Positions 1-64,000 of a stretch of 64,000 bases of DNA are shown piece after piece. The stretch's first letter is position 1. Each line of letters starts with the position of its first letter. The notes below the pieces were generated by a model. It made no database searches. It was not told where the DNA came from and saw nothing but the letters and a program-made list of their open reading frames with translations. The translations under genes were made by a program, and so were the position numbers. The stretch spans positions 1-64,000 of the forward strand of contig JAOAQX010000003.1 in NCBI GenBank assembly GCA_025210805.1. Reading direction: 5' to 3'. This stretch comes from Flavobacteriales bacterium (GTDB lineage: Bacteria; Bacteroidota; Bacteroidia; Flavobacteriales; CAJXXR01).

Positions 1-1321
1 GGCTGTATTCTTCGTTTCCTACGAACCAAAATTCATCGGTATCATAACAACCCGAATAATCATAATCGTAAATAGTTTTTACGCCAGCCGCCATTTTTCT
101 GAATTTCTCTATCGTTTTGGGCGTGCTTTTTTGGGTATTTGATGCCAAGATATAAGCCATATCTATACATGTAGACTCTCCCGCTGGCAAAGCTCCTAAA
201 TTGTGTATTCCGACATTGAACTCTAATGAATATCCAGGTATTGTCCAATTTTTCCCTACTGGATACATAAATTTATTACTTTCATGACTTTGATAATGAT
301 CTGCAATGGTTGTTGAATCTTTAAATCTTCCGTTGAGATAGTTCCAAAAGTCTTCCTTAGTTTGTGGAATTCCAATTGGAGAATTGGTAATTCTTCGAAG
401 AGAAAAAGAATAATCTAAAGTATTTGACAATGATCGAACTCCATAAACTGGTGTCTGATCTACTCCATTATTCGGACTAAGAAACTTTTGATTGTATGCA
501 AAAAAAGAATTGGTAGTAGAATCTGATGCAATTTGCCTAACAACTCCTTGACCTAAAGAATAATTATTAAGGTTCCCTAAACGGAAGTCCAAGAAGTCTT
601 CTTTATTTTTATTGATAATCTTATAATTAGCAAATATAATATCATCCAAAATAGTTCCTCTGTTTATAAAACCATACAGCATAAGGTTCACTTGAACACC
701 ATTCAAGGCATTAGAATTATTTGGATCATCATAATGAAATATTGTAAATACGGCTTGCTCTCCTCGTATCAAAGGGAAATCACCATTTTCTGGATCATAA
801 TATCCATTATTATTCATATCTTGAAATGGTGCAAGCTCATCCTCATTCACTATATCCGTGCTCTTTTTTGCAGGCCAATTAAGAATAGACTCATGCATGA
901 TGTATTCTGGATCCTTATATTGTTTTCTATGTTTTATAATCTCTTGTCTGTATATTTTCCAAACTGCTTTTTTTGAGCTTGTATTTCTTTCTGAGTCAGA
1001 AATACCTGCTTTTCTTTTTCCTAATTCAATTTTTGAATATGTAAGCTCTCCAGAGACTTTAATACTGCTATCTGAAAGTAAGGCTCCTAACCATAAATCC
1101 TGACTAAATATGGTAGATCTATTACTTCCTTTCGGAATTTGTGATTCTTCAAAACCTTTGGAGCCTTCGGGTAGTCCAGTTAATCTCAAAAACGCCCTTC
1201 CATCATTTTGGAGCGGAATCCTTTGATTATTAATATCTAAGTATTCATAATTACCTTGTCCGAAAAGGTTAGAAAAACTCAAGGCGCATAGGCTTATAAA
1301 AAGTAGTTTGAAGTAGTACAT
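1..1321 (-). CDS. Secreted protein, partial (C-terminus outside window)
   Basis: The reading frame is open from an ATG at 1321 to the window edge, about 440 residues, so the C-terminus is missing. The first 22 residues (MYYFKLLFISLCALSFSNLFGQ) are a clear signal peptide. The mature start carries a pattern, GRAFLRLTGLPEGSKGFE, then IPKGSNRSTIF and LWLGAL, which resembles large Bacteroidota secreted proteins that usually end in a type IX sorting domain; that domain would lie beyond base 1. A stretch FQDMNNNGYYDPENGDFP looks like a calcium-binding-type loop. It points away from the window in the same direction as the next secreted gene. The exact function is unknown; I infer a cell-surface or secreted protein. 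Confidence 0.8.
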   Translation of the reverse strand, partial: MYYFKLLFISLCALSFSNLFGQGNYEYLDINNQRIPLQNDGRAFLRLTGLPEGSKGFEESQIPKGSNRSTIFSQDLWLGALLSDSSIKVSGELTYSKIELGKRKAGISDSERNTSSKKAVWKIYRQEIIKHRKQYKDPEYIMHESILNWPAKKSTDIVNEDELAPFQDMNNNGYYDPENGDFPLIRGEQAVFTIFHYDDPNNSNALNGVQVNLMLYGFINRGTILDDIIFANYKIINKNKEDFLDFRLGNLNNYSLGQGVVRQIASDSTTNSFFAYNQKFLSPNNGVDQTPVYGVRSLSNTLDYSFSLRRITNSPIGIPQTKEDFWNYLNGRFKDSTTIADHYQSHESNKFMYPVGKNWTIPGYSLEFNVGIHNLGALPAGESTCIDMAYILASNTQKSTPKTIEKFRKMAAGVKTIYDYDYSGCYDTDEFWFVGNEEYS

Positions 1322-1455
1322 ATTGATGATTATTTAAAATTTAACAGAAATTTACAAAAAATAATTCAATATACACCTACTAATGAAGTATTTATATGAT
1401 TTTCACAATTACTAAAATGGTTTTTATTCTGAGAAAAGGTTGGAGATACTGAGGA

Positions 1456-1586
1456 GTTCTCGATAAAAATTTTCTTCCGTTGCTCTACAGAAAATTCACT
1501 CGAACTGACATACTCAATACAATACTGTCAATTCGAGTGGTTTTTGATGAAATGCAATGGAATCAAAAATTGTATCGAGAAAAGCA
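1456..1586. repeat. Long imperfect palindromic intergenic repeat
   Basis: The segment 1456-1510 is an imperfect reverse complement of 1526-1585. Both outer ends read ttctcgata on their own strand, and the inner arms cactcgaactgaca and tgtcaattcgagtg match at 13 of 14 positions around a 15-base centre. The right end abuts the stop codon of the FG-GAP gene at 1588, so it could also act as its terminator. A rearranged relative lies at 15885-16036. Dispersed intergenic repeats with the words GAGTTCTCGATA and CACTCGAACTGACA are, as far as I recall, common in flavobacterial genomes. Confidence 0.75.
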
Positions 1587-1587
1587 A

Positions 1588-4245
1588 TCAATTCACCCTT
1601 TGTATTTTAGTCACCACGCTTTTGCTTCCATTAGATAATTTCAAGAAATAAACTCCTTTGGAGAGTTGACTAATATCCCATTGGTTTTTATACGTAGATT
1701 GCATCAAGAGTTTTCCACTCATACCGTGTATGCTCATTCTTTTCCATAATTGAGCATCGGAATTTATATGCAGTACTCCATGAGTAGGATTTGGATAAAT
1801 ATCAATTTCTTGCTGATCATTTTCATCAATCCCCACTTCTGTTGCCAATATGGTGATATTGAGAGAATCTTTTCCAAAAGGGCTTTGAAGCATCATTTGA
1901 AGCTGGGTACTTGACTGACTTAAAATATCTTTCCATACAAAAGTGGAATCCGAAACGAAATTCCCGTTCTTATAAAAACTTAGAACCTCATAAGGGTTTT
2001 GCTGAACTGTTACGAAACAAGTATCACCTACCAAATAAGAACTCTGGTTCATATTATAATTAATAATAGGAACCATTATATTCGATCGATACACAATAGC
2101 ACTCTCATTATTAGCATTGTGAGTTGGGTAACCATAAGATATTTTAGGAACTGCAACCCAATCATTTTGTCCATCCGAATCATAGTCGAAAGAATCGAAA
2201 AAATAGTTGGTTTTTGCACCAAAATTATAAGTTGTATCCATTGTAGAAATACTTAGAATACTGTTTCCGTTATTGTTAAAAACGGGGTCGTATAAATTAT
2301 CGGAATCCCAAAAACCTCCACCTTGAAAATGACTTCCTATATTAATAGGATATTGAGGTGAATATGAAATTTGGGATGCAGAATTAGCATCAAAAGAAAA
2401 ATAATCTGTACTTCTTAGTAGATCCACGTTTCCATCATGATCATAGTCTGCTATTGCCAACAGTTTTTCTGCTCCTATATTATTCCTTACCGAGCTACTT
2501 TGAACTGCTCCATTGTTCATCCAAAGAATATGAAGTGCGCTTGCTGTTTGATAAATGATATCTTCCCAACCATCTCCATTAAGATCTTTAGCATAGAAAT
2601 AGGTTGCATTCTGAACACTAACATGCTGATACAATACAGACTTTATAAAACCTCCTTGTATATTGTTTGCTTGATATTTGAACAACTTTCCGTTTAGAAC
2701 CGCTACAAAATCAATCATTCCATCATTATTAAATTCCGTTGGGTATATATTTCTATAAAAACCTCCTGTAAGATGACTTGGTTCTAAAGAAATGGGTTGC
2801 AATTGATGATTCCCATCTATTCTCCACGCAAAAGATTCTCTGACTTCAAATTGATAATTTTTCCTATGATTTAAAACCAAAACTTGGTAAGGATAATTCG
2901 GACTCTTTTTAAATTCAAGTTGTATTTCCATTCCATACAACCACATCTCATGGATTACTTTATGCTGCTTAAAACCATTAGCATTTCGATGCGAAAAAAT
3001 AAGCTGCCCTCTTTCATTAACCTCCGCTCCGTATAAATTCCCGTTATTTGTAGAAGAAAACTTAGCTTCCCGATATTGCGGCAACTTATTGAGTTGGTAA
3101 TTTCCTTTAGACATTGTTTTGATCTCCATAGCATTATAAGGATGAATATTCTTGTAAATATCCATTTCTCCATCCTGATCAAAATCTATCATTTTGGTAT
3201 AGAACATTTTCTCATGATATCCTAAGGAAATCACTTGAAGCTCTGGTGTAAAAGTGTAATTCCAGTTTGAGTCCATGACTCCAATAGTAGTTCCGATCTC
3301 ATTTGCAGAGCAAAAATCGTGATTATACAAGTAAATATCCACCAAGGAATCATTGTTGTAATCCTGAAAATCAGCCTCAACAAAATACTGTGCTCCTATG
3401 CTTAAAGCTTGCTTTTTTCTATTCTGTACTGTTTGGTTTGAATAGTTAAATATGATAGAGTTTAGATTCAAACCTTGTTTGTAAACCAAGATAAATTCTT
3501 GACTCCCATTATAGTCAATATCTTTTATAAAAAGCTGATTTGCTTGCACTTTTAAATCCACTTGCCAGCTCGAAAGATTTGCGAAAACTTGTACAGAATC
3601 TAAAATAATTTTACTCTGACTATTTGCATTAGATAAATATTGTAGATACATAAAACTATCCACTTTTTCTGTACAAAGAATATCCCAAGTACCATCGGTA
3701 TTCATATCATGCCATTTTACGGGAGTATTCGTTATCTGCGTATCTATGATCAGTTCAGAAAAGGTTTGATTTCCATTGTTTGTCAGTTGGACTATTCCTG
3801 TATCACTTCCTAACAAAATATCATCTTTATTATCACCATTGATGTCTAGAAGGTCGTAATTTAAAAATGCCCCTTTATAATTAAGACTATACGGTGTGAA
3901 GTTCAAATTATTTCCCTGAAAATAGATGATCCAAGTACTATCTTGAGAACCTAAAAAATCCAGTTTTCCATCCTCGTCAAAATCCGATGAAGCTAAAATC
4001 TGGAAATCATTAGAAATTCCTACTAATTTTTCTTTTTTAAAATAAAAATCTCCTTCATGATTCATCAGGAAAGTTCCTTCCGTAGAAGATTGAACGATGT
4101 CTAAATCTCCATCGGTATCAAAATCGGGAAAAATACTGCGGTTAGGTTGCTCTATTCTACTCTCATAAACCGTAGAGTCTAATAGATTTTGAGCTTTCAA
4201 ACTGTTTACCCCAAATGCTAAAATTATAATAATCAAGTATTTCAT
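1588..4245 (-). CDS. Secreted FG-GAP/VCBS-repeat protein with T9SS sorting domain
   Basis: This 885-residue protein starts with signal peptide MKYLIIIILAFGVNSLKAQ. It then carries at least ten Asp-rich loops of the FG-GAP/VCBS type, for example DFDTDGDLDIV, DFDEDGKLDFL, DINGDNKDDILL, DLNGDGWEDII and DYDHDGNVDLL, which in this family bind calcium and form a beta-propeller. The last 80 residues are a type A type IX secretion signal: IDIYPNPTHGVLHI, then GMSGKLL, WDISQLSKGVYFLKL and a basic end. It is therefore predicted to cross the outer membrane by T9SS and be released or anchored at the surface. The ligand is unknown. It is the only protein in the window in which I see a complete sorting domain. 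Confidence 0.9.
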   Translation of the reverse strand: MKYLIIIILAFGVNSLKAQNLLDSTVYESRIEQPNRSIFPDFDTDGDLDIVQSSTEGTFLMNHEGDFYFKKEKLVGISNDFQILASSDFDEDGKLDFLGSQDSTWIIYFQGNNLNFTPYSLNYKGAFLNYDLLDINGDNKDDILLGSDTGIVQLTNNGNQTFSELIIDTQITNTPVKWHDMNTDGTWDILCTEKVDSFMYLQYLSNANSQSKIILDSVQVFANLSSWQVDLKVQANQLFIKDIDYNGSQEFILVYKQGLNLNSIIFNYSNQTVQNRKKQALSIGAQYFVEADFQDYNNDSLVDIYLYNHDFCSANEIGTTIGVMDSNWNYTFTPELQVISLGYHEKMFYTKMIDFDQDGEMDIYKNIHPYNAMEIKTMSKGNYQLNKLPQYREAKFSSTNNGNLYGAEVNERGQLIFSHRNANGFKQHKVIHEMWLYGMEIQLEFKKSPNYPYQVLVLNHRKNYQFEVRESFAWRIDGNHQLQPISLEPSHLTGGFYRNIYPTEFNNDGMIDFVAVLNGKLFKYQANNIQGGFIKSVLYQHVSVQNATYFYAKDLNGDGWEDIIYQTASALHILWMNNGAVQSSSVRNNIGAEKLLAIADYDHDGNVDLLRSTDYFSFDANSASQISYSPQYPINIGSHFQGGGFWDSDNLYDPVFNNNGNSILSISTMDTTYNFGAKTNYFFDSFDYDSDGQNDWVAVPKISYGYPTHNANNESAIVYRSNIMVPIINYNMNQSSYLVGDTCFVTVQQNPYEVLSFYKNGNFVSDSTFVWKDILSQSSTQLQMMLQSPFGKDSLNITILATEVGIDENDQQEIDIYPNPTHGVLHINSDAQLWKRMSIHGMSGKLLMQSTYKNQWDISQLSKGVYFLKLSNGSKSVVTKIQRVN

Positions 4246-4398
4246 ATAGCAAAAATACTTTTTAACCTCTGTCGATTTAAGATATTTCGATAATCGACTT
4301 TGTTTTAGAGTTAAATGGATTTCTTTTTACTATCTAAAACAGAGACTACTATTAATAAGTACAAAAAGATCTGAATAACAATATTTTCAAACACAAAA

Positions 4399-4434
4399 AA
4401 ACCCTTTGTATTTTCGTAAAAACACAAAGGGTTT
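4399..4434 (-). terminator. Rho-independent terminator after scoB
   Basis: Perfect 11-bp stem aaaccctttgt (4399-4409) and acaaagggttt (4424-4434). Read on the minus strand it lies 23 bases past the scoB stop and is followed by a T-rich stretch, so it closes the gmk-nadD-scoB operon. Confidence 0.85.
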
Positions 4435-4456
4435 GTTCTATTTTTTCCTAAAAAAA

Positions 4457-5113
4457 TTAAAACTGAATCTCTGGAATATCTCCTTCCACAATCAATTTTC
4501 CTTCTGTGGCAGCTTGAATTTCTTCTACACTTACTCCTGGTGCTCTTTCTAATAAATAAAAAGCGCCATTTTTGATTTCCAGAACGGCTAAATTAGAAAC
4601 TACTTTTGTTACGCATTCCACTCCTGTAAGTGGCAAGCTACAAGCCTTAAGAAGTTTACTTTGTCCCTTTTTGTTAGTGTGCATCATGGCTACAATGATG
4701 TTTCTAGCAGATGCTACCAAATCCATTGCTCCACCCATACCTTTTACCATTTTCCCTGGGATTTTCCAGTTGGCTATATCTCCATTTTCGGCTACTTCCA
4801 TCGCTCCCAAAACTGTTAAATGAACATGTTGTCCACGGATCATGGCAAAACTTTCAGCAGAACTAAAAATAGAAGAACCATCTAATGTCGTGATGGTTTG
4901 TTTTCCTGCATTGATCATATCGGCATCCACCTTATCTTCCGTAGGAAAAGGACCCATTCCTAATAATCCATTTTCAGATTGTAAGACTACATTCATTCCT
5001 TCTGGAATATAGTTGGCAACCAAGGTTGGAATTCCAATTCCGAGGTTCACATAGTATCCGTCTTTCAGTTCTTGGGCTATTCTTTGGGCTATTTGTTGTT
5101 TTGATAATGCCAT
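4457..5113 (-). CDS. scoB: 3-oxoacid CoA-transferase subunit B
   Basis: The 218-residue product matches the beta subunit of succinyl-CoA:3-ketoacid (acetoacetate) CoA-transferase, which moves CoA from succinyl-CoA to acetoacetate in ketone-body and butyrate-type metabolism. It shows NLGIGIPTLVANYIP near residue 23, the SENG motif whose Glu47 is the catalytic residue that forms the enzyme-CoA thioester, the Gly-rich MVKGMGGAMDLV segment and LLERAPGVSVEEI near the end. Length is normal for this subunit. In most genomes subunit A lies directly upstream, but here the upstream neighbour is nadD, two bases away, and no subunit A is in the window. The partner must be encoded elsewhere, or the ATPase-free half works alone, which I consider unlikely. 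ATG start. Confidence 0.88.
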   Translation of the reverse strand: MALSKQQIAQRIAQELKDGYYVNLGIGIPTLVANYIPEGMNVVLQSENGLLGMGPFPTEDKVDADMINAGKQTITTLDGSSIFSSAESFAMIRGQHVHLTVLGAMEVAENGDIANWKIPGKMVKGMGGAMDLVASARNIIVAMMHTNKKGQSKLLKACSLPLTGVECVTKVVSNLAVLEIKNGAFYLLERAPGVSVEEIQAATEGKLIVEGDIPEIQF

Positions 5114-5115
5114 GA

Positions 5116-5703
5116 TTAGAATGTAGGTTTGGGTTTATAAAAATTCATTTCGTCAATATATTGCCATACTGCGGTGTCCAACATCGGTTTTACGCATTTT
5201 TTTTCAGCAATAGATTGGCGTATAAAGGTACTTGATAATTCAATAATAGGAGCATTTACTCGGGTAATTTTTGGGTGAGCATCTAGCTCTGTAACTTTCC
5301 CTGTGGTGCGTGGATACACATAAACGCTATAAAACTCTAAAATTTGCTCATAGTTTTTCCATTTATGAAAATGATTTAGATTATCGGCTCCCATAATAAT
5401 AGAAAAATCGTGTTTAGGATATTTTTCTTTTAAAACAGTAAGGGTGTCAATGGTGTAAGAAGGTTTTTTGAGTCCAAACTCAATATTAGATGCTTTGAGT
5501 TTATCATAAGGTTCTAAAGCCATTTCCACCATTCTCAATCTATGATGATCTGCAAGCAATGAACTTTTTTTCTTAAAAGGATTGTGTGGAGTAACTACCA
5601 GCCACACCTCATCTAAATCGGTTTCTTCTACCAAGTAGTTGGCTAAAATCAAATGCCCGATATGAATGGGATTAAAAGAACCAAAAAACAAACCTATTTT
5701 CAT
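5116..5703 (-). CDS. nadD: Nicotinate-nucleotide adenylyltransferase
   Basis: NadD transfers AMP from ATP to nicotinate mononucleotide, giving deamido-NAD in cytosolic NAD synthesis. The 195-residue product has the nucleotidyltransferase signature GSFNPIHIGH at residues 8-17, the substrate loop TPHNPFKKK, the ADNLNHFHKW segment and the C-terminal SSTFIR motif that matches the ISSTxIR phosphate-binding signature. The ATG overlaps the stop of gmk in an ATGA arrangement, and scoB follows after two bases, so the three genes form one translationally coupled operon. Length and motifs are normal for the family. Confidence 0.95.
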   Translation of the reverse strand: MKIGLFFGSFNPIHIGHLILANYLVEETDLDEVWLVVTPHNPFKKKSSLLADHHRLRMVEMALEPYDKLKASNIEFGLKKPSYTIDTLTVLKEKYPKHDFSIIMGADNLNHFHKWKNYEQILEFYSVYVYPRTTGKVTELDAHPKITRVNAPIIELSSTFIRQSIAEKKCVKPMLDTAVWQYIDEMNFYKPKPTF

Positions 5704-6287
5704 GACAATTGTGTTTTCTGTGAGATAAAATCTTCAATTAAATAACTGGTTTTTGTGAGTGCTCGCTCCAGAATATCATTTTCCACAATACAGTCAAAAT
5801 GTTTGGCATATTCCAGCTCTTTTGCGGCTTTCCCAATACGCATTTGAATCTTTTCTTCGGTTTCGGTACCTCTACTTCTCAATCTTTCTTCCAAGACTTC
5901 AATAGATGGAGGCTTGATAAAAATTGACAAAGCTTGATCACCAAATTTCTTTTTGAGATTCACTCCACCCACTACGTCCAAATCGAAAACAGCAGTCTGT
6001 TGGTTACCCCATATTCTTGTTAGTTCAGATTTTAAAGTTCCGTAAAAATTATCTTTATAAACCTCTTCCCATTCTACAAAAGCATCTTGCTCTATCTGTT
6101 CCTTAAAGCCTTCTGTTCCTAAAAAATAATAATGAACGCCATCTTCCTCTCCTTCTCTTGGTGCTCTGCTACAAGCCGAAATAGAAAAGGTAAGACTGGG
6201 ATAATTCTCCAAAATATGGTTGATAATTGTGGATTTCCCCGCTCCAGAAGGAGCTGAAAATATTATGAGTTTGCCTTGGGTGTGCAT
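5700..6287 (-). CDS. gmk: Guanylate kinase
   Basis: Gmk phosphorylates GMP to GDP with ATP. From the ATG at 6287 the protein is 195 residues, with the P-loop SAPSGAGKST at residues 11-20, the GMP-binding segment SACSRAPREGEEDGVHYYF, and FDLDVVGG, IKPPSIEVLEERLRSRGTE lid-type motifs. A TTG at 6305 would add six residues, but a TAnnTTTG promoter box (6310-6303 on this strand) overlaps that site, so the ATG is preferred. It is the first gene of the gmk-nadD-scoB operon and its stop overlaps the nadD start by four bases. Confidence 0.95.
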   Translation of the reverse strand: MHTQGKLIIFSAPSGAGKSTIINHILENYPSLTFSISACSRAPREGEEDGVHYYFLGTEGFKEQIEQDAFVEWEEVYKDNFYGTLKSELTRIWGNQQTAVFDLDVVGGVNLKKKFGDQALSIFIKPPSIEVLEERLRSRGTETEEKIQMRIGKAAKELEYAKHFDCIVENDILERALTKTSYLIEDFISQKTQLS

Positions 6288-6302
6288 TTGCTTAACTTTT
6301 GG

Positions 6303-6310
6303 CAAAATTA
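6303..6310 (-). promoter_or_regulatory. Flavobacterial -7 box for gmk operon
   Basis: On the minus strand this reads TAATTTTG, a match to the Bacteroidota -7 consensus TAnnTTTG, 15 bases ahead of the gmk ATG at 6287. No clear TTG at the -33 position was seen. Confidence 0.45.
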
Positions 6311-6755
6311 CGAATTTGGTTTTCTATCTTGAATCTAATGTGAATTTTTTCTTTACTTAGGGCGTGTATATTTTGTTTAGTTCACTATTTCTGTTGTCTT
6401 AAATTCCCCCGAAACAGCAATTGTCATACTATAATATTACGAAAATATCTAAAAAGTCATAGTATAGTATTACAGCTTTTGTCTTATGGCAGAATTTTGA
6501 AATTGATTGTTTAGTAAAAGTAGGGTTTTTGAATAGAATCAAGCATTAAAACAAAAATCACATTCCTCTTATTTCTTTGGTAATCTTTGCTTTATTTTCG
6601 AGTTTTTTATTTGTGCTTTCAAATGTCCATTATGTTTTTTGATTATCAAACAAAATTAATCTTTTTCCTTCTAGGCTAAAATTATTTTTTTCAAAATGTG
6701 TTTTAATACAATTCCTTACTTTTACGGAAGTGTCAATAATCGAATATAGCAACCA
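6311..6755. other. Intergenic region between divergent genes, with paired 18-mers
   Basis: About 445 bases without a convincing ORF on either strand. It holds the promoter for gmk at its left edge, two similar 18-base direct repeats (listed separately), and near its right end TACTTTTA, a 7 of 8 match to the -7 box, just before the gene at 6756. The rest is AT-rich with nothing I could recognise. Confidence 0.5.
6423..6473. repeat. Pair of 18-bp direct repeats
   Basis: gtcatactataatattac at 6423-6440 and gtcatagtatagtattac at 6456-6473 match at 16 of 18 positions, 33 bases apart (about three helical turns). The spacing would place two protein dimers on one DNA face, so an operator is possible, but there is no regulator gene next to it. 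Confidence 0.5.
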
Positions 6756-7904
6756 ATGAACAAAATACGACTCATATTTATAGCAATGTTTATGTTCTCA
6801 GTAGCTAAAACAGTTGCTCAAGAGCCTACATATACTCAGGTAGAATATCAATCAAAGAAAACGTTTTCCTTTCCCTTTGAACATCATAATCTTGAATTTC
6901 GTTTTCCCGTAGTCACTCATTTTATAGAGAATCGAAATAATCAAAGCTATGTATATGCCATTCGGCAAACAGATCCTACATGGATTGATAAATTTTCCTA
7001 TCATAATAAGCAAACCATTAAGGTAGATTCGTTTATAATTCCTCAAGAAGTTTTTATGGAAAATCATCAACATATAGAAGAATTCCTTGTGATAGGAAAA
7101 GATTCCTTTTTGATCCAACCTTCTTATGAAGCCACAAATGGAGCGCATGTTTTCTTTGAATTTTCTAAAAATCACCTCAAACGATATGACTTAGCCAATA
7201 ATCACAATGGGAAGTACTTTGCAATTTCAAAAACACATATCAACCCAATAAGCTACGCCAATCACACTCTTGTGGGTAGAATATCCCACCTTGACGGACT
7301 TCTTGATATGCATACCATTGTAGATACAATGTGTACATATCCAGCACTGGTAAAACTCAATTTAAAAGATGGTAGCATCCATTTTTTTGATGAATACGAT
7401 GAGGTTTTGTGTCAAAGGAAAATTGAAGCTCCTTTTGTCCATTTTAAAGAAAGACTCTTTAAAGGCGATAGCTTAATCACTTTATCTCCTTTTACACCAG
7501 AGTTTCATATTTTTTCTGATGAAACTGGAGCCTATTCCAAAAAGTCTTTTGATTTTAAAGATTTTGATGAGCACTTTTATCATCTAAATAATATGAGAAA
7601 AGAGCTAACGGTAAATGACTATTTTTTCTCGATGGTTTTTAACCCGTTTACCCACAAATTTTATGTTCTCATGCTTGAAGGTCTAGCGTACAATGAAACA
7701 GATGATTTTATCGCAAGTCCTGTTCAACAGAGAAAATACACCGTTCTTATTTTCGATGAAGCATTGAATTTAGAAGGGAGCTACAAAATGTCCGAGCACT
7801 TATCTATGCAATTTGAAGGCAGATTGATCCCGAGCCCAAACGGTTTTTATTTACGCAAAATGATCGGTGATCAATATGAAATTCACGAATTCAAAAAACC
7901 ATAA
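6756..7904 (+). CDS. Secreted or periplasmic protein of unknown function
   Basis: The 382-residue product begins with signal peptide MNKIRLIFIAMFMFSVAKTVAQ, so it is exported. The mature part is a run of beta-rich blocks with repeated aromatic and charged residues, such as LVKLNLKDGSIHFFDEYDE and HKFYVLMLEGLAYNE, and near the end YTVLIFDEALNLEG. This looks like a beta-propeller-type fold, weakly reminiscent of the DUF4221 family in Bacteroidota, but I see no diagnostic motif and do not assign it. No sorting domain, lipobox or membrane helix is present. It is a single-gene unit transcribed divergently from gmk, and the product's role is unknown. Confidence 0.75.
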   Translation: MNKIRLIFIAMFMFSVAKTVAQEPTYTQVEYQSKKTFSFPFEHHNLEFRFPVVTHFIENRNNQSYVYAIRQTDPTWIDKFSYHNKQTIKVDSFIIPQEVFMENHQHIEEFLVIGKDSFLIQPSYEATNGAHVFFEFSKNHLKRYDLANNHNGKYFAISKTHINPISYANHTLVGRISHLDGLLDMHTIVDTMCTYPALVKLNLKDGSIHFFDEYDEVLCQRKIEAPFVHFKERLFKGDSLITLSPFTPEFHIFSDETGAYSKKSFDFKDFDEHFYHLNNMRKELTVNDYFFSMVFNPFTHKFYVLMLEGLAYNETDDFIASPVQQRKYTVLIFDEALNLEGSYKMSEHLSMQFEGRLIPSPNGFYLRKMIGDQYEIHEFKKP

Positions 7905-8049
7905 GACTTACTCAATATTGTTTTTAGTGATATCTTTCTTAGTAATGATTAAATACTTACACATAAACACTTTAGATCTTTCATCAACAGCTACCACCCA
8001 CCATCACCACAAAATTTTAGTCTTGAAACAGCTGGTGTGTCATTTTTGA
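7876..8049 (+). CDS. Possible small membrane peptide overlapping two genes
   Basis: A 57-residue frame starts at ATG 7876 inside the last codons of the gene above. It encodes a hydrophobic stretch YSILFLVISFLVMIKYL, one possible membrane helix, then STATTHHHH with four consecutive histidines. It overlaps the 3' end of the opposite-strand gene at 7991. Nothing supports expression apart from the helix and the small overlap with the upstream stop codon. It may well be chance. Confidence 0.2.
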   Translation: MKFTNSKNHKTYSILFLVISFLVMIKYLHINTLDLSSTATTHHHHKILVLKQLVCHF

Positions 8050-9154
8050 TATAAATAATAAAGCTTGCTTTGAAGTTTCTAAATTTTCTTTGTACCACCT
8101 CATATTTTGATTGAGTAGTAAGTTTTCTTTTATGAAACCAATAGTTTTGATGTTTTCGTTTTTTCCAGTTTTTTCTTGGAATTTCGTAAGTGTAATTATT
8201 TTCTTTAGTAAATGTAACTTCCTCATCTTTACCGTCATAATAAGAGTTCAGATAGGCGGTATTACAAAGAACTACTTTTTTATAAAACTTAGACTCTTTT
8301 GAGTCATTAAGTAGTTTAGAGAACTTACCTTTTCCACTAAGACCATATCGTATATGTCCTGAACCAAATTTCCCATAAAAATTACCTTCATGAGCAAGAT
8401 TGAGTTGAATAAAATGATGGATATTTTCTATCCAATTTTTATTCGTCCATTGATTCCTTTGATCTTCATGCTTGCCATAATCATCTTTATCGGAAACTAA
8501 AATGTATTCCAATTCAGAATAATCTTTCGTTGTCAGTCCTTTTTGAAAAATTTGTTGATTTTGGTAAAAATAATTCTTAAAATCACGTTTCAATTTATAT
8601 ATGGAATCCCTAGACGGTACTTGAAGACTCAGTTCTTCAAAATTCTCTTGATCTACTTGTGTATAAAAATTCACTAATGAATCTATAGAGTGATGAATGC
8701 ATTCCATTTTTTGGGATTTAATCGTTAGTTTTCCAAGAAAATCATGAATGGCGTAGAGCCAATCTCCACTATAATTATAAACATCAATTCCTATGAATTT
8801 TACAGGATGTTGGGATTTTGATAATTTACGCACCTTTTTAAGCGTATTGACAAATACTGGGTCCATTTTAGCAGAAACCATCTTGCACAACCACTCTTTA
8901 TTACCCGTTTTCAAATATTGATTGGCTAAATAAGCCGTTGCATGACCTCCTTCTATTACCATATTAGTAACTTTTCTTTTTTTTATATAAAAAGTTGCTA
9001 GTTGAGGATGAAGATCCTTTTCAGATGCCAGCCTATGTGTTTCATCATGTAAATAAAAGACATCCTCCATAGGAGGAATCAGATGTAGGTTTACGATCGT
9101 GTCATTTGCTTTCAGAAAAGTGAAAGGCAATAGGAATAAAAAGAATCTTAACAT
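7991..9154 (-). CDS. Exported EreA/ChaN-like fold protein
   Basis: The start is taken at the ATG at 9154, giving 387 residues and a clean signal peptide MLRFFLFLLPFTFLKAN; an upstream ATG at 9214 would add 20 residues ahead of it. The mature part shows DETHRL, then NMVIEGGHATAYLANQYL, KFIGIDVYNY and AHEGNFYGKFGSGHIRYGL. This order (an E-x-H near the N-terminus, an E in a core strand, a GID strand, and a late His) resembles the erythromycin-esterase and ChaN-like superfamily, whose members are hydrolases or haem-binding proteins. The similarity is by eye only. A box reading TAGTTTTG on this strand (9188-9181) could be its -7 element. The substrate is unknown, and antibiotic resistance should not be assumed. 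Confidence 0.6.
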   Translation of the reverse strand: MLRFFLFLLPFTFLKANDTIVNLHLIPPMEDVFYLHDETHRLASEKDLHPQLATFYIKKRKVTNMVIEGGHATAYLANQYLKTGNKEWLCKMVSAKMDPVFVNTLKKVRKLSKSQHPVKFIGIDVYNYSGDWLYAIHDFLGKLTIKSQKMECIHHSIDSLVNFYTQVDQENFEELSLQVPSRDSIYKLKRDFKNYFYQNQQIFQKGLTTKDYSELEYILVSDKDDYGKHEDQRNQWTNKNWIENIHHFIQLNLAHEGNFYGKFGSGHIRYGLSGKGKFSKLLNDSKESKFYKKVVLCNTAYLNSYYDGKDEEVTFTKENNYTYEIPRKNWKKRKHQNYWFHKRKLTTQSKYEVVQRKFRNFKASFIIYIKNDTPAVSRLKFCGDGGW

Positions 9155-9337
9155 TATTTCAATTTTTGATGAGTAATAATCAAAACTACCGTAAAGCACT
9201 TTTAAAAAAAGCATATAACTGCGTTTTTTAACTGGTTTTAAATTATTTTATTATAAAGAAAAACTCAATAAAAGCGATTTTTTTTATTCAGAAAGAATAA
9301 CAGAAATAATCATCCTTCAACCCCTAAAACAATAGAA

Positions 9338-11434
9338 CTATTCCTCCAGTTGAGTTTCTATTTTTGAAGTTTCTCTAAGCACTTGCTTGAGCAAATTAAT
9401 CAATTCTTCTTGTTTTTCTAGCGTTGCGTTTATGATCCCATTTTGACTTACCGAATTGATGGTTACTGTTGTGCTATCTACACCAGAAAATCTATTAGCT
9501 AGAGCGGTATTCTTGGTAAATATCTTTTTTAAAAGAAAGAGTTCATTTTCCTGTTTTTCCAAAGTAGCATTAGTTCCAAGAGAATTCTCCAAAGAAGATT
9601 GTGTGATATAAAAATTGAACACATCTGCAGTAGTGATATCAATGTCGGCATTCCAGTTCGTAAAATTCGTTTTGGTGACTAACAAACTCAAGGAATCTGT
9701 ATTGGTTTGAACAGTTATATTCACCGCTCCCGATGCATTGGTTCCCGAAGCTAAAGTGTTCCCTCCGCCGTTTTCTTGTATTTCAAAATCTGCATTGAGC
9801 AATCCAATCATCCTGATCAACTTATAATTCCCATTAGGATCAGTTAAAGCTGTTTTTAAGTTATTTGAAACATTGGCAATGGTAGAAACTTTATTTGAAA
9901 CAATTTTTTGATATTTATCACAAGGGTTCAGCTTCGCTCCATTTTGAAGAATGAGGGTATAATCTCCAATATTGAGTGTGTTTTCAGAAACACTGACCAT
10001 TAAACTTCCTATTTCTGGTTCTTCTAGATTATTATTCACCTTATCTAGCTTAATAAAATCATACAGATCACAAAGACTTATAGAATCAGAAATGGTAATT
10101 GTACCTTCATCATTTGAGCTATTATGAACTAAGGAGATTCCTGTGATTGCAGATGCTGCATTTTTATTTTTTGAAATAAATGGATCCTTAATTAAGGCAG
10201 CCTGTACTATTTTATTTTCAACGCCCTTAAGCTGCACATTAGGTACTTGTAGATATAAATGATCGTAGTTCCAGAAATTCAGATCAAATAAATCTGTACT
10301 ATTGTTTTGTTTTCCTCTATAATCCCAAGAATACACTCCTGTATTCACTCCATCTCCTGTTCCTGTGTTCACCACAACAGCACCCAATAAGATGTCTTCT
10401 ACTGAAGATTCGCCTGAATTATCAGTAAGCAAAGTATAAGTTTTGTCGGCAGTATTGTTTACTATATGTCCTTCTTTGTTATACGTTTGTCTGTTTCCAT
10501 TATTATGGTCTCTAATAAAACATTTTGCACCTTCAATTGTAGAACCATCTTGATTACTGGTTTTGACTTGTAATTTTTGATAAACCATTGCAATACCATA
10601 AGATGAACCACCTGATAAGTGAAATCCTGCTTTCAAGTTAGACCCTGTTGAGGTATTATAAAAAACAGGACGACTTCCTTGCCAAAATTTAATATCTTTA
10701 AAGTTCCCACTTCCTCCACCTCGGTAGCCGTTAAATATCACATCTTGGTTAGGTGTTGCACCAGAGAATGATATTGCCCCACTACAATGAATAGGATTAT
10801 ACCCATTAAGTTGTCCGTTTGGAGCAACTACCGTTAAATCTCCATTAATAAACGTAAATGCATTGGCAATAAAATCATTAGTCTCTTGCCTTATTTGGTT
10901 TTGAGGGTCTACAGAGCGATAAATCAATTTGGCATTTTCTGAGAATATTCTCACACGCACACTATTTTGATAAAAACCAAATTTCCCTGCATATTGAGAT
11001 ATCACACCACCATACCAGTCTAGGCGTGCATTATTCCGAAAGCTAACACGATCTGTAAAACCCGATGGGCAATTTTCTAAATATATCGCCATTCCTTCGC
11101 TATATCTCGTGAATCCGTTAGTCGTAATTTGTTTTCCAATAGTCAATCTACCATTGTTTTGCACTACTAACATTTCTCCCGAAGCATAACCCACAATGAG
11201 CATTTCTGTCTCTGGGTCAATAGTTAAATTACCATTGATTACCAATCTCCTATTTCCAATATTATACACCCTAATATTGTTTTGGGTGGAAACAGAAACA
11301 CCATTAAGGTTTTGTATTCCATCGAGACTAGAATTCGTCCCAGACTGTGTGATTACACTACCACTTATAGAGAAACTTGCCTGTAAACTCAATGGAGCTA
11401 TCAGCAGGTAAAGTGTGAATAGTAGATTTTTCAT
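9338..11434 (-). CDS. Large secreted beta-rich protein with coiled-coil end
   Basis: This 698-residue protein starts with signal peptide MKNLLFTLYLLIAPLSLQA. Residues 20-300 are rich in N, G and short hydrophobic strands (VINGNLTIDPETEMLIVG, LVVQNNGRLTIGKQI), the look of a right-handed beta-helix or autotransporter-like passenger. The middle has further beta domains. The end contains two near-copies of a helical unit, NATLEKQENELFLLKK and NATLEKQEELINLLKQ, about 55 residues apart, likely forming a coiled coil for oligomerisation. No type IX sorting domain is visible. It lies in the same direction as the lipoprotein gene upstream. The function is unknown; a surface or structural role is inferred. 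Confidence 0.75.
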   Translation of the reverse strand: MKNLLFTLYLLIAPLSLQASFSISGSVITQSGTNSSLDGIQNLNGVSVSTQNNIRVYNIGNRRLVINGNLTIDPETEMLIVGYASGEMLVVQNNGRLTIGKQITTNGFTRYSEGMAIYLENCPSGFTDRVSFRNNARLDWYGGVISQYAGKFGFYQNSVRVRIFSENAKLIYRSVDPQNQIRQETNDFIANAFTFINGDLTVVAPNGQLNGYNPIHCSGAISFSGATPNQDVIFNGYRGGGSGNFKDIKFWQGSRPVFYNTSTGSNLKAGFHLSGGSSYGIAMVYQKLQVKTSNQDGSTIEGAKCFIRDHNNGNRQTYNKEGHIVNNTADKTYTLLTDNSGESSVEDILLGAVVVNTGTGDGVNTGVYSWDYRGKQNNSTDLFDLNFWNYDHLYLQVPNVQLKGVENKIVQAALIKDPFISKNKNAASAITGISLVHNSSNDEGTITISDSISLCDLYDFIKLDKVNNNLEEPEIGSLMVSVSENTLNIGDYTLILQNGAKLNPCDKYQKIVSNKVSTIANVSNNLKTALTDPNGNYKLIRMIGLLNADFEIQENGGGNTLASGTNASGAVNITVQTNTDSLSLLVTKTNFTNWNADIDITTADVFNFYITQSSLENSLGTNATLEKQENELFLLKKIFTKNTALANRFSGVDSTTVTINSVSQNGIINATLEKQEELINLLKQVLRETSKIETQLEE

Positions 11435-11491
11435 GAGCGAGTGTGATGTTTTTCTGGTGGTAAATTTAAAGAAATCGTACCGATTTAGAAA

Positions 11492-12409
11492 TTATTCCAA
11501 ATCAGCCCCATACATTTTCATTTCTGCCAACATTTTTATTTGTTCTGTCCATTTCACGAGTTGATTTTGTGCTTCGGAATCATTTTTTTCAAAAGGTCCG
11601 CAGGCATAAACTAAATGAGTAGTATTGGTTTTTTGATCAAAATCTAAAAAGAACTTTATGGTAAAATTGTGCTCTTGAAAATCATTCTGAATATAATAGC
11701 TTCCAAACATTTTATCTCCAAAAGTAGCTGTGGGCGTTTTAGCTTTAGGGTAATGATAATTTACATTGGTTTTCTCAAACCATTTTTTTGAAAGCTCTTT
11801 TTTAGGATCAAACAAAGCTTGAAGTTCTCTTCTATAACTCATATCTGTCAATACTTTCCATATCTTTTTTTCTCCTGCAATAATTTCTATTTTACCAGTA
11901 ACAAAGGTGTTTTTAGGAATCTCTTGAATCTCCTTTTCACTCAAAAACTGTATTTCGTGAAAACGAGAACTTCCATTTCCTCCATTTAGATAACGGAAAC
12001 CTAATATAGTATCTTTCTGCACGGTAAAACCCTGGATTACAATTACCAATTCTTCTCTTTGCGTATGTTTATTAAAAAACTTTCCCAACTTTGGAAATTG
12101 CTTGCTTATTATCTTTGCATCGGGATATTCTTTGGGATTCACATAGATTAATGATGCTTCTGTTTTTACCTCCTGTTCGCTAGGCATTCTTCCTTGAATT
12201 ACGGGAACTTTTTCCCAGTCTTGAATATTTACCGCAGGAAATCCATGGAGATTATCGGGGCAATACCATCCTCCAAAACGATGTGGTTCTTGCTGTTTTT
12301 CTTTTTTAATTTCAACCTGTTTTACCAGTATTTCTTCTTGATTTTTTGATGCACAAGAAACAAACAATAAAACAATAAATCCTAAAAGTAAGTTTGAATA
12401 ATTTTTCAT
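11492..12409 (-). CDS. Predicted lipoprotein of unknown function
   Basis: From the ATG at 12409 the product is 305 residues, starting MKNYSNLLLGFIVLLFVSC; the Cys at residue 19 ends a good lipobox (FVSC), so the protein is lipid-anchored. An ATG at 12430 would put seven extra residues before the signal sequence and is less likely. The mature part has GGWYCPDNLHGFPAVNI near the start, then YVNPKEYPDAK, a central LGFRYLNGGNGSSRFHEI and a beta-rich second half. The GWYCPDNLxGFP motif is distinctive, but I do not recognise the family. It is followed on the same strand by the large secreted protein, 57 bases away. Confidence 0.75.
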   Translation of the reverse strand: MKNYSNLLLGFIVLLFVSCASKNQEEILVKQVEIKKEKQQEPHRFGGWYCPDNLHGFPAVNIQDWEKVPVIQGRMPSEQEVKTEASLIYVNPKEYPDAKIISKQFPKLGKFFNKHTQREELVIVIQGFTVQKDTILGFRYLNGGNGSSRFHEIQFLSEKEIQEIPKNTFVTGKIEIIAGEKKIWKVLTDMSYRRELQALFDPKKELSKKWFEKTNVNYHYPKAKTPTATFGDKMFGSYYIQNDFQEHNFTIKFFLDFDQKTNTTHLVYACGPFEKNDSEAQNQLVKWTEQIKMLAEMKMYGADLE

Positions 12410-12644
12410 AAAATATTTTTTTTGGTTCAACAGGGTGAAGGTAGCAGCAAGTGGAACAAAAAGAGTTTAAGCAATGTAAATTAATGTAAATCGCTTGTAA
12501 TTTAATGTTTTCATGGTGGTTTTACCTATTTTCTTAGTTTATATTTACCAAAAAAAAACACAAAACAATTTCATCAAAAAAACGAAAGAGGCTAAAATTT
12601 AGAAAAAAAATTGACAAACAACAGCCGCCACCATCCATTCTGAT

Positions 12645-13505
12645 ATGATCAAATCACATTTTATATTACTACTTTTTTTGAGCATGATTTCTACCTTTAA
12701 TTTTGGGCAAATAAATTCTGAAATTGAATTAGAAAAAATCTCCTTTAGAAGTATCGGGCACGAATTTCTTTTGATGCTTGAGGATAGTACTTCTAGGATT
12801 TTACCTATCCAAAAAAATGAACACTCTTATAGAATGGATATTGATAGAGAATTTGCCTTTGAACCCGATCTTTTGGTTTTAGCGGTTTATAAAATTTATT
12901 CGCAATACGGTCTTACCAAAAACTATATTGTAGAAGTAAAAAAATGCAATTCTGATGAAATAGTTTATAGTTTTTACTCCAATAGACAAAGAGAAAAAGG
13001 ATTAGAACCTTGTAAACTAAGAAAACTCCCAAAAGATTGTTATCAAATATATTTCACGGAAGTCCCAACAAAAAACGAACAAATAATTGATTATTCATTG
13101 GATTATAAAGTTCTTATTAGTTTTCTGATGGTAACTATTTTGGTGTTGTTATACATCATCCTCAGAAAGAAAAACCGTAAAAAAAGTGTTGAACCAAAGG
13201 AATCATTACGTATTGCATTAGGAAATTATGTTTTCGAACCCAAAAAACTCCTTTTAACTTTTGAAAACCAAAGCGAAGAACTCTCTACTAAAGAATCAGA
13301 TTTACTTTTGTATTTTATTCAGAATGAAAATTCTGTTTTAGAAAGAGCCGCTATTCTCAATAAAGTATGGAACGGGAATACCACATATTTAGGCAGAACC
13401 TTGGATGTGCATATTTCTAAACTGAGAAAAAGGCTAGAAAGAGATGAAAATATTCAAATCTTGACGGTTCGTGGGGTGGGGTACAAATTTGTTATCACTG
13501 ACTGA
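12645..13505 (+). CDS. Membrane-anchored winged-helix transcription regulator
   Basis: The 286-residue protein has a signal sequence (residues 1-21), an extracytoplasmic domain (22-150), one membrane helix at about 155-173 (VLISFLMVTILVLLYIIL) with a basic stop-transfer RKKNRKK, and a cytoplasmic OmpR/PhoB-type winged helix at 190-284. The DNA-binding part is recognisable by LSTKESDLLLYFIQNE, RAAILNKVW, the recognition helix GRTLDVHISKLRKRL and the wing TVRGVGYKF. There is no receiver domain, so this is a one-component sensor that joins an outside signal to DNA binding, like ToxR but with the domains in reverse order. The outside domain has no recognised ligand motif. Targets are unknown; no adjacent gene on the same strand. 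Confidence 0.85.
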   Translation: MIKSHFILLLFLSMISTFNFGQINSEIELEKISFRSIGHEFLLMLEDSTSRILPIQKNEHSYRMDIDREFAFEPDLLVLAVYKIYSQYGLTKNYIVEVKKCNSDEIVYSFYSNRQREKGLEPCKLRKLPKDCYQIYFTEVPTKNEQIIDYSLDYKVLISFLMVTILVLLYIILRKKNRKKSVEPKESLRIALGNYVFEPKKLLLTFENQSEELSTKESDLLLYFIQNENSVLERAAILNKVWNGNTTYLGRTLDVHISKLRKRLERDENIQILTVRGVGYKFVITD

Positions 13506-13533
13506 TTATCGATCTACTTCCGAAATATCCAAA

Positions 13534-13618
13534 CAAGCTATTCGAAGGGAGGAAGGGGGAAGTTATACCGCTTACGTTGTTAATTTACTCACTGCTTAAG
13601 CCCTCTTTGAATAGCTTG
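13534..13618. repeat. Inverted repeat, possible dispersed element
   Basis: caagctattcgaaggga (13534-13550) faces ccctctttgaatagcttg (13601-13618) as an imperfect inverted repeat of about 17 bp with a 50-base centre. A small hairpin, tcccgatttttcggga, follows at 13619-13634. The GC-rich composition stands out from its surroundings. Confidence 0.5.
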
Positions 13619-13721
13619 TCCCGATTTTTCGGGAGGGGAATGAGGATGTTAAGCCAAGTAAACACCTCCGAAAAAGAAGCTAGAACTTATGGTTAAATTA
13701 ACACACCATAAATAGTATAGC

Positions 13722-13750
13722 AAAAAAAAAGCACCCTAAAACTAGGATGC
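13722..13750 (-). terminator. Terminator after the ACP gene
   Basis: On the minus strand, gcatccta, a four-base loop and tagggtgc form an 8-bp stem with one G-U pair, followed by nine T residues. It lies 34 bases beyond the ACP stop. Confidence 0.85.
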
Positions 13751-13783
13751 CTTTGTTATTTTTGTTTTACATAATAAATGGTG

Positions 13784-14026
13784 TTAAGCCATTTTTTGTT
13801 TTACAAGTTCGCAATACTCACCAACATTGGCAAGTTCTCTAATTTCTTGAGCTGTAAACTTTATTTTAAAGCGTTTTTCTGTAGCTACTACTAGCTGAAT
13901 ATGTGTTAATGAATCCCAATCCTCTACATCATCGGCAGTGGTGTTCATATCTAACTCAATATCGTCATCATCTAATACGTCGATAAAAATCTCGTTAACT
14001 TCTTTTAAAATTTCTTCAATTGTCAT
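13784..14026 (-). CDS. Acyl carrier protein
   Basis: This 80-residue acidic protein has the carrier-protein signature WDSLTHIQL; the Ser in DSL is the site that receives 4'-phosphopantetheine. The run EDWDSLTHIQLVVATEKRF matches carrier proteins of specialised pathways more than the fatty-acid-synthesis ACP, which usually reads DSLDTVELVM. It follows the FkbH-like gene after four bases on the same strand and has its own terminator downstream, so the two form an operon. FkbH-type enzymes load an acyl or glyceryl group on a partner ACP; this one is the obvious partner. Confidence 0.92.
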   Translation of the reverse strand: MTIEEILKEVNEIFIDVLDDDDIELDMNTTADDVEDWDSLTHIQLVVATEKRFKIKFTAQEIRELANVGEYCELVKQKMA

Positions 14027-14030
14027 TGCT

Positions 14031-15752
14031 TTATTTTTTACTAATGAAACATTTTTTTGGTTCGAAATTGTGCAAATCTAATACCCAAAGTCCATTTTCT
14101 GAAACAAATCCCAGATTTTTATAATGATCTTCTACCAAAGCATTCTTTGGAGTAGGTAAATATTCTCCCACAAGTTTTGTGATTCCTTTTTCTTTTGCTA
14201 TTTCTGCCAAAGTATTCAACACAAACAACTCCATCCCTCTTTTGAGCACTCTACAACTCATAATCCAAGTATCAATAAAGGCTTCTTGATCTTTAATTTT
14301 AGTAATCAATAAACAAATTAGTCCGTTTTCCCCGTATTTATCATCAAGTGTAAAGGTTAAATCGATCACATTTTCATCCTCCGCCATTTGTTTTACGTCG
14401 TCCTCGGTGTAACGAATTGTACGTAGATTAAATTGATTAGACCTCTGTGATAACTGAGCAACTCTTGGAGTGTTAAAGTTATTAAACTCCTCTACCTTTG
14501 AAGACATCTCCATACTTTGTAAAAAATCGCCCTCATTGGTGAATTTCTTACGTGCAACAGCTCTTTTTGCTTGTTCTTGGTATTGAGCCGTTCTCTTTTT
14601 ATCATTTTCAGAATAAGAAGCCGTCTCAAAAAGATTGAGCGTTCTAATATAACTCATATACTCTGCAGGGTCTTCTGGTAATTCGGGTACAGTAATCCCT
14701 TCTGGAACATTGGTTCTTACCATATTTCTTTCAAAAGGATTATCATCTAAAAATACCATTGAGTCATACCCAATATTGAGTACTTCTTTGATATGTCTAA
14801 TATTATCGGCTTTATTCTCCCAGTTTGCAACAAACATAGAAATATCACTTAATCTAAGCACCATTTCTGGATGTTTTTCAAAGGGTTCTTTAGCAACAGA
14901 CTCTGTATTTTTTGAACAAATGGCTAGAATAATTCCTCTATTTTTCAATTCCAATGCCCAAGTTTGTAGCTCGGTAAAGGCTTTTCCTATTCCCAAATCT
15001 CCCACTTGGATTCCTTCTACTCCGTCGTCTCCAATAATTCCACCCCAAGTGGTATTATCCAAATCTAAAATCAGACATTTTTTAAATTTTCCTTCTATAG
15101 AGGCAAGAATATCTGTGAATCCGTTTGCCAAAGGTGGAATAAATTCCAAACCATAAGCCATATCGGCATTTACATACATTTTTGCATCAAAAACCGTTTC
15201 ATTTCCCAGCTCTGTTTGAAGACTCAAAAGATCTAGAAGGTAAGAATCTGGGAGTTCTTGTACCATTTCCATCATCAAGAAATTGATTTTCCTAAGCTGG
15301 AATAAAAAGGAATTCGCTATTTTATTGGCGAAATTTCCAAAAACCGAATCGTTTATCTCCACAAAATTATCAAAGACCACTTTCGTCTTGGTTCTTTCTT
15401 TTAAAACTTGATAATAATCTTTTTGTTTTTCGATAAAATTTTGGGCAAATATTTCTCTTTCTTCAGAACTGCATTTTTGAAATTTCTTGAGTAGTTTAGG
15501 AGAAGATTGACTAATGAATGTGTATTGAGGATCAAACTCATATAGAGTAGAATTGGGGTTTTCTATCTGTTGATCAATTTGATTATAATCCGCCTCAAAA
15601 ACAATCAATTTATAACCCTTTTCTATCGCATAGCCTTCTATAGCTCTTCTTACAAACTGTGTTGCATAATCTCCAAGTATGGCTACTTTTATTTCTTTAA
15701 AACCTGCTGTTGGCTTTTTTAAGTTTTTCTTTAGTTGATTGAATGTAAGCAT
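14031..15752 (-). CDS. FkbH-like HAD-IIIC acyl-loading enzyme
   Basis: The start is taken at the ATG at 15752 (573 residues); an upstream ATG at 15779 adds nine unlikely residues. The N-terminal third resembles an SGNH-like half seen in this family. The centre holds the HAD motif CLILDLDNTTWGGIIGDDG, with the nucleophilic DxD, plus LAICSKN and MVFLDDNPFERNMV. The last 140 residues look like a GNAT acyltransferase fold (TWIMSCRVLKRGMELFVLN, LVGEYLPTPKN, YKNLGF). This three-part layout is the FkbH type, which dephosphorylates 1,3-bisphosphoglycerate and loads a three-carbon unit onto an ACP in polyketide and some surface-polymer pathways. The ACP follows directly. No synthase genes lie nearby, so the end product is unknown. 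Confidence 0.88.
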   Translation of the reverse strand: MLTFNQLKKNLKKPTAGFKEIKVAILGDYATQFVRRAIEGYAIEKGYKLIVFEADYNQIDQQIENPNSTLYEFDPQYTFISQSSPKLLKKFQKCSSEEREIFAQNFIEKQKDYYQVLKERTKTKVVFDNFVEINDSVFGNFANKIANSFLFQLRKINFLMMEMVQELPDSYLLDLLSLQTELGNETVFDAKMYVNADMAYGLEFIPPLANGFTDILASIEGKFKKCLILDLDNTTWGGIIGDDGVEGIQVGDLGIGKAFTELQTWALELKNRGIILAICSKNTESVAKEPFEKHPEMVLRLSDISMFVANWENKADNIRHIKEVLNIGYDSMVFLDDNPFERNMVRTNVPEGITVPELPEDPAEYMSYIRTLNLFETASYSENDKKRTAQYQEQAKRAVARKKFTNEGDFLQSMEMSSKVEEFNNFNTPRVAQLSQRSNQFNLRTIRYTEDDVKQMAEDENVIDLTFTLDDKYGENGLICLLITKIKDQEAFIDTWIMSCRVLKRGMELFVLNTLAEIAKEKGITKLVGEYLPTPKNALVEDHYKNLGFVSENGLWVLDLHNFEPKKCFISKK

Positions 15753-16149
15753 AATATTTATTTTGAAAGAAATTATCAATTCTTGATAGCTTTTCCTTTC
15801 ATTACAGAAACAAAATTAAGGTAAATAACTTAGCCAGCCATAAGAGATTATTGGAAAATATTGAATATTATTTTTATATTAAAAGTTCTCAATAAAATTT
15901 TGTCAATTCAGTCCCAATGATCCCGGAATAAACTCTGCCCCACCCATCCGGAAGTGATTTTTGATGAAATGTAACGAGTTCTCGATAAAATTTCTTTTTC
16001 GCTTCCCTACAAAGAAATCATTTGAACTGGCAATGTCATTAAAATTTTTCATCGTTTCTCTTCAGAGTGGATTCCGAAATTTCAATAATTGGAATAAATC
16101 ATTTAACTTGCTTTTTTTATTTTATAACATCTTAAAAATAGTTTGATCT
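15753..16149. other. Intergenic region with degenerate repeat
   Basis: This 397-base gap holds the rearranged palindromic repeat (15885-16036) and no convincing gene. A short plus-strand ORF near 15961 lies across the repeat and is judged spurious. The last 50 bases, T-rich, carry the leader of the serine hydrolase. Confidence 0.5.
15885..16036. repeat. Rearranged copy of the palindromic repeat
   Basis: The words gttctcaataaaattt (from 15885), gtgatttttgatgaaatg (from 15954) and gagttctcgataaaat (15976 on) correspond to the left, right and left arms of the element at 1456-1586. The stretch from 15976 to 16030 matches 1454-1508 at most positions. The halves are in a different order, so this is a decayed or recombined copy. 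Confidence 0.6.
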
Positions 16150-17274
16150 ATGAAAAAGGTACTTATTTCAATTGTTTCTCTTTTTATTATCGGTATTATT
16201 TACATTTTTTCGTCTGGGAATACCTACCTATTCAAAGCTTGGAAGAACACTTACTTGTCAGGGAGTTCCAAAGCAAGCATTTTTGACAAAGAAGATTTTG
16301 AGCTTGCCACGGTCTCTAAAGGATCGACACAAGAATGGCAACTGAGCCCCACATACAATCAAAAAAAACTGAACACAAAGATCACTTCAGAACTTGAAAA
16401 TCAAGAAAGTGTAGCTCTTTTAGTATTTCAAAAAGGAAAATTAGATTTCGAAAAATACTGGGGAAAAGGAGGTATCAATGTCACTTCAAATTCCTTTTCT
16501 ATGGCAAAATCTGTGGTGAGTACTTTAATTGGAATTGCCATGAAAGACAATAAAATTGATAATGTTTTTCAACCTGTAACAGATTTTCTTCCAGATTTTG
16601 GAAAAGGACTTGATAAAGAAAAATATTTCAACCACAAACTAGAAATACGACATCTTTTGAGTATGCAAGCTGGTTTAGAGTGGGAGGAAGTATATAGCAA
16701 ACCTTCAAGTACGGTAAGAGCCTATTATGGTGACGATATAAAAAATCAAATGCTTTCCCTAAAAGTAGTAAAAGAACCGGGTAGTGAATATGTTTACCAA
16801 AGTGGGGCAACTCAACTTTTGGCAATGATTTTAGAAAAAGCAACAGGAATGACCCTTGCAGAATATGCCTCTCAAAAATTATGGAAACCTTTAGGTGCAA
16901 GAGCAGATGCAACCTGGCACCTTGAAGGAAGCGGTGAGGAAATCGCTTTTTGTTGTTTAAACTCAACCGCAAGAGACTTTGCTAGAATAGGACAATTGTA
17001 TCTACAAAAAGGAAAATGGAATGGACAAAACCTTGTTCCAGCTCCCTATATTGATATTGCTACCCAAGCCAGTAATAAAAAAGGAAATTATGGTTACCAA
17101 TGGTGGATAGAATCTAATTACAGCAAGCCCTTCTATTATATGCAGGGTTTTTCTGGACAATATGTTGCCGTAATTCCAGATTTGGATTTAGTAATTGTTA
17201 GACTAGGAGAACAAACGGTAGATGGACAATCACTTAAAATTTATGTAGAGGAAATTATAAAAATGTATTCTTAA
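16150..17274 (+). CDS. Serine hydrolase of the beta-lactamase/class C fold
   Basis: The 374-residue protein begins with an uncleaved-looking signal-anchor helix (residues 4-20), so it is likely tethered to the inner membrane facing the periplasm. The catalytic SxxK motif is SMAK at residues 117-120. Other family marks are HLLSMQAGLEWEE, the YQSG element near residue 217 that takes the YxN place, and GYQWWI plus the GFSGQYVAVIPDLDLVIV end typical of class C/PBP4*-like hydrolases. Members act as peptidases, esterases or beta-lactamase-like enzymes; the substrate cannot be told here. It sits 55 bases upstream of the SOD gene, which has its own promoter box, so they are probably separate units. 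Confidence 0.88.
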   Translation: MKKVLISIVSLFIIGIIYIFSSGNTYLFKAWKNTYLSGSSKASIFDKEDFELATVSKGSTQEWQLSPTYNQKKLNTKITSELENQESVALLVFQKGKLDFEKYWGKGGINVTSNSFSMAKSVVSTLIGIAMKDNKIDNVFQPVTDFLPDFGKGLDKEKYFNHKLEIRHLLSMQAGLEWEEVYSKPSSTVRAYYGDDIKNQMLSLKVVKEPGSEYVYQSGATQLLAMILEKATGMTLAEYASQKLWKPLGARADATWHLEGSGEEIAFCCLNSTARDFARIGQLYLQKGKWNGQNLVPAPYIDIATQASNKKGNYGYQWWIESNYSKPFYYMQGFSGQYVAVIPDLDLVIVRLGEQTVDGQSLKIYVEEIIKMYS

Positions 17275-17281
17275 AAAAGTT

Positions 17282-17289
17282 TACATTTG
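17282..17289 (+). promoter_or_regulatory. -7 box upstream of superoxide dismutase
   Basis: TACATTTG matches TAnnTTTG exactly, 40 bases before the SOD ATG and just after the hydrolase stop. No TTG was seen in the -33 position. Confidence 0.5.
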
Positions 17290-17329
17290 TATGAACCCGT
17301 AAAACAACAACCAAAAAACAATTAAAAAA

Positions 17330-17929
17330 ATGAAATTCGAATTACCACAATTAGCGTATGCATACGATGCATTAGAGCCACATTTTGACGCAATGACTAT
17401 GGAAATTCACCATAGCAAACACCACGCAGGATATACTGCAAAACTCAATGCAGCCATTGAAGGTACAGAGTATGCCGAAATGAGTATTGAAGAAATGATG
17501 GCAAAGGGTGAGAGCCTTCCTGGAGGAGTAAGAAACAACGGAGGAGGTTATTATAATCACCGTCTTTTCTGGAATATTTTGAGTCCAAACGGTGGAGGAA
17601 AACCATCGGGAGCAATAGCTGAAGCAATTGATAGAGATTTTGGAAGCTTTGAAAAACTACAAGAAGAATTCAACGCTGCTGCTGCTACTAGATTTGGTTC
17701 TGGGTGGGCTTGGCTTTGTGTGAAAAACGGAAAACTAGAAGTTTGCTCTACCCCAAATCAAGATAACCCATTAATGGGTATTGGATGTAGTGGTACACCA
17801 ATCTTAGGACTTGATGTATGGGAACATGCTTATTACTTAAAGTTTCAAAATCGTCGTCCTGATTATATCAATGCATTTTGGAATTTGATTAACTGGGAGC
17901 AAGTTCAAAAAAACATGGAAAATGCTTAA
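17330..17929 (+). CDS. Iron/manganese superoxide dismutase
   Basis: The 199-residue enzyme converts superoxide to hydrogen peroxide and oxygen in the cytoplasm; no signal peptide is present. The metal ligands can be read: His27 in HHSKHHAGY, His77 in [11 protein letters not shown], and Asp162 and His166 in [19 protein letters not shown]. Gln144 in STPNQDNP sits where manganese enzymes carry their hydrogen-bonding Gln, which favours a Mn or cambialistic enzyme over the strict iron type. Length is normal. It has its own -7 box and a strong terminator, and so appears monocistronic. Confidence 0.95.
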
Positions 17930-17982
17930 AGCATCATCCAAATTCTTCTTAATCCATAATTAAGAAGATAGACAAAATACGA

Positions 17983-18019
17983 AGAGTGTTACACTAAGGT
18001 GTAACACTCTTTTTTTTTT
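17983..18019 (+). terminator. Strong terminator after superoxide dismutase
   Basis: Perfect 12-bp stem agagtgttacac (17983-17994) and gtgtaacactct (17999-18010) with a four-base loop, followed by a run of T residues. A weaker hairpin, cttcttaat/attaagaag, lies just before it at 17946-17968. Confidence 0.95.
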
Positions 18020-18146
18020 ATTTATAGCACATAAATCACAAAAATAAGGGGGTTCTTCACAATTACTGAAGAAATAATTCAACTATCTATTGTTTTTTAT
18101 ATATTAGTAATTATATATAAATATACACGCACCAATTTTACATACT

Positions 18147-18941
18147 ATGAACAGTAACCAATTTAAAGAAATCCATATTGGTAAGATTATTTTTGAATTA
18201 GTTCAAGATAAAGATTTCGATAATTTCGATTTAACAAAACTATTGAACTGTGACCATAATGAACTTATGAATATGTATGAAAGCGAAAGTCTAGATGCCT
18301 CTGTTTTATTAAAGTGGAGTAAGATTTTAGACTACAATCTATTCATGTTCTACCACACACATTTACAAATTTATAGTCCATCTTCTGCTAGAGCTCAAGC
18401 ACCAAAAGAAAACACTAAAAAAGTATATCCTGAATTTAGAAAAAACTATTATTCACCTGAAATAAAAACTTTTATCCTTGAACTTATAGAAAAAAAGGAA
18501 TTGGAAATTCAGGAAATCATCAATAGATATTCGATTCCAAAAACAACCATTTATCGCTGGATAAAAAAACATAATGGGGCAACGAATAATGAAGTTGAAA
18601 AAAAAAAGATTATTCCTAAAATAAATGATGTAAATCATAAGAGGATTTTCAAGGATATGCTGAAGTCTCATTCTTCTCTTAAAAGTACAGAATTATTAGA
18701 CAAAATTGATACTATTGAGAATATAAAAGATGTAATTGCTATAAATAGTGAAATCAGTAAACACCTAGACAGCAAGTACTCAAAAGAGATGTATCAATCG
18801 TTAAAAAGCTTTGATAAAGATCTAATAAGCAAGATATTAAAAGAAAAGAAAGACAATAATTTAACAACCAGTGAAATCGCAAGAAAATACCAAGTAAGCC
18901 GAAATACTATTTCACGTTGGGAAAGCCAATATGTGAAATAA
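18147..18941 (+). CDS. Two-HTH regulator with transposase-like domains
   Basis: The 264-residue product has three recognisable parts. Residues 5-75 resemble the XRE-like N-terminal segment found in Bacteroidota regulators (IHIGKIIFELV ... LLKWSKILDYNLFMFY). Residues about 104-140 form an HTH (EIINRYSIPKTTIYRWIKKH) and residues 235-262 another (TTSEIARKYQVSRNTISRWE); both resemble the HTH_28/IS3-family transposase OrfA type. No catalytic transposase domain, inverted repeats or target-site duplications are seen, so I read it as a regulator built from transposase-type DNA-binding units. A LytTR response regulator follows 76 bases later on the same strand but with its own promoter. Targets are unknown. 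Confidence 0.75.
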   Translation: MNSNQFKEIHIGKIIFELVQDKDFDNFDLTKLLNCDHNELMNMYESESLDASVLLKWSKILDYNLFMFYHTHLQIYSPSSARAQAPKENTKKVYPEFRKNYYSPEIKTFILELIEKKELEIQEIINRYSIPKTTIYRWIKKHNGATNNEVEKKKIIPKINDVNHKRIFKDMLKSHSSLKSTELLDKIDTIENIKDVIAINSEISKHLDSKYSKEMYQSLKSFDKDLISKILKEKKDNNLTTSEIARKYQVSRNTISRWESQYVK

Positions 18942-18956
18942 CCACCTATTTCATTA

Positions 18957-18986
18957 TTGTCTTTTGATATTTTTTATTTACATTTC
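18957..18986 (+). promoter_or_regulatory. Promoter of the LytTR response regulator
   Basis: TTG at 18957-18959, a 19-base spacer and TACATTTC at 18979-18986 match the TTG/TAnnTTTG architecture at all but the last base. The ATG of the next gene lies 31 bases downstream. Confidence 0.55.
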
Positions 18987-19017
18987 CAAACAAAAGTCTA
19001 ATCCATTATAAACTCAA

Positions 19018-19737
19018 ATGAATACAGAATTTGGAATTTTCATTGTTGAAGATAAAACTTTAACAAGATTAGCTTTAGAAATTATGATAAAAAATAATGG
19101 CTTTGCTTTCATTGGATCAGAGCCAACTGCCGAGAAAGCTTATGAACTGATTAGTGAAAACAAGTCTAAAGTTGACTTAGTATTAGTAGATATCAATTTA
19201 GCAGGTGAAAACGATGGTTTCTGGCTCGGAAAAAAACTCAAAGACTTAGAAATTCCCTTTGTAATTATCACCGCATACAATGATTCTAAAACACTTCAAG
19301 GGATTATTCGATCTGGTGCAGAGACGCATATTATGAAACCTTTCGTTGAGACGAATGTGATTACAAATATTAAGTTGATTCTTGAAAAATATGCGAAAAA
19401 GGATGAAGAACCAGATTTTATCTATATCAAAAGCAACAGAAATAAGATTAAAATTGATTTGAAGAAAGTTCACTTCGTAAAATCTGAAGGAAATTATATT
19501 ATCTTATTCTACGATGATCAAAATTATATTCTACGAAATAGTATTCCAAAGTTCCTTGAAGAGAACACCAGAGACTATCTCGTGAGAACTCATCGTAGAT
19601 ATATTATCAATTTGAGCAGGATTGACCAGTTTAACTCTAAAGAAATTGTGATTAAAGATGAAATTATCCCCATCTCTGGTAGCTTTAAAGATCATTTCAA
19701 TAGCCGATGGAGTGAAATTGAAAAATCTAATAGATAA
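19018..19737 (+). CDS. LytTR-family response regulator, no kinase nearby
   Basis: This 239-residue protein has a receiver domain (residues 5-125) with the acidic pair ED at 11-12, phosphoacceptor Asp58 in LVLVDINLAG, a Thr in IITAYND and Lys107 in MKPF, all the expected residues. The LytTR DNA-binding domain spans about 137-235 (VHFVKSEGNYIILFY, LVRTHRRYIINLSRID, IPISGSFKDHF). LytTR regulators bind paired direct repeats and normally answer to a LytS-type kinase; none is in the window, so the partner must be elsewhere. It has its own promoter. The upstream HTH gene is on the same strand, and the two may share a function. Confidence 0.9.
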   Translation: MNTEFGIFIVEDKTLTRLALEIMIKNNGFAFIGSEPTAEKAYELISENKSKVDLVLVDINLAGENDGFWLGKKLKDLEIPFVIITAYNDSKTLQGIIRSGAETHIMKPFVETNVITNIKLILEKYAKKDEEPDFIYIKSNRNKIKIDLKKVHFVKSEGNYIILFYDDQNYILRNSIPKFLEENTRDYLVRTHRRYIINLSRIDQFNSKEIVIKDEIIPISGSFKDHFNSRWSEIEKSNR

Positions 19738-19766
19738 TCACACACACCAATTACTTGTTATAAATA

Positions 19767-20657
19767 CTACCTCTTTATAAATTGGAGAAAGTAAGGAAGT
19801 CTGTTTTGAGTATTTAAATAGTAACGTTCTTCTTCGGCTCCAAAACTCCTAAAAAATCGTTTTACCCCTTCTATACTGGATCCCTCGAAATCTATCGTTT
19901 TGACATTTTCGCATTGTTCAATAAAAGTATGAACCAGTAAGTTCATCGCTCGATGTTTTCTCCCAACTTCATTCGAGATAGAAACCATATAGTAAGCAGT
20001 TTCCTTATGTATTAACCACATATTTATCGCTACAAGTTCATTTTCTCTGTAAGCTTGGTATATTTTTAATTTTCCACAAGAAAATAGTTGAGACAAAACA
20101 TTTCTCATTTGCTTTTCTTGAGATCTATTTAAGGTAGCTCCTGTAAAATGAAAATTATTAAAATAGAAAGTTAAACTTGTTTCGATATCTGTAGAGGGCT
20201 GAACAATAATATGGTTTTTTACCGCAGAGCGAATGGCACGCCTAAGTCGTTCCCCTCTTTTCCCTGTTGGAGGATAATCCGCCAATGACAGCATACAATT
20301 TGTTCTTTCTTGAGCCTTCCCTAATTTTAAATCTTGAACCGAAGAATAAGCTATATAATGATAGCGAGATTGCAATTTATCAGAAAAAGCTAATAAAACC
20401 TCCTCTGGAATATTTTTATTGGGAAAAATCCCTAACTGCTGTGTAAGAATAGGAAGTTGAGCAAATTTCCAAAACATTTTTTTTTGGAGAGAAATTGGTA
20501 ACACAAAGTCATAATTCCCAAACACCAAACACTCCCATTTTTTATCAAAAACGATGTCTAAATACCAAGGTTGCGCATAGACCTTAGCATCTTGCACACA
20601 GATTTGGTAAAACTGAATATTGATATTTTCTCGAGAGATTACTTGTATTTCTGACAA
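19767..20657 (-). CDS. FemAB/GNAT-like acyltransferase
   Basis: The 296-residue protein starts at a TTG (20657); no ATG lies upstream in frame before a stop codon. It has the look of a FemAB/BioF2-like double GNAT fold: a first half with PWYLDIVF and LPISLQKK, then a second half with LKIYQAYRENELVAINMWLIHKETAYYMVS, and the closing IDFEGSSIEGVKRFFRSFGAEEERYY, where the acyl-CoA or aminoacyl-tRNA type site would form. FemAB proteins add amino acids to peptidoglycan or act on similar substrates; the Bacteroidota homologues of this size are poorly defined. It is convergent with the LytTR gene. Substrate unknown. Confidence 0.7.
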   Translation of the reverse strand: MSEIQVISRENINIQFYQICVQDAKVYAQPWYLDIVFDKKWECLVFGNYDFVLPISLQKKMFWKFAQLPILTQQLGIFPNKNIPEEVLLAFSDKLQSRYHYIAYSSVQDLKLGKAQERTNCMLSLADYPPTGKRGERLRRAIRSAVKNHIIVQPSTDIETSLTFYFNNFHFTGATLNRSQEKQMRNVLSQLFSCGKLKIYQAYRENELVAINMWLIHKETAYYMVSISNEVGRKHRAMNLLVHTFIEQCENVKTIDFEGSSIEGVKRFFRSFGAEEERYYLNTQNRLPYFLQFIKR

Positions 20658-20707
20658 CTTTTTTGAATGAAAAAATTAATAATGGCAGCTTCTTTAGGCT
20701 AATTTAT

Positions 20708-20715
20708 TACATTTG
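20708..20715 (+). promoter_or_regulatory. -7 box of the membrane-protein/hflX/truB operon
   Basis: TACATTTG matches TAnnTTTG, 19 bases ahead of the ATG at 20735. It would drive the genes 20735-23077. Confidence 0.5.
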
Positions 20716-20734
20716 AAAATAAAAGACAAACAAC

Positions 20735-21142
20735 ATGGAATTTATCAAAACTCTACACAGTCATTTTAGCTACCTAGTGGCTATGGTTATCTTTATTGCA
20801 TTTATTACTTCCACAATTGGTTTATTGAAGAAAAAATTTGGAGTAAAGGACCTAAAGTTATCTTTGATCGCCTTAATCCTTACGCATATTCAATTGCTCT
20901 TCGGACTGATTTTATTCTCTCCTCACATCATGAATTTTGGGAGTTATATGGGAGAAAAGGCTGCAAGATTAAGATTTGTAGAACACCCAATGATGATGGT
21001 ATTAGTTGCCGTATTTGTAACTATTGCTCATTCTAAAACAAAAAAGAATCCTACTGCAGGAGTCATGAAGACAAGAACGATTCTTTATGGTCTTTCTGTG
21101 CTTTTTATTGCCTTGAGAGTTTTACCATTCTGGTTGGCATAA
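20735..21142 (+). CDS. Small four-helix membrane protein, cytochrome b-like
   Basis: The 135-residue protein is made almost wholly of four hydrophobic segments (about 12-32, 42-62, 83-100, 113-133). Conserved-looking His residues lie at the ends: LHSHFSYLV (His8, His10), LTHIQLLFGLILFSPHIM and FVEHPMMMV. Homologues in Flavobacteriia are often listed as a cytochrome b-type or wrongly as a ribosomal protein; haem binding cannot be proved from sequence. The gene is 15 bases ahead of hflX and shares its promoter, so it is likely co-transcribed with hflX and truB. Function unknown. Confidence 0.75.
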   Translation: MEFIKTLHSHFSYLVAMVIFIAFITSTIGLLKKKFGVKDLKLSLIALILTHIQLLFGLILFSPHIMNFGSYMGEKAARLRFVEHPMMMVLVAVFVTIAHSKTKKNPTAGVMKTRTILYGLSVLFIALRVLPFWLA

Positions 21143-21157
21143 ACAAGAAAATACTCT

Positions 21158-22375
21158 ATGTCTATAGAAATAAAAAAACATAAAAAAGAACGTGTTGTTC
21201 TTGTGGGGGTAATTACCCAGCTTCAAAATGAAACCACCGCTCAGGAATACCTCGATGAGCTAGAATTTCTAGCGTTTACAGCGGGTGCAAAAACTCTTGG
21301 GCGTTTTCAACAAAAATTGACCAAGCCAAACCCTAAAAGTTTTATTGGAACAGGAAAAATTGAAGAAATCAATGTCTTTATCAAAGAACAGGATATAGAC
21401 ACCGTAATCTTTGATGATGAGCTCTCGGCTTCGCAACTGAGAAATTTGGAAGAGATGATGAATTGTAAAATTCTGGATAGAACCAATCTAATCCTTGATA
21501 TTTTTGCTGCCCGTGCTCAAACTTCTTATGCCGTTGCACAAGTGGAACTTGCCCAATATCAATACCTACTTCCACGTCTTACAAGAATGTGGACTCACCT
21601 CCAAAAACAAAAAGGGGGAATAGGAATGAAAGGTCCTGGAGAAAAAGAAATTGAAACAGATAGAAGGATTATACGTGATAAAATTTCTCTACTCAAGAAG
21701 AGGCTCAAGACCATTGATAAACAAATGGCAACTCAAAGAAAAAATAGAGGACAATTGGTTCGTGCTGCTTTAGTGGGTTACACAAACGTAGGAAAATCAA
21801 CGCTCATGAATTCTTTGAGCAAGTCTCAGGTTCTTGAAGAAAATAAACTTTTTGCCACACTAGATACTGCGGTGAGAAAAGTAGTAGTAAAAAATCTTCC
21901 ATTCTTATTAACAGATACTGTTGGATTTATTAGAAAACTACCTACCCAATTAATAGAATCTTTCAAATCTACACTAGATGAAGTAAGAGAAGCCGATTTT
22001 CTCATTCATGTAGTAGATATCTCTCATGCGAGTTTTGAAGATCATATTGCCGCCGTAGAAGGTATTCTAAAAGAAATAAATGCCGATGACAAGCCTGTTA
22101 TGATGGTTTTCAATAAAATTGATTTATTTGATTTTACCCCAAAAGATGAAGATGATTTAACCCCTGTTTTGAGAGAGAATCTTTCTTTGGAATATTATCA
22201 AAATCATTATCAAAACAAAGAGCATATTGATGCCATTTTTATCTCAGCAAGAGATCGTGAAGACATCAATAAACTAAAGGAAAAACTCTATAAACCTATT
22301 GCAGACATTCACAGGAAGCGTTTTCCTTACAACAGTTTCTTATTTGATTATTACGACGAAGAACAAGATTCTTAA
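21158..22375 (+). CDS. hflX: GTPase HflX
   Basis: HflX is a ribosome-associated GTPase that splits stalled 70S ribosomes under stress. The 405-residue product contains the HflX-specific Gly-rich linker GGIGMKGPGEKEIETDRR, then the G domain: G1 GYTNVGKSTL, G3 DTVGFI, and G4 NKID. The N-terminal region (residues 15-170) includes the family's LGRFQQKL and FIGTGKIEEI motifs. Length is normal. truB follows after three bases and the membrane protein precedes it by 15 bases, so all three are one operon. Confidence 0.96.
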   Translation: MSIEIKKHKKERVVLVGVITQLQNETTAQEYLDELEFLAFTAGAKTLGRFQQKLTKPNPKSFIGTGKIEEINVFIKEQDIDTVIFDDELSASQLRNLEEMMNCKILDRTNLILDIFAARAQTSYAVAQVELAQYQYLLPRLTRMWTHLQKQKGGIGMKGPGEKEIETDRRIIRDKISLLKKRLKTIDKQMATQRKNRGQLVRAALVGYTNVGKSTLMNSLSKSQVLEENKLFATLDTAVRKVVVKNLPFLLTDTVGFIRKLPTQLIESFKSTLDEVREADFLIHVVDISHASFEDHIAAVEGILKEINADDKPVMMVFNKIDLFDFTPKDEDDLTPVLRENLSLEYYQNHYQNKEHIDAIFISARDREDINKLKEKLYKPIADIHRKRFPYNSFLFDYYDEEQDS

Positions 22376-22378
22376 TTC

Positions 22379-23077
22379 ATGGAACAAACCAAATATCAAA
22401 AAGGTGAAGTACTCCTTGTAGACAAACCATTGGAATGGACTTCTTTTCAGGCGGTAAATAAACTCAAGCATGCGATTCGTAGGACTTATGGTCTGAGAAA
22501 AATAAAAATAGGACATGCCGGAACGCTTGATCCACTTGCTACAGGTTTGCTCATTATATGTACGGGTAAAAAAACCAAAACAATTACTGAGTACCAAGGG
22601 CAAGCCAAGGAATATACAGGAACTATTACTCTGGGAGGAACCACTCCAAGCTATGATCTGGAAACAGAAATAGACCAAGAGTATCCCACTGAACATATCA
22701 CCGAAGAAGCCATTCAAGAAATTGCTGATTCATTTTTAGGCGAACAAGATCAATTTCCGCCCATTTTCTCGGCACTAAAACAAAAGGGAGAAGCGCTTTA
22801 TAAAAAAGCTCGTCGGGGTGAAGAAGTGGAGGTAAAAGCCCGAAAGATCACTTTCTACGAAGTAGAAATCACCAAAATATCTATGCCCAATATCCATTTT
22901 AGGGTCCTGTGTAGCAAAGGAACTTATATTCGTTCTTTTGCCTATGATTTTGGAAAAAAACTTAAATCGGGTGCACATCTTTCTGCTTTAAGAAGAACTA
23001 AAATTGGGGATTTTTCTGTGAAAAATGCTTGGGAATTAACAGAACTCGTTTCTAAAATTGAATCGGAAATAGAGTAA
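22379..23077 (+). CDS. truB: tRNA pseudouridine(55) synthase
   Basis: TruB makes pseudouridine 55 in the T-loop of tRNAs. The 232-residue product has the family motifs LVDKPLEWTSFQAVNKL, and KIGHAGTLDPLATGLL, whose Asp is the catalytic nucleophile, then GGTTPSYDLETEI, PPIFSALKQKGEALYKKAR and the CSKGTYIRSFAYDFG active-site strand. It lacks a C-terminal PUA extension, as in many short bacterial TruB proteins. It is the last gene of the operon, with a terminator shortly after its stop. Confidence 0.96.
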   Translation: MEQTKYQKGEVLLVDKPLEWTSFQAVNKLKHAIRRTYGLRKIKIGHAGTLDPLATGLLIICTGKKTKTITEYQGQAKEYTGTITLGGTTPSYDLETEIDQEYPTEHITEEAIQEIADSFLGEQDQFPPIFSALKQKGEALYKKARRGEEVEVKARKITFYEVEITKISMPNIHFRVLCSKGTYIRSFAYDFGKKLKSGAHLSALRRTKIGDFSVKNAWELTELVSKIESEIE

Positions 23078-23105
23078 AACTATCGATTAAGATTTATTAA
23101 ACTAA

Positions 23106-23144
23106 AATCCCCTAGATTACATTTCTCAATCTAGGGGATTTTTT
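23106..23144 (+). terminator. Terminator after truB
   Basis: Perfect 13-bp stem aatcccctagatt (23106-23118) and aatctaggggatt (23128-23140), loop of nine bases, followed by T residues on the plus strand. It lies between convergent genes and overlaps the AraC stop. Confidence 0.9.
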
Positions 23145-24061
23145 CACTTTATAGGAATACAGATATCCAAAATAAATTTATTTTCAGGATGTGTCCTATA
23201 ATCATTCTGATAGATTTCAAAAGGTTGTGCCTCTGCCATTTCATAACCCTGATCGTTTAACCAGATAAAAGCCCCTGTCCAAGCTTTTTCAAATTCTTCT
23301 AAACCGATTTCCATTCTACTCACCACCATTTTTCCGCCAGGAATTGTTTGAGTTCCTATTTCTCCATCGGGCATCACATCTTCATGTACCACCATACAGG
23401 CACTCATTCTTACTTTGTCGGACTCAGTAGTTTTAAAACTATCATGATATAAAGTCGCCATTTTAAATTCGGGATGAGTCATATATCCTTTTGGAGCTCC
23501 CCACTGGATGAGCCTTTCAAAACTCCCCGGCATTTTCCCTACTCCTATACAAGTAATATAGGCAACTTTCATAGGTTTCATTTCTTTTACTTCAATGTTT
23601 GCATTCATAGTAATCCATTTTTTTAGTTGAACAATGGTACAAATGTATTGCTGCCTTTCTTCAAGTATTTGATGATTATTGCTATTGATTTGATTCATCT
23701 TGCGATGATTATTTTTTTTATAAAAATCTGTAGGACTCATATCATATTTTTTCTTGAATGCACGAGAAAAGCTTGCATGACTTCCGAATCCACAATCCAC
23801 AGCCACAGAAGCTACAAGTAGATTTTTGTCATGAATGAGTCTATTCGCTGCTTTTTGCAATCTCTTTCGAGTGATATACTCATTGAGCGTTTCTCCTACA
23901 ATGATTTTAAAAATTCTATGAAAATGAAAAGGAGAAAATAAAGCCTTGCGAGCAATTTTTTCTAAAGAAAGATCTTCTTGCAAATGCTCTTCAATATAGG
24001 TGAATACTTCATTAATTCTTTTAATATATTCGGTTTCGGTATAGTTTTCAGGTGTTTTCAA
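23144..24061 (-). CDS. AraC-family regulator with GyrI-like effector domain
   Basis: The 305-residue protein has two AraC helix-turn-helix units in its first 110 residues: LSLEKIARKALFSPFHFHRIFK and VASVAVDCGFGSHASFSRAFKKKYDMSP. The C-terminal 150 residues form a GyrI-like (SOUL/BacT) ligand-binding domain, with AYITCIGVGKMPGSFERLIQWG and the closing HPENKFILDICIPIK. This layout matches effector-sensing activators such as Rob and BmrR-like proteins. The start codon is TTG at 24061, since no in-frame ATG lies before the upstream stop. A CAAAGATA box (minus TATCTTTG) at 24078-24085 fits a promoter. The adjoining truncated GNAT copy is divergent from it. Ligand unknown. Confidence 0.88.
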   Translation of the reverse strand: MKTPENYTETEYIKRINEVFTYIEEHLQEDLSLEKIARKALFSPFHFHRIFKIIVGETLNEYITRKRLQKAANRLIHDKNLLVASVAVDCGFGSHASFSRAFKKKYDMSPTDFYKKNNHRKMNQINSNNHQILEERQQYICTIVQLKKWITMNANIEVKEMKPMKVAYITCIGVGKMPGSFERLIQWGAPKGYMTHPEFKMATLYHDSFKTTESDKVRMSACMVVHEDVMPDGEIGTQTIPGGKMVVSRMEIGLEEFEKAWTGAFIWLNDQGYEMAEAQPFEIYQNDYRTHPENKFILDICIPIK

Positions 24062-24077
24062 CAGATGACTCTTTTTC

Positions 24078-24085
24078 CAAAGATA
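24078..24085 (-). promoter_or_regulatory. -7 box of the AraC gene
   Basis: Reads TATCTTTG on the minus strand, an exact TAnnTTTG match 17 bases ahead of the TTG start at 24061, which supports use of that start. Confidence 0.5.
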
Positions 24086-24122
24086 GAATAGATTCTTTTA
24101 TTTTTTTATACTTATCTTGCTC

Positions 24123-24315
24123 TTAGCAAGTAATCAGCATAATATCAAATGAAACTCATAAAAGCGCAAAAATCTCAAATAGAGACTATTTGGCAAATTC
24201 TCCAAAAGGCGATCGAAAGAAGAAAAGAAGACGGTAGTAATCAATGGCAAGATGGTTATCCAAATATTCAAACTATTCAGCAGGATATTGATGCGCATTC
24301 TGGCTATGTTTTGAT
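24123..24315 (+). repeat. 193-bp direct repeat, left copy
   Basis: Matches 27016-27208 at 187 of 193 positions, offset 2893 bases. It contains the first 55 codons of the GNAT gene and 26 bases upstream. All six differences lie between 24187 and 24212 and at third codon positions. Confidence 0.97.
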
Positions 24316-24322
24316 AATCTGA
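24149..24322 (+). pseudogene. Truncated GNAT acetyltransferase copy
   Basis: A 57-codon frame with the same start and the same first 55 codons as the intact gene at 27042-27548 (one amino-acid change, Gln16 for His), then a stop after VLII. The first third of a GNAT domain is left and no acetyl-CoA site is present, so it cannot be a working enzyme. The break falls right after the codon pair for VL at 24315. The intact gene lies 2.9 kb away, on the other side of the RCC1 gene. Confidence 0.85.
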
Positions 24323-24375
24323 AGAAAAATGAAATTATCAATATCGTAGAAAATGACTTTGATTTGGACCAATAG
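24310..24375 (+). pseudogene. Fused protein tail at the break point
   Basis: In a different frame from the truncated GNAT copy, the sequence past the break encodes FDNLKKNEIINIVENDFDLDQ and then TAG. This looks like an authentic, acidic protein C-terminus cut at its left end. It has no start. The source gene is not recognised. Short enough to be chance. Confidence 0.35.
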
Positions 24376-24785
24376 CAATAAGTTATGTAACCATTACTCT
24401 TACGAAACTAACGAACTGGATAATTCACAAATGAAAAACTCTTTTCTTTGATTTCAATAAACAACCAGCACATGCGAATAAGATTAGTAATCTTAGAGAA
24501 ATCTGTCATATAGTCTTTGAATGGTAAAACTTATAACACACTAACATTACTTTGTGTATAAAAGACTACACTTACAACCCTTAATGGTTTATTATTAAAA
24601 CAATACAAATGTTGCAATAATCAATTCATATCTAATACTTAATACATTATTTCCATTTTTCCTCACAAGTATATTATTAATATTACTTAACTTTGTGGCA
24701 ATTTTACTATTGAGTAGATCAATAATGTTAATTTTTTTGTAATTAAAAAAAACTCAAATAGACTACAAATAAAATACTAATTCAT
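24323..24785. other. AT-rich gap upstream of the RCC1 gene
   Basis: After the protein-tail fragment, about 410 bases hold no gene that I can support. A TAACTTTG box at 24688-24695, matching the -7 consensus, lies about 90 bases before the ATG of the RCC1 gene and could be its promoter. No transposase remnant is seen. Confidence 0.45.
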
Positions 24786-26792
24786 ATGTTTAAAAGGATA
24801 ACTATCTTGCTATTACTAGCAATTCATTCAATTATTTACGCTCAGGTAGGTATGGGAACTATTAGTCCGCATGTATCTGCTATATTAGATATTGAAAGCA
24901 CAAATAAAGGTTTTTTGCCTCCAAGATTAACTGAAGCAGAAAGAAACGCCATTGTAAATCCAGCCCAAGGCTTACTTATTTATAATTCCACTAAAAAATG
25001 CCTAGAAGTATATACGGCCACCGGTGGAGGGAATAACACTGCGGATTGGCAAAGCCTTTGCTCAGGAAGTGGTGGAGGAGGCGTATCTCCTACAGCTCCA
25101 AACAACCCATCAGGAAGCCTTAGCTTAAGCACACAAACGTGTTTTGATATTGCAGAAAGCAATGATTTTAGTGCTACATGTGGATCTTTAGCGTTAAGAG
25201 CAAATTTTAAATCCGATTTCTCTCAACAAGCCACCTACGAACAAACGATTACTATTCGTACGACTATTGCTGTGACAGACCTCGCTTTAGTAGCTGTTAA
25301 TGTAGTAGGGGACGTGATTCAGAGCATTAGCCAACCCACCTTAACAAACCTTACGGCAAGTGGACCTAATTCTACAACCACTGCTACAATCACTTATAGA
25401 CAAGACTTAAATACTACGGCACTAGGAACAACCACTATTAATGCTTTTGTGGCTGATATCTATTTAACTTACAAAGAACAGGGGGTAGATAAACAAAATA
25501 AAATTTCTACTACGGTAAAAGATTGTGATTGTAATAAAATTACCTCAGCATGTGGCTGGACCTCCGTATATGTAAACAACTTAGGAGAAGTTTATTCAAC
25601 AGGATTAACAGGTGGCGGAGCCGCAGGTAGAGGTGTGAATGGAGGTCCTATACCTCATTCTGATTTTGAAAAAATTAATTTCCCTAATCACAATGGAAAT
25701 GTGGCACAAATAGTAGAAACAAGTAACGGTAATAGTCACACGTTGGCATTAGATGCACAAGGAATAGTGTACGGATTTGGAAGTAGCATTTTGGGGGAAC
25801 TAGGTCTACCTGATAGTTTTTATCTAACACCTGTAGTTATTTCAAATTTTTTACCCGCTAACGAAAAAGTAATACAAGTGAGTGCAGGTTGGGCAACATC
25901 TTATCTACTTACAAATAACCACAAGATTTATCGAACAGGAGCTGGGGCCTATGGGCAACTCGGAAATCAATCTACAGACAATATAGCTACGTTTCAGCAT
26001 TTAGATTTAGATGATGACTACTATAAAAATCAAAACAATGGGCAGGTGCCTATCCCTATCTCAATCTTTGCAACTAGAGAAAGGGCATTTTTTATCGATC
26101 AAAATAATAAAATTTGGGCTACAGGAAGAAGATTATACGGAGGTACAGGTCTATCTAATCCCCTTGACTACAGGAGATTTGGTAAAGTTGAAGGGGTCGC
26201 TGACCCTTCCGTAAATAAAAGACTCCCTCAAAACTATCAAGTTGCCCAATTGACAGCTACCGCTACTAATACGGTAGTTCTATTAACCGATGGTTCTCTT
26301 TATGTAGCAGGGCATGGTGCTGCAGGTATAAGTGGTGCGGTTTCAAACACGGGAGCACAACATGTAGAACATTTTGAAGAAATACAAAAAGATCCAACTG
26401 GAGCCCTAAATTATAGCACTGCCAATATAGTTAGGATCTATTTAGCCAATAACTATGATAATGCTCGATCTAGACTATTTGTCCTCACTTCCGACAACAA
26501 GCTCTATATGAGAGGAAGCAACTTCCATTTCGCTGGTGGTGTTCAGAATCCTGTGCCAGGAATTGCTGGTTTTAATAAATTTGTTGAAGTAAATTTATCA
26601 GCGCTTAATGGATCTAGAGTAAGGTCAATAAAAACCCTTGAATGGGTAACTGGACTCATAACAGAGGATGGAAAAATTTATACCGCAGGAGCAACTACAT
26701 ATAACAATTTAATGAGAACCGTAGATACTACTAAGCATGCATTCCGACCAGCAGAATTTCCCAATGCAATAAATAATACTTGGGTACATTAA
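24786..26792 (+). CDS. Secreted RCC1-repeat protein with VGIGT leader
   Basis: The 668-residue protein has a signal peptide (residues 1-20, ending IIYA/Q), then the leader QVGMGTISPHVSAILD, NKGFLPPRLTEAERNAIV and AQGLLIYNSTKKCLEVY also seen in two other proteins in the window. A beta domain with cysteines follows (residues about 115-250). From about 255 to the end are six to seven RCC1-type blades, each with a turn like VYGFGSSILGELGL, IYRTGAGAYGQLGN and LYVAGHGAAG, which would close a beta-propeller. No sorting domain is visible, so the secretion route is unclear. It is flanked by the two GNAT copies and is thus likely a later arrival. Confidence 0.88.
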   Translation: MFKRITILLLLAIHSIIYAQVGMGTISPHVSAILDIESTNKGFLPPRLTEAERNAIVNPAQGLLIYNSTKKCLEVYTATGGGNNTADWQSLCSGSGGGGVSPTAPNNPSGSLSLSTQTCFDIAESNDFSATCGSLALRANFKSDFSQQATYEQTITIRTTIAVTDLALVAVNVVGDVIQSISQPTLTNLTASGPNSTTTATITYRQDLNTTALGTTTINAFVADIYLTYKEQGVDKQNKISTTVKDCDCNKITSACGWTSVYVNNLGEVYSTGLTGGGAAGRGVNGGPIPHSDFEKINFPNHNGNVAQIVETSNGNSHTLALDAQGIVYGFGSSILGELGLPDSFYLTPVVISNFLPANEKVIQVSAGWATSYLLTNNHKIYRTGAGAYGQLGNQSTDNIATFQHLDLDDDYYKNQNNGQVPIPISIFATRERAFFIDQNNKIWATGRRLYGGTGLSNPLDYRRFGKVEGVADPSVNKRLPQNYQVAQLTATATNTVVLLTDGSLYVAGHGAAGISGAVSNTGAQHVEHFEEIQKDPTGALNYSTANIVRIYLANNYDNARSRLFVLTSDNKLYMRGSNFHFAGGVQNPVPGIAGFNKFVEVNLSALNGSRVRSIKTLEWVTGLITEDGKIYTAGATTYNNLMRTVDTTKHAFRPAEFPNAINNTWVH

Positions 26793-26819
26793 AAAAAATC
26801 TATTTTTTAGAGTAACATT

Positions 26820-26856
26820 AAATCCCTTATACTATTTGAAATAGAGTAAGGGATTT
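26820..26856 (+). terminator. Hairpin after the RCC1 gene
   Basis: aaatccctta (26820-26829) pairs with taagggattt (26847-26856), with further pairing inside the loop. The trailing sequence is only mildly T-rich, so it may be a weak terminator. Confidence 0.55.
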
Positions 26857-26958
26857 AGTATTTAATAAGCTTTCATTGATTGTGAAGTATAAAACCTCTT
26901 GTTTTTTTTGTCCCGAGAGCTCTACACAATATCTCTATTGCATTCATCTACTCAAAGG

Positions 26959-27037
26959 TATTATGCTGATTACTTGCTAAAAATCACTATGAACGTAGTG
27001 AATAAATGAGTAATTTTAGCAAGTAATCAGCATAATA
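26959..27037. repeat. 24-bp perfect inverted repeat with nested palindrome
   Basis: The left arm 26959-26982 (tattatgctgattactt...) is a perfect reverse complement of the right arm 27014-27037. The 31-base centre contains tcacta ... tagtga, a second palindrome (26984-27001). The right arm overlaps the start of the 193-bp repeat and ends five bases before the GNAT ATG. It could form a long hairpin in the mRNA leader or a cruciform. Confidence 0.9.
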
Positions 27038-27208
27038 TCAAATGAAACTCATAAAAGCGCAAAAATCTCAAATAGAGACCATCTGGCATATTCTCCAAAA
27101 AGCCATAGAAAGAAGAAAAGAAGACGGTAGTAATCAATGGCAAGATGGTTATCCAAATATTCAAACTATTCAGCAGGATATTGATGCGCATTCTGGCTAT
27201 GTTTTGAT
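27016..27208 (+). repeat. 193-bp direct repeat, right copy
   Basis: Partner of 24123-24315 (187 of 193 identical). It carries the 5' part of the intact GNAT gene. Confidence 0.97.
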
Positions 27209-27548
27209 GGAGAATGAAACCATCTTGGCTTATTTATCGATTGTAAAAGACAAAGAGCCTGCTTATGCAGATATTGTAGGAAAATGGCTAACTAACCAAT
27301 CCTTTCTTGTGATCCACCGCTTGGCAGTTTCACCAGAATACCTTGGGAAAGGAATTGCCAAAAGGGTATTTAAAGAAGTTGAAAATATAGCACTATCTCA
27401 AGGTGTTTTTAGCATCAAGGTGGATACCAACTTTGACAACAAACCCATGCTCCATATTTTCAAAAAACTGAACTATAGTTATTGTGGCAAAGTCTATTTT
27501 AGAGGTTCTGAACGCTTGGCTTTTGAGAGGGTGTTACTCCCCGAATAA
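27042..27548 (+). CDS. GNAT-family N-acetyltransferase
   Basis: The 168-residue protein is a complete GNAT enzyme that would move an acetyl group from acetyl-CoA to an amine. Motif A, the acetyl-CoA site, is seen as VIHRLAVSPEYLGKGIAKRVFKEVENIA (residues about 87-114, with the Q/RxxGxG/A loop as LGKGIA). The last strand has FDNKPMLHIFKKLNYSYCGKVYFRGSERLAFER, the usual C-terminal end. The substrate is unknown. Its leader carries the right arm of a 24-bp inverted repeat. A 5'-fragment of the gene is duplicated 2.9 kb upstream. It overlaps the convergent KAP gene by 15 bases at their 3' ends. Confidence 0.92.
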   Translation: MKLIKAQKSQIETIWHILQKAIERRKEDGSNQWQDGYPNIQTIQQDIDAHSGYVLMENETILAYLSIVKDKEPAYADIVGKWLTNQSFLVIHRLAVSPEYLGKGIAKRVFKEVENIALSQGVFSIKVDTNFDNKPMLHIFKKLNYSYCGKVYFRGSERLAFERVLLPE

Positions 27549-29936
27549 CCATTGGAATTCTTCTTCATTAAGTCCATCAATTTGTTTTAATTCATTATGA
27601 AAATTTCTGAGGTATTCCGCATGATATATATATCCATTTAAATTCTCTTTTGTTAATCTTTTTTGATTTATCAGCAAATTGATAATCTCACTATTTAAAC
27701 CATCATTTTCTGCGAGTAGCCTATTTTCTACTCTTGATTTCCTAAGTTTATCAAGACCCCCAATTATATTTCCAAAATCAATCTCTGGGGATTTTTTTAT
27801 AGAGTTATGGATTCTTTTTAGAAAATCACAGTAAAGATCATTATCTATAAGCTTATAGAAAGTAACGGGAATTTGAAAAAACCAAATAATTGAAAATTGC
27901 ATTCTCTGCTCTACACTTTTAATAATTTCTAAATGTTCATTGACAATCACGACCTTTTGCTCTTCACTTTCACCACCGGCAATCTGCTCTGGTGATTCAA
28001 TCCCAATATGCACTCTTAAAGAATCATTTAATAGCTTAACTAAGTTTGAAATAAACTGTCCATTGTCTCTTTTTTGGTTCAGACTGCATATTTTTTCGAT
28101 AAAGTCTAAAGAAGGCTTAAGACCCAAATTAGATCTTAATTTATTTTCAATAATTAAGTAAATCTGTTTATCAAGCCCCTCTTTTATCCATTTCTCAATT
28201 TGCGTGAGTTCAAAAGTATTAGAGAAAATATCTTCAAAATGTTTGATATCAATTGTGAAGATCTGCGAATTAAAATAATAATGGTAATATTCAATATGAG
28301 AAATGGCCAATGTAGATACAGAATTTTCACTTTTTTTTGAAAATAATTCTTTAATGATATACATAACTTCCTTTTGACCCCTTTTATCCTCTTTATATAA
28401 TTTTTTTATTAAGGTTTCCATATTTTCATTTACATCAGTAATAAAGCCCTTGTTTTCTTGATCTTTCATAGATTTATAGGATAAATTCTCGATATCTTTT
28501 TTTAAACAGGAGTAAGCTTTTAAATAGCCAGTTTTTAGAATACTTAGATAAAAAACTTGGTGAAACCAAAAATATTTAAAATTCGGGCTTTGCTTAAAAA
28601 TTATCAATGCATTCAGAATCCTTTTTATCTTTCTGAAATTATTAATCCTTAAAAAAGAAATTCCTAGGTTATCGAATTCATCATCTGAACTTACACCATG
28701 CTTTTCAACAACTCTTAAACCTAGTCTCAAACTTGCAAAATGAGCTTCCAAATTAGATATTTCCTGCAAATTTTCAGGAAATATTTCTTTTAATTTTCTT
28801 ATAAAATAATTTAAAAAGATTTCCTGCTTTACAAGCCCTAAATCATATTCTAAATTGACAATTTTTTCCATAAAATGATAAGGATTTGCATCTATGGAAC
28901 GCTTCAATTGTTTAGCAACATACTCTTTATCATAACCGAGAACATAGACCATATTTGGAAAATTTGCGGTATTTCTAATGAGTTTAAATACTTCCATTAT
29001 TTCTTGAGCATCCAAGCGATCAAGATCGTCAACAAACACCCAGACTTTTTTATCTAAGGAATTAATTTTTTTTACTAATGATTCATATATTTCTCTTTGT
29101 GTTTGTTTAGGATAGAATAAACTTAAAGCACTATCCAGCCAAGACTTTTTAAAGGCACTGTTTATACTGACCAAATACCGCTTTATTGATTTATCGATAT
29201 CAAAGAAATAGAACGATAAATGGCGTTCTAGCTCATCAAAATAGGTTCTTAAAATAGCTTCTTTTGAATTCAGTTTCCAAGGATGAAAAATAAAGCTAAT
29301 ATGATTTTCGGACTCAACTTCCTTCTCAAGTAAATTCATAAAAGTAGTTTTACCTTCTCCCCATTTACCTAAAATGGATAAGGTAAAAGCGTCATTATTG
29401 TTTTTTACTTCCGAAATTTTGTTGAAAATCATTTTTACTTCATCACTTCTATTCAATTGATCTGCCTCTTCACTGGTTTCATCATTAAGCAAAGAGCCCG
29501 CTTTTTCTTCAGCCTTTTCACGTGCTCGTTTTTTTATTACTTTGCATGATGCAAAGAGAGCCGCAATAACAAGGGTTAAACCAATAGGACACACGAAGAC
29601 TTGTAAAATTTCTTTTTTTCCGAAATTTAGATCCTTTAAATCAGAAAAATAGCCAAAAAGGAATAGAAGAAGTATATTAATGGCTATCATCCAATCTCTA
29701 AAGCGTAAAACCGCTTCAAAAATTATTATTTTGAGCACCATAATTCCTCCAATTATCACAACGATAGTTGTAGAAATCCCAATATTTTCCTTATTTAAAA
29801 CAAAGGTAAAAAAGTCCTTCACCAAGTATGAAAGCTTAGACATTACGAGAAACAAAAAAAGATTCAGAAATACTAAAACTACAATGAGCTTAATATAGGC
29901 TGATTTTTGTTGAATAATTTGTTGAATAGATGCCAT
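27534..29936 (-). CDS. KAP-family P-loop NTPase with N-terminal membrane helices
   Basis: The 800-residue protein has four membrane helices in its first 135 residues (about 13-33, 54-76, 82-98, 110-131), then a KAP P-loop NTPase. The Walker A motif is GKWGEGKT (residues 190-197), followed by the KAP-type HPWKLNSKEAI strand, and the Walker B motif is VWVFVDDLDRL (298-308). The classical KAP proteins carry the helices between Walker A and B; here they come first. The 400-residue C-terminal region has many Lys, Glu and Asn and no recognised domain. KAP NTPases are sporadic and are suspected in phage defence and membrane-associated complexes. No paired effector gene is adjacent. Confidence 0.9.
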   Translation of the reverse strand: MASIQQIIQQKSAYIKLIVVLVFLNLFLFLVMSKLSYLVKDFFTFVLNKENIGISTTIVVIIGGIMVLKIIIFEAVLRFRDWMIAINILLLFLFGYFSDLKDLNFGKKEILQVFVCPIGLTLVIAALFASCKVIKKRAREKAEEKAGSLLNDETSEEADQLNRSDEVKMIFNKISEVKNNNDAFTLSILGKWGEGKTTFMNLLEKEVESENHISFIFHPWKLNSKEAILRTYFDELERHLSFYFFDIDKSIKRYLVSINSAFKKSWLDSALSLFYPKQTQREIYESLVKKINSLDKKVWVFVDDLDRLDAQEIMEVFKLIRNTANFPNMVYVLGYDKEYVAKQLKRSIDANPYHFMEKIVNLEYDLGLVKQEIFLNYFIRKLKEIFPENLQEISNLEAHFASLRLGLRVVEKHGVSSDDEFDNLGISFLRINNFRKIKRILNALIIFKQSPNFKYFWFHQVFYLSILKTGYLKAYSCLKKDIENLSYKSMKDQENKGFITDVNENMETLIKKLYKEDKRGQKEVMYIIKELFSKKSENSVSTLAISHIEYYHYYFNSQIFTIDIKHFEDIFSNTFELTQIEKWIKEGLDKQIYLIIENKLRSNLGLKPSLDFIEKICSLNQKRDNGQFISNLVKLLNDSLRVHIGIESPEQIAGGESEEQKVVIVNEHLEIIKSVEQRMQFSIIWFFQIPVTFYKLIDNDLYCDFLKRIHNSIKKSPEIDFGNIIGGLDKLRKSRVENRLLAENDGLNSEIINLLINQKRLTKENLNGYIYHAEYLRNFHNELKQIDGLNEEEFQWLFGE

Positions 29937-29975
29937 ATATAAAAATTGAATATTGTAACAAAAATAATCAAATCA

Positions 29976-30014
29976 AAAAAAAATCTCCATTTTTCAATTA
30001 AGAAAAATGGAGAT
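29976..30014 (-). terminator. Terminator downstream of the TSP3-repeat gene
   Basis: atctccattttt (29983-29994) pairs with aaaaatggagat (30003-30014), giving a 12-bp stem; on the minus strand a run of T residues follows. It lies about 130 bases past the stop of the gene at 30147 and shields the KAP promoter. Confidence 0.8.
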
Positions 30015-30146
30015 GACCATCATTAACTTTTAGTTATTATACTAAATAGCTTGTTTTCTACAGAACTCGCAAAACATGTAGAATCCTGATGGTTTTATTT
30101 TCATTTTGAGTTCATGAACGTACTTGCTCAATACAATTGCTTCTAT

Positions 30147-31460
30147 TTACTCTCTATAATCTTCATTATCGGTACCATTATTGGCATCTGGAAGCATATT
30201 GTTTCCAGAATTATTAACGGCCTTTCCATTTACATCTTGATATCCTGAATTTGGAGTGGCATCTGCATTGTCATGCAATCCATCATTATCTTTATCAGAA
30301 TTAGAAAAAGTAAAACCAGACTCTTGAATATCGGTTTGCCCATCGTTATCTGAATCGGCATCTAAGAAATCTAAAAGATTATCTCCATCTGAATCTGTAG
30401 GATTTGTTAATCCGTTATTTCCATAAGCTTGGAGTCTTCCTTGCGCATCAGATTGTGTACCTGGGGCAATATAATTGGAAGAAGTTTGATACTCCACATT
30501 ATCTGGTATTCCATCATTATCAGAATCAAGGTCCATTTGGTTTTCTAATCCGTCCCCATCAATATCTTTAGCTTCCAGTTCTAATGTAAAAGCATCAATA
30601 AAATTTCCATAACTTGAACCATAACCTATATAAGCTGCAAATTCAAACCTTATTTGAGTAACTCCTGAAGGAACACTATAAGATCCTGAATACACTTTCC
30701 AAGCTGAAGAATGAGTAAAAACCGTATCTACAGCAGTTAGATTCCCTATGGGACCAATTTTGATAATCATGGCATCTGTTCGTGGTGCTCCCCATGGTGT
30801 TTCTCTACCCTTATGAGCAATAGACCAGTTCACATGGTAATTCTCAATAACCGCAACATCTTGATACAATGAAGCAAATTGATTGGCATTGAGCTCGGCA
30901 AAATAATTTCCTTCATAAGGCTGAGTACTTGCAAAACCAGCAGCTGCCAACTCTATTTTCCCTTGTGTGTTTGTTGTTGACCAATAAGGCACATTTGCTT
31001 GATTTACGTGTGTCCACCCCCCTGCACTAGGGAAACTAGCACCATTATCAAGGTTTTCAAAACCAGGGTTTGATGGTAGACTCACCGTTACATTATCATG
31101 GATATTTAGAATTCCATCACCATCGATATCTTGATCGATGGCATTTGGGATTCCATCATTGTCTAGATCAATTAAAGTACAACCATCAAACTTCAATGAA
31201 TTCCAAATGTCTCCATTAAAAAATGAGATCGTTCCTTCGCTGGTACAGCAATCTTTACAATAAACCATGAGACCTTCCGCAGGGTTTTGGATAGCTGTAA
31301 GCTCTGCAAAACTTAATCTGGGAGGTAAAAAACCTTTATTTGTTGAGGTAACATCGAGAATTGCCGAAGGATTTGGTGATATTGTTCCAATACCCACTTG
31401 TGCAAAAGAATTTGACACAAAAAATATTAGAACAAAAAATGAGTTAAGTGCGAGTTTCAT
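30147..31460 (-). CDS. Secreted TSP3-repeat protein with VGIGT leader
   Basis: The start is the ATG at 31460 (437 residues); an ATG at 31511 would lie inside the promoter. After the signal peptide (MKLALNSFFVLIFFVSNSFA) comes the leader QVGIGTISPNPSAILD, GFLPPRLSFAELTAI and AEGLMVYCKDC. Asp-rich calcium-binding thrombospondin type 3-like repeats, DLDNDGIPNAIDQDIDGDG, flank a beta domain (residues about 130-290, ending FEFAAYIGYGSSYGNFIDAFTLELE) that resembles a carbohydrate-binding jelly roll. More repeats follow: DIDGDGLENQMDLDSDNDG and DSDGDNLLDFLDADSDNDG. No sorting domain is seen at the end (DANNGTDNEDYRE). I infer a secreted, calcium-stabilised surface or adhesive protein. Confidence 0.88.
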   Translation of the reverse strand: MKLALNSFFVLIFFVSNSFAQVGIGTISPNPSAILDVTSTNKGFLPPRLSFAELTAIQNPAEGLMVYCKDCCTSEGTISFFNGDIWNSLKFDGCTLIDLDNDGIPNAIDQDIDGDGILNIHDNVTVSLPSNPGFENLDNGASFPSAGGWTHVNQANVPYWSTTNTQGKIELAAAGFASTQPYEGNYFAELNANQFASLYQDVAVIENYHVNWSIAHKGRETPWGAPRTDAMIIKIGPIGNLTAVDTVFTHSSAWKVYSGSYSVPSGVTQIRFEFAAYIGYGSSYGNFIDAFTLELEAKDIDGDGLENQMDLDSDNDGIPDNVEYQTSSNYIAPGTQSDAQGRLQAYGNNGLTNPTDSDGDNLLDFLDADSDNDGQTDIQESGFTFSNSDKDNDGLHDNADATPNSGYQDVNGKAVNNSGNNMLPDANNGTDNEDYRE

Positions 31461-31482
31461 CTTTTTTTGTTTTTTGCGGTGG

Positions 31483-31511
31483 CAAATGTATATAATTTGA
31501 CACAAAAACAA
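31483..31511 (-). promoter_or_regulatory. Promoter of the TSP3-repeat gene
   Basis: On the minus strand TTG (31511-31509), an 18-base spacer and TACATTTG (31490-31483) match both elements of the Bacteroidota promoter. The start codon is 22 bases farther on. This also excludes the longer ORF start at 31511. Confidence 0.8.
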
Positions 31512-31563
31512 TAATGATTATTACTTTTTAGTAATTACTAAATCAACAAAGCCAAAATTAAAT

Positions 31564-33162
31564 TCACCCAATAAAAGCCGTAGAGATCAACTTTTGTGTA
31601 TATACTGATTGTGGATTTTTGATAAGTGCTTCACTGGAATTCAATTCTTCTATTTTCCCTTGGTTTAATACCAAAATTCTATCACAAAAATAGTTTACGG
31701 ATTGAAGATCATGAGAAATAAATAAATAGGTGAGACCAAATTTTTCTCGAAGATCATTGAGTAAATTCATCATTGTCGCTTGGATAGAAACATCTAGTGC
31801 TGCAAGAGATTCATCTAGAATAAGCACCTTTGCTCCAGTAATCAACGCTCTAGCAATACAAATTCTTTGACGCTGCCCTCCAGACATTTCTCTAGGGCGT
31901 TTGTCAAAAAAATCGGGCGTTAAGCCCACCTGAACAAGTAATTGGCTAATTGCTATGATTCGCTCTTTCTTATTCAACTTCGGTTGATATATTTGATACA
32001 GTTCTCCTAATTGCTTTGAAACCTTAGCTCTGGCATCCAAAGAACCGTAAGGATCTTGAAAAATCATCTGAATATTTTTTCGATAATCAGATATCGGAAT
32101 TTCTCTTATTTCCTTTTCATTTTTCCAATGAATGGAGCCCGAATACTCCTCTGAAAGACGCATGATACATCTTCCCAAAGTAGATTTTCCTGAACCCGAA
32201 GCTCCCACTATTCCCAAAGATTCCCCTTCGTAAACATCTAAATTAATATGATGAAGTATCGTTTTATTTTCCTCATAACCAAAACATAATTCTTTTATAG
32301 AAAAAAGTATATGTTCTTGATTCAAGGCTTTCTTTTTGAATGATAAGGTTTGTTTTTCATCATTCATTATCTGAGTAACGGTAGGCAAAGGACGTTGATA
32401 TATTTTTTGTGGACGACAAAGCATCAAAGCCTTTGTATAAAGTTCTTTTGGGGTATTTTTAATGATTTCTACAGTGCCTTGCTCAACTATTCTTCCGTCT
32501 TTCATGACCAAAATTTGATCTGCAAACTGAAAGGCAAGATTTAAATCGTGGGTAATAAATAAGATAGAAACACCTATTTCTTCTTGTATTTTTTTGAGTA
32601 ATTGCAATATCTCGTCTTGAACCAAAACATCTAAAGCAGTCGTTGGCTCATCAGCAATGATTAATTGAGCCTCAGACAACAAAGCCATGGCAATCATGAT
32701 TCTTTGTTTTTGACCTCCTGAAAGTTCGTGTGGATAACTTTGTAAGATTCTTTGCGTTTCTCTAAGCTCTACTTGATCTAGTACTTTTTTAAGTCTATTC
32801 TCCCATTGGTCTTTAGAAAAACTCTTTAATTCTAGAACTTCTTCTAGTTGCTTACCACAACGCATAGAGGGATTTAAGCAATGCATTGGATTTTGAAATA
32901 TAAATGCCAATTGTTCTTTCCGAAAGTTAGTCATTTCTGTTTCTGAAAACTGAAATATATCCTTTCCTTCCCAAAGGATTTCTCCTGAAGTTTTAAGATT
33001 ATGAGATAGTAGTTGTGCTATCGAAAGTACTGTCAGACTTTTTCCAGAACCCGATTCCCCAACTACGGCAAGAAAAACTCCTTGGTCAAGATCAAAATTA
33101 ATGTCCTTTAAGAGTTCTTTCCCATTTGTTGTTTCTATTCCGAAATTCTGAATTCTAAGCAT
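31564..33162 (-). CDS. ABC transporter, two fused ATPase domains
   Basis: The 532-residue protein has two complete ABC ATPase units, as in the YejF/GsiA type that powers peptide or oligopeptide import. Unit one has Walker A GESGSGKS (residues 35-42), the signature LSGGQKQR and Walker B LIIADEPT. Unit two has GASGSGKS, the signature MSGGQRQR and LILDESL, with Ser in place of the usual Pro or Thr. The C-terminal segment of unit two has NYFCDRILVLNQGKIEEL. No permease or binding protein is adjacent; in Bacteroidota this fused ATPase is often encoded apart from its membrane partners. Substrate not known. Confidence 0.92.
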   Translation of the reverse strand: MLRIQNFGIETTNGKELLKDINFDLDQGVFLAVVGESGSGKSLTVLSIAQLLSHNLKTSGEILWEGKDIFQFSETEMTNFRKEQLAFIFQNPMHCLNPSMRCGKQLEEVLELKSFSKDQWENRLKKVLDQVELRETQRILQSYPHELSGGQKQRIMIAMALLSEAQLIIADEPTTALDVLVQDEILQLLKKIQEEIGVSILFITHDLNLAFQFADQILVMKDGRIVEQGTVEIIKNTPKELYTKALMLCRPQKIYQRPLPTVTQIMNDEKQTLSFKKKALNQEHILFSIKELCFGYEENKTILHHINLDVYEGESLGIVGASGSGKSTLGRCIMRLSEEYSGSIHWKNEKEIREIPISDYRKNIQMIFQDPYGSLDARAKVSKQLGELYQIYQPKLNKKERIIAISQLLVQVGLTPDFFDKRPREMSGGQRQRICIARALITGAKVLILDESLAALDVSIQATMMNLLNDLREKFGLTYLFISHDLQSVNYFCDRILVLNQGKIEELNSSEALIKNPQSVYTQKLISTAFIG

Positions 33163-33259
33163 TTTCGTCTGTTTTGTTTATACGAATATACTGTAATGGA
33201 TAAAAACTAATACTATTTCAGAGTTAATTCACTCATAGCTATTGTGCCGATTCATTGTG

Positions 33260-33297
33260 AAAACTCACTTATTTCACTTTATTCATAAGTGAGTTTT
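33260..33297. terminator. Stem-loop between secreted gene and ABC gene
   Basis: aaaactcactta (33260-33271) and taagtgagtttt (33286-33297) form a perfect 12-bp stem with a 14-base loop. It may end transcription of the gene that stops at 33429. No long T run follows outside the stem. Confidence 0.5.
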
Positions 33298-33428
33298 GAA
33301 CAAGTCATCTGTATAAATTCAATAATCAACTTACAAAAAAGAAAACCACCAAAAAGATAACAAGAGTTAAATTAATGATGGCTTTCCGATTGAGTATCTA
33401 ATGTATCTCGTCTTTGATCCTTTCGATA

Positions 33429-35036
33429 TTAGTTTACATTATGATTTGTACAAGTATAATCATTTGCTGCGGCAGGATCATCTGGTCCCTCATCTTTACA
33501 AATTCTTCTTCTTGTTCTGTTACTTCCTGTTCCAGTTGATGGTGCCGTTGGTGGTCTTGTAGCGTACACTTTTAACTCTTTTCCATTTGGTAATCCTATA
33601 GAAAACCAACCTGAACGCAAACATGCATCACCAGGATTAACTGCACAATTTGTAATAGTAGAATTCACAGTACTTCTCATTTTGTTAACTCCATTAACTT
33701 TTACAATATAATCTGAACCATAATCTGCCACACTTGGTAAACCATAAACATATTGCCTAAAGCTTGAATAAAGCCCAATACCACCAGAGAAGAAAGATTC
33801 TTGATCAATAACTAATCGTACATTGGCAAAAATATCTTGAACAACAATAGCTACGGTACAATTTTGATGAAAAAGATTGATATTAAGATTATGTGTTCCT
33901 GCAGACCCTGTATTTCCAGATAAATTGAACACTAAAGTACCACTACCATTTGCTAAACTCCCAGCTGGAAGCTGTGCCGTTATTCCATTCACTACAAAAG
34001 ATCGACTAGGATAACTCGCTCCATTTCCACCAGAATAAGGCACGCTTAATGTGGTTCCGTTGGCTATTACTTGATTAGGCTGTAAAGCCGATGATAAACT
34101 GGCTCCTGCACAATTTAATGAAGTCACTGATGCCAAAGGTTGGATAATATTTTTCTGAGCTTGACAGGTCTGTCCGTCCACTTGAATATTAAATTGAGCA
34201 ACTCCTGTAGAATTCGTTGAACCTCCAGTGATGGTTAAATCAAGATTTCCATTGCCTACAGATACATTTCCAGCGGCTGTACTTGCCGTATATCCAGTTA
34301 TAGTTGTCGAATTTACCGCCAATGCTCCTATTGTACCTCCATTTCCTTGTGTATAAGGTATGCGTATTATGAAGCCATCGCTATTAGTCAATACACGGTT
34401 ATTTTCAATATCTCCTCCTAAATATTGAATTCCTGCACAATTTAAATTCATACTCGCCTGTGGTACGGCAACTGTTCTATCAAAGGTACAAGAGTTTCCT
34501 CCAAATGTAATAGTGTAGGTAAAAGTTCCTACCTGCTGAGGAGTTCCCAAAGCTCTTAAAATCAAATTTTGAGTTCCGTTTTGTACTTCTCCTATATAGC
34601 TAAAGTATACTCCATTTACGGTATCTGTAGTAATCGTCTTAATTCCTGCTCCTTGTATATCCACAAGGATCATTTGAGTAACACCACCTGGAAAAGTATT
34701 GGTAAACAAAGAGCCCGTTTCTTGTACAGAACACTGCGATACAACAACCACTTGTGGATCTGCACATGGCTTGAACCAATCTGGAGCATTAGGGTCTCCA
34801 TTGTTCCACTCTAGGCAGTGAGTGCTGGTATTATAAATAACCAAACCTGTAGCAGGGTTCGCTATATTATCTCTTTGAGCGATGCTCATTCTTGGGGGTA
34901 AAAATCCTCTTGTTGAACTACTTATATCCAACTTTGAAGATTGATGTGGATTGGAGGTCCCAATACCCACTTGTCCGAAGATATTCATACAAAACATTAA
35001 GAATATCGGGAAAAAGGTGCGTTCTACTATTTTCAC
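33429..35036 (-). CDS. Secreted protein with VGIGT leader and Ig-like repeats
   Basis: The 535-residue protein has a signal peptide (residues 1-22), then the leader VGIGTSNPHQSSKLDIS, RGFLPPRMSIAQRDNI and ATGLVIYNTSTHCLEW shared with two other proteins here. From about residue 198 on there are two repeated beta domains of roughly 105 residues, starting LNCAG and each with an IPYTQGNG or VPYSGGNG motif, which look like immunoglobulin-like modules. The end is Arg and Asp rich, with a Cys (ICKDEG ... YTCTNH), and no type IX sorting domain. I infer an exported surface protein of adhesin type. The secretion path past the inner membrane is unclear. Confidence 0.85.
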   Translation of the reverse strand: MKIVERTFFPIFLMFCMNIFGQVGIGTSNPHQSSKLDISSSTRGFLPPRMSIAQRDNIANPATGLVIYNTSTHCLEWNNGDPNAPDWFKPCADPQVVVVSQCSVQETGSLFTNTFPGGVTQMILVDIQGAGIKTITTDTVNGVYFSYIGEVQNGTQNLILRALGTPQQVGTFTYTITFGGNSCTFDRTVAVPQASMNLNCAGIQYLGGDIENNRVLTNSDGFIIRIPYTQGNGGTIGALAVNSTTITGYTASTAAGNVSVGNGNLDLTITGGSTNSTGVAQFNIQVDGQTCQAQKNIIQPLASVTSLNCAGASLSSALQPNQVIANGTTLSVPYSGGNGASYPSRSFVVNGITAQLPAGSLANGSGTLVFNLSGNTGSAGTHNLNINLFHQNCTVAIVVQDIFANVRLVIDQESFFSGGIGLYSSFRQYVYGLPSVADYGSDYIVKVNGVNKMRSTVNSTITNCAVNPGDACLRSGWFSIGLPNGKELKVYATRPPTAPSTGTGSNRTRRRICKDEGPDDPAAANDYTCTNHNVN

Positions 35037-35064
35037 AACAATGTCATTTATTATTTATTGCGAG

Positions 35065-35072
35065 CAAAAATA
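35065..35072 (-). promoter_or_regulatory. Possible -7 box of the 35036 gene
   Basis: Reads TATTTTTG on the minus strand, matching TAnnTTTG, 28 bases ahead of the ATG at 35036. No TTG at the -33 position. Confidence 0.4.
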
Positions 35073-35241
35073 GACCTATAGAGCTGATAGCTAAAGCCGA
35101 ATAAGTTCAACTGCAAAATAACGACTTTCAAAAGTCGTAATACGCAGTTAAATAAACACAATTACTTGATAATTAGATGATCAGGTAGGGAATAAAACTA
35201 TGGGAATTCTATTAGACAATGCTTTATCTTAAGCAATCCTA

Positions 35242-36198
35242 CTATTGAATTTCTTTCAACAAATCATCTATTCCTATGTGGTTTGCTTTTGCTTTATAAT
35301 TAAGCATCACACGATGACGTAGTACAGGTTTTAATACCGCTTGTACATCTTCTATATCTGGAGAAAATTTTCCGTGAAGTGCGGCATGGGCTTTGGCAGC
35401 CAAAATGAGGTTTTGAGAAGCTCTTGGGCCTGCTCCCCAACCTATATATTCTTTGGCAAAATCATTATTGGCATGAATTCCTGTTCGAGTTTTCTGAACG
35501 AGTTCCACGGTGTATTTCAAAACATTATCTGCAACTGGGATGTCTCTAATAATTCTTTGAAATTCTAAGATTTCTTCAGCACTCAGAACATTATCTACGC
35601 TTACCATTCTGTTTGCCGTAGTTCTTTTGATAATCTCTACTTCTTCTTCAAAAGAAGGATACTCAAGGTTTATCTGAAACATAAAACGATCTAACTGAGC
35701 TTCTGGTAGCGGATAAGTTCCTTCTTGCTCTATGGGGTTTTGGGTTGCCAGTACATAAAAGAGTTTTCCAAGATCATAAGTCTGACCATTTGATGTTACC
35801 TTTTTCTCTTGCATGGCTTCCAAGAGTGCTGCTTGTGTTTTGGGTGGCGTACGGTTTATTTCATCGGCAAGGATGATATTGGAGAAAATAGGTCCTTTGA
35901 CAAACTCAAAATCTTTGTTTTTGTTGAGTATTTCTGTTCCCACGATATCCGATGGCATTAAATCTGGAGTAAACTGAATACGATTAAAAGACAATCCCAA
36001 ACATTGGGACAAGGTATTAATCATGAGCGTTTTTGCTAAACCAGGAACTCCCACTAGCAGACAATGACTATTGGTAAAAATCGATAAAAGTAAATGTTCC
36101 ACCACTTCTTCCTGCCCCACAACCACTTTTCCCATTTCTGATTTTAGTGATTGAAATTTATGCTCCAATGTTTTGAGTAACGCCAAGTCTTTCTCCAT
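35242..36198 (-). CDS. MoxR-family AAA+ ATPase
   Basis: The 318-residue AAA+ protein has Walker A GVPGLAKT, Walker B ILADEINRTPPKTQAALLEAMQE and the sensor segment YVLATQNPIEQEGTYPLPEAQLDRF, all standard for MoxR ATPases, which act with partner VWA-domain proteins as chaperones for the assembly of enzymes and membrane complexes. It is the last gene of the run ppi/surA-like genes (36208-40345), 9 bases past the surA-like stop. No VWA-domain gene lies downstream within the window, unlike many batI-type clusters. The close spacing suggests a role in envelope protein maturation, but this is inference. Confidence 0.93.
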   Translation of the reverse strand: MEKDLALLKTLEHKFQSLKSEMGKVVVGQEEVVEHLLLSIFTNSHCLLVGVPGLAKTLMINTLSQCLGLSFNRIQFTPDLMPSDIVGTEILNKNKDFEFVKGPIFSNIILADEINRTPPKTQAALLEAMQEKKVTSNGQTYDLGKLFYVLATQNPIEQEGTYPLPEAQLDRFMFQINLEYPSFEEEVEIIKRTTANRMVSVDNVLSAEEILEFQRIIRDIPVADNVLKYTVELVQKTRTGIHANNDFAKEYIGWGAGPRASQNLILAAKAHAALHGKFSPDIEDVQAVLKPVLRHRVMLNYKAKANHIGIDDLLKEIQ

Positions 36199-36207
36199 CC
36201 TTTTATG

Positions 36208-37551
36208 CTATTTTTTAGTCCAATTTAATTCAAAATTCCAGTCTTGATACTGTGGTTTTAGATTGATGTAAATATCTTTGATGGTGGTTTTCATCCAGTT
36301 TGCGAGCTTTTTGTTTTCCTCATTCATTTTTGACATTCTTTGAATTGTCAAATAATCATCTTTTAAATTCAATGTATGTGCTGGAACCACCTCACGAATT
36401 GATAAAATTCTATAAGCTCTTTTTTTGTTTGGAAGATCTACAAAACTCACCTTAGAAACCTCTCCTTTACCTAGGTCTTTTAAAGTCAATTTTAATAAAT
36501 TATCCATTTTGTCTTTTTCAAAAAGGTTTCCACCTGTTTGTGGATTTGTGATTAAACCACCATTATTTTTAGTGATTTTATCATCAGAAAATTTTTGAGC
36601 TGCTTTTTCAAAAGTATAATCATTATTAGAAATTCGCACTTGTATAGAATCCAAAAATGCTTTTGCTTCTTGCATTTGTTCCTCAGATATTTTTGGTGAA
36701 ACAAGGATGTGTCGTACATCAACAACGTCTCCTTCTCTTCCTTCTAATTTTACAATATGGAATCCATATTCTGTTTCAAAGGGATCAGAAATTTGTCCAA
36801 TTTCTAGACTGTACATCACTTCTTCAAATTCTTTTACAAACATTCCCTTTTTGATGCCCTTGTACAAACCTCCGTTTATGCTAGAACCTGGGTCTTCTGT
36901 ATATAGAATAGCTAAGGTTTCCATGTCTTCACCACTAAGAATACGCTCTTTAAACTTTTTCAGCTTTGCAATCACCTCTTTTTTAGCATCCACACTAGGT
37001 TCTGGGATTTTAATAATCTGGGCAATTTTGTATTGGTCTTCAATAATCGGCAAACTATCTATAGGCAGATTCTCAAAAAACTCACGAATTTGTGAAGGAG
37101 TTTGTTTTATTCCGTCAATAATGGCAAATTTTGCACGCTCCCCAAGCATTTGATCCTTGAGTGGCTTGCGCATTTCCTCCTTAATTTCTTTTGTAGATTT
37201 TTTAAAATACTTCTCTAAGGCTTCTTTACCTCCTGCTTGTTTCTGGAAATACTCTAATCTACGATTTACGGTTGATTCTATTTCTGCATCATTTACTTCA
37301 ATAGAATCTAAGGCGGCTTTATGGAGTAAGAGTTTTTGTCTAAGAATTGTTTCTAAAACTTCCACTTGCAACTCTTGAGTTACCGCTGTACCTTGCCCTT
37401 TGAATTGGCTTATTTGGTCTTGATAATCTGAGTAAAAAACAGGATGATCTCCCACAATAGCGATTACCTCGTCTATAACGGCTTTGTTTTGTGCAAATAC
37501 GAAAGGGGTACTCATCAACAACCCCAAGATTAATATTTTTGCTTTTAGCAT
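36208..37551 (-). CDS. SurA-like periplasmic foldase with two PPIase domains
   Basis: The start is the ATG at 37551 (447 residues); an upstream ATG at 37608 would extend into the previous gene. A signal peptide (residues 1-21, MLKAKILILGLLMSTPFVFAQ) is followed by the SurA-type N-terminal domain (AVIDEVIAIVGDHPVFYSDY). Two parvulin domains are seen: one around residues 170-265 with ISDPFETEYGFHIVKLEGRE, and a second from about 275 with VRHILVSP, FEKAAQKFSDD and KNNGGLITNP. SurA carries outer membrane proteins across the periplasm. The gene starts one base after the stop of the lipoprotein gene upstream, so they are coupled. Confidence 0.92.
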   Translation of the reverse strand: MLKAKILILGLLMSTPFVFAQNKAVIDEVIAIVGDHPVFYSDYQDQISQFKGQGTAVTQELQVEVLETILRQKLLLHKAALDSIEVNDAEIESTVNRRLEYFQKQAGGKEALEKYFKKSTKEIKEEMRKPLKDQMLGERAKFAIIDGIKQTPSQIREFFENLPIDSLPIIEDQYKIAQIIKIPEPSVDAKKEVIAKLKKFKERILSGEDMETLAILYTEDPGSSINGGLYKGIKKGMFVKEFEEVMYSLEIGQISDPFETEYGFHIVKLEGREGDVVDVRHILVSPKISEEQMQEAKAFLDSIQVRISNNDYTFEKAAQKFSDDKITKNNGGLITNPQTGGNLFEKDKMDNLLKLTLKDLGKGEVSKVSFVDLPNKKRAYRILSIREVVPAHTLNLKDDYLTIQRMSKMNEENKKLANWMKTTIKDIYINLKPQYQDWNFELNWTKK

Positions 37552-37552
37552 A

Positions 37553-38401
37553 CTAATAAAATTCAAATTTTCCTTCTTTAAGTGCTTTCTCGAACAAGAC
37601 ATTTTCAAGTTCTTGTAGCATTTGTTTTTTGCGTTGGTGTAAAATTAAACTTTGAACTTGTTCTTGAACATAGTTTAAAGGTGGAATTTGGTTTTTTATT
37701 TTATAATCAACTATTTTTAACAGAAAATAGTCCTTCTCATCCTCAAATTGAAGCACCTTTTTTGTGTTGTATAAAATGTTCTTTTGGAATTCATCTATCG
37801 GTAATTCCTCCACAAAATCGTTTATTTTCACCCAAATATCAGTCTTAAAATAATGTCTTTTTGCAAATTGATTTGCATAATCAATAAGCCAAATTTCATC
37901 GTCTTCGTCTTGAACTTCCAGTCTTTCCTTTAATTCTTCGATATCTGGTGCTACTTTCCCCACTCGTATATATCGGATTCTAGCAATGGATTCTTTAAGC
38001 AAAAAAACTTCTTGATACTTTTGGTAGTAAGTTTCCTTTTGCTCCCTTGTAACAACAGTGTCCATTTTCTGATTGAGGTAATCTTGCTCAAAACGCTGTC
38101 TTATCAAGGATGATCGGTAGTTTTCCACAAGTTGATCGATATTTAGATCTTCGTCTGATAAATTAAATACTGCGTGCTCTAGAATTGCCTGCTTTCTTGC
38201 CCATTGGTTTACAAAATGTTTCACAAAGACAATACTATCTTTAGGGGACAAATTTTTAGGCACCGCATCATCAATTACTTGAGACAAAAGATTTTCGTCA
38301 TTATATCTTGCGATAATTCTTGCTTCTTGATCTCCGGCAAAAAAACCACAAGACGAGAATAAAACACCTAATAATAAAAAGTTTAAAAGTCGAAATACCA
38401 T
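37553..38401 (-). CDS. SurA-related lipoprotein without a PPIase domain
   Basis: The 282-residue protein starts with MVFRLLNFLLLGVLFSSC, a lipobox with the Cys at residue 18, so it is lipid-anchored. The rest is helical and charged (LSPKDSIVFVKHFVNQWARKQAIL, LIRQRFEQDYLNQ, LNYVQEQVQSLILHQRKKQML), with the look of the chaperone core of SurA/PpiD-type proteins. No parvulin signature is visible, so it is a non-catalytic member. Both neighbours are PPIases; the upstream stop touches this start codon, and the downstream start follows after one base. I infer a membrane-anchored helper of outer-membrane protein folding. Confidence 0.8.
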   Translation of the reverse strand: MVFRLLNFLLLGVLFSSCGFFAGDQEARIIARYNDENLLSQVIDDAVPKNLSPKDSIVFVKHFVNQWARKQAILEHAVFNLSDEDLNIDQLVENYRSSLIRQRFEQDYLNQKMDTVVTREQKETYYQKYQEVFLLKESIARIRYIRVGKVAPDIEELKERLEVQDEDDEIWLIDYANQFAKRHYFKTDIWVKINDFVEELPIDEFQKNILYNTKKVLQFEDEKDYFLLKIVDYKIKNQIPPLNYVQEQVQSLILHQRKKQMLQELENVLFEKALKEGKFEFY

Positions 38402-40345
38402 TTATTTAAGACTCTTTTTTACGGATTCAAATACTTTTTGATCGATCTTTATTTGATGCGTATTTTTCAAGTGAGTAAGCCAATTTGCCTCCAATACTTT
38501 TTGATACTCAGATATCACAACTCCTCGTACTTCTTTGAGTTCTTTTGGCTGTGATTCTAGTATTTCTTGAATATTGAGGATTACATATTTTTGATTTACT
38601 TCAAATGCTTTACTTACTCCTTTTTGCCAAGGAATCTGTTCATAATTTGGTTTTTTTCCTCGCTCTATCGTTATTTCTTTAATAGATACATCAAGGGCAT
38701 TTTCCTTATTTAGCAGATCGGTAATTTCTTTATTTCCCTTTCCTTTTTTGAGCATTTTAGCTACGTTCTTTGCCACTTTTTTATTGTTACAAATATATTC
38801 ATGGGCAATAACTCTTTCTTTCCATTGATAATTTGCACTGTGGGAATCAAAATAGTTTTGGATTCCAGTAGTATCTGTCATTGCTTTATCCCAAACTTTC
38901 TGTTTAGAAATTTCATAAAGCAACATCCCATCTCGATACTCATTGAGGAGGTTTCTGTATTCTGGGTATTTTTTACTCAGCTGAGATTTTTCTTGTTCAA
39001 AGAGTTTTTCTTGAATCAACACGCCTAATTTTTCTTCTGCTAATTCCATTCTTTTCCTACTTTGCTGGAAAGCAACCTTGTGCTTCAATAAATATTCAAC
39101 AAAGTCTTTTTGTGTTACTTTTTTCCCAGCATAAGAAAATAGCGTATGCTTATATTTTTTTGTATTGAGTTCTTTGATGCTATTAGCCTCTGTGAACGCT
39201 TTCGTATTAATGAGTTTTCCAAGACTATAGAAATGTTTTTTCTTTAGCTCTAGTTCATATTCATTTTTTAGTTTAATGAGCATTTGAGCTTTTTTTGCTC
39301 TTATTCTGTCATTGTTTTCTATTTTTCTTTCTAGCTGTCTTTGTTCATTTTCAAAACTTCCTATTTCATTCACTCCCATTAGTTTAATAATGTGATACCC
39401 ATACTGAGTTTTAAAAGGCTTTGAGTACTGATAGATTTTTTGAATTGCAAAAGTTTCCTTTTCAAACATAGGATCTAGACTTCCATCTTGAGCAATCCAC
39501 TCCATTAATCCACCTCTAGTGGCATTTCTATAATCATCTGAATAGGACTTTGCCAAATCTTCAAAATCTGCCCCATTTTCTAGTTGATTATATACTTCGT
39601 TTATTTTCTTATTTTGCTCTTCTACGTTCGTTTTCTCGTTATTAAATCTCAACATAATATGAGCCACTCTTCGCTCTCCAAGATTTTTCCTTATATCAGT
39701 TACGGTAAGAATATGGTATCCAAAACGGGTACGAACCAAATCTGAAACCGCCCCTTTTTCTGTATTATACACAGCGTTTTCAAAAGGATATACCATTTGT
39801 AATGTAGTGAAATATCCTAAATCTCCTCCATTTTCTTTTACACTAGGATCTTCGGAATATTTTTTTGCCAATGTAGTAAAATCAGCTCCCTTTTTTAGTT
39901 GTTCTAAAATATTTTGGGCTTCTTTTTTGGCTTGAGCATCGTTCTTTTGAGCATTTACCTGTACCAAAATATGACTGGCTCTTCTCTGGTATTTCAATCT
40001 CTCGTAAGCTTCTTTTACAAATTTTTCATCCAATTTTTTGTCATACAAAAAACTATTGGTCACTTGTTTTTTATACCCTTTATATTCTCTAAGAAAGCTT
40101 TTTGTGGTATCTAGTTTCTCTTCTTCAGCATCGAGAACTTTTAATTTAAAATTGATATACAAATCCATGTATTCATCCACCGTTTTGGGATCTACTTGGT
40201 TTGCCAAATCTCTATTTTTATTATAAACATACATGAAATCTTCTACTGAAAATTCCTTTTCTCCAATGCTCAATAAAGTAGCTTGTGGGTTTTGAGCAAA
40301 ACTCAAGCTTACCATAGCAATCGCTAGATACAACAATTGTTTCAT
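38402..40345 (-). CDS. Peptidyl-prolyl isomerase with two parvulin domains
   Basis: The 647-residue exported protein has a signal peptide (MKQLLYLAIAMVSLSFAQ), a SurA/PpiD N-terminal domain (FSVEDFMYVYNKNRD), then two parvulin domains: the first from about residue 118 with RRASHILVQV, FTTLAKKYSEDPS and NGGDLGYF, the second from about 228 with RVAHIMLRF, FEDLAKSYSDD and GGLMEW. The C-terminal 250 residues are helical and charged, with a further SurA-like region. It assists folding of secreted or outer-membrane proteins. It heads the run of four genes ending in moxR, each separated by 0 to 9 bases. Its length is well above that of SurA. Confidence 0.92.
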   Translation of the reverse strand: MKQLLYLAIAMVSLSFAQNPQATLLSIGEKEFSVEDFMYVYNKNRDLANQVDPKTVDEYMDLYINFKLKVLDAEEEKLDTTKSFLREYKGYKKQVTNSFLYDKKLDEKFVKEAYERLKYQRRASHILVQVNAQKNDAQAKKEAQNILEQLKKGADFTTLAKKYSEDPSVKENGGDLGYFTTLQMVYPFENAVYNTEKGAVSDLVRTRFGYHILTVTDIRKNLGERRVAHIMLRFNNEKTNVEEQNKKINEVYNQLENGADFEDLAKSYSDDYRNATRGGLMEWIAQDGSLDPMFEKETFAIQKIYQYSKPFKTQYGYHIIKLMGVNEIGSFENEQRQLERKIENNDRIRAKKAQMLIKLKNEYELELKKKHFYSLGKLINTKAFTEANSIKELNTKKYKHTLFSYAGKKVTQKDFVEYLLKHKVAFQQSRKRMELAEEKLGVLIQEKLFEQEKSQLSKKYPEYRNLLNEYRDGMLLYEISKQKVWDKAMTDTTGIQNYFDSHSANYQWKERVIAHEYICNNKKVAKNVAKMLKKGKGNKEITDLLNKENALDVSIKEITIERGKKPNYEQIPWQKGVSKAFEVNQKYVILNIQEILESQPKELKEVRGVVISEYQKVLEANWLTHLKNTHQIKIDQKVFESVKKSLK

Positions 40346-40460
40346 TTGTAAAATGTTTTGGTTTTTAGTTTACTGGAAATAATTTGTATTTTGTGCTAGC
40401 AATTTACCAAAATACATGGAGTTATCCATCAAACTATTTATTTAATGCTTCCTAAAATTC

Positions 40461-40498
40461 AAAAACACTGCCTAAATGGGAATCTAAACAGTGTTTTT
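40461..40498 (-). terminator. Hairpin downstream of guaB
   Basis: aaaaacactg (40461-40470) pairs with cagtgttttt (40489-40498). It lies 23 bases past the guaB stop and could also serve as a stop for readthrough into the foldase operon's leader. Confidence 0.6.
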
Positions 40499-40520
40499 TA
40501 TAAAAAAGTTCTAAATAATA

Positions 40521-41993
40521 TTATCTAGAATAATTCGGTGCTTCTTTTGTTATTGAAACATCATGAGGATGTGACTCGTGAATTCCTGCTGCAGTTATTC
40601 TTACAAATTTTGCATTTTTAAGCGCTTCAATTGTAGGAGCTCCACAATATCCCATACTTGCACGAAGTCCACCAATAAATTGATACATCACTTCTTTTAG
40701 TGTTCCTTTGTATGCAACTCTTCCCACAATTCCTTCTGGAACAAGTTTTTTCACATCATCTTCACCTCCTTGGAAATAACGATCTTTGGATCCGTGCTTC
40801 ATCGCATCAATTGACCCCATTCCTCGGTAGGCTTTGTATTTTCTTCCTTCGTAAATTATTGTATCTCCTGGTGCTTCTTCTGTTCCTGCCAAAAGTGACC
40901 CGAGCATCACAGAGCTTGCTCCTCCTGCTAATGCCTTGGCAATGTCACCTGTAAATCTTACTCCTCCATCGGCTATTACTGGAACATCTGTGTCTTTAAG
41001 AGCATCGGCTACATTCATTACAGCGGTTAACTGTGGTACTCCTACTCCTGCAACAACACGTGTGGTACAAATAGACCCTGGTCCTATTCCTACTTTTACG
41101 GCATCAGCTCCTGCTTCTGCAAGATATTTTGCGGCTTCTGGCGTGGCGATATTCCCTGCCACTACATCAAGTTCTGGAAAGTGTTTTTTGATTCTCACCA
41201 AGGTCTTGGCAATATCCACATGGTGACCATGTGCAGAATCTAATACAATCGCATCAACTCCTGCTTTATGCAGTTTTTCTACACGGTTCATTACATCTCC
41301 TGAAGCTCCTACTGCTGCTGCAACTCTCAATCTTCCAAATTGGTCTTTACAAGAGTTTGGATTTTCTTGAATCTTGATGATATCTCTAAAAGTGATTAAT
41401 CCTACTAGTTGATTTTCATCATTAACTACTGGGAGTTTTTCTATTTTATTTCTTTGCAGCGTTTCTTCGGCTTGAGCCAAAGTTGTTTCTTCATTGGTGG
41501 TGATCAAATTATTTTGTGTCATCACCTCTGTAATATCTTTATAATCGTCTTTTTCAAAACGAAGATCCCTATTGGTAACAATTCCAATAAGCTTATTATC
41601 TTTATCTACAACAGGGATTCCTCCTATTTTATGCTCTCGCATAAGATTTTTGGCATCCACAACACAAGCATCTTGATAAAGCGTTACAGGATCGAGAATC
41701 ATTCCACTCTCTGATCTTTTTACTTTTCTAATTTCTTGAGCTTGTCTATCTACAGACATATTTTTATGAAGTACGGCAATTCCTCCTTCTCTAGCAATGG
41801 CGATTGCCATGGCAGATTCAGAAACAGTATCCATCGCTGCGGCTACAATGGGAGCATTGAGCGAAATGTTTCTTGTAAATCTTGTTTTTATTTCTACGGC
41901 TTTGGGCAATACCTCGGAAAAGGCAGGTACGAGAAGAACGTCGTCATATGTGAGACCTTCTCCAATGAATCTTGTTTCGTGAAGCGCTTTCAT
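40521..41993 (-). CDS. guaB: IMP dehydrogenase
   Basis: GuaB oxidises IMP to XMP with NAD, the committed step of GTP synthesis. The start is the ATG at 41993 (490 residues, the usual size); a longer ORF start at 42026 lies over the promoter. Motifs: [22 protein letters not shown] at the N-terminus, two CBS domains at about residues 95-215 ([20 protein letters not shown] and [18 protein letters not shown]), the catalytic loop GPGSICTTR with the reactive Cys, and [14 protein letters not shown]. The flap has [19 protein letters not shown] box 31 bases upstream (minus TATCTTTG) fits a promoter. It is a single-gene unit. Confidence 0.97.
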
Positions 41994-42023
41994 CTTGCAA
42001 TACAGGTTTAAATGAATTGCATG

Positions 42024-42031
42024 CAAAGATA
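42024..42031 (-). promoter_or_regulatory. -7 box of guaB
   Basis: Reads TATCTTTG on the minus strand, an exact TAnnTTTG match, 31 bases upstream of the ATG at 41993. Confidence 0.5.
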
Positions 42032-42206
42032 AGTTTTATCTATCAAAAAATGGACTTCTTGAGTAATTCTCTTTTTTAATATCAATTAGTTGTCGAATCG
42101 CTTACATATTAAACTAAGTTAAATCCTTATTATCAAGTATATACAAATGATAAATTTATCAAAAAATTAACATTAGAAGAAGACATTCGTTTTTTGCACA
42201 ACGAAA

Positions 42207-42241
42207 AAACCACCTGAGAAAAAGTATTTCTCAGATGGTTT
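42207..42241 (-). terminator. Terminator after the efflux operon
   Basis: A 15-base arm at 42207-42221 (aaaccacctgagaaa) pairs with 42227-42241 (tttctcagatggttt) with one mismatch, five-base loop, and a T-rich tail on the minus strand. It lies 30 bases past the RND gene stop. Confidence 0.85.
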
Positions 42242-42270
42242 TAATTAAAAACTAAAAGTCATTTTAGATA

Positions 42271-45200
42271 TTAGGCTTTTTTCAAACTTTTCAGCCAATG
42301 TTTTACCTTATTTACAATTAAGAATAGTACAGGTACTACAATTAAAGTTAGGAAAGTGGCAATAATTAATCCGTATATAACGGCATTAGCTAGTGGTCCC
42401 CAAAAAACAACATTGTCTCCTCCTACATAAATATTGGCATCCAAATCATTAAACAAGGTCATAAAATTGATATTGATACCTTGCGAAAGTGGAATAAGCC
42501 CTAGTACGGTAGTAATTGCTGTAAGAAGTACTGGACGAAGACGTGCTTTTCCTGCTTGTATTATTGCAGTTGTCGTGTCTTCCATTGACAGTAATTCTCC
42601 CGTTTCAATTCCTAATCTTTCTCTTGTTCTATCCATGAGCAGTTGGGTATAATCCAGTAGTACTACCCCATTATTTACAACTACTCCTGCAAGAGAGATA
42701 ATTCCCATCATGGTCATCATAATAACAAAAGATGCTCCTGAAAGAACGATTCCTCCAAATACTCCGATTAAACTCAAGAAAATTGCCAACATAATGATTG
42801 TTGGTTTCGAAATAGAGTTAAACTGGAAGATTAGAATTAAGAAGATCAAAAATAATCCAGTGAAAAACGCACCAACCAAGAAAGTCATTTGTTTCTTTTG
42901 CTCTTCAATTTGTCCTGTAAAATTAAACTCAACAGATTCTGGCTTATCAAAAGATTGCATTTCTCCTTCAATTTGCCCTACAATAGCGGCTGCATCTGTA
43001 AACCCTGGTGAAAGTGCAGAATACACCGTTACCACCCTTTTAGTTGCTGTGTGTTTGATTGCCGAGAAACTTGACGATAATTTCTTACTAGTTACCGCAG
43101 ATACAGGTATTTCAATTATTTGCCCATTATCAGGGTTTTTGAAAGTAATATTTTGATTGAATAAAAGATCGATATTATTTCGGTCTGTTTCATCAAAACG
43201 GACATTGATATCATAATCATCTCCACCTTCTTTATACACACCTGCTTTTGCCCCGAAAAGTGCCTGACGTAATTGCGACCCTATTTGTGCTGGTGACAAA
43301 CCTAGTTCTCCTGCTTTTTTACGATCTATTTGAACCTCCATAGATGGAAGCGATTTATTTACATCGATTTTTAGTTCTGCAATTCCAGGTATTTTCTTTT
43401 CATTGATAAAAGAACGCATACTTTCTGCAGTTTGAATCAATTCATTATAATCTTCTCCAGAAAGTTCAATATTGATAGGGTAACCTGCTGGTGGACCTAC
43501 GGCATCTTTTTCAACTGAAATAGCAATTCCTGGATAAATTCCTGTAATAGCATCTTGAATTTCTTGACGCAATGTTTCAGAAGATAATCCTCTACGATAT
43601 TTGAATTCTCTTAGCGTAAGGGTTATTTTTCCTTTATGTGGGATTTCTGCTGAAGAACCTCCATCTGTTTGAGGGTTTCCTGCTCCTTCTCCTACTTGCG
43701 CTAAGAATGATTCCACCATAAAGTTTTCACCATCGATAATGTATTTATCTTGATCAATAACTTGACGAACTCTTTCTTCTACATTTTTGGTGATGATATT
43801 GGTTTTATTGATATCCGTTCCTTGCGGATACTCCATATACACAATTACCTGATTTGGCTGATTGTCTGGGAAAAACTCTATTTTCGTTCTTTGGCTACTT
43901 ACCGATTGTATAAAGAAACCAATAACTACAACTAGAAATACAAAAGTACCGATTGATAAAATAGCAGGCTTCCAACCTTTTAATGACCAAGCCAAAGTTT
44001 GTTCATACTTTCTCTCCATCCAAGCCAAAATATTGGTTTGGAAATAAATAGCCCAGTTTTTCACAAACAAACGGTAAGCCCAGAACAATATTGCCGTAAC
44101 TATCATTACTAATCCTAGACCTCTATAATCACCACCAAAAGCGAATATCAATCCTCCAATTGGAAGTAAAATCAACGACAGTATTATGAGTTGTTTAAAA
44201 GATAATTTACGATCATCAATACTCATCAGCTGTGATACCAGTACCGAGTTAAAGAATATTGCCACAAACAAGGAAGAACCGAGTACTACAGAAAGTGTGA
44301 TTGGGAAGTATTTCATAAACTGCCCCATAAGACCTGGCCATAAACCAAGTGGTACGAATGCAGCAACCGTTGTAGCTGTTGAAATGATAATAGGGAAAGC
44401 TATTTCTCCAATACCTTTCTTGGCAGCTTCCATACGACTCATTCCTTCTTCGCTCATTAAACGATAAACGTTTTCTACAACTACGATTCCGTTATCTACA
44501 AGCATCCCCAATCCCATAATCATCCCGAAAAGGATCATTGTATTTAAGGTATATCCCATTAAATTTAGGATCATGAAAGACATAAACATAGACATCGGGA
44601 TCGCAAACCCTACAAAAAGTGCATTTCTAAATCCAAGGAAGAACATCAGTACAACAACTACTAGGATAATTCCGAATATGATATTGTTTACTAAATCATC
44701 TACTTGGTTTATTGTTTTGATAGATTGATCATTTGAAATCGTCACTTCAAGATCCGATGGATACAATTTTCCATGGGATTCTTTAATAAGTTGTTGGATT
44801 TTTTGAGCAGCATCAACCATGTTTTGTCCAGCTCTTTTCTTTACATCCAACATAACTACTGGCTTTCCTAGATTTCTTGCAAAGGTGGTTTTCTCTTTCG
44901 ATTTGAATTCAACTTTTGCAATGTCTTTTAGGTAAACTTCATTTCCTTTTTCGTTTTTAACAACGAAGTTTTCAAGCTCTTCTGGAGACTCTATTTCTCC
45001 AATAACACGAATGGTTCGTCTTTGCCCAGAAGCCACTAAATTACCCGCAGAAATCGTCATATTTCCATTAGATACAGCTCTAGAAATATCTCCAATGGTT
45101 ACTTTAGCAGCAGTCATTTTATAGATATCTACCGCAATTTCCACTTCCTTGTTCTGTACTCCACGGATATCTGCTGACTTAATTTCTCCAAAGGATTCAA

Positions 45201-45732
45201 TCTTGTCTTTAACTAGGTCTGCATAATCTCGTAATTTTTGTGGTGGATAATCACCTGAAAAATTCACGTTCAGAATGGGCATTTCTTCAGAGATATTCAA
45301 ATCGAATACATTCGGTTCTACCTTGGCTCCGTTAAAAGTTGGCCAATCTTCTGAAGCTGTTTCGCTATCTACTTTATCTTTTACTCGCTGTTTTGCATCA
45401 GCAACGTCTTTATCAGGTTCAAATTCTACAATTATAATCGCATAATCTGCCTGAGAAGTTGAGGTTACGTCTGTTACTCCACTTAAAGATTTTACTTTAT
45501 CTTCTATGGGTTTCGTAATCAGTTTTTCTATATCCTCTGCAGTGTTACCTGGATAAACTGTAGAGATGTATATCTTGGTTTCTTTTACTTCAGGAAAATT
45601 CTCTCTTGGCATTTCTTGGTATGCTTGGTATCCCATAAAAAGGAACATAAATATAAGCACCCAAATAGAGGTTTTATTGTTGATCGCCCAAGAGGAGAGT
45701 CCGAATTCTTTATTGGTTTTTTTCTGACTCAT
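42271..45732 (-). CDS. RND efflux transporter (AcrB/MdtC type)
   Basis: The 1153-residue protein has the RND layout: an N-terminal helix with TSIWVLIFMFLFMGYQAYQ, two large periplasmic loops, and two blocks of five to six helices each, with the RND segment GMIMGLGMLVDNGIVVVENVYRLM in the first block and GVVVNNGVVLLDYTQLLMDRTRER in the second. The sequence LDVKKRAGQNMVDAAQKI lies in the porter region. The length, over 1150 residues, is a little above AcrB. It is the inner-membrane pump of the four-gene operon with TolC-like and MFP proteins. The substrate (drug, bile salt or other amphiphile) cannot be told; the Asp-containing helix 4 marks it as proton-driven. Confidence 0.95.
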   Translation of the reverse strand: MSQKKTNKEFGLSSWAINNKTSIWVLIFMFLFMGYQAYQEMPRENFPEVKETKIYISTVYPGNTAEDIEKLITKPIEDKVKSLSGVTDVTSTSQADYAIIIVEFEPDKDVADAKQRVKDKVDSETASEDWPTFNGAKVEPNVFDLNISEEMPILNVNFSGDYPPQKLRDYADLVKDKIESFGEIKSADIRGVQNKEVEIAVDIYKMTAAKVTIGDISRAVSNGNMTISAGNLVASGQRRTIRVIGEIESPEELENFVVKNEKGNEVYLKDIAKVEFKSKEKTTFARNLGKPVVMLDVKKRAGQNMVDAAQKIQQLIKESHGKLYPSDLEVTISNDQSIKTINQVDDLVNNIIFGIILVVVVLMFFLGFRNALFVGFAIPMSMFMSFMILNLMGYTLNTMILFGMIMGLGMLVDNGIVVVENVYRLMSEEGMSRMEAAKKGIGEIAFPIIISTATTVAAFVPLGLWPGLMGQFMKYFPITLSVVLGSSLFVAIFFNSVLVSQLMSIDDRKLSFKQLIILSLILLPIGGLIFAFGGDYRGLGLVMIVTAILFWAYRLFVKNWAIYFQTNILAWMERKYEQTLAWSLKGWKPAILSIGTFVFLVVVIGFFIQSVSSQRTKIEFFPDNQPNQVIVYMEYPQGTDINKTNIITKNVEERVRQVIDQDKYIIDGENFMVESFLAQVGEGAGNPQTDGGSSAEIPHKGKITLTLREFKYRRGLSSETLRQEIQDAITGIYPGIAISVEKDAVGPPAGYPINIELSGEDYNELIQTAESMRSFINEKKIPGIAELKIDVNKSLPSMEVQIDRKKAGELGLSPAQIGSQLRQALFGAKAGVYKEGGDDYDINVRFDETDRNNIDLLFNQNITFKNPDNGQIIEIPVSAVTSKKLSSSFSAIKHTATKRVVTVYSALSPGFTDAAAIVGQIEGEMQSFDKPESVEFNFTGQIEEQKKQMTFLVGAFFTGLFLIFLILIFQFNSISKPTIIMLAIFLSLIGVFGGIVLSGASFVIMMTMMGIISLAGVVVNNGVVLLDYTQLLMDRTRERLGIETGELLSMEDTTTAIIQAGKARLRPVLLTAITTVLGLIPLSQGININFMTLFNDLDANIYVGGDNVVFWGPLANAVIYGLIIATFLTLIVVPVLFLIVNKVKHWLKSLKKA

Positions 45733-45738
45733 AGTATA

Positions 45739-46911
45739 TTATTTTACAATTTTGATCAATTGTCCTTCTTTGATTGTTCTGGCACCTTCAACAATAAGTT
45801 GATCGTTTTCTTTTAAACCTTCCAATACCTCAACAACATCACCTTTAGACTTTCCTGTAACAATCGTTTGTTTTACAGCATTAAGTAATCCTTTAGCATT
45901 CTTTTTGGCAACAAAAACATATTGTTTCCCAATAGCATTCTCAGAAATAACAGATTGAGGAATAATCACTGCATCATTATTTGAGTAATCATTTACAAAC
46001 AACTTTACAGTCATATTTGGTTTAACATTTTTGTGTTTGTTTGATAAAGGTACTTCAATAGCAAAAGTTCTATTTGTAGGATTGATATAGTTTCCTGTTT
46101 GACGAACCGAAGAAGTCGTTTCCAAACCTATTACAGGTATTTCTACTTTTACTTCTTTATTTTTCGAAACCTTTTTAAGATAAATTTCTGGCAAATTTGC
46201 AGTAATATACATATTACTCAAGTTGATAATACGGAACATACTCCCTCCTTGACCTGGAGCTACAAGGTTTCCTTTTTCTTTAAAAACTTGATCAATTACC
46301 CCAGAAAACGGTGCAGTAACCTTTGTTTTACTCAAACGGATCTCCATTTGTTTAACAGCTTCTACCTGCGCCTTGTATGAGGTTTCAGATTGAAGAAAGT
46401 CTATTTCCGACCCAATTTTCTGACTCCAAAGTCTTTTCTTTTTCTCATAAACTGTTTTAGACAATTCTGTTTGGATTTTTAACTGAGCCAATTGCTCTTT
46501 TAATCCATTATCATCTAAAATAGCCAACACTTGTCCTTTTGATACTCTAGATCCTTCTTTCACTAACACGCTTTGGATAATTCCTGAAGCTTCTGGAGAA
46601 ATGATTACATTTTGCTTTGTAGTCACATTTCCTTGAAATTCAACAAAGTGTTTAAATTCTTGTTTTTGAATCGCACTTGTAGAAACTAAATAGGTATTTT
46701 GATTCGTATCCAATTCTACAATTAAATCTGTCAATTTTTTGATGTCTTTATTTAGCGTAATAGACTCAGCCGTTAGCTCAGATTTGATTGTCTTTAAAAC
46801 CTTGATATCTCCATCAGCTTTGGCAATTCGATCTTCAACAGATTTTTTCCCTTTTGATCCACAAGCAACCATCACTAAGGCTACCGTGGCTATTCCTAAT
46901 ATCTTTTTCAT
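45739..46911 (-). CDS. Periplasmic adaptor (MFP) of the efflux pump
   Basis: The 390-residue protein begins MKKILGIATVALVMVAC, a lipobox with the Cys at residue 17, so it is anchored to the inner-membrane outer face. Domains follow the MFP order: helical hairpin region, the lipoyl half-motifs (ASGIIQSVLVKEGSRVSKGQVLAILDD and KVTAPFSGVIDQVFKEKGNLV), then beta-barrel and membrane-proximal parts, ending IVEGARTIKEGQLIKIVK. It joins the RND pump and the TolC channel. It lies six bases ahead of the RND gene and 17 past the channel gene, in one operon. Confidence 0.94.
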   Translation of the reverse strand: MKKILGIATVALVMVACGSKGKKSVEDRIAKADGDIKVLKTIKSELTAESITLNKDIKKLTDLIVELDTNQNTYLVSTSAIQKQEFKHFVEFQGNVTTKQNVIISPEASGIIQSVLVKEGSRVSKGQVLAILDDNGLKEQLAQLKIQTELSKTVYEKKKRLWSQKIGSEIDFLQSETSYKAQVEAVKQMEIRLSKTKVTAPFSGVIDQVFKEKGNLVAPGQGGSMFRIINLSNMYITANLPEIYLKKVSKNKEVKVEIPVIGLETTSSVRQTGNYINPTNRTFAIEVPLSNKHKNVKPNMTVKLFVNDYSNNDAVIIPQSVISENAIGKQYVFVAKKNAKGLLNAVKQTIVTGKSKGDVVEVLEGLKENDQLIVEGARTIKEGQLIKIVK

Positions 46912-46928
46912 AATTTCTTTTACTTGCG

Positions 46929-48278
46929 TTATTGGTTGGTGATTGATTTAATGGCGGCTCTTGAGTTAATTACTTCGAGCATAGCCTCTAAATAGCTTCT
47001 TTGTGAGGTATAGAGTTGTTGTTGTGCTTGAGAAAGGTCAAAACTAGATCCCATTCCTTCTTTAAATTTGGTTTGGTTTTTCTTTTCGATTCTTTCTGCG
47101 AGTTTGAGACTGCGTTTACTGGTTTGTAGATTTTCGATTGCAAAACGATAATTGCTCTGCGCTCGATCATATTGAAGTTGAATTTCTTGAATTTTATTAT
47201 CTAAATCGTTTTGAGATTTTCTTATTTCGACTCCTGCTCTTTGTACAGCTTTAGTTCTTCTAAACGAAGAAAAAATAGGAATTTTGAGATTTACTCCAAA
47301 AAGTAGAGACGGAATATATCGTTGATCAGAATTGAAAAAAGTAAAATCATTTGAGAACCCATTTCCTGCACCACTCAAAAACATTGAAAGTTGAGGCATT
47401 CCTTTACTAATTTCTTGTCTCTTAATGAGCTCTTTGGATCTCAATTGATTCTGGGCAATCTGAACATCTATATTACTCATTAAATTAGGTTTTAGACCTA
47501 TTAATTTCATATCGATATTTTTCTCGCTAAGTAAATTCAATTTTTCCGTTAATGAAATTTCAGCATCTAAGTCTCTTCCTAGAGTGAAATTCAACATATC
47601 AAAAGACAAATCCAATAGTCTCTTTGCATTTGATCGAGCATTTTTTAGATTTAGCTTAGTAATTTCTAATTGTTCCACTCGCTCTTCTTCAGTTAAACCG
47701 TTTTCAAACATTTTTTGAGTTTCGTAGAGCGATTTATCAACATTGGCAATATTCTTATCCGTAATAGCAATCATTTCTTGGGTAAGAAGAACATTTCCGT
47801 ATGCATTCACCACAGCTTTTTCAATTTCTACTTCAGTTTTTTGAAGTGCATTCTCAGAAATCTCTAAAAACACTTTAGCTGCTTGAAGTCCTACCAAATA
47901 CTGCCCATCAAAAATAAGTTGTGAAACTGTTACATTAGCAGCCATTGATTGAGTTGTTCCAAAAGCTATTTCTACAAATTCACCTGCTGGAGCCTTTGGA
48001 TCAGCAATTTGAGCTGGCAATAACTGCTTTGCCTGCTCAATCCAATTTTGATACTTGATTTCTCCATTAATCTGCGGAAGCCCCATAGTGGTTGTTTCCC
48101 ATTTTTTGTAGCGTGCAGCAAGAATTGAATGATTTGCATTTTGCACCCTTTTATTGTGCTCTTTTGCATAATCGATTGCTTGCTCTAAACTCAATGACAA
48201 TTTTTCGTCTTGAGCCTTTGCTGTTGATATCCCCAATATCAACAGCAGGGTCATTATGGTTGTTTTAATGTTGACCAT
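46929..48278 (-). CDS. TolC-like outer-membrane channel protein
   Basis: The 449-residue protein has a signal peptide (ending STAKAQ near residue 22), and two repeats of the TolC type rich in long amphipathic helices: LSLEQAIDYAKEHNKRVQNANHSI, LTEEERVEQLEITKLNLKNARSNAK, and KIPIFSSFRRTKAVQRAG, RIEKKNQTKFKEGMGSSFDLSQAQQQLY near the end. It forms the outer-membrane exit of the tripartite pump. The ATG overlaps the TetR coding region by 14 bases, so the operon runs tetR-tolC-mfp-rnd. An ATG at 48254 would give a short signal peptide; the upstream start is preferred. Confidence 0.93.
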   Translation of the reverse strand: MVNIKTTIMTLLLILGISTAKAQDEKLSLSLEQAIDYAKEHNKRVQNANHSILAARYKKWETTTMGLPQINGEIKYQNWIEQAKQLLPAQIADPKAPAGEFVEIAFGTTQSMAANVTVSQLIFDGQYLVGLQAAKVFLEISENALQKTEVEIEKAVVNAYGNVLLTQEMIAITDKNIANVDKSLYETQKMFENGLTEEERVEQLEITKLNLKNARSNAKRLLDLSFDMLNFTLGRDLDAEISLTEKLNLLSEKNIDMKLIGLKPNLMSNIDVQIAQNQLRSKELIKRQEISKGMPQLSMFLSGAGNGFSNDFTFFNSDQRYIPSLLFGVNLKIPIFSSFRRTKAVQRAGVEIRKSQNDLDNKIQEIQLQYDRAQSNYRFAIENLQTSKRSLKLAERIEKKNQTKFKEGMGSSFDLSQAQQQLYTSQRSYLEAMLEVINSRAAIKSITNQ

Positions 48279-48867
48279 ACAATTTATTAAGTTGGTTGTT
48301 TAATTCTGTTCTTCCTTTTTCCGTAGCGATCGCACGGATATGATATTTCAAAATGGCATAATGCCTTTCTTTTTCTTCCGCCATTTGCTCTGCTTCTCCA
48401 TTCATTCTAAGTGTCTTATGAAACATTTTCGCTAATTCAACGTCTAAATCATTCATATAAAACCCTTCTGCTTGCCCTTTTAAAATATTATTGTGCATAA
48501 ATTGATCAAAATCTCCATCTAACGTACAATGAATCTCTTGAAAGACTTCTGGATAATATTTCTTTAGCTGAAATGAAGGCGATAACTCAGTATCAAAAAT
48601 AGCATTATCAAAAAACGATTCAAGCCTAAAAAGTTCCTCAATTGGGTTATTATCTTCTTTTTTTATTTGCTCCATTTCTTCAAAAATGGTCTCTTTATAA
48701 TCCAAAACGCAAGTTTTTATCAACTCTCTTTTATTGGAATAAGATTTATAAAGTGTCTTTTTTGACATTCCCATTTCTTTGGAAATATCATCCATAGTCA
48801 CACTTTTAAAACCAAGTTTCATAAATAATTTTGAAGCAACTTCTTTTATTTTACATGTTTGATCCAA
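48265..48867 (-). CDS. TetR-family regulator of the efflux operon
   Basis: The 200-residue protein has a TetR DNA-binding domain in its first 55 residues (KEVASKLFMKLGFKSVTMDDISKEMGMSKKTLYKSYSNKR), with the recognition helix at SKKTLYKSYSN. The rest is the helical ligand-binding part. The start is TTG at 48867: no ATG lies between the upstream stop and that codon, and starting later would cut helix 1. It heads the efflux operon and overlaps tolC by 14 bases, as expected for a self-repressing pump regulator. A 9-bp inverted repeat in the promoter (48903-48934) is a likely operator. The inducer is unknown. Confidence 0.93.
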   Translation of the reverse strand: MDQTCKIKEVASKLFMKLGFKSVTMDDISKEMGMSKKTLYKSYSNKRELIKTCVLDYKETIFEEMEQIKKEDNNPIEELFRLESFFDNAIFDTELSPSFQLKKYYPEVFQEIHCTLDGDFDQFMHNNILKGQAEGFYMNDLDVELAKMFHKTLRMNGEAEQMAEEKERHYAILKYHIRAIATEKGRTELNNQLNKLYGQH

Positions 48868-48891
48868 TGATTTTTTGCTTTAGAATTTTGG

Positions 48892-48899
48892 CAAATGTA
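48892..48899 (-). promoter_or_regulatory. -7 box of the efflux operon
   Basis: Reads TACATTTG on the minus strand, an exact TAnnTTTG match 25 bases ahead of the TTG start at 48867. The putative operator lies immediately upstream, over the -33 region. Confidence 0.55.
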
Positions 48900-48902
48900 A
48901 TC

Positions 48903-48934
48903 ATGGAAACTGAAAAAACGAAATTAGTTTCCAT
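48903..48934. promoter_or_regulatory. Candidate TetR operator
   Basis: atggaaact (48903-48911) faces agtttccat (48926-48934): perfect 9-bp arms, 14-base spacer. A second, interleaved pair, aacgaaa (48917-48923) and tttcgtt (48939-48945), also lies here. The spacing is longer than in TetR itself, and the site would block the promoter. Confidence 0.55.
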
Positions 48935-48972
48935 TTTTTTTCGTTAATTTTCATTGTAGATAAATAAAGTGT

Positions 48973-49341
48973 CTATTTTGTTAAGTATGAGAACAACTGA
49001 TAAATTAAGGCTCCTAAAAAATACGCAATAACATCCTTAATGTCCGAAACATAACCAGAGTTCATCATTGGTAAAAACCATTCGAAAAGAAAAGCAAATA
49101 GCAAAACCACTGGAATGATATTCTTCCATTGAAGATGGAAACTCGAATTCTTTTTTATGCTTTTCGTAAAAAATAACGATAAGTGGAGTACCACAGGAAT
49201 ACATAAAAAGTCATTTAAATGATTATTGATAAATACGGGTAAACCCCATTCCACGACACGAGACCACAAAACAAAAATATACAGACATAAAGCACCAATA
49301 AACCAAAATGGAAAGAGTTCTTTTAGGTACTTTATTTTCAT
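48973..49341 (-). CDS. Small membrane protein of unknown function
   Basis: The 122-residue protein has three to four membrane helices (about 10-27, 44-60, 73-92, 100-118). The segment INNHLNDFLCIPVVLHLSLFF and LFEWFLPMMN with YVSDIKDVIAYFLGALIY resemble flavobacterial small proteins with a conserved NDFLCIP, and the last block is VanZ-like in feel; I do not recognise the family with confidence. It lies downstream of no clear partner; the next gene (49374) is upstream by 32 bases on the same strand, so the two could be cotranscribed. Confidence 0.7.
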   Translation of the reverse strand: MKIKYLKELFPFWFIGALCLYIFVLWSRVVEWGLPVFINNHLNDFLCIPVVLHLSLFFTKSIKKNSSFHLQWKNIIPVVLLFAFLFEWFLPMMNSGYVSDIKDVIAYFLGALIYQLFSYLTK

Positions 49342-49373
49342 ATTCTAAAAAAATAGATTGGTTTTGTCAATTT

Positions 49374-49679
49374 TCAACCGTTGAAAAAAGCTACAATAAA
49401 TGCAAAAAAAGCGGCAATCATATAAAAGACAAATGCTATGGAATAAACGATATAATAGAACCACCTTACTATAAAAATGGGATGTGTTTTAAGATGCTCA
49501 AAGAGCTTATCGTACTTATCTTTTGGTTTATTTTTTTTGGCTAGACGAATTTTTTTATCCTCTTCTTTCCTTTTTGCTTGGTAAGAGATGGGAATTTTAC
49601 AGGAAATACAATAATCTTGATTCTTGTTGAGTAATCCGCAATTGGGACATTTTATTTCAACTGTAGTTTTTACCGGCAT
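49374..49679 (-). CDS. Zinc-ribbon membrane protein
   Basis: The 101-residue protein starts with a four-Cys zinc ribbon (KCPNCG at residues 10-14 and YCISC at about 23-27), then a strongly basic linker (KRKEEDKKIRLAKKNKPKDKY), and a C-terminal membrane helix or two (IVRWFYYIVYSIAFVFYMIAAFFAFIVAFF). This layout, a cytoplasmic zinc ribbon joined to a membrane hairpin, is seen in many unannotated bacterial proteins. The function is unknown. Confidence 0.75.
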   Translation of the reverse strand: MPVKTTVEIKCPNCGLLNKNQDYCISCKIPISYQAKRKEEDKKIRLAKKNKPKDKYDKLFEHLKTHPIFIVRWFYYIVYSIAFVFYMIAAFFAFIVAFFNG

Positions 49680-49775
49680 TGCTGATTCTTTTCACCGTTA
49701 ATAAAACAAAAATACTTGTCAAATATAAAAAATATCTACTTGTAATTGATGTATTTAATAGATGAAATTATTGAT

Positions 49776-50378
49776 CTAAAAAATCAGAAAGACAACAACT
49801 TGACTGAAAAATCCTATTCCTAAACCTTCGTACACCTGCTTTTGAGTATGTGCTGAAAGATATAACCGTGACCACATGACTAAACCTGTAAACAGAATGC
49901 TCCATGTAAAGAGGGTATAGACCGGGTAATCGTATTGCCACATGAGCATCAATAAAGCTCCAACTACACCACCCCAAGCAGCGGCATGGGCACTAGATTT
50001 TGTATATTTTAGTAAGAGAAGTAAAACAGCAATACTCAACGAGGAAGCTTTAAAAATATGGGTAATTTCTTGCGGAATAACTCTTGTATCATTAAAAAGC
50101 ATACTCAAGAAAAAATAAGCGCTAAAAGTGATAATATAGGGCAGTTTTCTTTCTTTGGCCAATGGAATTCTCAAACTACTTATGATTCCCATTTTTTTTA
50201 ATACAACAATTGCGATCAAAGGGATTATTGTGGTGCAGATAAGTACAATATTTCCAAAAACTTGAGCAATCTCTTCCTCAAGCATGATATAATCTTTTGC
50301 CATAAACAGAAATATCATTCCTGATAAAAGAAAAATGGGGTGAGCGAGAAAGGAAATCAGATTTGCGAGAAATTTCAT
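49776..50378 (-). CDS. PAP2-like membrane protein with degenerate motifs
   Basis: The 200-residue protein has five to six membrane helices. It ends with SSAHAAAWGGVVG and SRLYLSAHTQKQVYEGLGIGF, the third PAP2 phosphatase motif (SRxxxxxHxxxQV) being present with Asp replaced by Gln, and a weak first motif at KERKLP. The central PSGH motif is only partly kept as SAHA. In lipid phosphatases the third-motif His is the nucleophile. This protein may be an active relative or a degenerate one. It starts one base after the rpoN stop, so it is co-transcribed with it. Confidence 0.7.
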   Translation of the reverse strand: MKFLANLISFLAHPIFLLSGMIFLFMAKDYIMLEEEIAQVFGNIVLICTTIIPLIAIVVLKKMGIISSLRIPLAKERKLPYIITFSAYFFLSMLFNDTRVIPQEITHIFKASSLSIAVLLLLLKYTKSSAHAAAWGGVVGALLMLMWQYDYPVYTLFTWSILFTGLVMWSRLYLSAHTQKQVYEGLGIGFFSQVVVFLIF

Positions 50379-51848
50379 TTAGATTTTTTTACGCATTCTT
50401 GCAACAGGAATATTAAGTTGCTCACGGTATTTTGCAATGGTTCTACGAGCTATGGGGTATCCTGCCTCTTTCATTGCTTTCGCTAATTTTTCGTCTGTGA
50501 GTGGTTTTTTCTTATTTTCGGCTTCCACTATTTCCTTCAACTTGTTTTTCAGCTCTCGTGTTGAAACATCTTCCCCTTCAGCGTTTTTCATAGATTCAGA
50601 GAAAAATTCTTTGATCAGCTTCGTACCATACGGTGTTTGAATATATTTACTATTCGCCACCCTAGAAACTGTAGAAATATCCATTCCAATCACATCGGCA
50701 ATATCTTTCAAAATCATGGGTTTCAGTTTTGCTTCATCCCCCGTGAGAAAATAAGCTCGTTGACGATCAATCACCGCATTAATGGTCACATTTAGTGTTT
50801 GATGTCTTTGCTTTATAGCGTCTATAAACCATTTGGCCGAATCTAATTTTTGCTTTGCAAAAAGAGCTGCTTCTTTATTTTTCTTTGTTTGATTTTGCTT
50901 GTTCCCTTTATAATCTTGGATCATATTCACATAACTTTTATTCACTCGAAGATCTGGGACATTTCTTCCGTGCATTAAAAGTTCTATTTCTCCATCTACA
51001 ATTCTTATTTCAAAATCTGGAATAATCTGCTGCTGTCCTTTCAAGCCAGAGCTTCCATGAGAATTCCCTGGTTTAGGATTCAGCTTGGAGATTAATTCCA
51101 TAGAATCTCTCAATTCATCATCAGTACAATTAAGTTTTGATTGAATTTTTTTGAAATGTTTCTTAGAAAAGGCATCAAAATAATTTTCGATAATTGAAAT
51201 TGCTAAATCTCTTGTGAAATTTTTGCTTTTTCTTTTTAACTGTATCAAAAGGCATTCTTGAAGATTTCTAGCTCCCACTCCCACAGGATCCAATTGATGT
51301 ATATATATAAGAACTTCTTCAAGCTCTTCCTCTGTAGTCATGACATTCATATTGAATGCTAAATCATCAACTACTTCTTCCAGTTCTCTTCTTAAATAAC
51401 CGTTTCCAGAAATACATCCTACCAAGTATTTTGCTAATTGCTCTTGATGATCATTAAGCGGTAGCATCCCTATTTGATCAACCAATTGTTCATGGAATGA
51501 ATAAGGAACAGCAAAAGGAATTACTTTTTCTTCATCATCTGTAGATTGATTATTGGAATACATTTTATAACCAGGAGTCTCATCATCACTCAAATAAGCA
51601 TCTATATTAAGATCCTCAGCCTGAATAAATTCTGTCTCCTCTTCGTGGATTTCACGTTCTTGTTCATCAGATCCATATTGTGTTTCCTCCACTTTTTCTG
51701 AACCTTCTTCTAGTGCAGGATTCACTTCGAGCTCATTCTTTACGGCTTCTTCAAATTCCAAAATGGGCAATTGAATAAGTTTCATCAACTGAATTTGTTG
51801 AGGAGACAGCTTTTGAAGTTGCTTTTGATATAAAGACTGCTTAATCAT
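50379..51848 (-). CDS. rpoN: RNA polymerase sigma-54 factor
   Basis: The 489-residue sigma-54 directs RNA polymerase to -24/-12 promoters with an AAA+ activator. Region I (MIKQSLYQKQLQKLSPQQIQLMKLIQLP) is a Gln- and Leu-rich activator-contact segment, region II is acidic (from about residue 45), and region III ends with the RpoN box ARRTIAKYREQLNIP and a basic tail. An HTH (LKDIADVIGMDISTVSRVANSKYI) precedes it. The PAP2-like gene follows directly. No sigma-54 activator and no -24/-12 promoter was noticed in the window. Length is normal. Confidence 0.96.
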   Translation of the reverse strand: MIKQSLYQKQLQKLSPQQIQLMKLIQLPILEFEEAVKNELEVNPALEEGSEKVEETQYGSDEQEREIHEEETEFIQAEDLNIDAYLSDDETPGYKMYSNNQSTDDEEKVIPFAVPYSFHEQLVDQIGMLPLNDHQEQLAKYLVGCISGNGYLRRELEEVVDDLAFNMNVMTTEEELEEVLIYIHQLDPVGVGARNLQECLLIQLKRKSKNFTRDLAISIIENYFDAFSKKHFKKIQSKLNCTDDELRDSMELISKLNPKPGNSHGSSGLKGQQQIIPDFEIRIVDGEIELLMHGRNVPDLRVNKSYVNMIQDYKGNKQNQTKKNKEAALFAKQKLDSAKWFIDAIKQRHQTLNVTINAVIDRQRAYFLTGDEAKLKPMILKDIADVIGMDISTVSRVANSKYIQTPYGTKLIKEFFSESMKNAEGEDVSTRELKNKLKEIVEAENKKKPLTDEKLAKAMKEAGYPIARRTIAKYREQLNIPVARMRKKI

Positions 51849-52025
51849 GGATTGAATTTTGAATTTTCACTAAAATAATCACAAATTCTTTTATGTGAAT
51901 AGGCTAAAGGCAAATTTCTTCATAAATCTTGAATTATCCTCTTACTCTAGCGTGAAAATATGTTGATTTAACTGATTTAAAGAACTTTGTTTTTTTTAAG
52001 AATATCCCAATTTTATCCATTTATC

Positions 52026-53093
52026 CTAATCAAAAACTACTTCAACCTTTTCGGTAGTTGGTAAACTTTGACAGCTTAATATATAACCTTTTGCAACCTC
52101 TTCTTCAGTAAGTGATAGATTTTTTTTCATACTTACGGCTCCACTAGTGAGCTTACAAATACAACTAGAACACACCCCGCCTTCGCAAGAATATGGCGGT
52201 TGATTTCCATTTTGTATTAAAGCTCTCAAGATTGTTGTTTCTTTAGGGATTTCAGTAATTATTTCCTCTCCGTTTAAACGTGCTTTGAGTTGTGCTTTTT
52301 CAAAAATTTGGGTAACTGTTTTACTTTCTGCTCCTCCAAAGCTTTCTTTAAAAATTCGAGAAATAGGAACGTCTATTTTTTGTAAAAACTGTTGGGTGTT
52401 TTCAATCATTTTCCCTGGTCCGCAAATATAATACTCAGCATTTTGAGCATAGGGCGGATAGGTATTAACAAACCATGTTATAGCTTTTTCATTTACTCTT
52501 CCCTCTCGGTATTCCCATTCTTTTTTACTAGAAAACCAACTGGTTTTGGGTTTACTAAGATAATGTGCTACGATTAACCTTTCGGGAAATTGCTCTTGCC
52601 AATGGTCTATTTCTGCTTTAAACAAAACACTTTCTTGGTTTCGATTACCGAAAAGCAAATGCACAAAGCTACGTGGTTCGGTAGTTAAAACCGTTTTTAG
52701 TATAGAAAGGATGGGGGTAATACCACTTCCTGCCGCAAACAAATAATAGGTTTTGTATTGCTCTTTTTTTATTTCGGCATAAAACCGACCTTCAGGCGGT
52801 AAAACCATAATGGTGTCTCCACTTTTAATATGATCGTTTATATGATTGGATACTAAACCGTTTTTCACACGCTTCACCCCTATCTGTAAAGATTCATTTA
52901 TAGCGGGTGAACTACAGAGAGAATAGGAACGTCTTACTTCTTCGCCATTTAGGGTAAATTGCAGAGTAAGATATTGTCCTGCTTTGTAGTCAAATATTTC
53001 ATATAATTCTTCTGGAACATCAAAAGAAACCACAACTGCCTCTTCGGTTTCTTTTTGCACATTGCTAACACGTAATGGATATAATTTACTCAT
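52026..53093 (-). CDS. Flavin reductase with C-terminal 2Fe-2S ferredoxin domain
   Basis: The 355-residue protein has an FAD/NAD(P)H ferredoxin-reductase core (RRSYSLCSSPAINESLQIGVKRV for FAD, FAAGSGITPILSILKT for NAD) and a C-terminal plant-type ferredoxin domain with the cluster motif SCEGGVCSSCICKL and a later Cys in ILSCQS. This order matches PaaE/HcaD-like reductases that feed electrons to oxygenases. It follows the Rieske oxygenase by three bases, so the two are a two-component system. The electron donor is probably NADH or NADPH; the residue choice at the binding site does not settle which. Confidence 0.94.
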   Translation of the reverse strand: MSKLYPLRVSNVQKETEEAVVVSFDVPEELYEIFDYKAGQYLTLQFTLNGEEVRRSYSLCSSPAINESLQIGVKRVKNGLVSNHINDHIKSGDTIMVLPPEGRFYAEIKKEQYKTYYLFAAGSGITPILSILKTVLTTEPRSFVHLLFGNRNQESVLFKAEIDHWQEQFPERLIVAHYLSKPKTSWFSSKKEWEYREGRVNEKAITWFVNTYPPYAQNAEYYICGPGKMIENTQQFLQKIDVPISRIFKESFGGAESKTVTQIFEKAQLKARLNGEEIITEIPKETTILRALIQNGNQPPYSCEGGVCSSCICKLTSGAVSMKKNLSLTEEEVAKGYILSCQSLPTTEKVEVVFD

Positions 53094-53096
53094 GGT

Positions 53097-54296
53097 TTAA
53101 ATTTTTGCTCCGTTTTTTAACATCCATTTTTTCACCTCTTCTTGGAATCTAAAAATGGCATATTCACCTCGTTTTGCTTGAGCTCCTATGCTAAACATGG
53201 GAGATTGTAAAGACTTTTGCTGCTGCTCACAGGCATAAATATCCTCTAGCATAAAATCGCCACTTGCCATGGGATCACTTTTATCTCCTTCGTATTTTCC
53301 TTTCCCGCCATATTTACTCCATACTTTGCTCAAAGAGGATTTTGTTATTTGTTTAGCAAACTCCCATTCACTGGCGTTTTCTACTTTACTTCGGATCACC
53401 ACAAGGGTTCTGTCTGGAGCAAGTGGAATGGTCTGAAATGTGCTCCAACTGGCTTCGTTTTCTCCCAAACCTATATTTGGAAAAAGCCAAGGAACATAAG
53501 CTCCTATTTTTTCTCTTGGTACGCTTTTAATGAGCGGTTGTAGGGCTGCATTATCCACATCTGCCAAAAACTCGGGAACTAGAGGTTCATAAAACCAATA
53601 GTGAGGACCTTCCCAACCAAAGCTTGCATTGGCATGGTCGTACATATCCAAAGTCCCTTCATGCAGATGTGCTAAATGGTAATGATCAATATAGTTTTCT
53701 ACAACAATTTTCCAGTTGGCTTTTATTTCTTTGGTGTAGAATGGGGCATTTTTATTTTCAGAATATTCTACAAGTTCTTCTACTTTGTGAGGGCCTAAAT
53801 ATGGCTCAACTCCTCCAAAAAAATCCATAATATTTGGAGCATCTTTATCGGGATGAACAAAGAGCATTCCTTTAAATATATCTACTGATGCCTCATGTAA
53901 ATTCAGATTGCATTCATGCAATTTCTTCCCTTTTAACTCAGGGAACTCTTCTTCTTTTTGAGGGATACTTATCAGTTTTCCTTCTAAATCAAAGGTCCAA
54001 TCATGGTAGGGACAGGTAATGGCTTTCTGAGCTTTACCCACAGCCCGCAAAAGCTGAGTACCTCGATGCCTACACATATTATGAAAAGCTCGCAAACGCT
54101 GATCTCGTCCTTTTACTATAAATATATTATGCAGACCTGCTTGCACAGAAATATAATCGCCTGGCTGAGCAATATCTTCTACAAAACCAGCAAACTGCCA
54201 AGTGGTAGAAAACAAATATTTTTGTTCTAAATCAAACCATTTTTGCGAAGTGTAAGCCTCAACGGGTAAGGCATGCATCATTTTTTTGGAATTCAT
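53097..54296 (-). CDS. Rieske-type ring-hydroxylating oxygenase, alpha subunit
   Basis: The 399-residue protein has the Rieske 2Fe-2S site CRHRG (Cys75, His77) and CPYHDW (Cys95, His98), and a mononuclear iron site NYIDHYHLAHLH, with His207 and His212 as metal ligands and Asp204 as the bridge residue. It does not carry an aromatic-ring beta subunit. Alpha-only oxygenases with a separate PaaE-type reductase act on quaternary ammonium compounds such as betaine, carnitine or stachydrine. That is the likely group, but the substrate cannot be read from the sequence. It is first in a two-gene operon with the reductase. Confidence 0.93.
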   Translation of the reverse strand: MNSKKMMHALPVEAYTSQKWFDLEQKYLFSTTWQFAGFVEDIAQPGDYISVQAGLHNIFIVKGRDQRLRAFHNMCRHRGTQLLRAVGKAQKAITCPYHDWTFDLEGKLISIPQKEEEFPELKGKKLHECNLNLHEASVDIFKGMLFVHPDKDAPNIMDFFGGVEPYLGPHKVEELVEYSENKNAPFYTKEIKANWKIVVENYIDHYHLAHLHEGTLDMYDHANASFGWEGPHYWFYEPLVPEFLADVDNAALQPLIKSVPREKIGAYVPWLFPNIGLGENEASWSTFQTIPLAPDRTLVVIRSKVENASEWEFAKQITKSSLSKVWSKYGGKGKYEGDKSDPMASGDFMLEDIYACEQQQKSLQSPMFSIGAQAKRGEYAIFRFQEEVKKWMLKNGAKI

Positions 54297-54603
54297 AGCG
54301 TTTGGCTTTTAAATTATGAAGTTAATAATGTTGTATTCCGCTAAAGTTACGGATTTGCTTACAAGTATTTTATTTTTCAAACACTACATTTGAAATCATA
54401 ACATACTGTTTTTAAACATTCAGTACAAAGATGTATCTAATTTGGCTATTATTTTTTGAGTTAAATCAAAAAAGGGAATATTAGAGTAATCTCAAAAACA
54501 AAGAGGCTCTTTAACTTCTTATCAAAGAAAAAAATGCTCAAATCAACCCAACCACTATATTTTCGATTAAATTTGTCGATTAGATCGATTATTATTTCGA
54601 AAG
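54297..54603. other. Divergent promoter region between oxygenase and lepA
   Basis: This 307-base gap separates two divergent genes. TAAATTTG at 54568-54575 matches the -7 box and lies 28 bases ahead of the lepA ATG. No minus-strand box for the oxygenase was found. I see no ORF or RNA. Confidence 0.5.
54568..54575 (+). promoter_or_regulatory. Possible -7 box of lepA
   Basis: TAAATTTG, 28 bases upstream of the ATG at 54604; no TTG at the -33 site. Confidence 0.4.
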
Positions 54604-56400
54604 ATGAAACAAGAAAACATAAGAAATTTTTGCATTATTGCTCATATTGACCATGGTAAATCAACTTTGGCAGACAGACTTATTGAGGTAACTCAAACCG
54701 TTGAACAAAGAAAACAACAAAATCAGTTGTTAGATGATATGGATCTTGAAAGAGAGCGTGGGATTACTATTAAGAGTCATGCAATTCAAATGGATTATCA
54801 ATATGAAGGAGAAGAATATCGCTTAAACCTCATTGATACTCCTGGTCACGTAGATTTTTCTTATGAAGTTTCTAGATCTATCGCAGCTTGCGAAGGTGCT
54901 TTACTTATTGTGGATGCCGCTCAGGGAATTCAAGCTCAAACAATTTCCAATCTTTATCTGGCATTGGAGAATGATCTTGAAATTATCCCAATCCTCAACA
55001 AAGTAGATCTTCCTAGTGCTGAGCCAGAAGAAGTAGGAGAGCAAATCACGGATCTTATTGGTGGTGAATTTGAAGATATTCTTCAAGTTTCTGCCAAAAC
55101 AGGACTAGGTGTGCCAAAGGTTTTGGAAGAAATCGTGAAGCGAGTTCCTGCACCAACAGGAAATGAAGATGACAAACTCCAAGCTTTAATTTTTGATTCT
55201 GTTTACAATCCATTCCGTGGAGTAGAAGTTTATTTCAAGGTAGTCAATGGAAAAATCAATAAAGGAGACAAGGTAAAATTCTTTGCGACAAACAAAGAAT
55301 ATGGTGCTGATGAAATAGGTTCATTAAAACTTGAACAGTTTCCAAGAAAAGAAATTAAAGCAGGTGATGTAGGTTATCTTATTTCGGGAATAAAAAATGC
55401 TGTAGAAGTAAAAGTAGGAGATACCATTACACATACTCAAGCTTCTTGCGATAATCCTATCGAAGGTTTTGAGGATGTAAAACCAATGGTTTTTGCGGGT
55501 ATTTACCCTGTGGATACCGAGGATTACGAAGAACTTCGTGCTTCTATGGAAAAGCTTCAATTAAATGATGCTTCTCTTACTTATGAACCAGAATCTTCTG
55601 CTGCACTTGGTTTTGGTTTTCGATGTGGTTTCTTAGGAATGCTTCACATGGAAATTATCCAAGAAAGGTTAGAACGCGAGTTCAATATGACGGTAATCAC
55701 TACGGTACCAAACGTATACTATAATGCCTACACAAAAAAAGGTGAAGAATTTGAGGTGAGAAATCCATCAGATCTTCCTGAACCAAATTATTTAGATTAT
55801 GTAGAAGAACCTTTTATTGATGCTTCTATCATTACAAAAGCCGACTATGTGGGTGCAGTAATGAGTTTGGCTATTGAAAAAAGAGGAATCTTAAAAAATC
55901 AAGTATATCTTTCTACAGACCGTGTAGAACTTAGTTTTGAAATGCCTTTGGCAGAGATCGTTTTTGATTTTTATGACAAACTAAAAACCATTTCTAAAGG
56001 TTATGCATCTTTTGATTATCAACCGATAGGAATGCGTGAATCTAATCTTTCTAAACTCGATATTCTTTTGAATGGAGAACAAGTAGATGCACTTTCTGCC
56101 CTAATTCATAGAGACAATGCTTATACCGTAGGTAAAAAAATCTGTTCTAAACTAAGAGAACTGATACCAAGACAGCAGTTTGATATCGCAATTCAAGCAG
56201 CTATTGGATCAAAAATCATTTCTCGTGAAACAGTAAAAGCCGTTCGTAAAGACGTTACTGCAAAATGTTATGGGGGAGATATTTCTAGAAAAAGAAAACT
56301 TCTTGAAAAACAGAAAAAAGGAAAGAAAAGAATGCGTCAAGTAGGAAATGTAGAGATTCCTCAAAAAGCATTTATGGCTGTTTTGAAACTGGATGATTAA
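54604..56400 (+). CDS. lepA: Elongation factor 4 (LepA)
   Basis: LepA is a GTPase that back-translocates or remodels stalled ribosomes. The 598-residue protein has G1 [14 protein letters not shown], the switch I segment [11 protein letters not shown]3 DTPGHVDF, and G4 [11 protein letters not shown], then domain II, EF-G-like domains III and V and the LepA-specific C-terminal end with [26 protein letters not shown]. Length is typical. The glycosyltransferase gene follows after nine bases on the same strand and may be co-transcribed. Confidence 0.97.
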
Positions 56401-56409
56401 CGGTTCTAG

Positions 56410-57375
56410 TTGAAAAAAGTTCTTGTCATACGTTTTAGCTCCATAGGAGATATTATCCTTACTTCTCCTGTTCTTCGAAACTTATCGAAGAATGGGTTTG
56501 AGGTTCATTTTATCACCAAAAAAAACTTTATTTCCTTGGTGGATGAAAATCCTTATATTCATAAGATTTGGACCTATGAACAAGATGTAGAAAACCCTTC
56601 TAAAGATTTTACCGAAACATCATTTGACTGGATTGTTGATTTGCATCACAATATCCGATCTAAAAAAACTCGGGCACTTTTCCCAAATACATTCACCACA
56701 ACAATTGATAAACAAAACTTTAAGAAAGCTTTATTAGTTACCACAAAATCTAAAGCTTTCGGGGTTTCACACGTCACGGATCGGTCATTAGATTGTATTC
56801 GTCAAAATAATATCAAAGTAGATCATTTGGGTTTAGATTTTTTCTTAAAACCCATTCAAAAGCTCAACACTGCTGAACTTCCGAGTAAATTCCTAGCATT
56901 TGTGATAGGCGGACAACACCGTGGCAAAATGATGAGCGAACAAAGAATGGAAACCTTATTTTCTCATTTGAAGATTCCTATTTTCCTTGTGGGAGGACCT
57001 GATGATGCAGAAAAGGGAAAAAGATTGGCAGAAAAATTTGATCATGTTCACAACACCGCTGGCAAACTTTCTATTCATGACTCTGCTCACTTACTCAAAT
57101 TTTCCCAAGCAGTTCTCTCTCATGATACAGGTATGATGCATATAGCAACGGCATTAAACAAACCCATTTTATCGCTTTGGGGAGCAACAACACCAGAATT
57201 AGGCTTTGCTCCCTATAAACCAAATTCTCATTCTGTTATTCTCGAGCATCCTCACTTTTTAAGACCTACTTCCAAACTCGGAAAACAAACTTGGTCTGCT
57301 TCTATTTCATTCATTGATTTAATTCCAATTTCTACGATTACTCAAGCGGTTAATAAAGTTTTTAGCCTCCAATAA
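56410..57375 (+). CDS. Family-9 glycosyltransferase (heptosyltransferase-like)
   Basis: The 321-residue protein starts at a TTG (56410); no in-frame ATG lies closer. The N-terminus, MKKVLVIRFSSIGDIILTSPVLRNL, is the classic GT9 start, and the C-terminal half has SHDTGMMHIATALNKPILSLWGATTPELGFAPYKP, the sugar-nucleotide-binding end of WaaC/WaaF-type enzymes. These add heptose or related sugars to the inner core of lipopolysaccharide in the cytoplasm. The acceptor and donor here are not known. It follows lepA by nine bases and may be co-transcribed. Confidence 0.92.
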   Translation: MKKVLVIRFSSIGDIILTSPVLRNLSKNGFEVHFITKKNFISLVDENPYIHKIWTYEQDVENPSKDFTETSFDWIVDLHHNIRSKKTRALFPNTFTTTIDKQNFKKALLVTTKSKAFGVSHVTDRSLDCIRQNNIKVDHLGLDFFLKPIQKLNTAELPSKFLAFVIGGQHRGKMMSEQRMETLFSHLKIPIFLVGGPDDAEKGKRLAEKFDHVHNTAGKLSIHDSAHLLKFSQAVLSHDTGMMHIATALNKPILSLWGATTPELGFAPYKPNSHSVILEHPHFLRPTSKLGKQTWSASISFIDLIPISTITQAVNKVFSLQ

Positions 57376-57538
57376 ACAAGAATAACTTGTTATCGGTATC
57401 GGTGCTAATTATCTTAAAACAATGCTGTTCATAATTAGTTTTTAGTTGTATCTACATGATACATCATTGAAACTTATAGAGGAATGATAAGTTTAATTTT
57501 TTTATTATCTTGCTCTTCATCATAAAAATAATTAATAA

Positions 57539-58195
57539 ATGACAAGAGAAGAACAATTAGAATTTTGCAAAAAATGTACTAACCGAGCCTTCAGTATCGA
57601 TACGGGCATTATCTGCAAATTGACAAAAGAACCCGCAAATTTTGAGAATTCTTGCCCGAATTTTAATGTCGATAACAGTGCGATTCCTTTAGACGACAAA
57701 GAGAATATTCAAGTAGGAAATGCACATGCACGACTCTCTAAAGATGAAATTTTTAAACTCAAAAATGATCAAAATTTACCTATGGGAATTCTCGCAGCTT
57801 TTATTGCGGGTCTTATTGGAGCGGCAATTTGGGGTTTTATCACCGTTAAAACAGGCTATCAAATAGGTTATATGGCTATCGGTATCGGAGCTTTAGTGGG
57901 ACTCTCCATGAGATATTTTGGAAAAGGAATTGATCAAATTTTTGGAATCTCGGGTGGAATTATTGCTTTTTTAAGTGTAGCAATAGGTAATTTCCTTAGC
58001 ATTATCGGTTTATTTGCAAAAGATGCAGGTGTACCATTTTTCGAGATCCTTAATTCTTTTGACTATGCTTATCTTCCTGAAATTATGAAAGAAAGTTTTC
58101 AATTTATGGACATCGTATTTTATGGAATTGCCATATATGAAGGGTATAATTTTTCGTTTCTAAATCTAGAACCAGAAACTGATGACGAAGAATAA
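57539..58195 (+). CDS. Membrane protein with Cys-rich N-terminus
   Basis: The 218-residue protein has a short cytoplasmic N-terminus with four Cys residues (CKKC at 10-13, Cys26, Cys39) spaced like a treble-clef or zinc-ribbon site. Two or three membrane helices follow (about 82-100, 108-128 and 138-160, e.g. MGILAAFIAGLIGAAIWGF), and a further hydrophobic region with an acidic tail (LEPETDDEE). The pattern is that of unannotated flavobacterial proteins with a zinc-binding head; no family could be named. Its own leader of about 160 bases precedes it, with no clear promoter. Confidence 0.75.
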   Translation: MTREEQLEFCKKCTNRAFSIDTGIICKLTKEPANFENSCPNFNVDNSAIPLDDKENIQVGNAHARLSKDEIFKLKNDQNLPMGILAAFIAGLIGAAIWGFITVKTGYQIGYMAIGIGALVGLSMRYFGKGIDQIFGISGGIIAFLSVAIGNFLSIIGLFAKDAGVPFFEILNSFDYAYLPEIMKESFQFMDIVFYGIAIYEGYNFSFLNLEPETDDEE

Positions 58196-58225
58196 TTCCT
58201 AACAGATATATAAATATTAGGGTAT

Positions 58226-58265
58226 AAAAAAACGGGCTTATTTCATGAAATAGAGCCCGTTTTTT
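58226..58265. terminator. Bidirectional terminator
   Basis: aaaaaacgggct (58227-58238) pairs with agcccgtttttt (58254-58265), with more pairing inside (tatttc/gaaata). It lies between convergent genes and gives a T run on either strand. Confidence 0.9.
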
Positions 58266-58279
58266 ATTATTTTTTCTTT

Positions 58280-60535
58280 CTAAAATCTATAACTAAAAGC
58301 AGCATGAATGTTTCTTCCCATATCATAAATGGATAAATTATTTGTTCCACGCACCGATCTATTTAGATGTTCATAATACGCTGTATTAAATAAATTATCG
58401 ACACCCAATTTTAGTCGTGCATTTTTAAAAGGTAGATATTCCACCGCCAAATTCATTAGAAAAAAAGAAGGCGTTTTTGTTTCTCCAAATGCAGTAGCTA
58501 TTCTTTTCTGATCAGCAACATAACGCAGCTCCAAAGAAGGAATTATTTTCCCCTTCATCAATTCTGCCCCAAGTTGATAACGCATATCTAAAGGTGCAAT
58601 TTCTGGCAAAGCCTCATCAGTATTTACGTCTTTTCCATACGTATATGCCAATTGAATTTCTTGATGCACATTTTCCATCAAAGCTTGTTTCCATTGAATC
58701 TCAAAACCTGTTCTTAGAGCTTGATCAATATTGGAAAATACTCGAACCCCAGGGCTCATTTTCATCACAGGTTTCAACTTAGGATCTATTATTGAGGAAA
58801 TATAATCTGATAAATAGGAAGCATAAATTGTTGCTCCAATAGCTGTTTTTTCTGTTTGATACTCGTATCCGAAATCTATTTGTTTATTTTTTTCAGGTTT
58901 AATAATAGGATTTCCAACAAGTTCATAAGGATCATTTCCTACAGGAAAAGAGTTAATAAAACGCTCGGTGATAGAACCAGAACGCTGAACATGAGCCATC
59001 CAAAGACTAAACTTTGAATAATCATTTAAAGAATAATGAACTCCTAATGAGATATTTGGATTAATTTGTTTTTCCTTCACTCCTTCTGGAAAACGATTTT
59101 TGAAAGAAGCCGCAAGTTCATTTGCATCCGATTGATTAAAAGCTAGTCTCGATGACAACACATATTCCCAAACGTCTTGTTTCCCTTGATATTCTACAAA
59201 AATAGCTGAACGCAAAATGCTTCCATTTTGCCAAACATTATCTTTCATGATTTTGCCTTTCTTGGGTCCCATGAGCATTTCTCTAAAACGAGTACCTGCT
59301 ATATTTTCCCATCTTGTATCAGCACCTCCAAACCATTTTCCGTTCGTTGTTTTCCAAGTTCCTTCTGTTCTAAAACCAATATTCTTTGTATGAGCATCCG
59401 TATGTGCTTTCACCATACTCATTTTAGTAATATTCCCATGGTTATCCATTAAATGATCTACTAGCGATGCATAAATATTCGTCTTCCAATTTTGTAATTT
59501 TCTACCCGAAAAAGCCCATCGATGTTCCAGATTAAGCATCCAAGTATCATCTGATCTTAAATCCATAGGAAGTGCTACAAAATCGACATCTGAGGCTCTA
59601 TTATTGCTTGCCAAAAGTCCTATTTCATGAGCCGAAGACAGCTTAAAATCACCTTTTAAACCATAACTTGCCCTTTGGTAACCAGAACGAACTTCTTCAC
59701 CTCTACCATCTGTATAATCATCGCCTTTTGAAAATGCTCCAAAGAAATTTAAGTGAATATTCTTGGTACTAAATCCCGTTGAAATTTCGGATCTTAAACC
59801 ATTTCCATTACTTTGGTAGCCCAATGAAGCTCTACCATTCCACTTCATTTCTGGCGTAAATTGTCCTTTTTTGGTAATATAATTTATGGTAGCCCCTAGT
59901 CCTGTTCCAAAACGAAGTGCATAAGGTCCTTTTAGAATTTCTACACGGTCTATCATATTTGGAGACATCTGGCTGGTTGGAGGGTCCATTCTGTTTGGAC
60001 AAGCTGCTGATGCTGTTTGACACCCTTGAGTTACGATGTTAATTTGATCATATTTAAATCCTCGAAACACAGGATCGAACCCATAACTTCCACTTTTTTT
60101 GATTCCCGATATTACAGCGGATTTTTTCAAAATCTCGGCTCCATCAAAAGCTAGTTTATCCACAGATTGTAGTTTTAAAACTTCATGTTTTCTTGCTTTG
60201 GGTCTTAAAGACAAAACTGTAACGGGGTAAAGGTTTTCTTGTTTTGCCGTCAACAATATGATTCCTTTTTCTAAAAAAACCTTTACTTCTTTAGGCTGAT
60301 ACTCATTTACTCCATAGACCACATGAGATATTTGAAGTAATGTTTTAGTATCGAAATTAATTTTAAACCTTCCATTTTCATCAGAAATTCCTTTTTGATT
60401 TCCATATTCAAATGTGGCTTGGGTGATGATATTTCCTGTTTCGGAATCTTGTAGTGTTAAGCTTTTTAAATCTTGAGCTGCAAGCCCAAACTGTGCCATA
60501 AGAACGATAATGGCAATTATATATTTTGTGTTCAT
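58280..60535 (-). CDS. TonB-dependent copper receptor (OprC-like)
   Basis: The 751-residue outer-membrane receptor has a signal peptide (residues 1-20), a carboxypeptidase-like regulatory domain (about 22-100), a plug (about 115-240) and a 22-strand barrel ending NIHAAFSYRF. The plug holds GCQTASAACPNRMDPPTSQM at residues 171-190; the CxxxxxxCPNRMDPPTS signature is the copper-binding region of OprC-type receptors, with Cys172, Cys179, Met183 and Met190 as candidate ligands. It would import copper with TonB energy. A small CNGKC protein is encoded upstream on the same strand, 360 bases away. Confidence 0.93.
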   Translation of the reverse strand: MNTKYIIAIIVLMAQFGLAAQDLKSLTLQDSETGNIITQATFEYGNQKGISDENGRFKINFDTKTLLQISHVVYGVNEYQPKEVKVFLEKGIILLTAKQENLYPVTVLSLRPKARKHEVLKLQSVDKLAFDGAEILKKSAVISGIKKSGSYGFDPVFRGFKYDQINIVTQGCQTASAACPNRMDPPTSQMSPNMIDRVEILKGPYALRFGTGLGATINYITKKGQFTPEMKWNGRASLGYQSNGNGLRSEISTGFSTKNIHLNFFGAFSKGDDYTDGRGEEVRSGYQRASYGLKGDFKLSSAHEIGLLASNNRASDVDFVALPMDLRSDDTWMLNLEHRWAFSGRKLQNWKTNIYASLVDHLMDNHGNITKMSMVKAHTDAHTKNIGFRTEGTWKTTNGKWFGGADTRWENIAGTRFREMLMGPKKGKIMKDNVWQNGSILRSAIFVEYQGKQDVWEYVLSSRLAFNQSDANELAASFKNRFPEGVKEKQINPNISLGVHYSLNDYSKFSLWMAHVQRSGSITERFINSFPVGNDPYELVGNPIIKPEKNKQIDFGYEYQTEKTAIGATIYASYLSDYISSIIDPKLKPVMKMSPGVRVFSNIDQALRTGFEIQWKQALMENVHQEIQLAYTYGKDVNTDEALPEIAPLDMRYQLGAELMKGKIIPSLELRYVADQKRIATAFGETKTPSFFLMNLAVEYLPFKNARLKLGVDNLFNTAYYEHLNRSVRGTNNLSIYDMGRNIHAAFSYRF

Positions 60536-60894
60536 TTGATTTTTCTTTCTCTTTTTTTTTGTTCTAAAGCATAATACCTATGAGTAAATAAATACCCATA
60601 AAAATGTATTATTCGTTTTACAGAGTGATTATCTATTCCCCTTTGTAGGGGGAAGAGGGCACTAGTATATTAATACCATAAATGGCAGAAACTACAAGCA
60701 TAGAAACTCTATAAAAACTTTAGAAAACTAGACCATTGCCAATATTTTTATAAAATAGAATGACCGATACTGGTGTTGCATATTCTATTTTACAGAAATG
60801 GTCCTGAATTTTGTTTTTTTGTTGAATAAGTGGTTCTAAAACGTTCGAATGGGAGATCTCCATAGGAAACGAAATAGAAAATGACAATAAGAGA
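60536..60894. other. Gap between copper receptor and CNGKC gene
   Basis: This 359-base gap has no gene that I can support. It has an 11-bp perfect inverted repeat (60751-60792), a GC-rich patch ccccttt/ggggg (60635-60650) that resembles a fragment of a flavobacterial intergenic repeat, and the receptor's leader near its left edge. Confidence 0.5.
60751..60792. repeat. Perfect 11-bp inverted repeat ahead of the copper receptor
   Basis: taaaatagaat (60751-60761) and attctatttta (60782-60792) are perfect reverse complements with a 20-base loop. Outside it, ccat and atgg continue the symmetry. It could be a terminator for the CNGKC gene or a regulator site for the receptor. The receptor start is 216 bases farther on. 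Confidence 0.5.
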
Positions 60895-61341
60895 TTAAGA
60901 AATTGGGGGCTTCAGAATAGAAGAGTAAAAAGGATTTGAATAAAAATATTGATAAAAATATTTCAGATTTTTAATGTTCTTGAATAAACCATGCAGATTG
61001 ACACTTAAGACTTCATCAACAAAAAAGAAGTGTATTTGAATTTCTTCTTTTTTATTTTGGTTTTGGATAGGTTTATCTGTTTGTTCTACTTCTTGAAGTT
61101 GAGTTGTTAAATGACATTTCCCATTACAGGTATTCACTTCCTTATCTTTCTCGACACAGAGGGTTTCAGCTATTTCTTTTTGATGAATCAAAAAATCGAA
61201 ATAGGTCCAAACTTTCACTAGCGTGGAAAGTAAAATTAAAAAGACAAATAATATAGAAAGTGTTTTTTTCAACGAGCTTTTCAAAATTTGCTTCAATATT
61301 AGACAGAATTTAGCACATAGAACATGAAAAAAGTCACTCAA
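60895..61341 (-). CDS. Small membrane protein with CNGKC metal-binding motif
   Basis: The 148-residue product has one clear membrane helix (about residues 27-47) and then LCVEKDKEVNTCNGKCHLTTQL, with Cys62, Cys72, Cys76 and His77. In Bacteroidota, short proteins with C.......N.CNGKCxL often lie next to metal (copper-like) TonB receptors, so a copper-handling role is likely, though not proven. The start is uncertain: the longest frame begins with TTG at 61341 with a TACGTTTG -7 box 20 bases upstream, and other TTG codons occur later. It lies upstream of the copper receptor on the same strand. Confidence 0.7.
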   Translation of the reverse strand: MSDFFHVLCAKFCLILKQILKSSLKKTLSILFVFLILLSTLVKVWTYFDFLIHQKEIAETLCVEKDKEVNTCNGKCHLTTQLQEVEQTDKPIQNQNKKEEIQIHFFFVDEVLSVNLHGLFKNIKNLKYFYQYFYSNPFYSSILKPPIS

Positions 61342-61360
61342 GTAAGAAAAAAACTTTAGA

Positions 61361-61368
61361 CAAACGTA
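61361..61368 (-). promoter_or_regulatory. -7 box of the CNGKC gene
   Basis: Reads TACGTTTG on the minus strand, an exact TAnnTTTG match 20 bases upstream of the TTG at 61341. Confidence 0.45.
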
Positions 61369-61392
61369 GGACTAGTTTAAGTCTAAATTACA

Positions 61393-62307
61393 CTACAAAC
61401 TCAGGCAGAGTCCGAAAAAAGAAAAGATAATAATCAATAAGTAAATTGTTGAAAACTTAGATTTTCGAGAAAACTCAAAATAATTTGATAAAACTGCCGA
61501 CAATGCAAAAACGAACAAAATCATGGGGAAAATCTGATGACTAAATCCGATACTTACCACCAAAGCAATAAGAAAGATTCCGACTAACAAAGCTGTAAGT
61601 GCTCTAGGTATTTTCTTTTTTCTGGGGTAAAACTTTACTAAATCAAAAAATGAAATACTTGAAAATAGCATTAAAAACACCAATATCAAAGACTGAGTAC
61701 CACGCTTCCAGATTTCTAATATACTCGGGAAATCTTTAGTAAAATAACTCAAAAACGCTATTTCTTTATCAAAAGATAGTACTTCAAGAGAGTAATAAAA
61801 GTAAAGAACGATTAACTGTCCTAAAAGTAATATTGAGATTTCTTTGAGTCTATAAAAATCTTTTAGAAAAATATAAAACAACCAAACTACAAGAGAGATA
61901 TACCAAGAAATGGGTGATAAAATCAGAATAACTCCAGTAAGCAAAGAAGCATGAAAAAGTTTCTTTTGATATTGCTGAATTTGTGGCAAAATGGAGGTCA
62001 TTAAGTAAAACACCAAACTAAAAATAAGAAAGGTAAGATGGTGAACACTCCAGCTAGAAAAAATACTCATGGAGCTAAAAAGCATAAAAAACAAAATGGG
62101 AAAATTGTTTTGCTTCCTAATGATTAAATGAGTACTCAAAACTCTTTGTAACAGAAAAGCTTCTGCTAAATGGAGAAGGAAAATAATCAAAATAGGATAA
62201 TCCCAAGTTCCTTGATACCAAGCACAAAAATTTCTCAACACGAGTATTGCGAATAAAGTGATGAGAATTATATTTCTATTTCCGTTTTTAAAAAGGCTTA
62301 TCAGCAT
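61393..62307 (-). CDS. Multi-pass membrane protein, DUF6427-like
   Basis: The 304-residue protein is almost all hydrophobic, with eight to nine membrane helices (LITLFAILVLRNF, LIIFLLHLAEAFLL, FPILFFMLFSSMSIFSSW and more). Its start MLISLFKNGNRNIILITLF resembles the flavobacterial DUF6427 family, a conserved membrane protein of unknown role. The gene is divergent from the 54-aa gene and shares the gap with it. No catalytic residues are visible. Function unknown. Confidence 0.75.
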   Translation of the reverse strand: MLISLFKNGNRNIILITLFAILVLRNFCAWYQGTWDYPILIIFLLHLAEAFLLQRVLSTHLIIRKQNNFPILFFMLFSSMSIFSSWSVHHLTFLIFSLVFYLMTSILPQIQQYQKKLFHASLLTGVILILSPISWYISLVVWLFYIFLKDFYRLKEISILLLGQLIVLYFYYSLEVLSFDKEIAFLSYFTKDFPSILEIWKRGTQSLILVFLMLFSSISFFDLVKFYPRKKKIPRALTALLVGIFLIALVVSIGFSHQIFPMILFVFALSAVLSNYFEFSRKSKFSTIYLLIIIFSFFGLCLSL

Positions 62308-62315
62308 TTTTTTAC

Positions 62316-62323
62316 TACATTTG
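62316..62323 (+). promoter_or_regulatory. -7 box of the 54-aa gene
   Basis: TACATTTG matches TAnnTTTG, 25 bases before the ATG at 62349. Confidence 0.45.
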
Positions 62324-62348
62324 TCCTTAGATCCAAAATTATACTAAG

Positions 62349-62513
62349 ATGACTGAATTTCTTATTTCTTTAGGAGACTTTTTGGGAGCAGCTACCAAAT
62401 CGTTGATGGAAGCTGGAGGTGGTATTCCTAACATTTTAATCGCTGTTGGAATCACCCTAGGATTAGCAAAATGTATTGCTATCATCAAAGCTGAAAAATA
62501 TGAGGAAGCCTAA
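62349..62513 (+). CDS. 54-residue predicted membrane protein
   Basis: A 54-codon frame starts at ATG 62349: MTEFLISLGDFLGAATK, a Gly-rich AGGGIPNILIAVGITLG hydrophobic helix, then a charged, cytoplasmic-type tail ending KYEEA. It has its own -7 box, 25 bases upstream, and a strong terminator that overlaps its stop codon, so it looks like a real gene that a length-limited gene finder would miss. Flavobacterial genomes encode similar conserved short membrane proteins next to DUF6427 genes. The function is unknown. Confidence 0.75.
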   Translation: MTEFLISLGDFLGAATKSLMEAGGGIPNILIAVGITLGLAKCIAIIKAEKYEEA

Positions 62514-62531
62514 GGGCCTCCTCTTTTTTTT
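62502..62531 (+). terminator. Terminator overlapping the 54-aa gene stop
   Basis: gaggaagcc (62502-62510) pairs with ggcctcctc (62515-62523) with one mismatch; eight T residues follow. The stop codon TAA is in the loop. Confidence 0.85.
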
Positions 62532-62535
62532 GTGC

Positions 62536-63807
62536 TTATAAATCGAAACCTAGATCTTTACGATAGTATACTCCATCGAAATCTACTTTTTCGGCATTCG
62601 TATACGATTGTTTTAGTGCTTCTCTAAAGTTTTCTCCGTAAGAAGTAATAGCCATCACACGTCCACCACTTGTTACCACTTTCCCATTATCCTCTTTTGT
62701 TCCTGCATGAAAAAGGATCGAATTTTCCACTTCGTTTAGTCCTTTCATTTCCTTACCTTTCTCATAAGCTTCGGGATATCCTCCAGAAACAAGCATCACA
62801 GTTGTGGCACTCTTATCTGTAATTTGTATCTCTTTTGATGCAAGATTTTTATTTCCTACGGCTTCAAAAAGTTCTAATAGATCACTTTCTATTCTTGGTA
62901 AAACAACCTCTGTTTCGGGATCTCCCATACGAACATTATATTCAATAACAAAAGGCTCTTCTCCTACTTTTATCAAACCAAAAAAGACAAATCCTTGATA
63001 ATCTAACTGATCTTTTTTAAGACCTTCAATAGTGGGACGCACTACTTTAGATTCTATTTTTGCCATAAACTCTTCTGAGGCAAAAGGCACTGGTGAAATA
63101 GCTCCCATACCTCCAGTATTAAGTCCTGTATCTCCTTCTCCAATTCTTTTATAATCCTTGGCATTTGGAAGCAAAACATAATCTGAACCATCTGTAAGTG
63201 CAAAACAAGAAAGTTCGATTCCATCTAAAAATTCTTCGATCACTACCTTGGCACTTGCTTCACCAAATTTAGCATCAGCAATCATTGTTTTCAGCTCTGT
63301 TTTGGCCGTATCCAAATTATCTAAAATAAGTACTCCTTTTCCTGCTGCAAGTCCATCTGCTTTGAGCACATAAGGTGCTTTTAGACTCTCTAGGAAGGTA
63401 TAACCTTCTTCTAAATTTTCTGCGTTAAAAGTCTTGTATCGAGCTGTAGGAATATGGTGTTTTGCCATAAATTCTTTGGCAAAATCCTTTGATCCCTCTA
63501 GTTCTGCTCCTGCTTTTTTAGGTCCAATGACTGTGATATTCTTCAAGTCTTCTTCTTCAGCAAAAAAATCGTGAATCCCTTCCACAAGTGGCGCTTCGGG
63601 ACCTACCACTACCATTTTGATATCGTTTTGGATAACAAATGTTTTGATTGCTTCGAAATCCGTTTCTTTCAAATCTACATTTTGACCATAAGCAGAGGTT
63701 CCTGCATTTCCAGGTGCAATAAAAAGTTGAGAGAGTTTTGGGCTTTGGCTAAGTTTCCAGCTAAAAGCACATTCTCTTCCTCCAGATCCTAATATGAGTA
63801 CGTTCAT
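62536..63807 (-). CDS. purD: Phosphoribosylamine--glycine ligase
   Basis: PurD joins glycine to 5-phosphoribosylamine with ATP in the second step of purine synthesis. The 423-residue protein starts MNVLILGSGGRECAFSWKL, with the N-terminal FIAPGNAGTSAYG and the ATP-grasp core (VLKADGLAAGKGVLI, VVIEEFLDGIELSCFAL, YKRIGEGDTGLNTGGMGAISP, FVIEYNVRMGDPETEVVLP). Length and motifs are normal. It converges with the 54-aa gene and lies 9 bases downstream of the phosphohexomutase stop, so those two may be one operon. Confidence 0.97.
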   Translation of the reverse strand: MNVLILGSGGRECAFSWKLSQSPKLSQLFIAPGNAGTSAYGQNVDLKETDFEAIKTFVIQNDIKMVVVGPEAPLVEGIHDFFAEEEDLKNITVIGPKKAGAELEGSKDFAKEFMAKHHIPTARYKTFNAENLEEGYTFLESLKAPYVLKADGLAAGKGVLILDNLDTAKTELKTMIADAKFGEASAKVVIEEFLDGIELSCFALTDGSDYVLLPNAKDYKRIGEGDTGLNTGGMGAISPVPFASEEFMAKIESKVVRPTIEGLKKDQLDYQGFVFFGLIKVGEEPFVIEYNVRMGDPETEVVLPRIESDLLELFEAVGNKNLASKEIQITDKSATTVMLVSGGYPEAYEKGKEMKGLNEVENSILFHAGTKEDNGKVVTSGGRVMAITSYGENFREALKQSYTNAEKVDFDGVYYRKDLGFDL

Positions 63808-63816
63808 AGATGATAT

Positions 63817-64000
63817 TTAAGCTAATCCAAGTTCTTTTTTAATTTCTTGAATTTTCTGGTTGAGTTTTTCTTGAGTTGATTGATAATCTGAAAAATCTTT
63901 TTCACAAACCGAAATATAGTATTTAATTTTTGGCTCTGTTCCCGAAGGTCTCACCGTAATTTTACTATCTCTTTCAGTAATAAACTGCATGAAATTCGAT
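63817..64000 (-). CDS. Phosphohexomutase (PGM/PMM family), C-terminal part only
   Basis: An open frame runs in from the right edge to a TAA at 63817, about 61 residues. It reads SNFMQFITERDSKIT, then VRPSGTEPKIKYYISV, the phosphate-binding loop of domain 4 of phosphoglucomutase/phosphomannomutase enzymes, and a helical tail ending KKELGLA. The rest of the gene is outside the window. Which hexose phosphate it acts on cannot be told. Confidence 0.9.
   Translation of the reverse strand, partial: SNFMQFITERDSKITVRPSGTEPKIKYYISVCEKDFSDYQSTQEKLNQKIQEIKKELGLA

Follow-up and report, generated by a model that had tools for sequence, protein, structure and literature searches.

Enzymes of the FkbH family transfer the glyceryl group of 1,3-bisphosphoglycerate to an acyl carrier protein (ACP), and in the Dlt system the loader, DltA, is an adenylating enzyme. 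An FkbH acting with a lone ACP has been proposed to give glyceryl-ACP (PMC7489565). DltB is described as receiving its acyl group from a carrier protein, and the FXYXXF acyl-shuttle motif as known from DltX and PatA (PMC12148441). Glyceroyl has been named as one of the rare decorations of Bacteroidota O-glycans (PMC12871550).

The window analysed here, a stretch of 64,000 nucleotides from a Flavobacteriales genome, encodes an FkbH-type loader and an ACP which a preliminary description had called an isolated pair. These two genes form the loading half of a cassette divided between two places; its other genes have moved elsewhere rather than been lost, and lie together on another contig, referred to here as C28 (Table 1).

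Table 1. Features of the split cassette, in window positions unless C28 is given
Feature	Position	Strand	Remarks	Profile
FkbH-type HAD-IIIC acyl loader	14031..15752	-	573 aa; ATG at 15752, stop ends 14031	TIGR01686, PF21211
Acyl carrier protein (ACP)	13784..14026	-	80 aa; phosphopantetheine Ser39 in DSL	PF00550
Terminator-like hairpin closing the FkbH-ACP unit	13727..13754	-	12-pair stem, then T run
Copy of dispersed repeat of about 140 bp	13563..13704		Close behind the hairpin, where an intact cassette would have MaoC
MaoC dehydratase	C28:200212-200601	+	56-57% best identity to FkbH-locus proteins
KR	C28:200598-201314	+	55% best identity to FkbH-locus proteins; FabG-like
SGNH protein	C28:201311-202237	-	28% best identity to FkbH-locus proteins
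MBOAT	C28:202250-203677	-	52% best identity to FkbH-locus proteins	PF03062

The FkbH-ACP pair and its surroundings

Both members of the pair were recognised by profile searches. FkbH passed the curated cut-off of TIGR01686 (E 1.9e-89; 300 bits, cut-off 147; residues 224-552) and matched PF21211, FkbH_N, over residues 22-216 (E 1.3e-63), and the ACP matched PF00550 at E 1.8e-5 (25.3 bits; gathering score 20.8). With only 4 nt between the two genes by ORF calling, and a hairpin after them, the two-gene unit of loader and carrier proposed in the preliminary description stands. Its terminator was likewise found, as the hairpin of Table 1; a scan of 12500-17500 gave four terminator-like sites versus 2.9 (sd 2.2) in shuffles, so that the case for it rests on the place and length of the hairpin and not on the count. 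In an alignment of 37 FkbH rows, with the window sequence counted in and two incomplete rows left out, the HAD residues D230 and D232, as well as D336, D337 and C500, are invariant (37/37). C500 is the C-terminal SCR cysteine, which we take to be the acyl site.

The sole solved relative of this FkbH by sequence at E 0.001 or better is BF1531 of Bacteroides fragilis (PDB 3SLR), with which residues 2-383 align at E 2.4e-131; it has been called uncharacterized, and its 387-residue chain does not reach the C-terminal part of FkbH. The window's genome (3.12 Mb in 34 contigs) holds a single FkbH at E 0.001 or better. It is at most about 58% identical over its full length to those of the FkbH loci, and a tree gave no definite placement for it; the ACP is 44-62% identical to the ACPs of close FkbH loci and 35-44% to those of distant ones. 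A plasmid search returned 118 matching records, every one below 60% identity and 75 of them from Sinorhizobium or Streptomyces.

Around the pair, the flanking ORFs resemble housekeeping genes or hypotheticals, as judged by eye and, for five neighbours, with Pfam. By the same means no polyketide, acyltransferase or glycan gene was found to adjoin it, which agrees with the earlier statement that no synthase or acyltransferase is adjacent; the nearest acyltransferase-like ORF found was an Acetyltransf_6 gene at 19767-20657. A polyketide or tetronate use of the pair was set aside, as ORFs read by eye beside the window pair and the C28 genes included no synthase and no FabH-like ring-closing enzyme.

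The repeat behind the hairpin is MITE- or REP-like, with inverted repeats in and just before the copy, and 58 matches to 13500-13790 were found within the genome, self included. The copy is a possible relic of the break in the cassette; no listed copy lies close to the C28 cassette genes, the nearest being at C28:82683, so that breakage driven by the repeat is not demonstrated. The intergenic stretch at 15976-16046, which is 74-86% similar to window positions 1454-1523 and to two sites in locus L064, is probably another dispersed repeat. Further along the window, an 800-aa protein (27534-29936) that looks P-loop KAP-like by eye matched PADLOC PifA at E 3e-35, and PDC-S20 and QatA more weakly, and is possibly a defence-type NTPase. 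An anti-phage role of FkbH or the ACP was also considered and rejected, as neither had a PADLOC match.

The other half of the cassette on a second contig

On C28, the MaoC, KR, SGNH and MBOAT genes stand side by side in this order (C28:200212-203677), with the 3' ends of KR and SGNH overlapping by 4 bp. A search of the genome with PF03062 found one MBOAT, the one on C28. The pair and these four genes are on separate contigs and lie at least about 23 kb apart even with the contig ends touching. The isolation of the pair thus holds within the window but not in the genome, where the other four cassette genes are together. The suggestion of a surface product assembled elsewhere in the genome and supplied by the pair, with an MBOAT as a candidate, gains support from the place of the sole MBOAT beside SGNH, KR and MaoC, the role of the MBOAT itself being putative.

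The residues and folds of these proteins were examined in turn. In the C28 MaoC, Asp27 and His32 are invariant in 10/10 sequences and align with the D and H of 1IQ6; we take the Asp and His of the MaoC hydratase motif to be catalytic. Its predicted structure (pLDDT 93.4) fits this (R)-hydratase with a TM of 0.92, and its nearest sequence relatives are human HTD2 and (R)-enoyl-CoA hydratases. The MBOAT has the C terminus FIYFQF, an FXYXXF acyl-shuttle motif that is present in 20/20 MBOATs from FkbH loci but is non-specific, as the MBOAT of a genome designated G001, described below, carries it too. Ser57 and His288 of the SGNH protein are invariant in 16/16 sequences, and its predicted structure (pLDDT 75) gave only weak matches to GDSL/SGNH folds.

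The four C28 genes, like the two in the window, have uninterrupted reading frames of full length, and the checked residues of FkbH, ACP and MaoC are kept. This argues against a pair in decay, left over from a glycan cluster gained by horizontal transfer and now making nothing. The separation of the halves, the dispersed repeat behind the ACP and the lack of any glycan genes seen around the pair would agree with such a reading, but it is highly improbable. A search of the genome with PF04932 (Wzy_C) gave four matches, three of them above the cut-off, with neighbours that are mostly housekeeping-like; no clear glycan cluster was seen around these three, so no polymer is named.

FkbH loci in related genomes

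FkbH is patchy in the order to which the genome belongs, with matches in 22 of 395 sampled genomes at E 0.001 or better; in the phylum sample it was found in 7/395 at E 1e-100 or better. Both figures count the window's own genome and are lower bounds, as the first search stage scores few candidates per genome. The genome collection supplied 17 loci, five low-scoring ones of the 22 non-self order matches being left out. Neighbours were read by ORF calling and tblastn at 38 loci, of which seven at 33-35% were dropped; the close set is the other 31, the window not counted, all at least 41% identical to the window FkbH. In this set an ACP was found at 24 loci (and none at the other seven), an MBOAT at 15, MaoC at 12, KR at 10 and a VOC protein at 5; these tallies are lower bounds, with several loci ending at contig ends, and some of the reference proteins come from the same loci. 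Glycosyltransferase-like ORFs were noticed by eye near several cassettes.

The order FkbH-ACP-MaoC-KR-MBOAT-SGNH is contiguous in L043, L046 and L049, all of one genus. A larger cluster in relatives, with the rest lost here, had been named as the finding that would tell against an isolated pair; the larger cluster does exist, but the rest has moved and is not lost. The tailoring genes vary. In L045, L048 and L050 a methyltransferase and a VOC protein occupy the place of MaoC-KR, and in L044, L047 and L095 the ACP is followed directly by MBOAT-SGNH, without MaoC-KR; L006, L009, L016 and L019 have FkbH-ACP-MaoC-KR and no MBOAT in the stretch examined. MaoC and VOC never occur together among the 31 loci, but the tailoring sets are not clean modules, because L009 and L019 carry a similar methyltransferase next to MaoC-KR, encoded on the opposite strand. 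The ACP is encoded with MBOAT-SGNH in L042-L050 and L095, and is on the other contig in the window's genome. At L043 a single FkbH is accompanied by two ACPs and three MBOATs, with one ACP directly before MBOAT-SGNH and the other before MaoC-KR-MBOAT-SGNH. In the genus with the most loci, tailoring genes precede every MBOAT that ends FIYEQF or FIYQQF (5), and the ACP directly precedes every one that ends FIYA.F (3), a suggestive sign, from few and related loci, that the motif variants may be matched to the acyl group.

A MaoC profile matched 8/395 order genomes at E 1e-10 or better. Six of them score at least 90 bits, and all six are FkbH-positive; the remaining two, with weaker scores of 62 and 73 bits, are without FkbH. 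The search is partly circular, in that five of the six strong genomes contributed sequences to the profile. The sixth, G162, contributed none, and it carries a MaoC-SDR fusion immediately ahead of FkbH-ACP. A chance figure of 1.5e-8 therefore overstates independence, because five of the six fed the profile and the genes are linked except in the window's genome. The weight rests on the lack of a strong MaoC elsewhere in the sample and on the unlinked retention of the genes in the window's genome. FkbH-ACP very probably works together with MaoC-KR.

It could be, instead, that the ACP carries plain glyceryl or another non-lactyl product, with MaoC-KR serving elsewhere, e.g., on 3-hydroxyacyl chains, and with the envelope polymer glyceroylated. 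The loci that lack MaoC-KR (L044, L047 and L095) favour this, as does the kinship of the C28 MaoC to HTD2 and the (R)-enoyl-CoA hydratases by sequence and to 1IQ6 by fold. So do the FabH-like ORFs, read by eye, that stand with a further ACP some genes upstream of the L044 and L045 cassettes, by reason of which chain-building may take place at those two loci. However, the frequency of MaoC and KR in the close set, the 394-aa MaoC-SDR fusion (7517-8701) just upstream of FkbH-ACP in the distant L056, and the confinement of strong MaoC matches to FkbH genomes in the order sample, subject to the circularity of the profile, all speak for MaoC-KR acting on what FkbH loads. In addition, the stretch from FkbH to SGNH in L043, L046 and L049 showed no ketosynthase, nor was one noticed by eye next to the window pair or the C28 genes. 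The glyceryl reading is accordingly regarded as quite unlikely.

The last step calls for more caution. MBOATs occur in 205/395 order genomes at E 1e-60 or better, versus 22 with FkbH, and G001, the one sister-genus genome, which is 83% complete, has a similar MBOAT-SGNH pair (52% and 28%) whose MBOAT also ends FIYFQF; searches of this incomplete genome found neither FkbH nor MaoC. The sister-genus pair (locus L100, 1712-4063) stands among housekeeping-like genes. The MBOAT-SGNH pair may therefore predate the pathway, since G001 has a similar pair without FkbH or MaoC, and, MBOATs being so common, the last step may lie outside it. FkbH-ACP and MaoC-KR would then cooperate while another transferase (an N-acyltransferase, AT3 or GNAT) passes on the acyl group, the C28 MBOAT-SGNH being an ancestral ordinary O-acetyltransferase. 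Such enzymes could be supplied by the GNAT-like ORFs, judged by eye, beside FkbH-ACP in L094 and L056, or by the AT3-cluster gene (PF01757 in L046) that immediately precedes FkbH at six loci. Against this, the genome's only MBOAT abuts MaoC-KR together with the SGNH gene, whose end overlaps that of KR, and its best non-self match among the 395 genomes is the MBOAT of the FkbH cassette of G389, although G001 comes second. The other-transferase reading is held to be unlikely, and MBOAT-SGNH is probably the exit of the pathway.

A proposed pathway and its relation to known systems

From family knowledge and the intact residues, FkbH would first load the ACP, through its phosphopantetheine arm at Ser39, with glyceryl taken from 1,3-bisphosphoglycerate. 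The C28 MaoC may then dehydrate this 2,3-dihydroxypropionyl thioester to the enol of pyruvyl-ACP, which KR would reduce to lactyl-ACP, the most likely product; lactyl, deduced from gene content, is put at slightly better than an even call. In the manner of Dlt and Pat, the MBOAT would then take the acyl group across the membrane and attach it to the Tyr of FIYFQF, from which the SGNH protein would hand it to a polymer of the envelope, probably a glycan. The judgements on MaoC-KR, on the exit and on lactyl are not independent of each other, and the account as a whole, from split cassette through lactyl-ACP and MBOAT-SGNH to an envelope polymer, is credible at a little under even confidence. Against it also count the seven close loci where no ACP was found, the four loci with FkbH-ACP-MaoC-KR and no MBOAT in the stretch examined, the low identity of the C28 SGNH protein to those of relatives with its weak fold matches, and the lack of any glycan genes seen alongside either half. 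More tentative is its extension to the Bacteroidota at large, as a Dlt-like, carrier-fed acylation of the envelope in which FkbH is the loader and a glycolytic intermediate becomes, on an ACP of its own, a C3 hydroxy-acyl group. Tailoring would be exchangeable (none giving glyceryl, MaoC-KR lactyl, methyltransferase-VOC a methylated form), with export by an acyl-matched MBOAT-SGNH.

If true, a cassette in which a dedicated ACP is served by a loader drawing on glycolysis would form a second, carrier-fed branch, in Gram-negatives, and would suggest genes behind the glyceroyl-type groups on Bacteroidota glycans (PMC12871550). It also means that a pathway contiguous in relatives is still recognisable once split. 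No title on such an FkbH-fed system was found among those listed from the open-licence literature searched, subscription papers being outside its scope, and searches of the same literature found no paper on FkbH with Bacteroidetes and ACP, with O-antigen, or with bryostatin and lactate, nor one joining MBOAT, SGNH, polysaccharide and ACP.

Several known systems share parts with this one. The precedent for a dehydration and reduction to lactyl is the loading module of bryostatin BryA, which has FkbH, ACP, DH and KR together, with a proposed D-lactyl starter; its parts are fused in a polyketide synthase, whereas here they are separate small proteins. In Campylobacter, the Cj1295 locus presumably holds a HAD-IIIC/FkbH gene. 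Cj1295 has been tied to di-O-methylglyceric acid, which is described on the pseudaminic acid of flagellin and so is a glyceric-acid group on a surface glycan (PMC3068675). The O-antigen of Pragia fontium is reported to bear D-glyceroyl on a surface glycan, but as an amide (PMC10609480). In the suomilide and varlaxin clusters FkbH is thought to load glycerate that is then methylated, and an MBOAT is in the cluster, but the products are described as non-ribosomal peptides, not a surface polymer (PMC10143770). The tetronate antibiotics come closer on the loading side, with the FkbH-like Mad7 and the lone ACP Mad8 being the same type of loader with a stand-alone ACP and 1,3-bisphosphoglycerate as the proposed substrate (PMC7489565). 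As described there, glyceryl-ACP goes on to a FabH-like enzyme and a polyketide, where the cassettes here have a dehydratase, a reductase and MBOAT-SGNH instead.

On the export side, Dlt D-alanylation (DltC, DltB, DltD and DltX) shares the carrier protein, the MBOAT, the Tyr motif FXYXXF and the SGNH partner (PMC12148441). The cassette is not filed as Dlt, because FkbH occupies the place of DltA, and the acyl group here would be a hydroxy-acid derived from glycolysis. The O-acetylation of peptidoglycan by PatA and PatB shares an MBOAT with a C-terminal FXYXXF and an SGNH protein (PMC12148441), and the Tyr motif here is fused to the MBOAT, as in PatA. Pat, as described, draws on acetyl-CoA with no carrier protein, in contrast to the ACP and loader present here. 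FkbH loading and MBOAT-SGNH acylation are both known, and the cassette would be a variant of the two.
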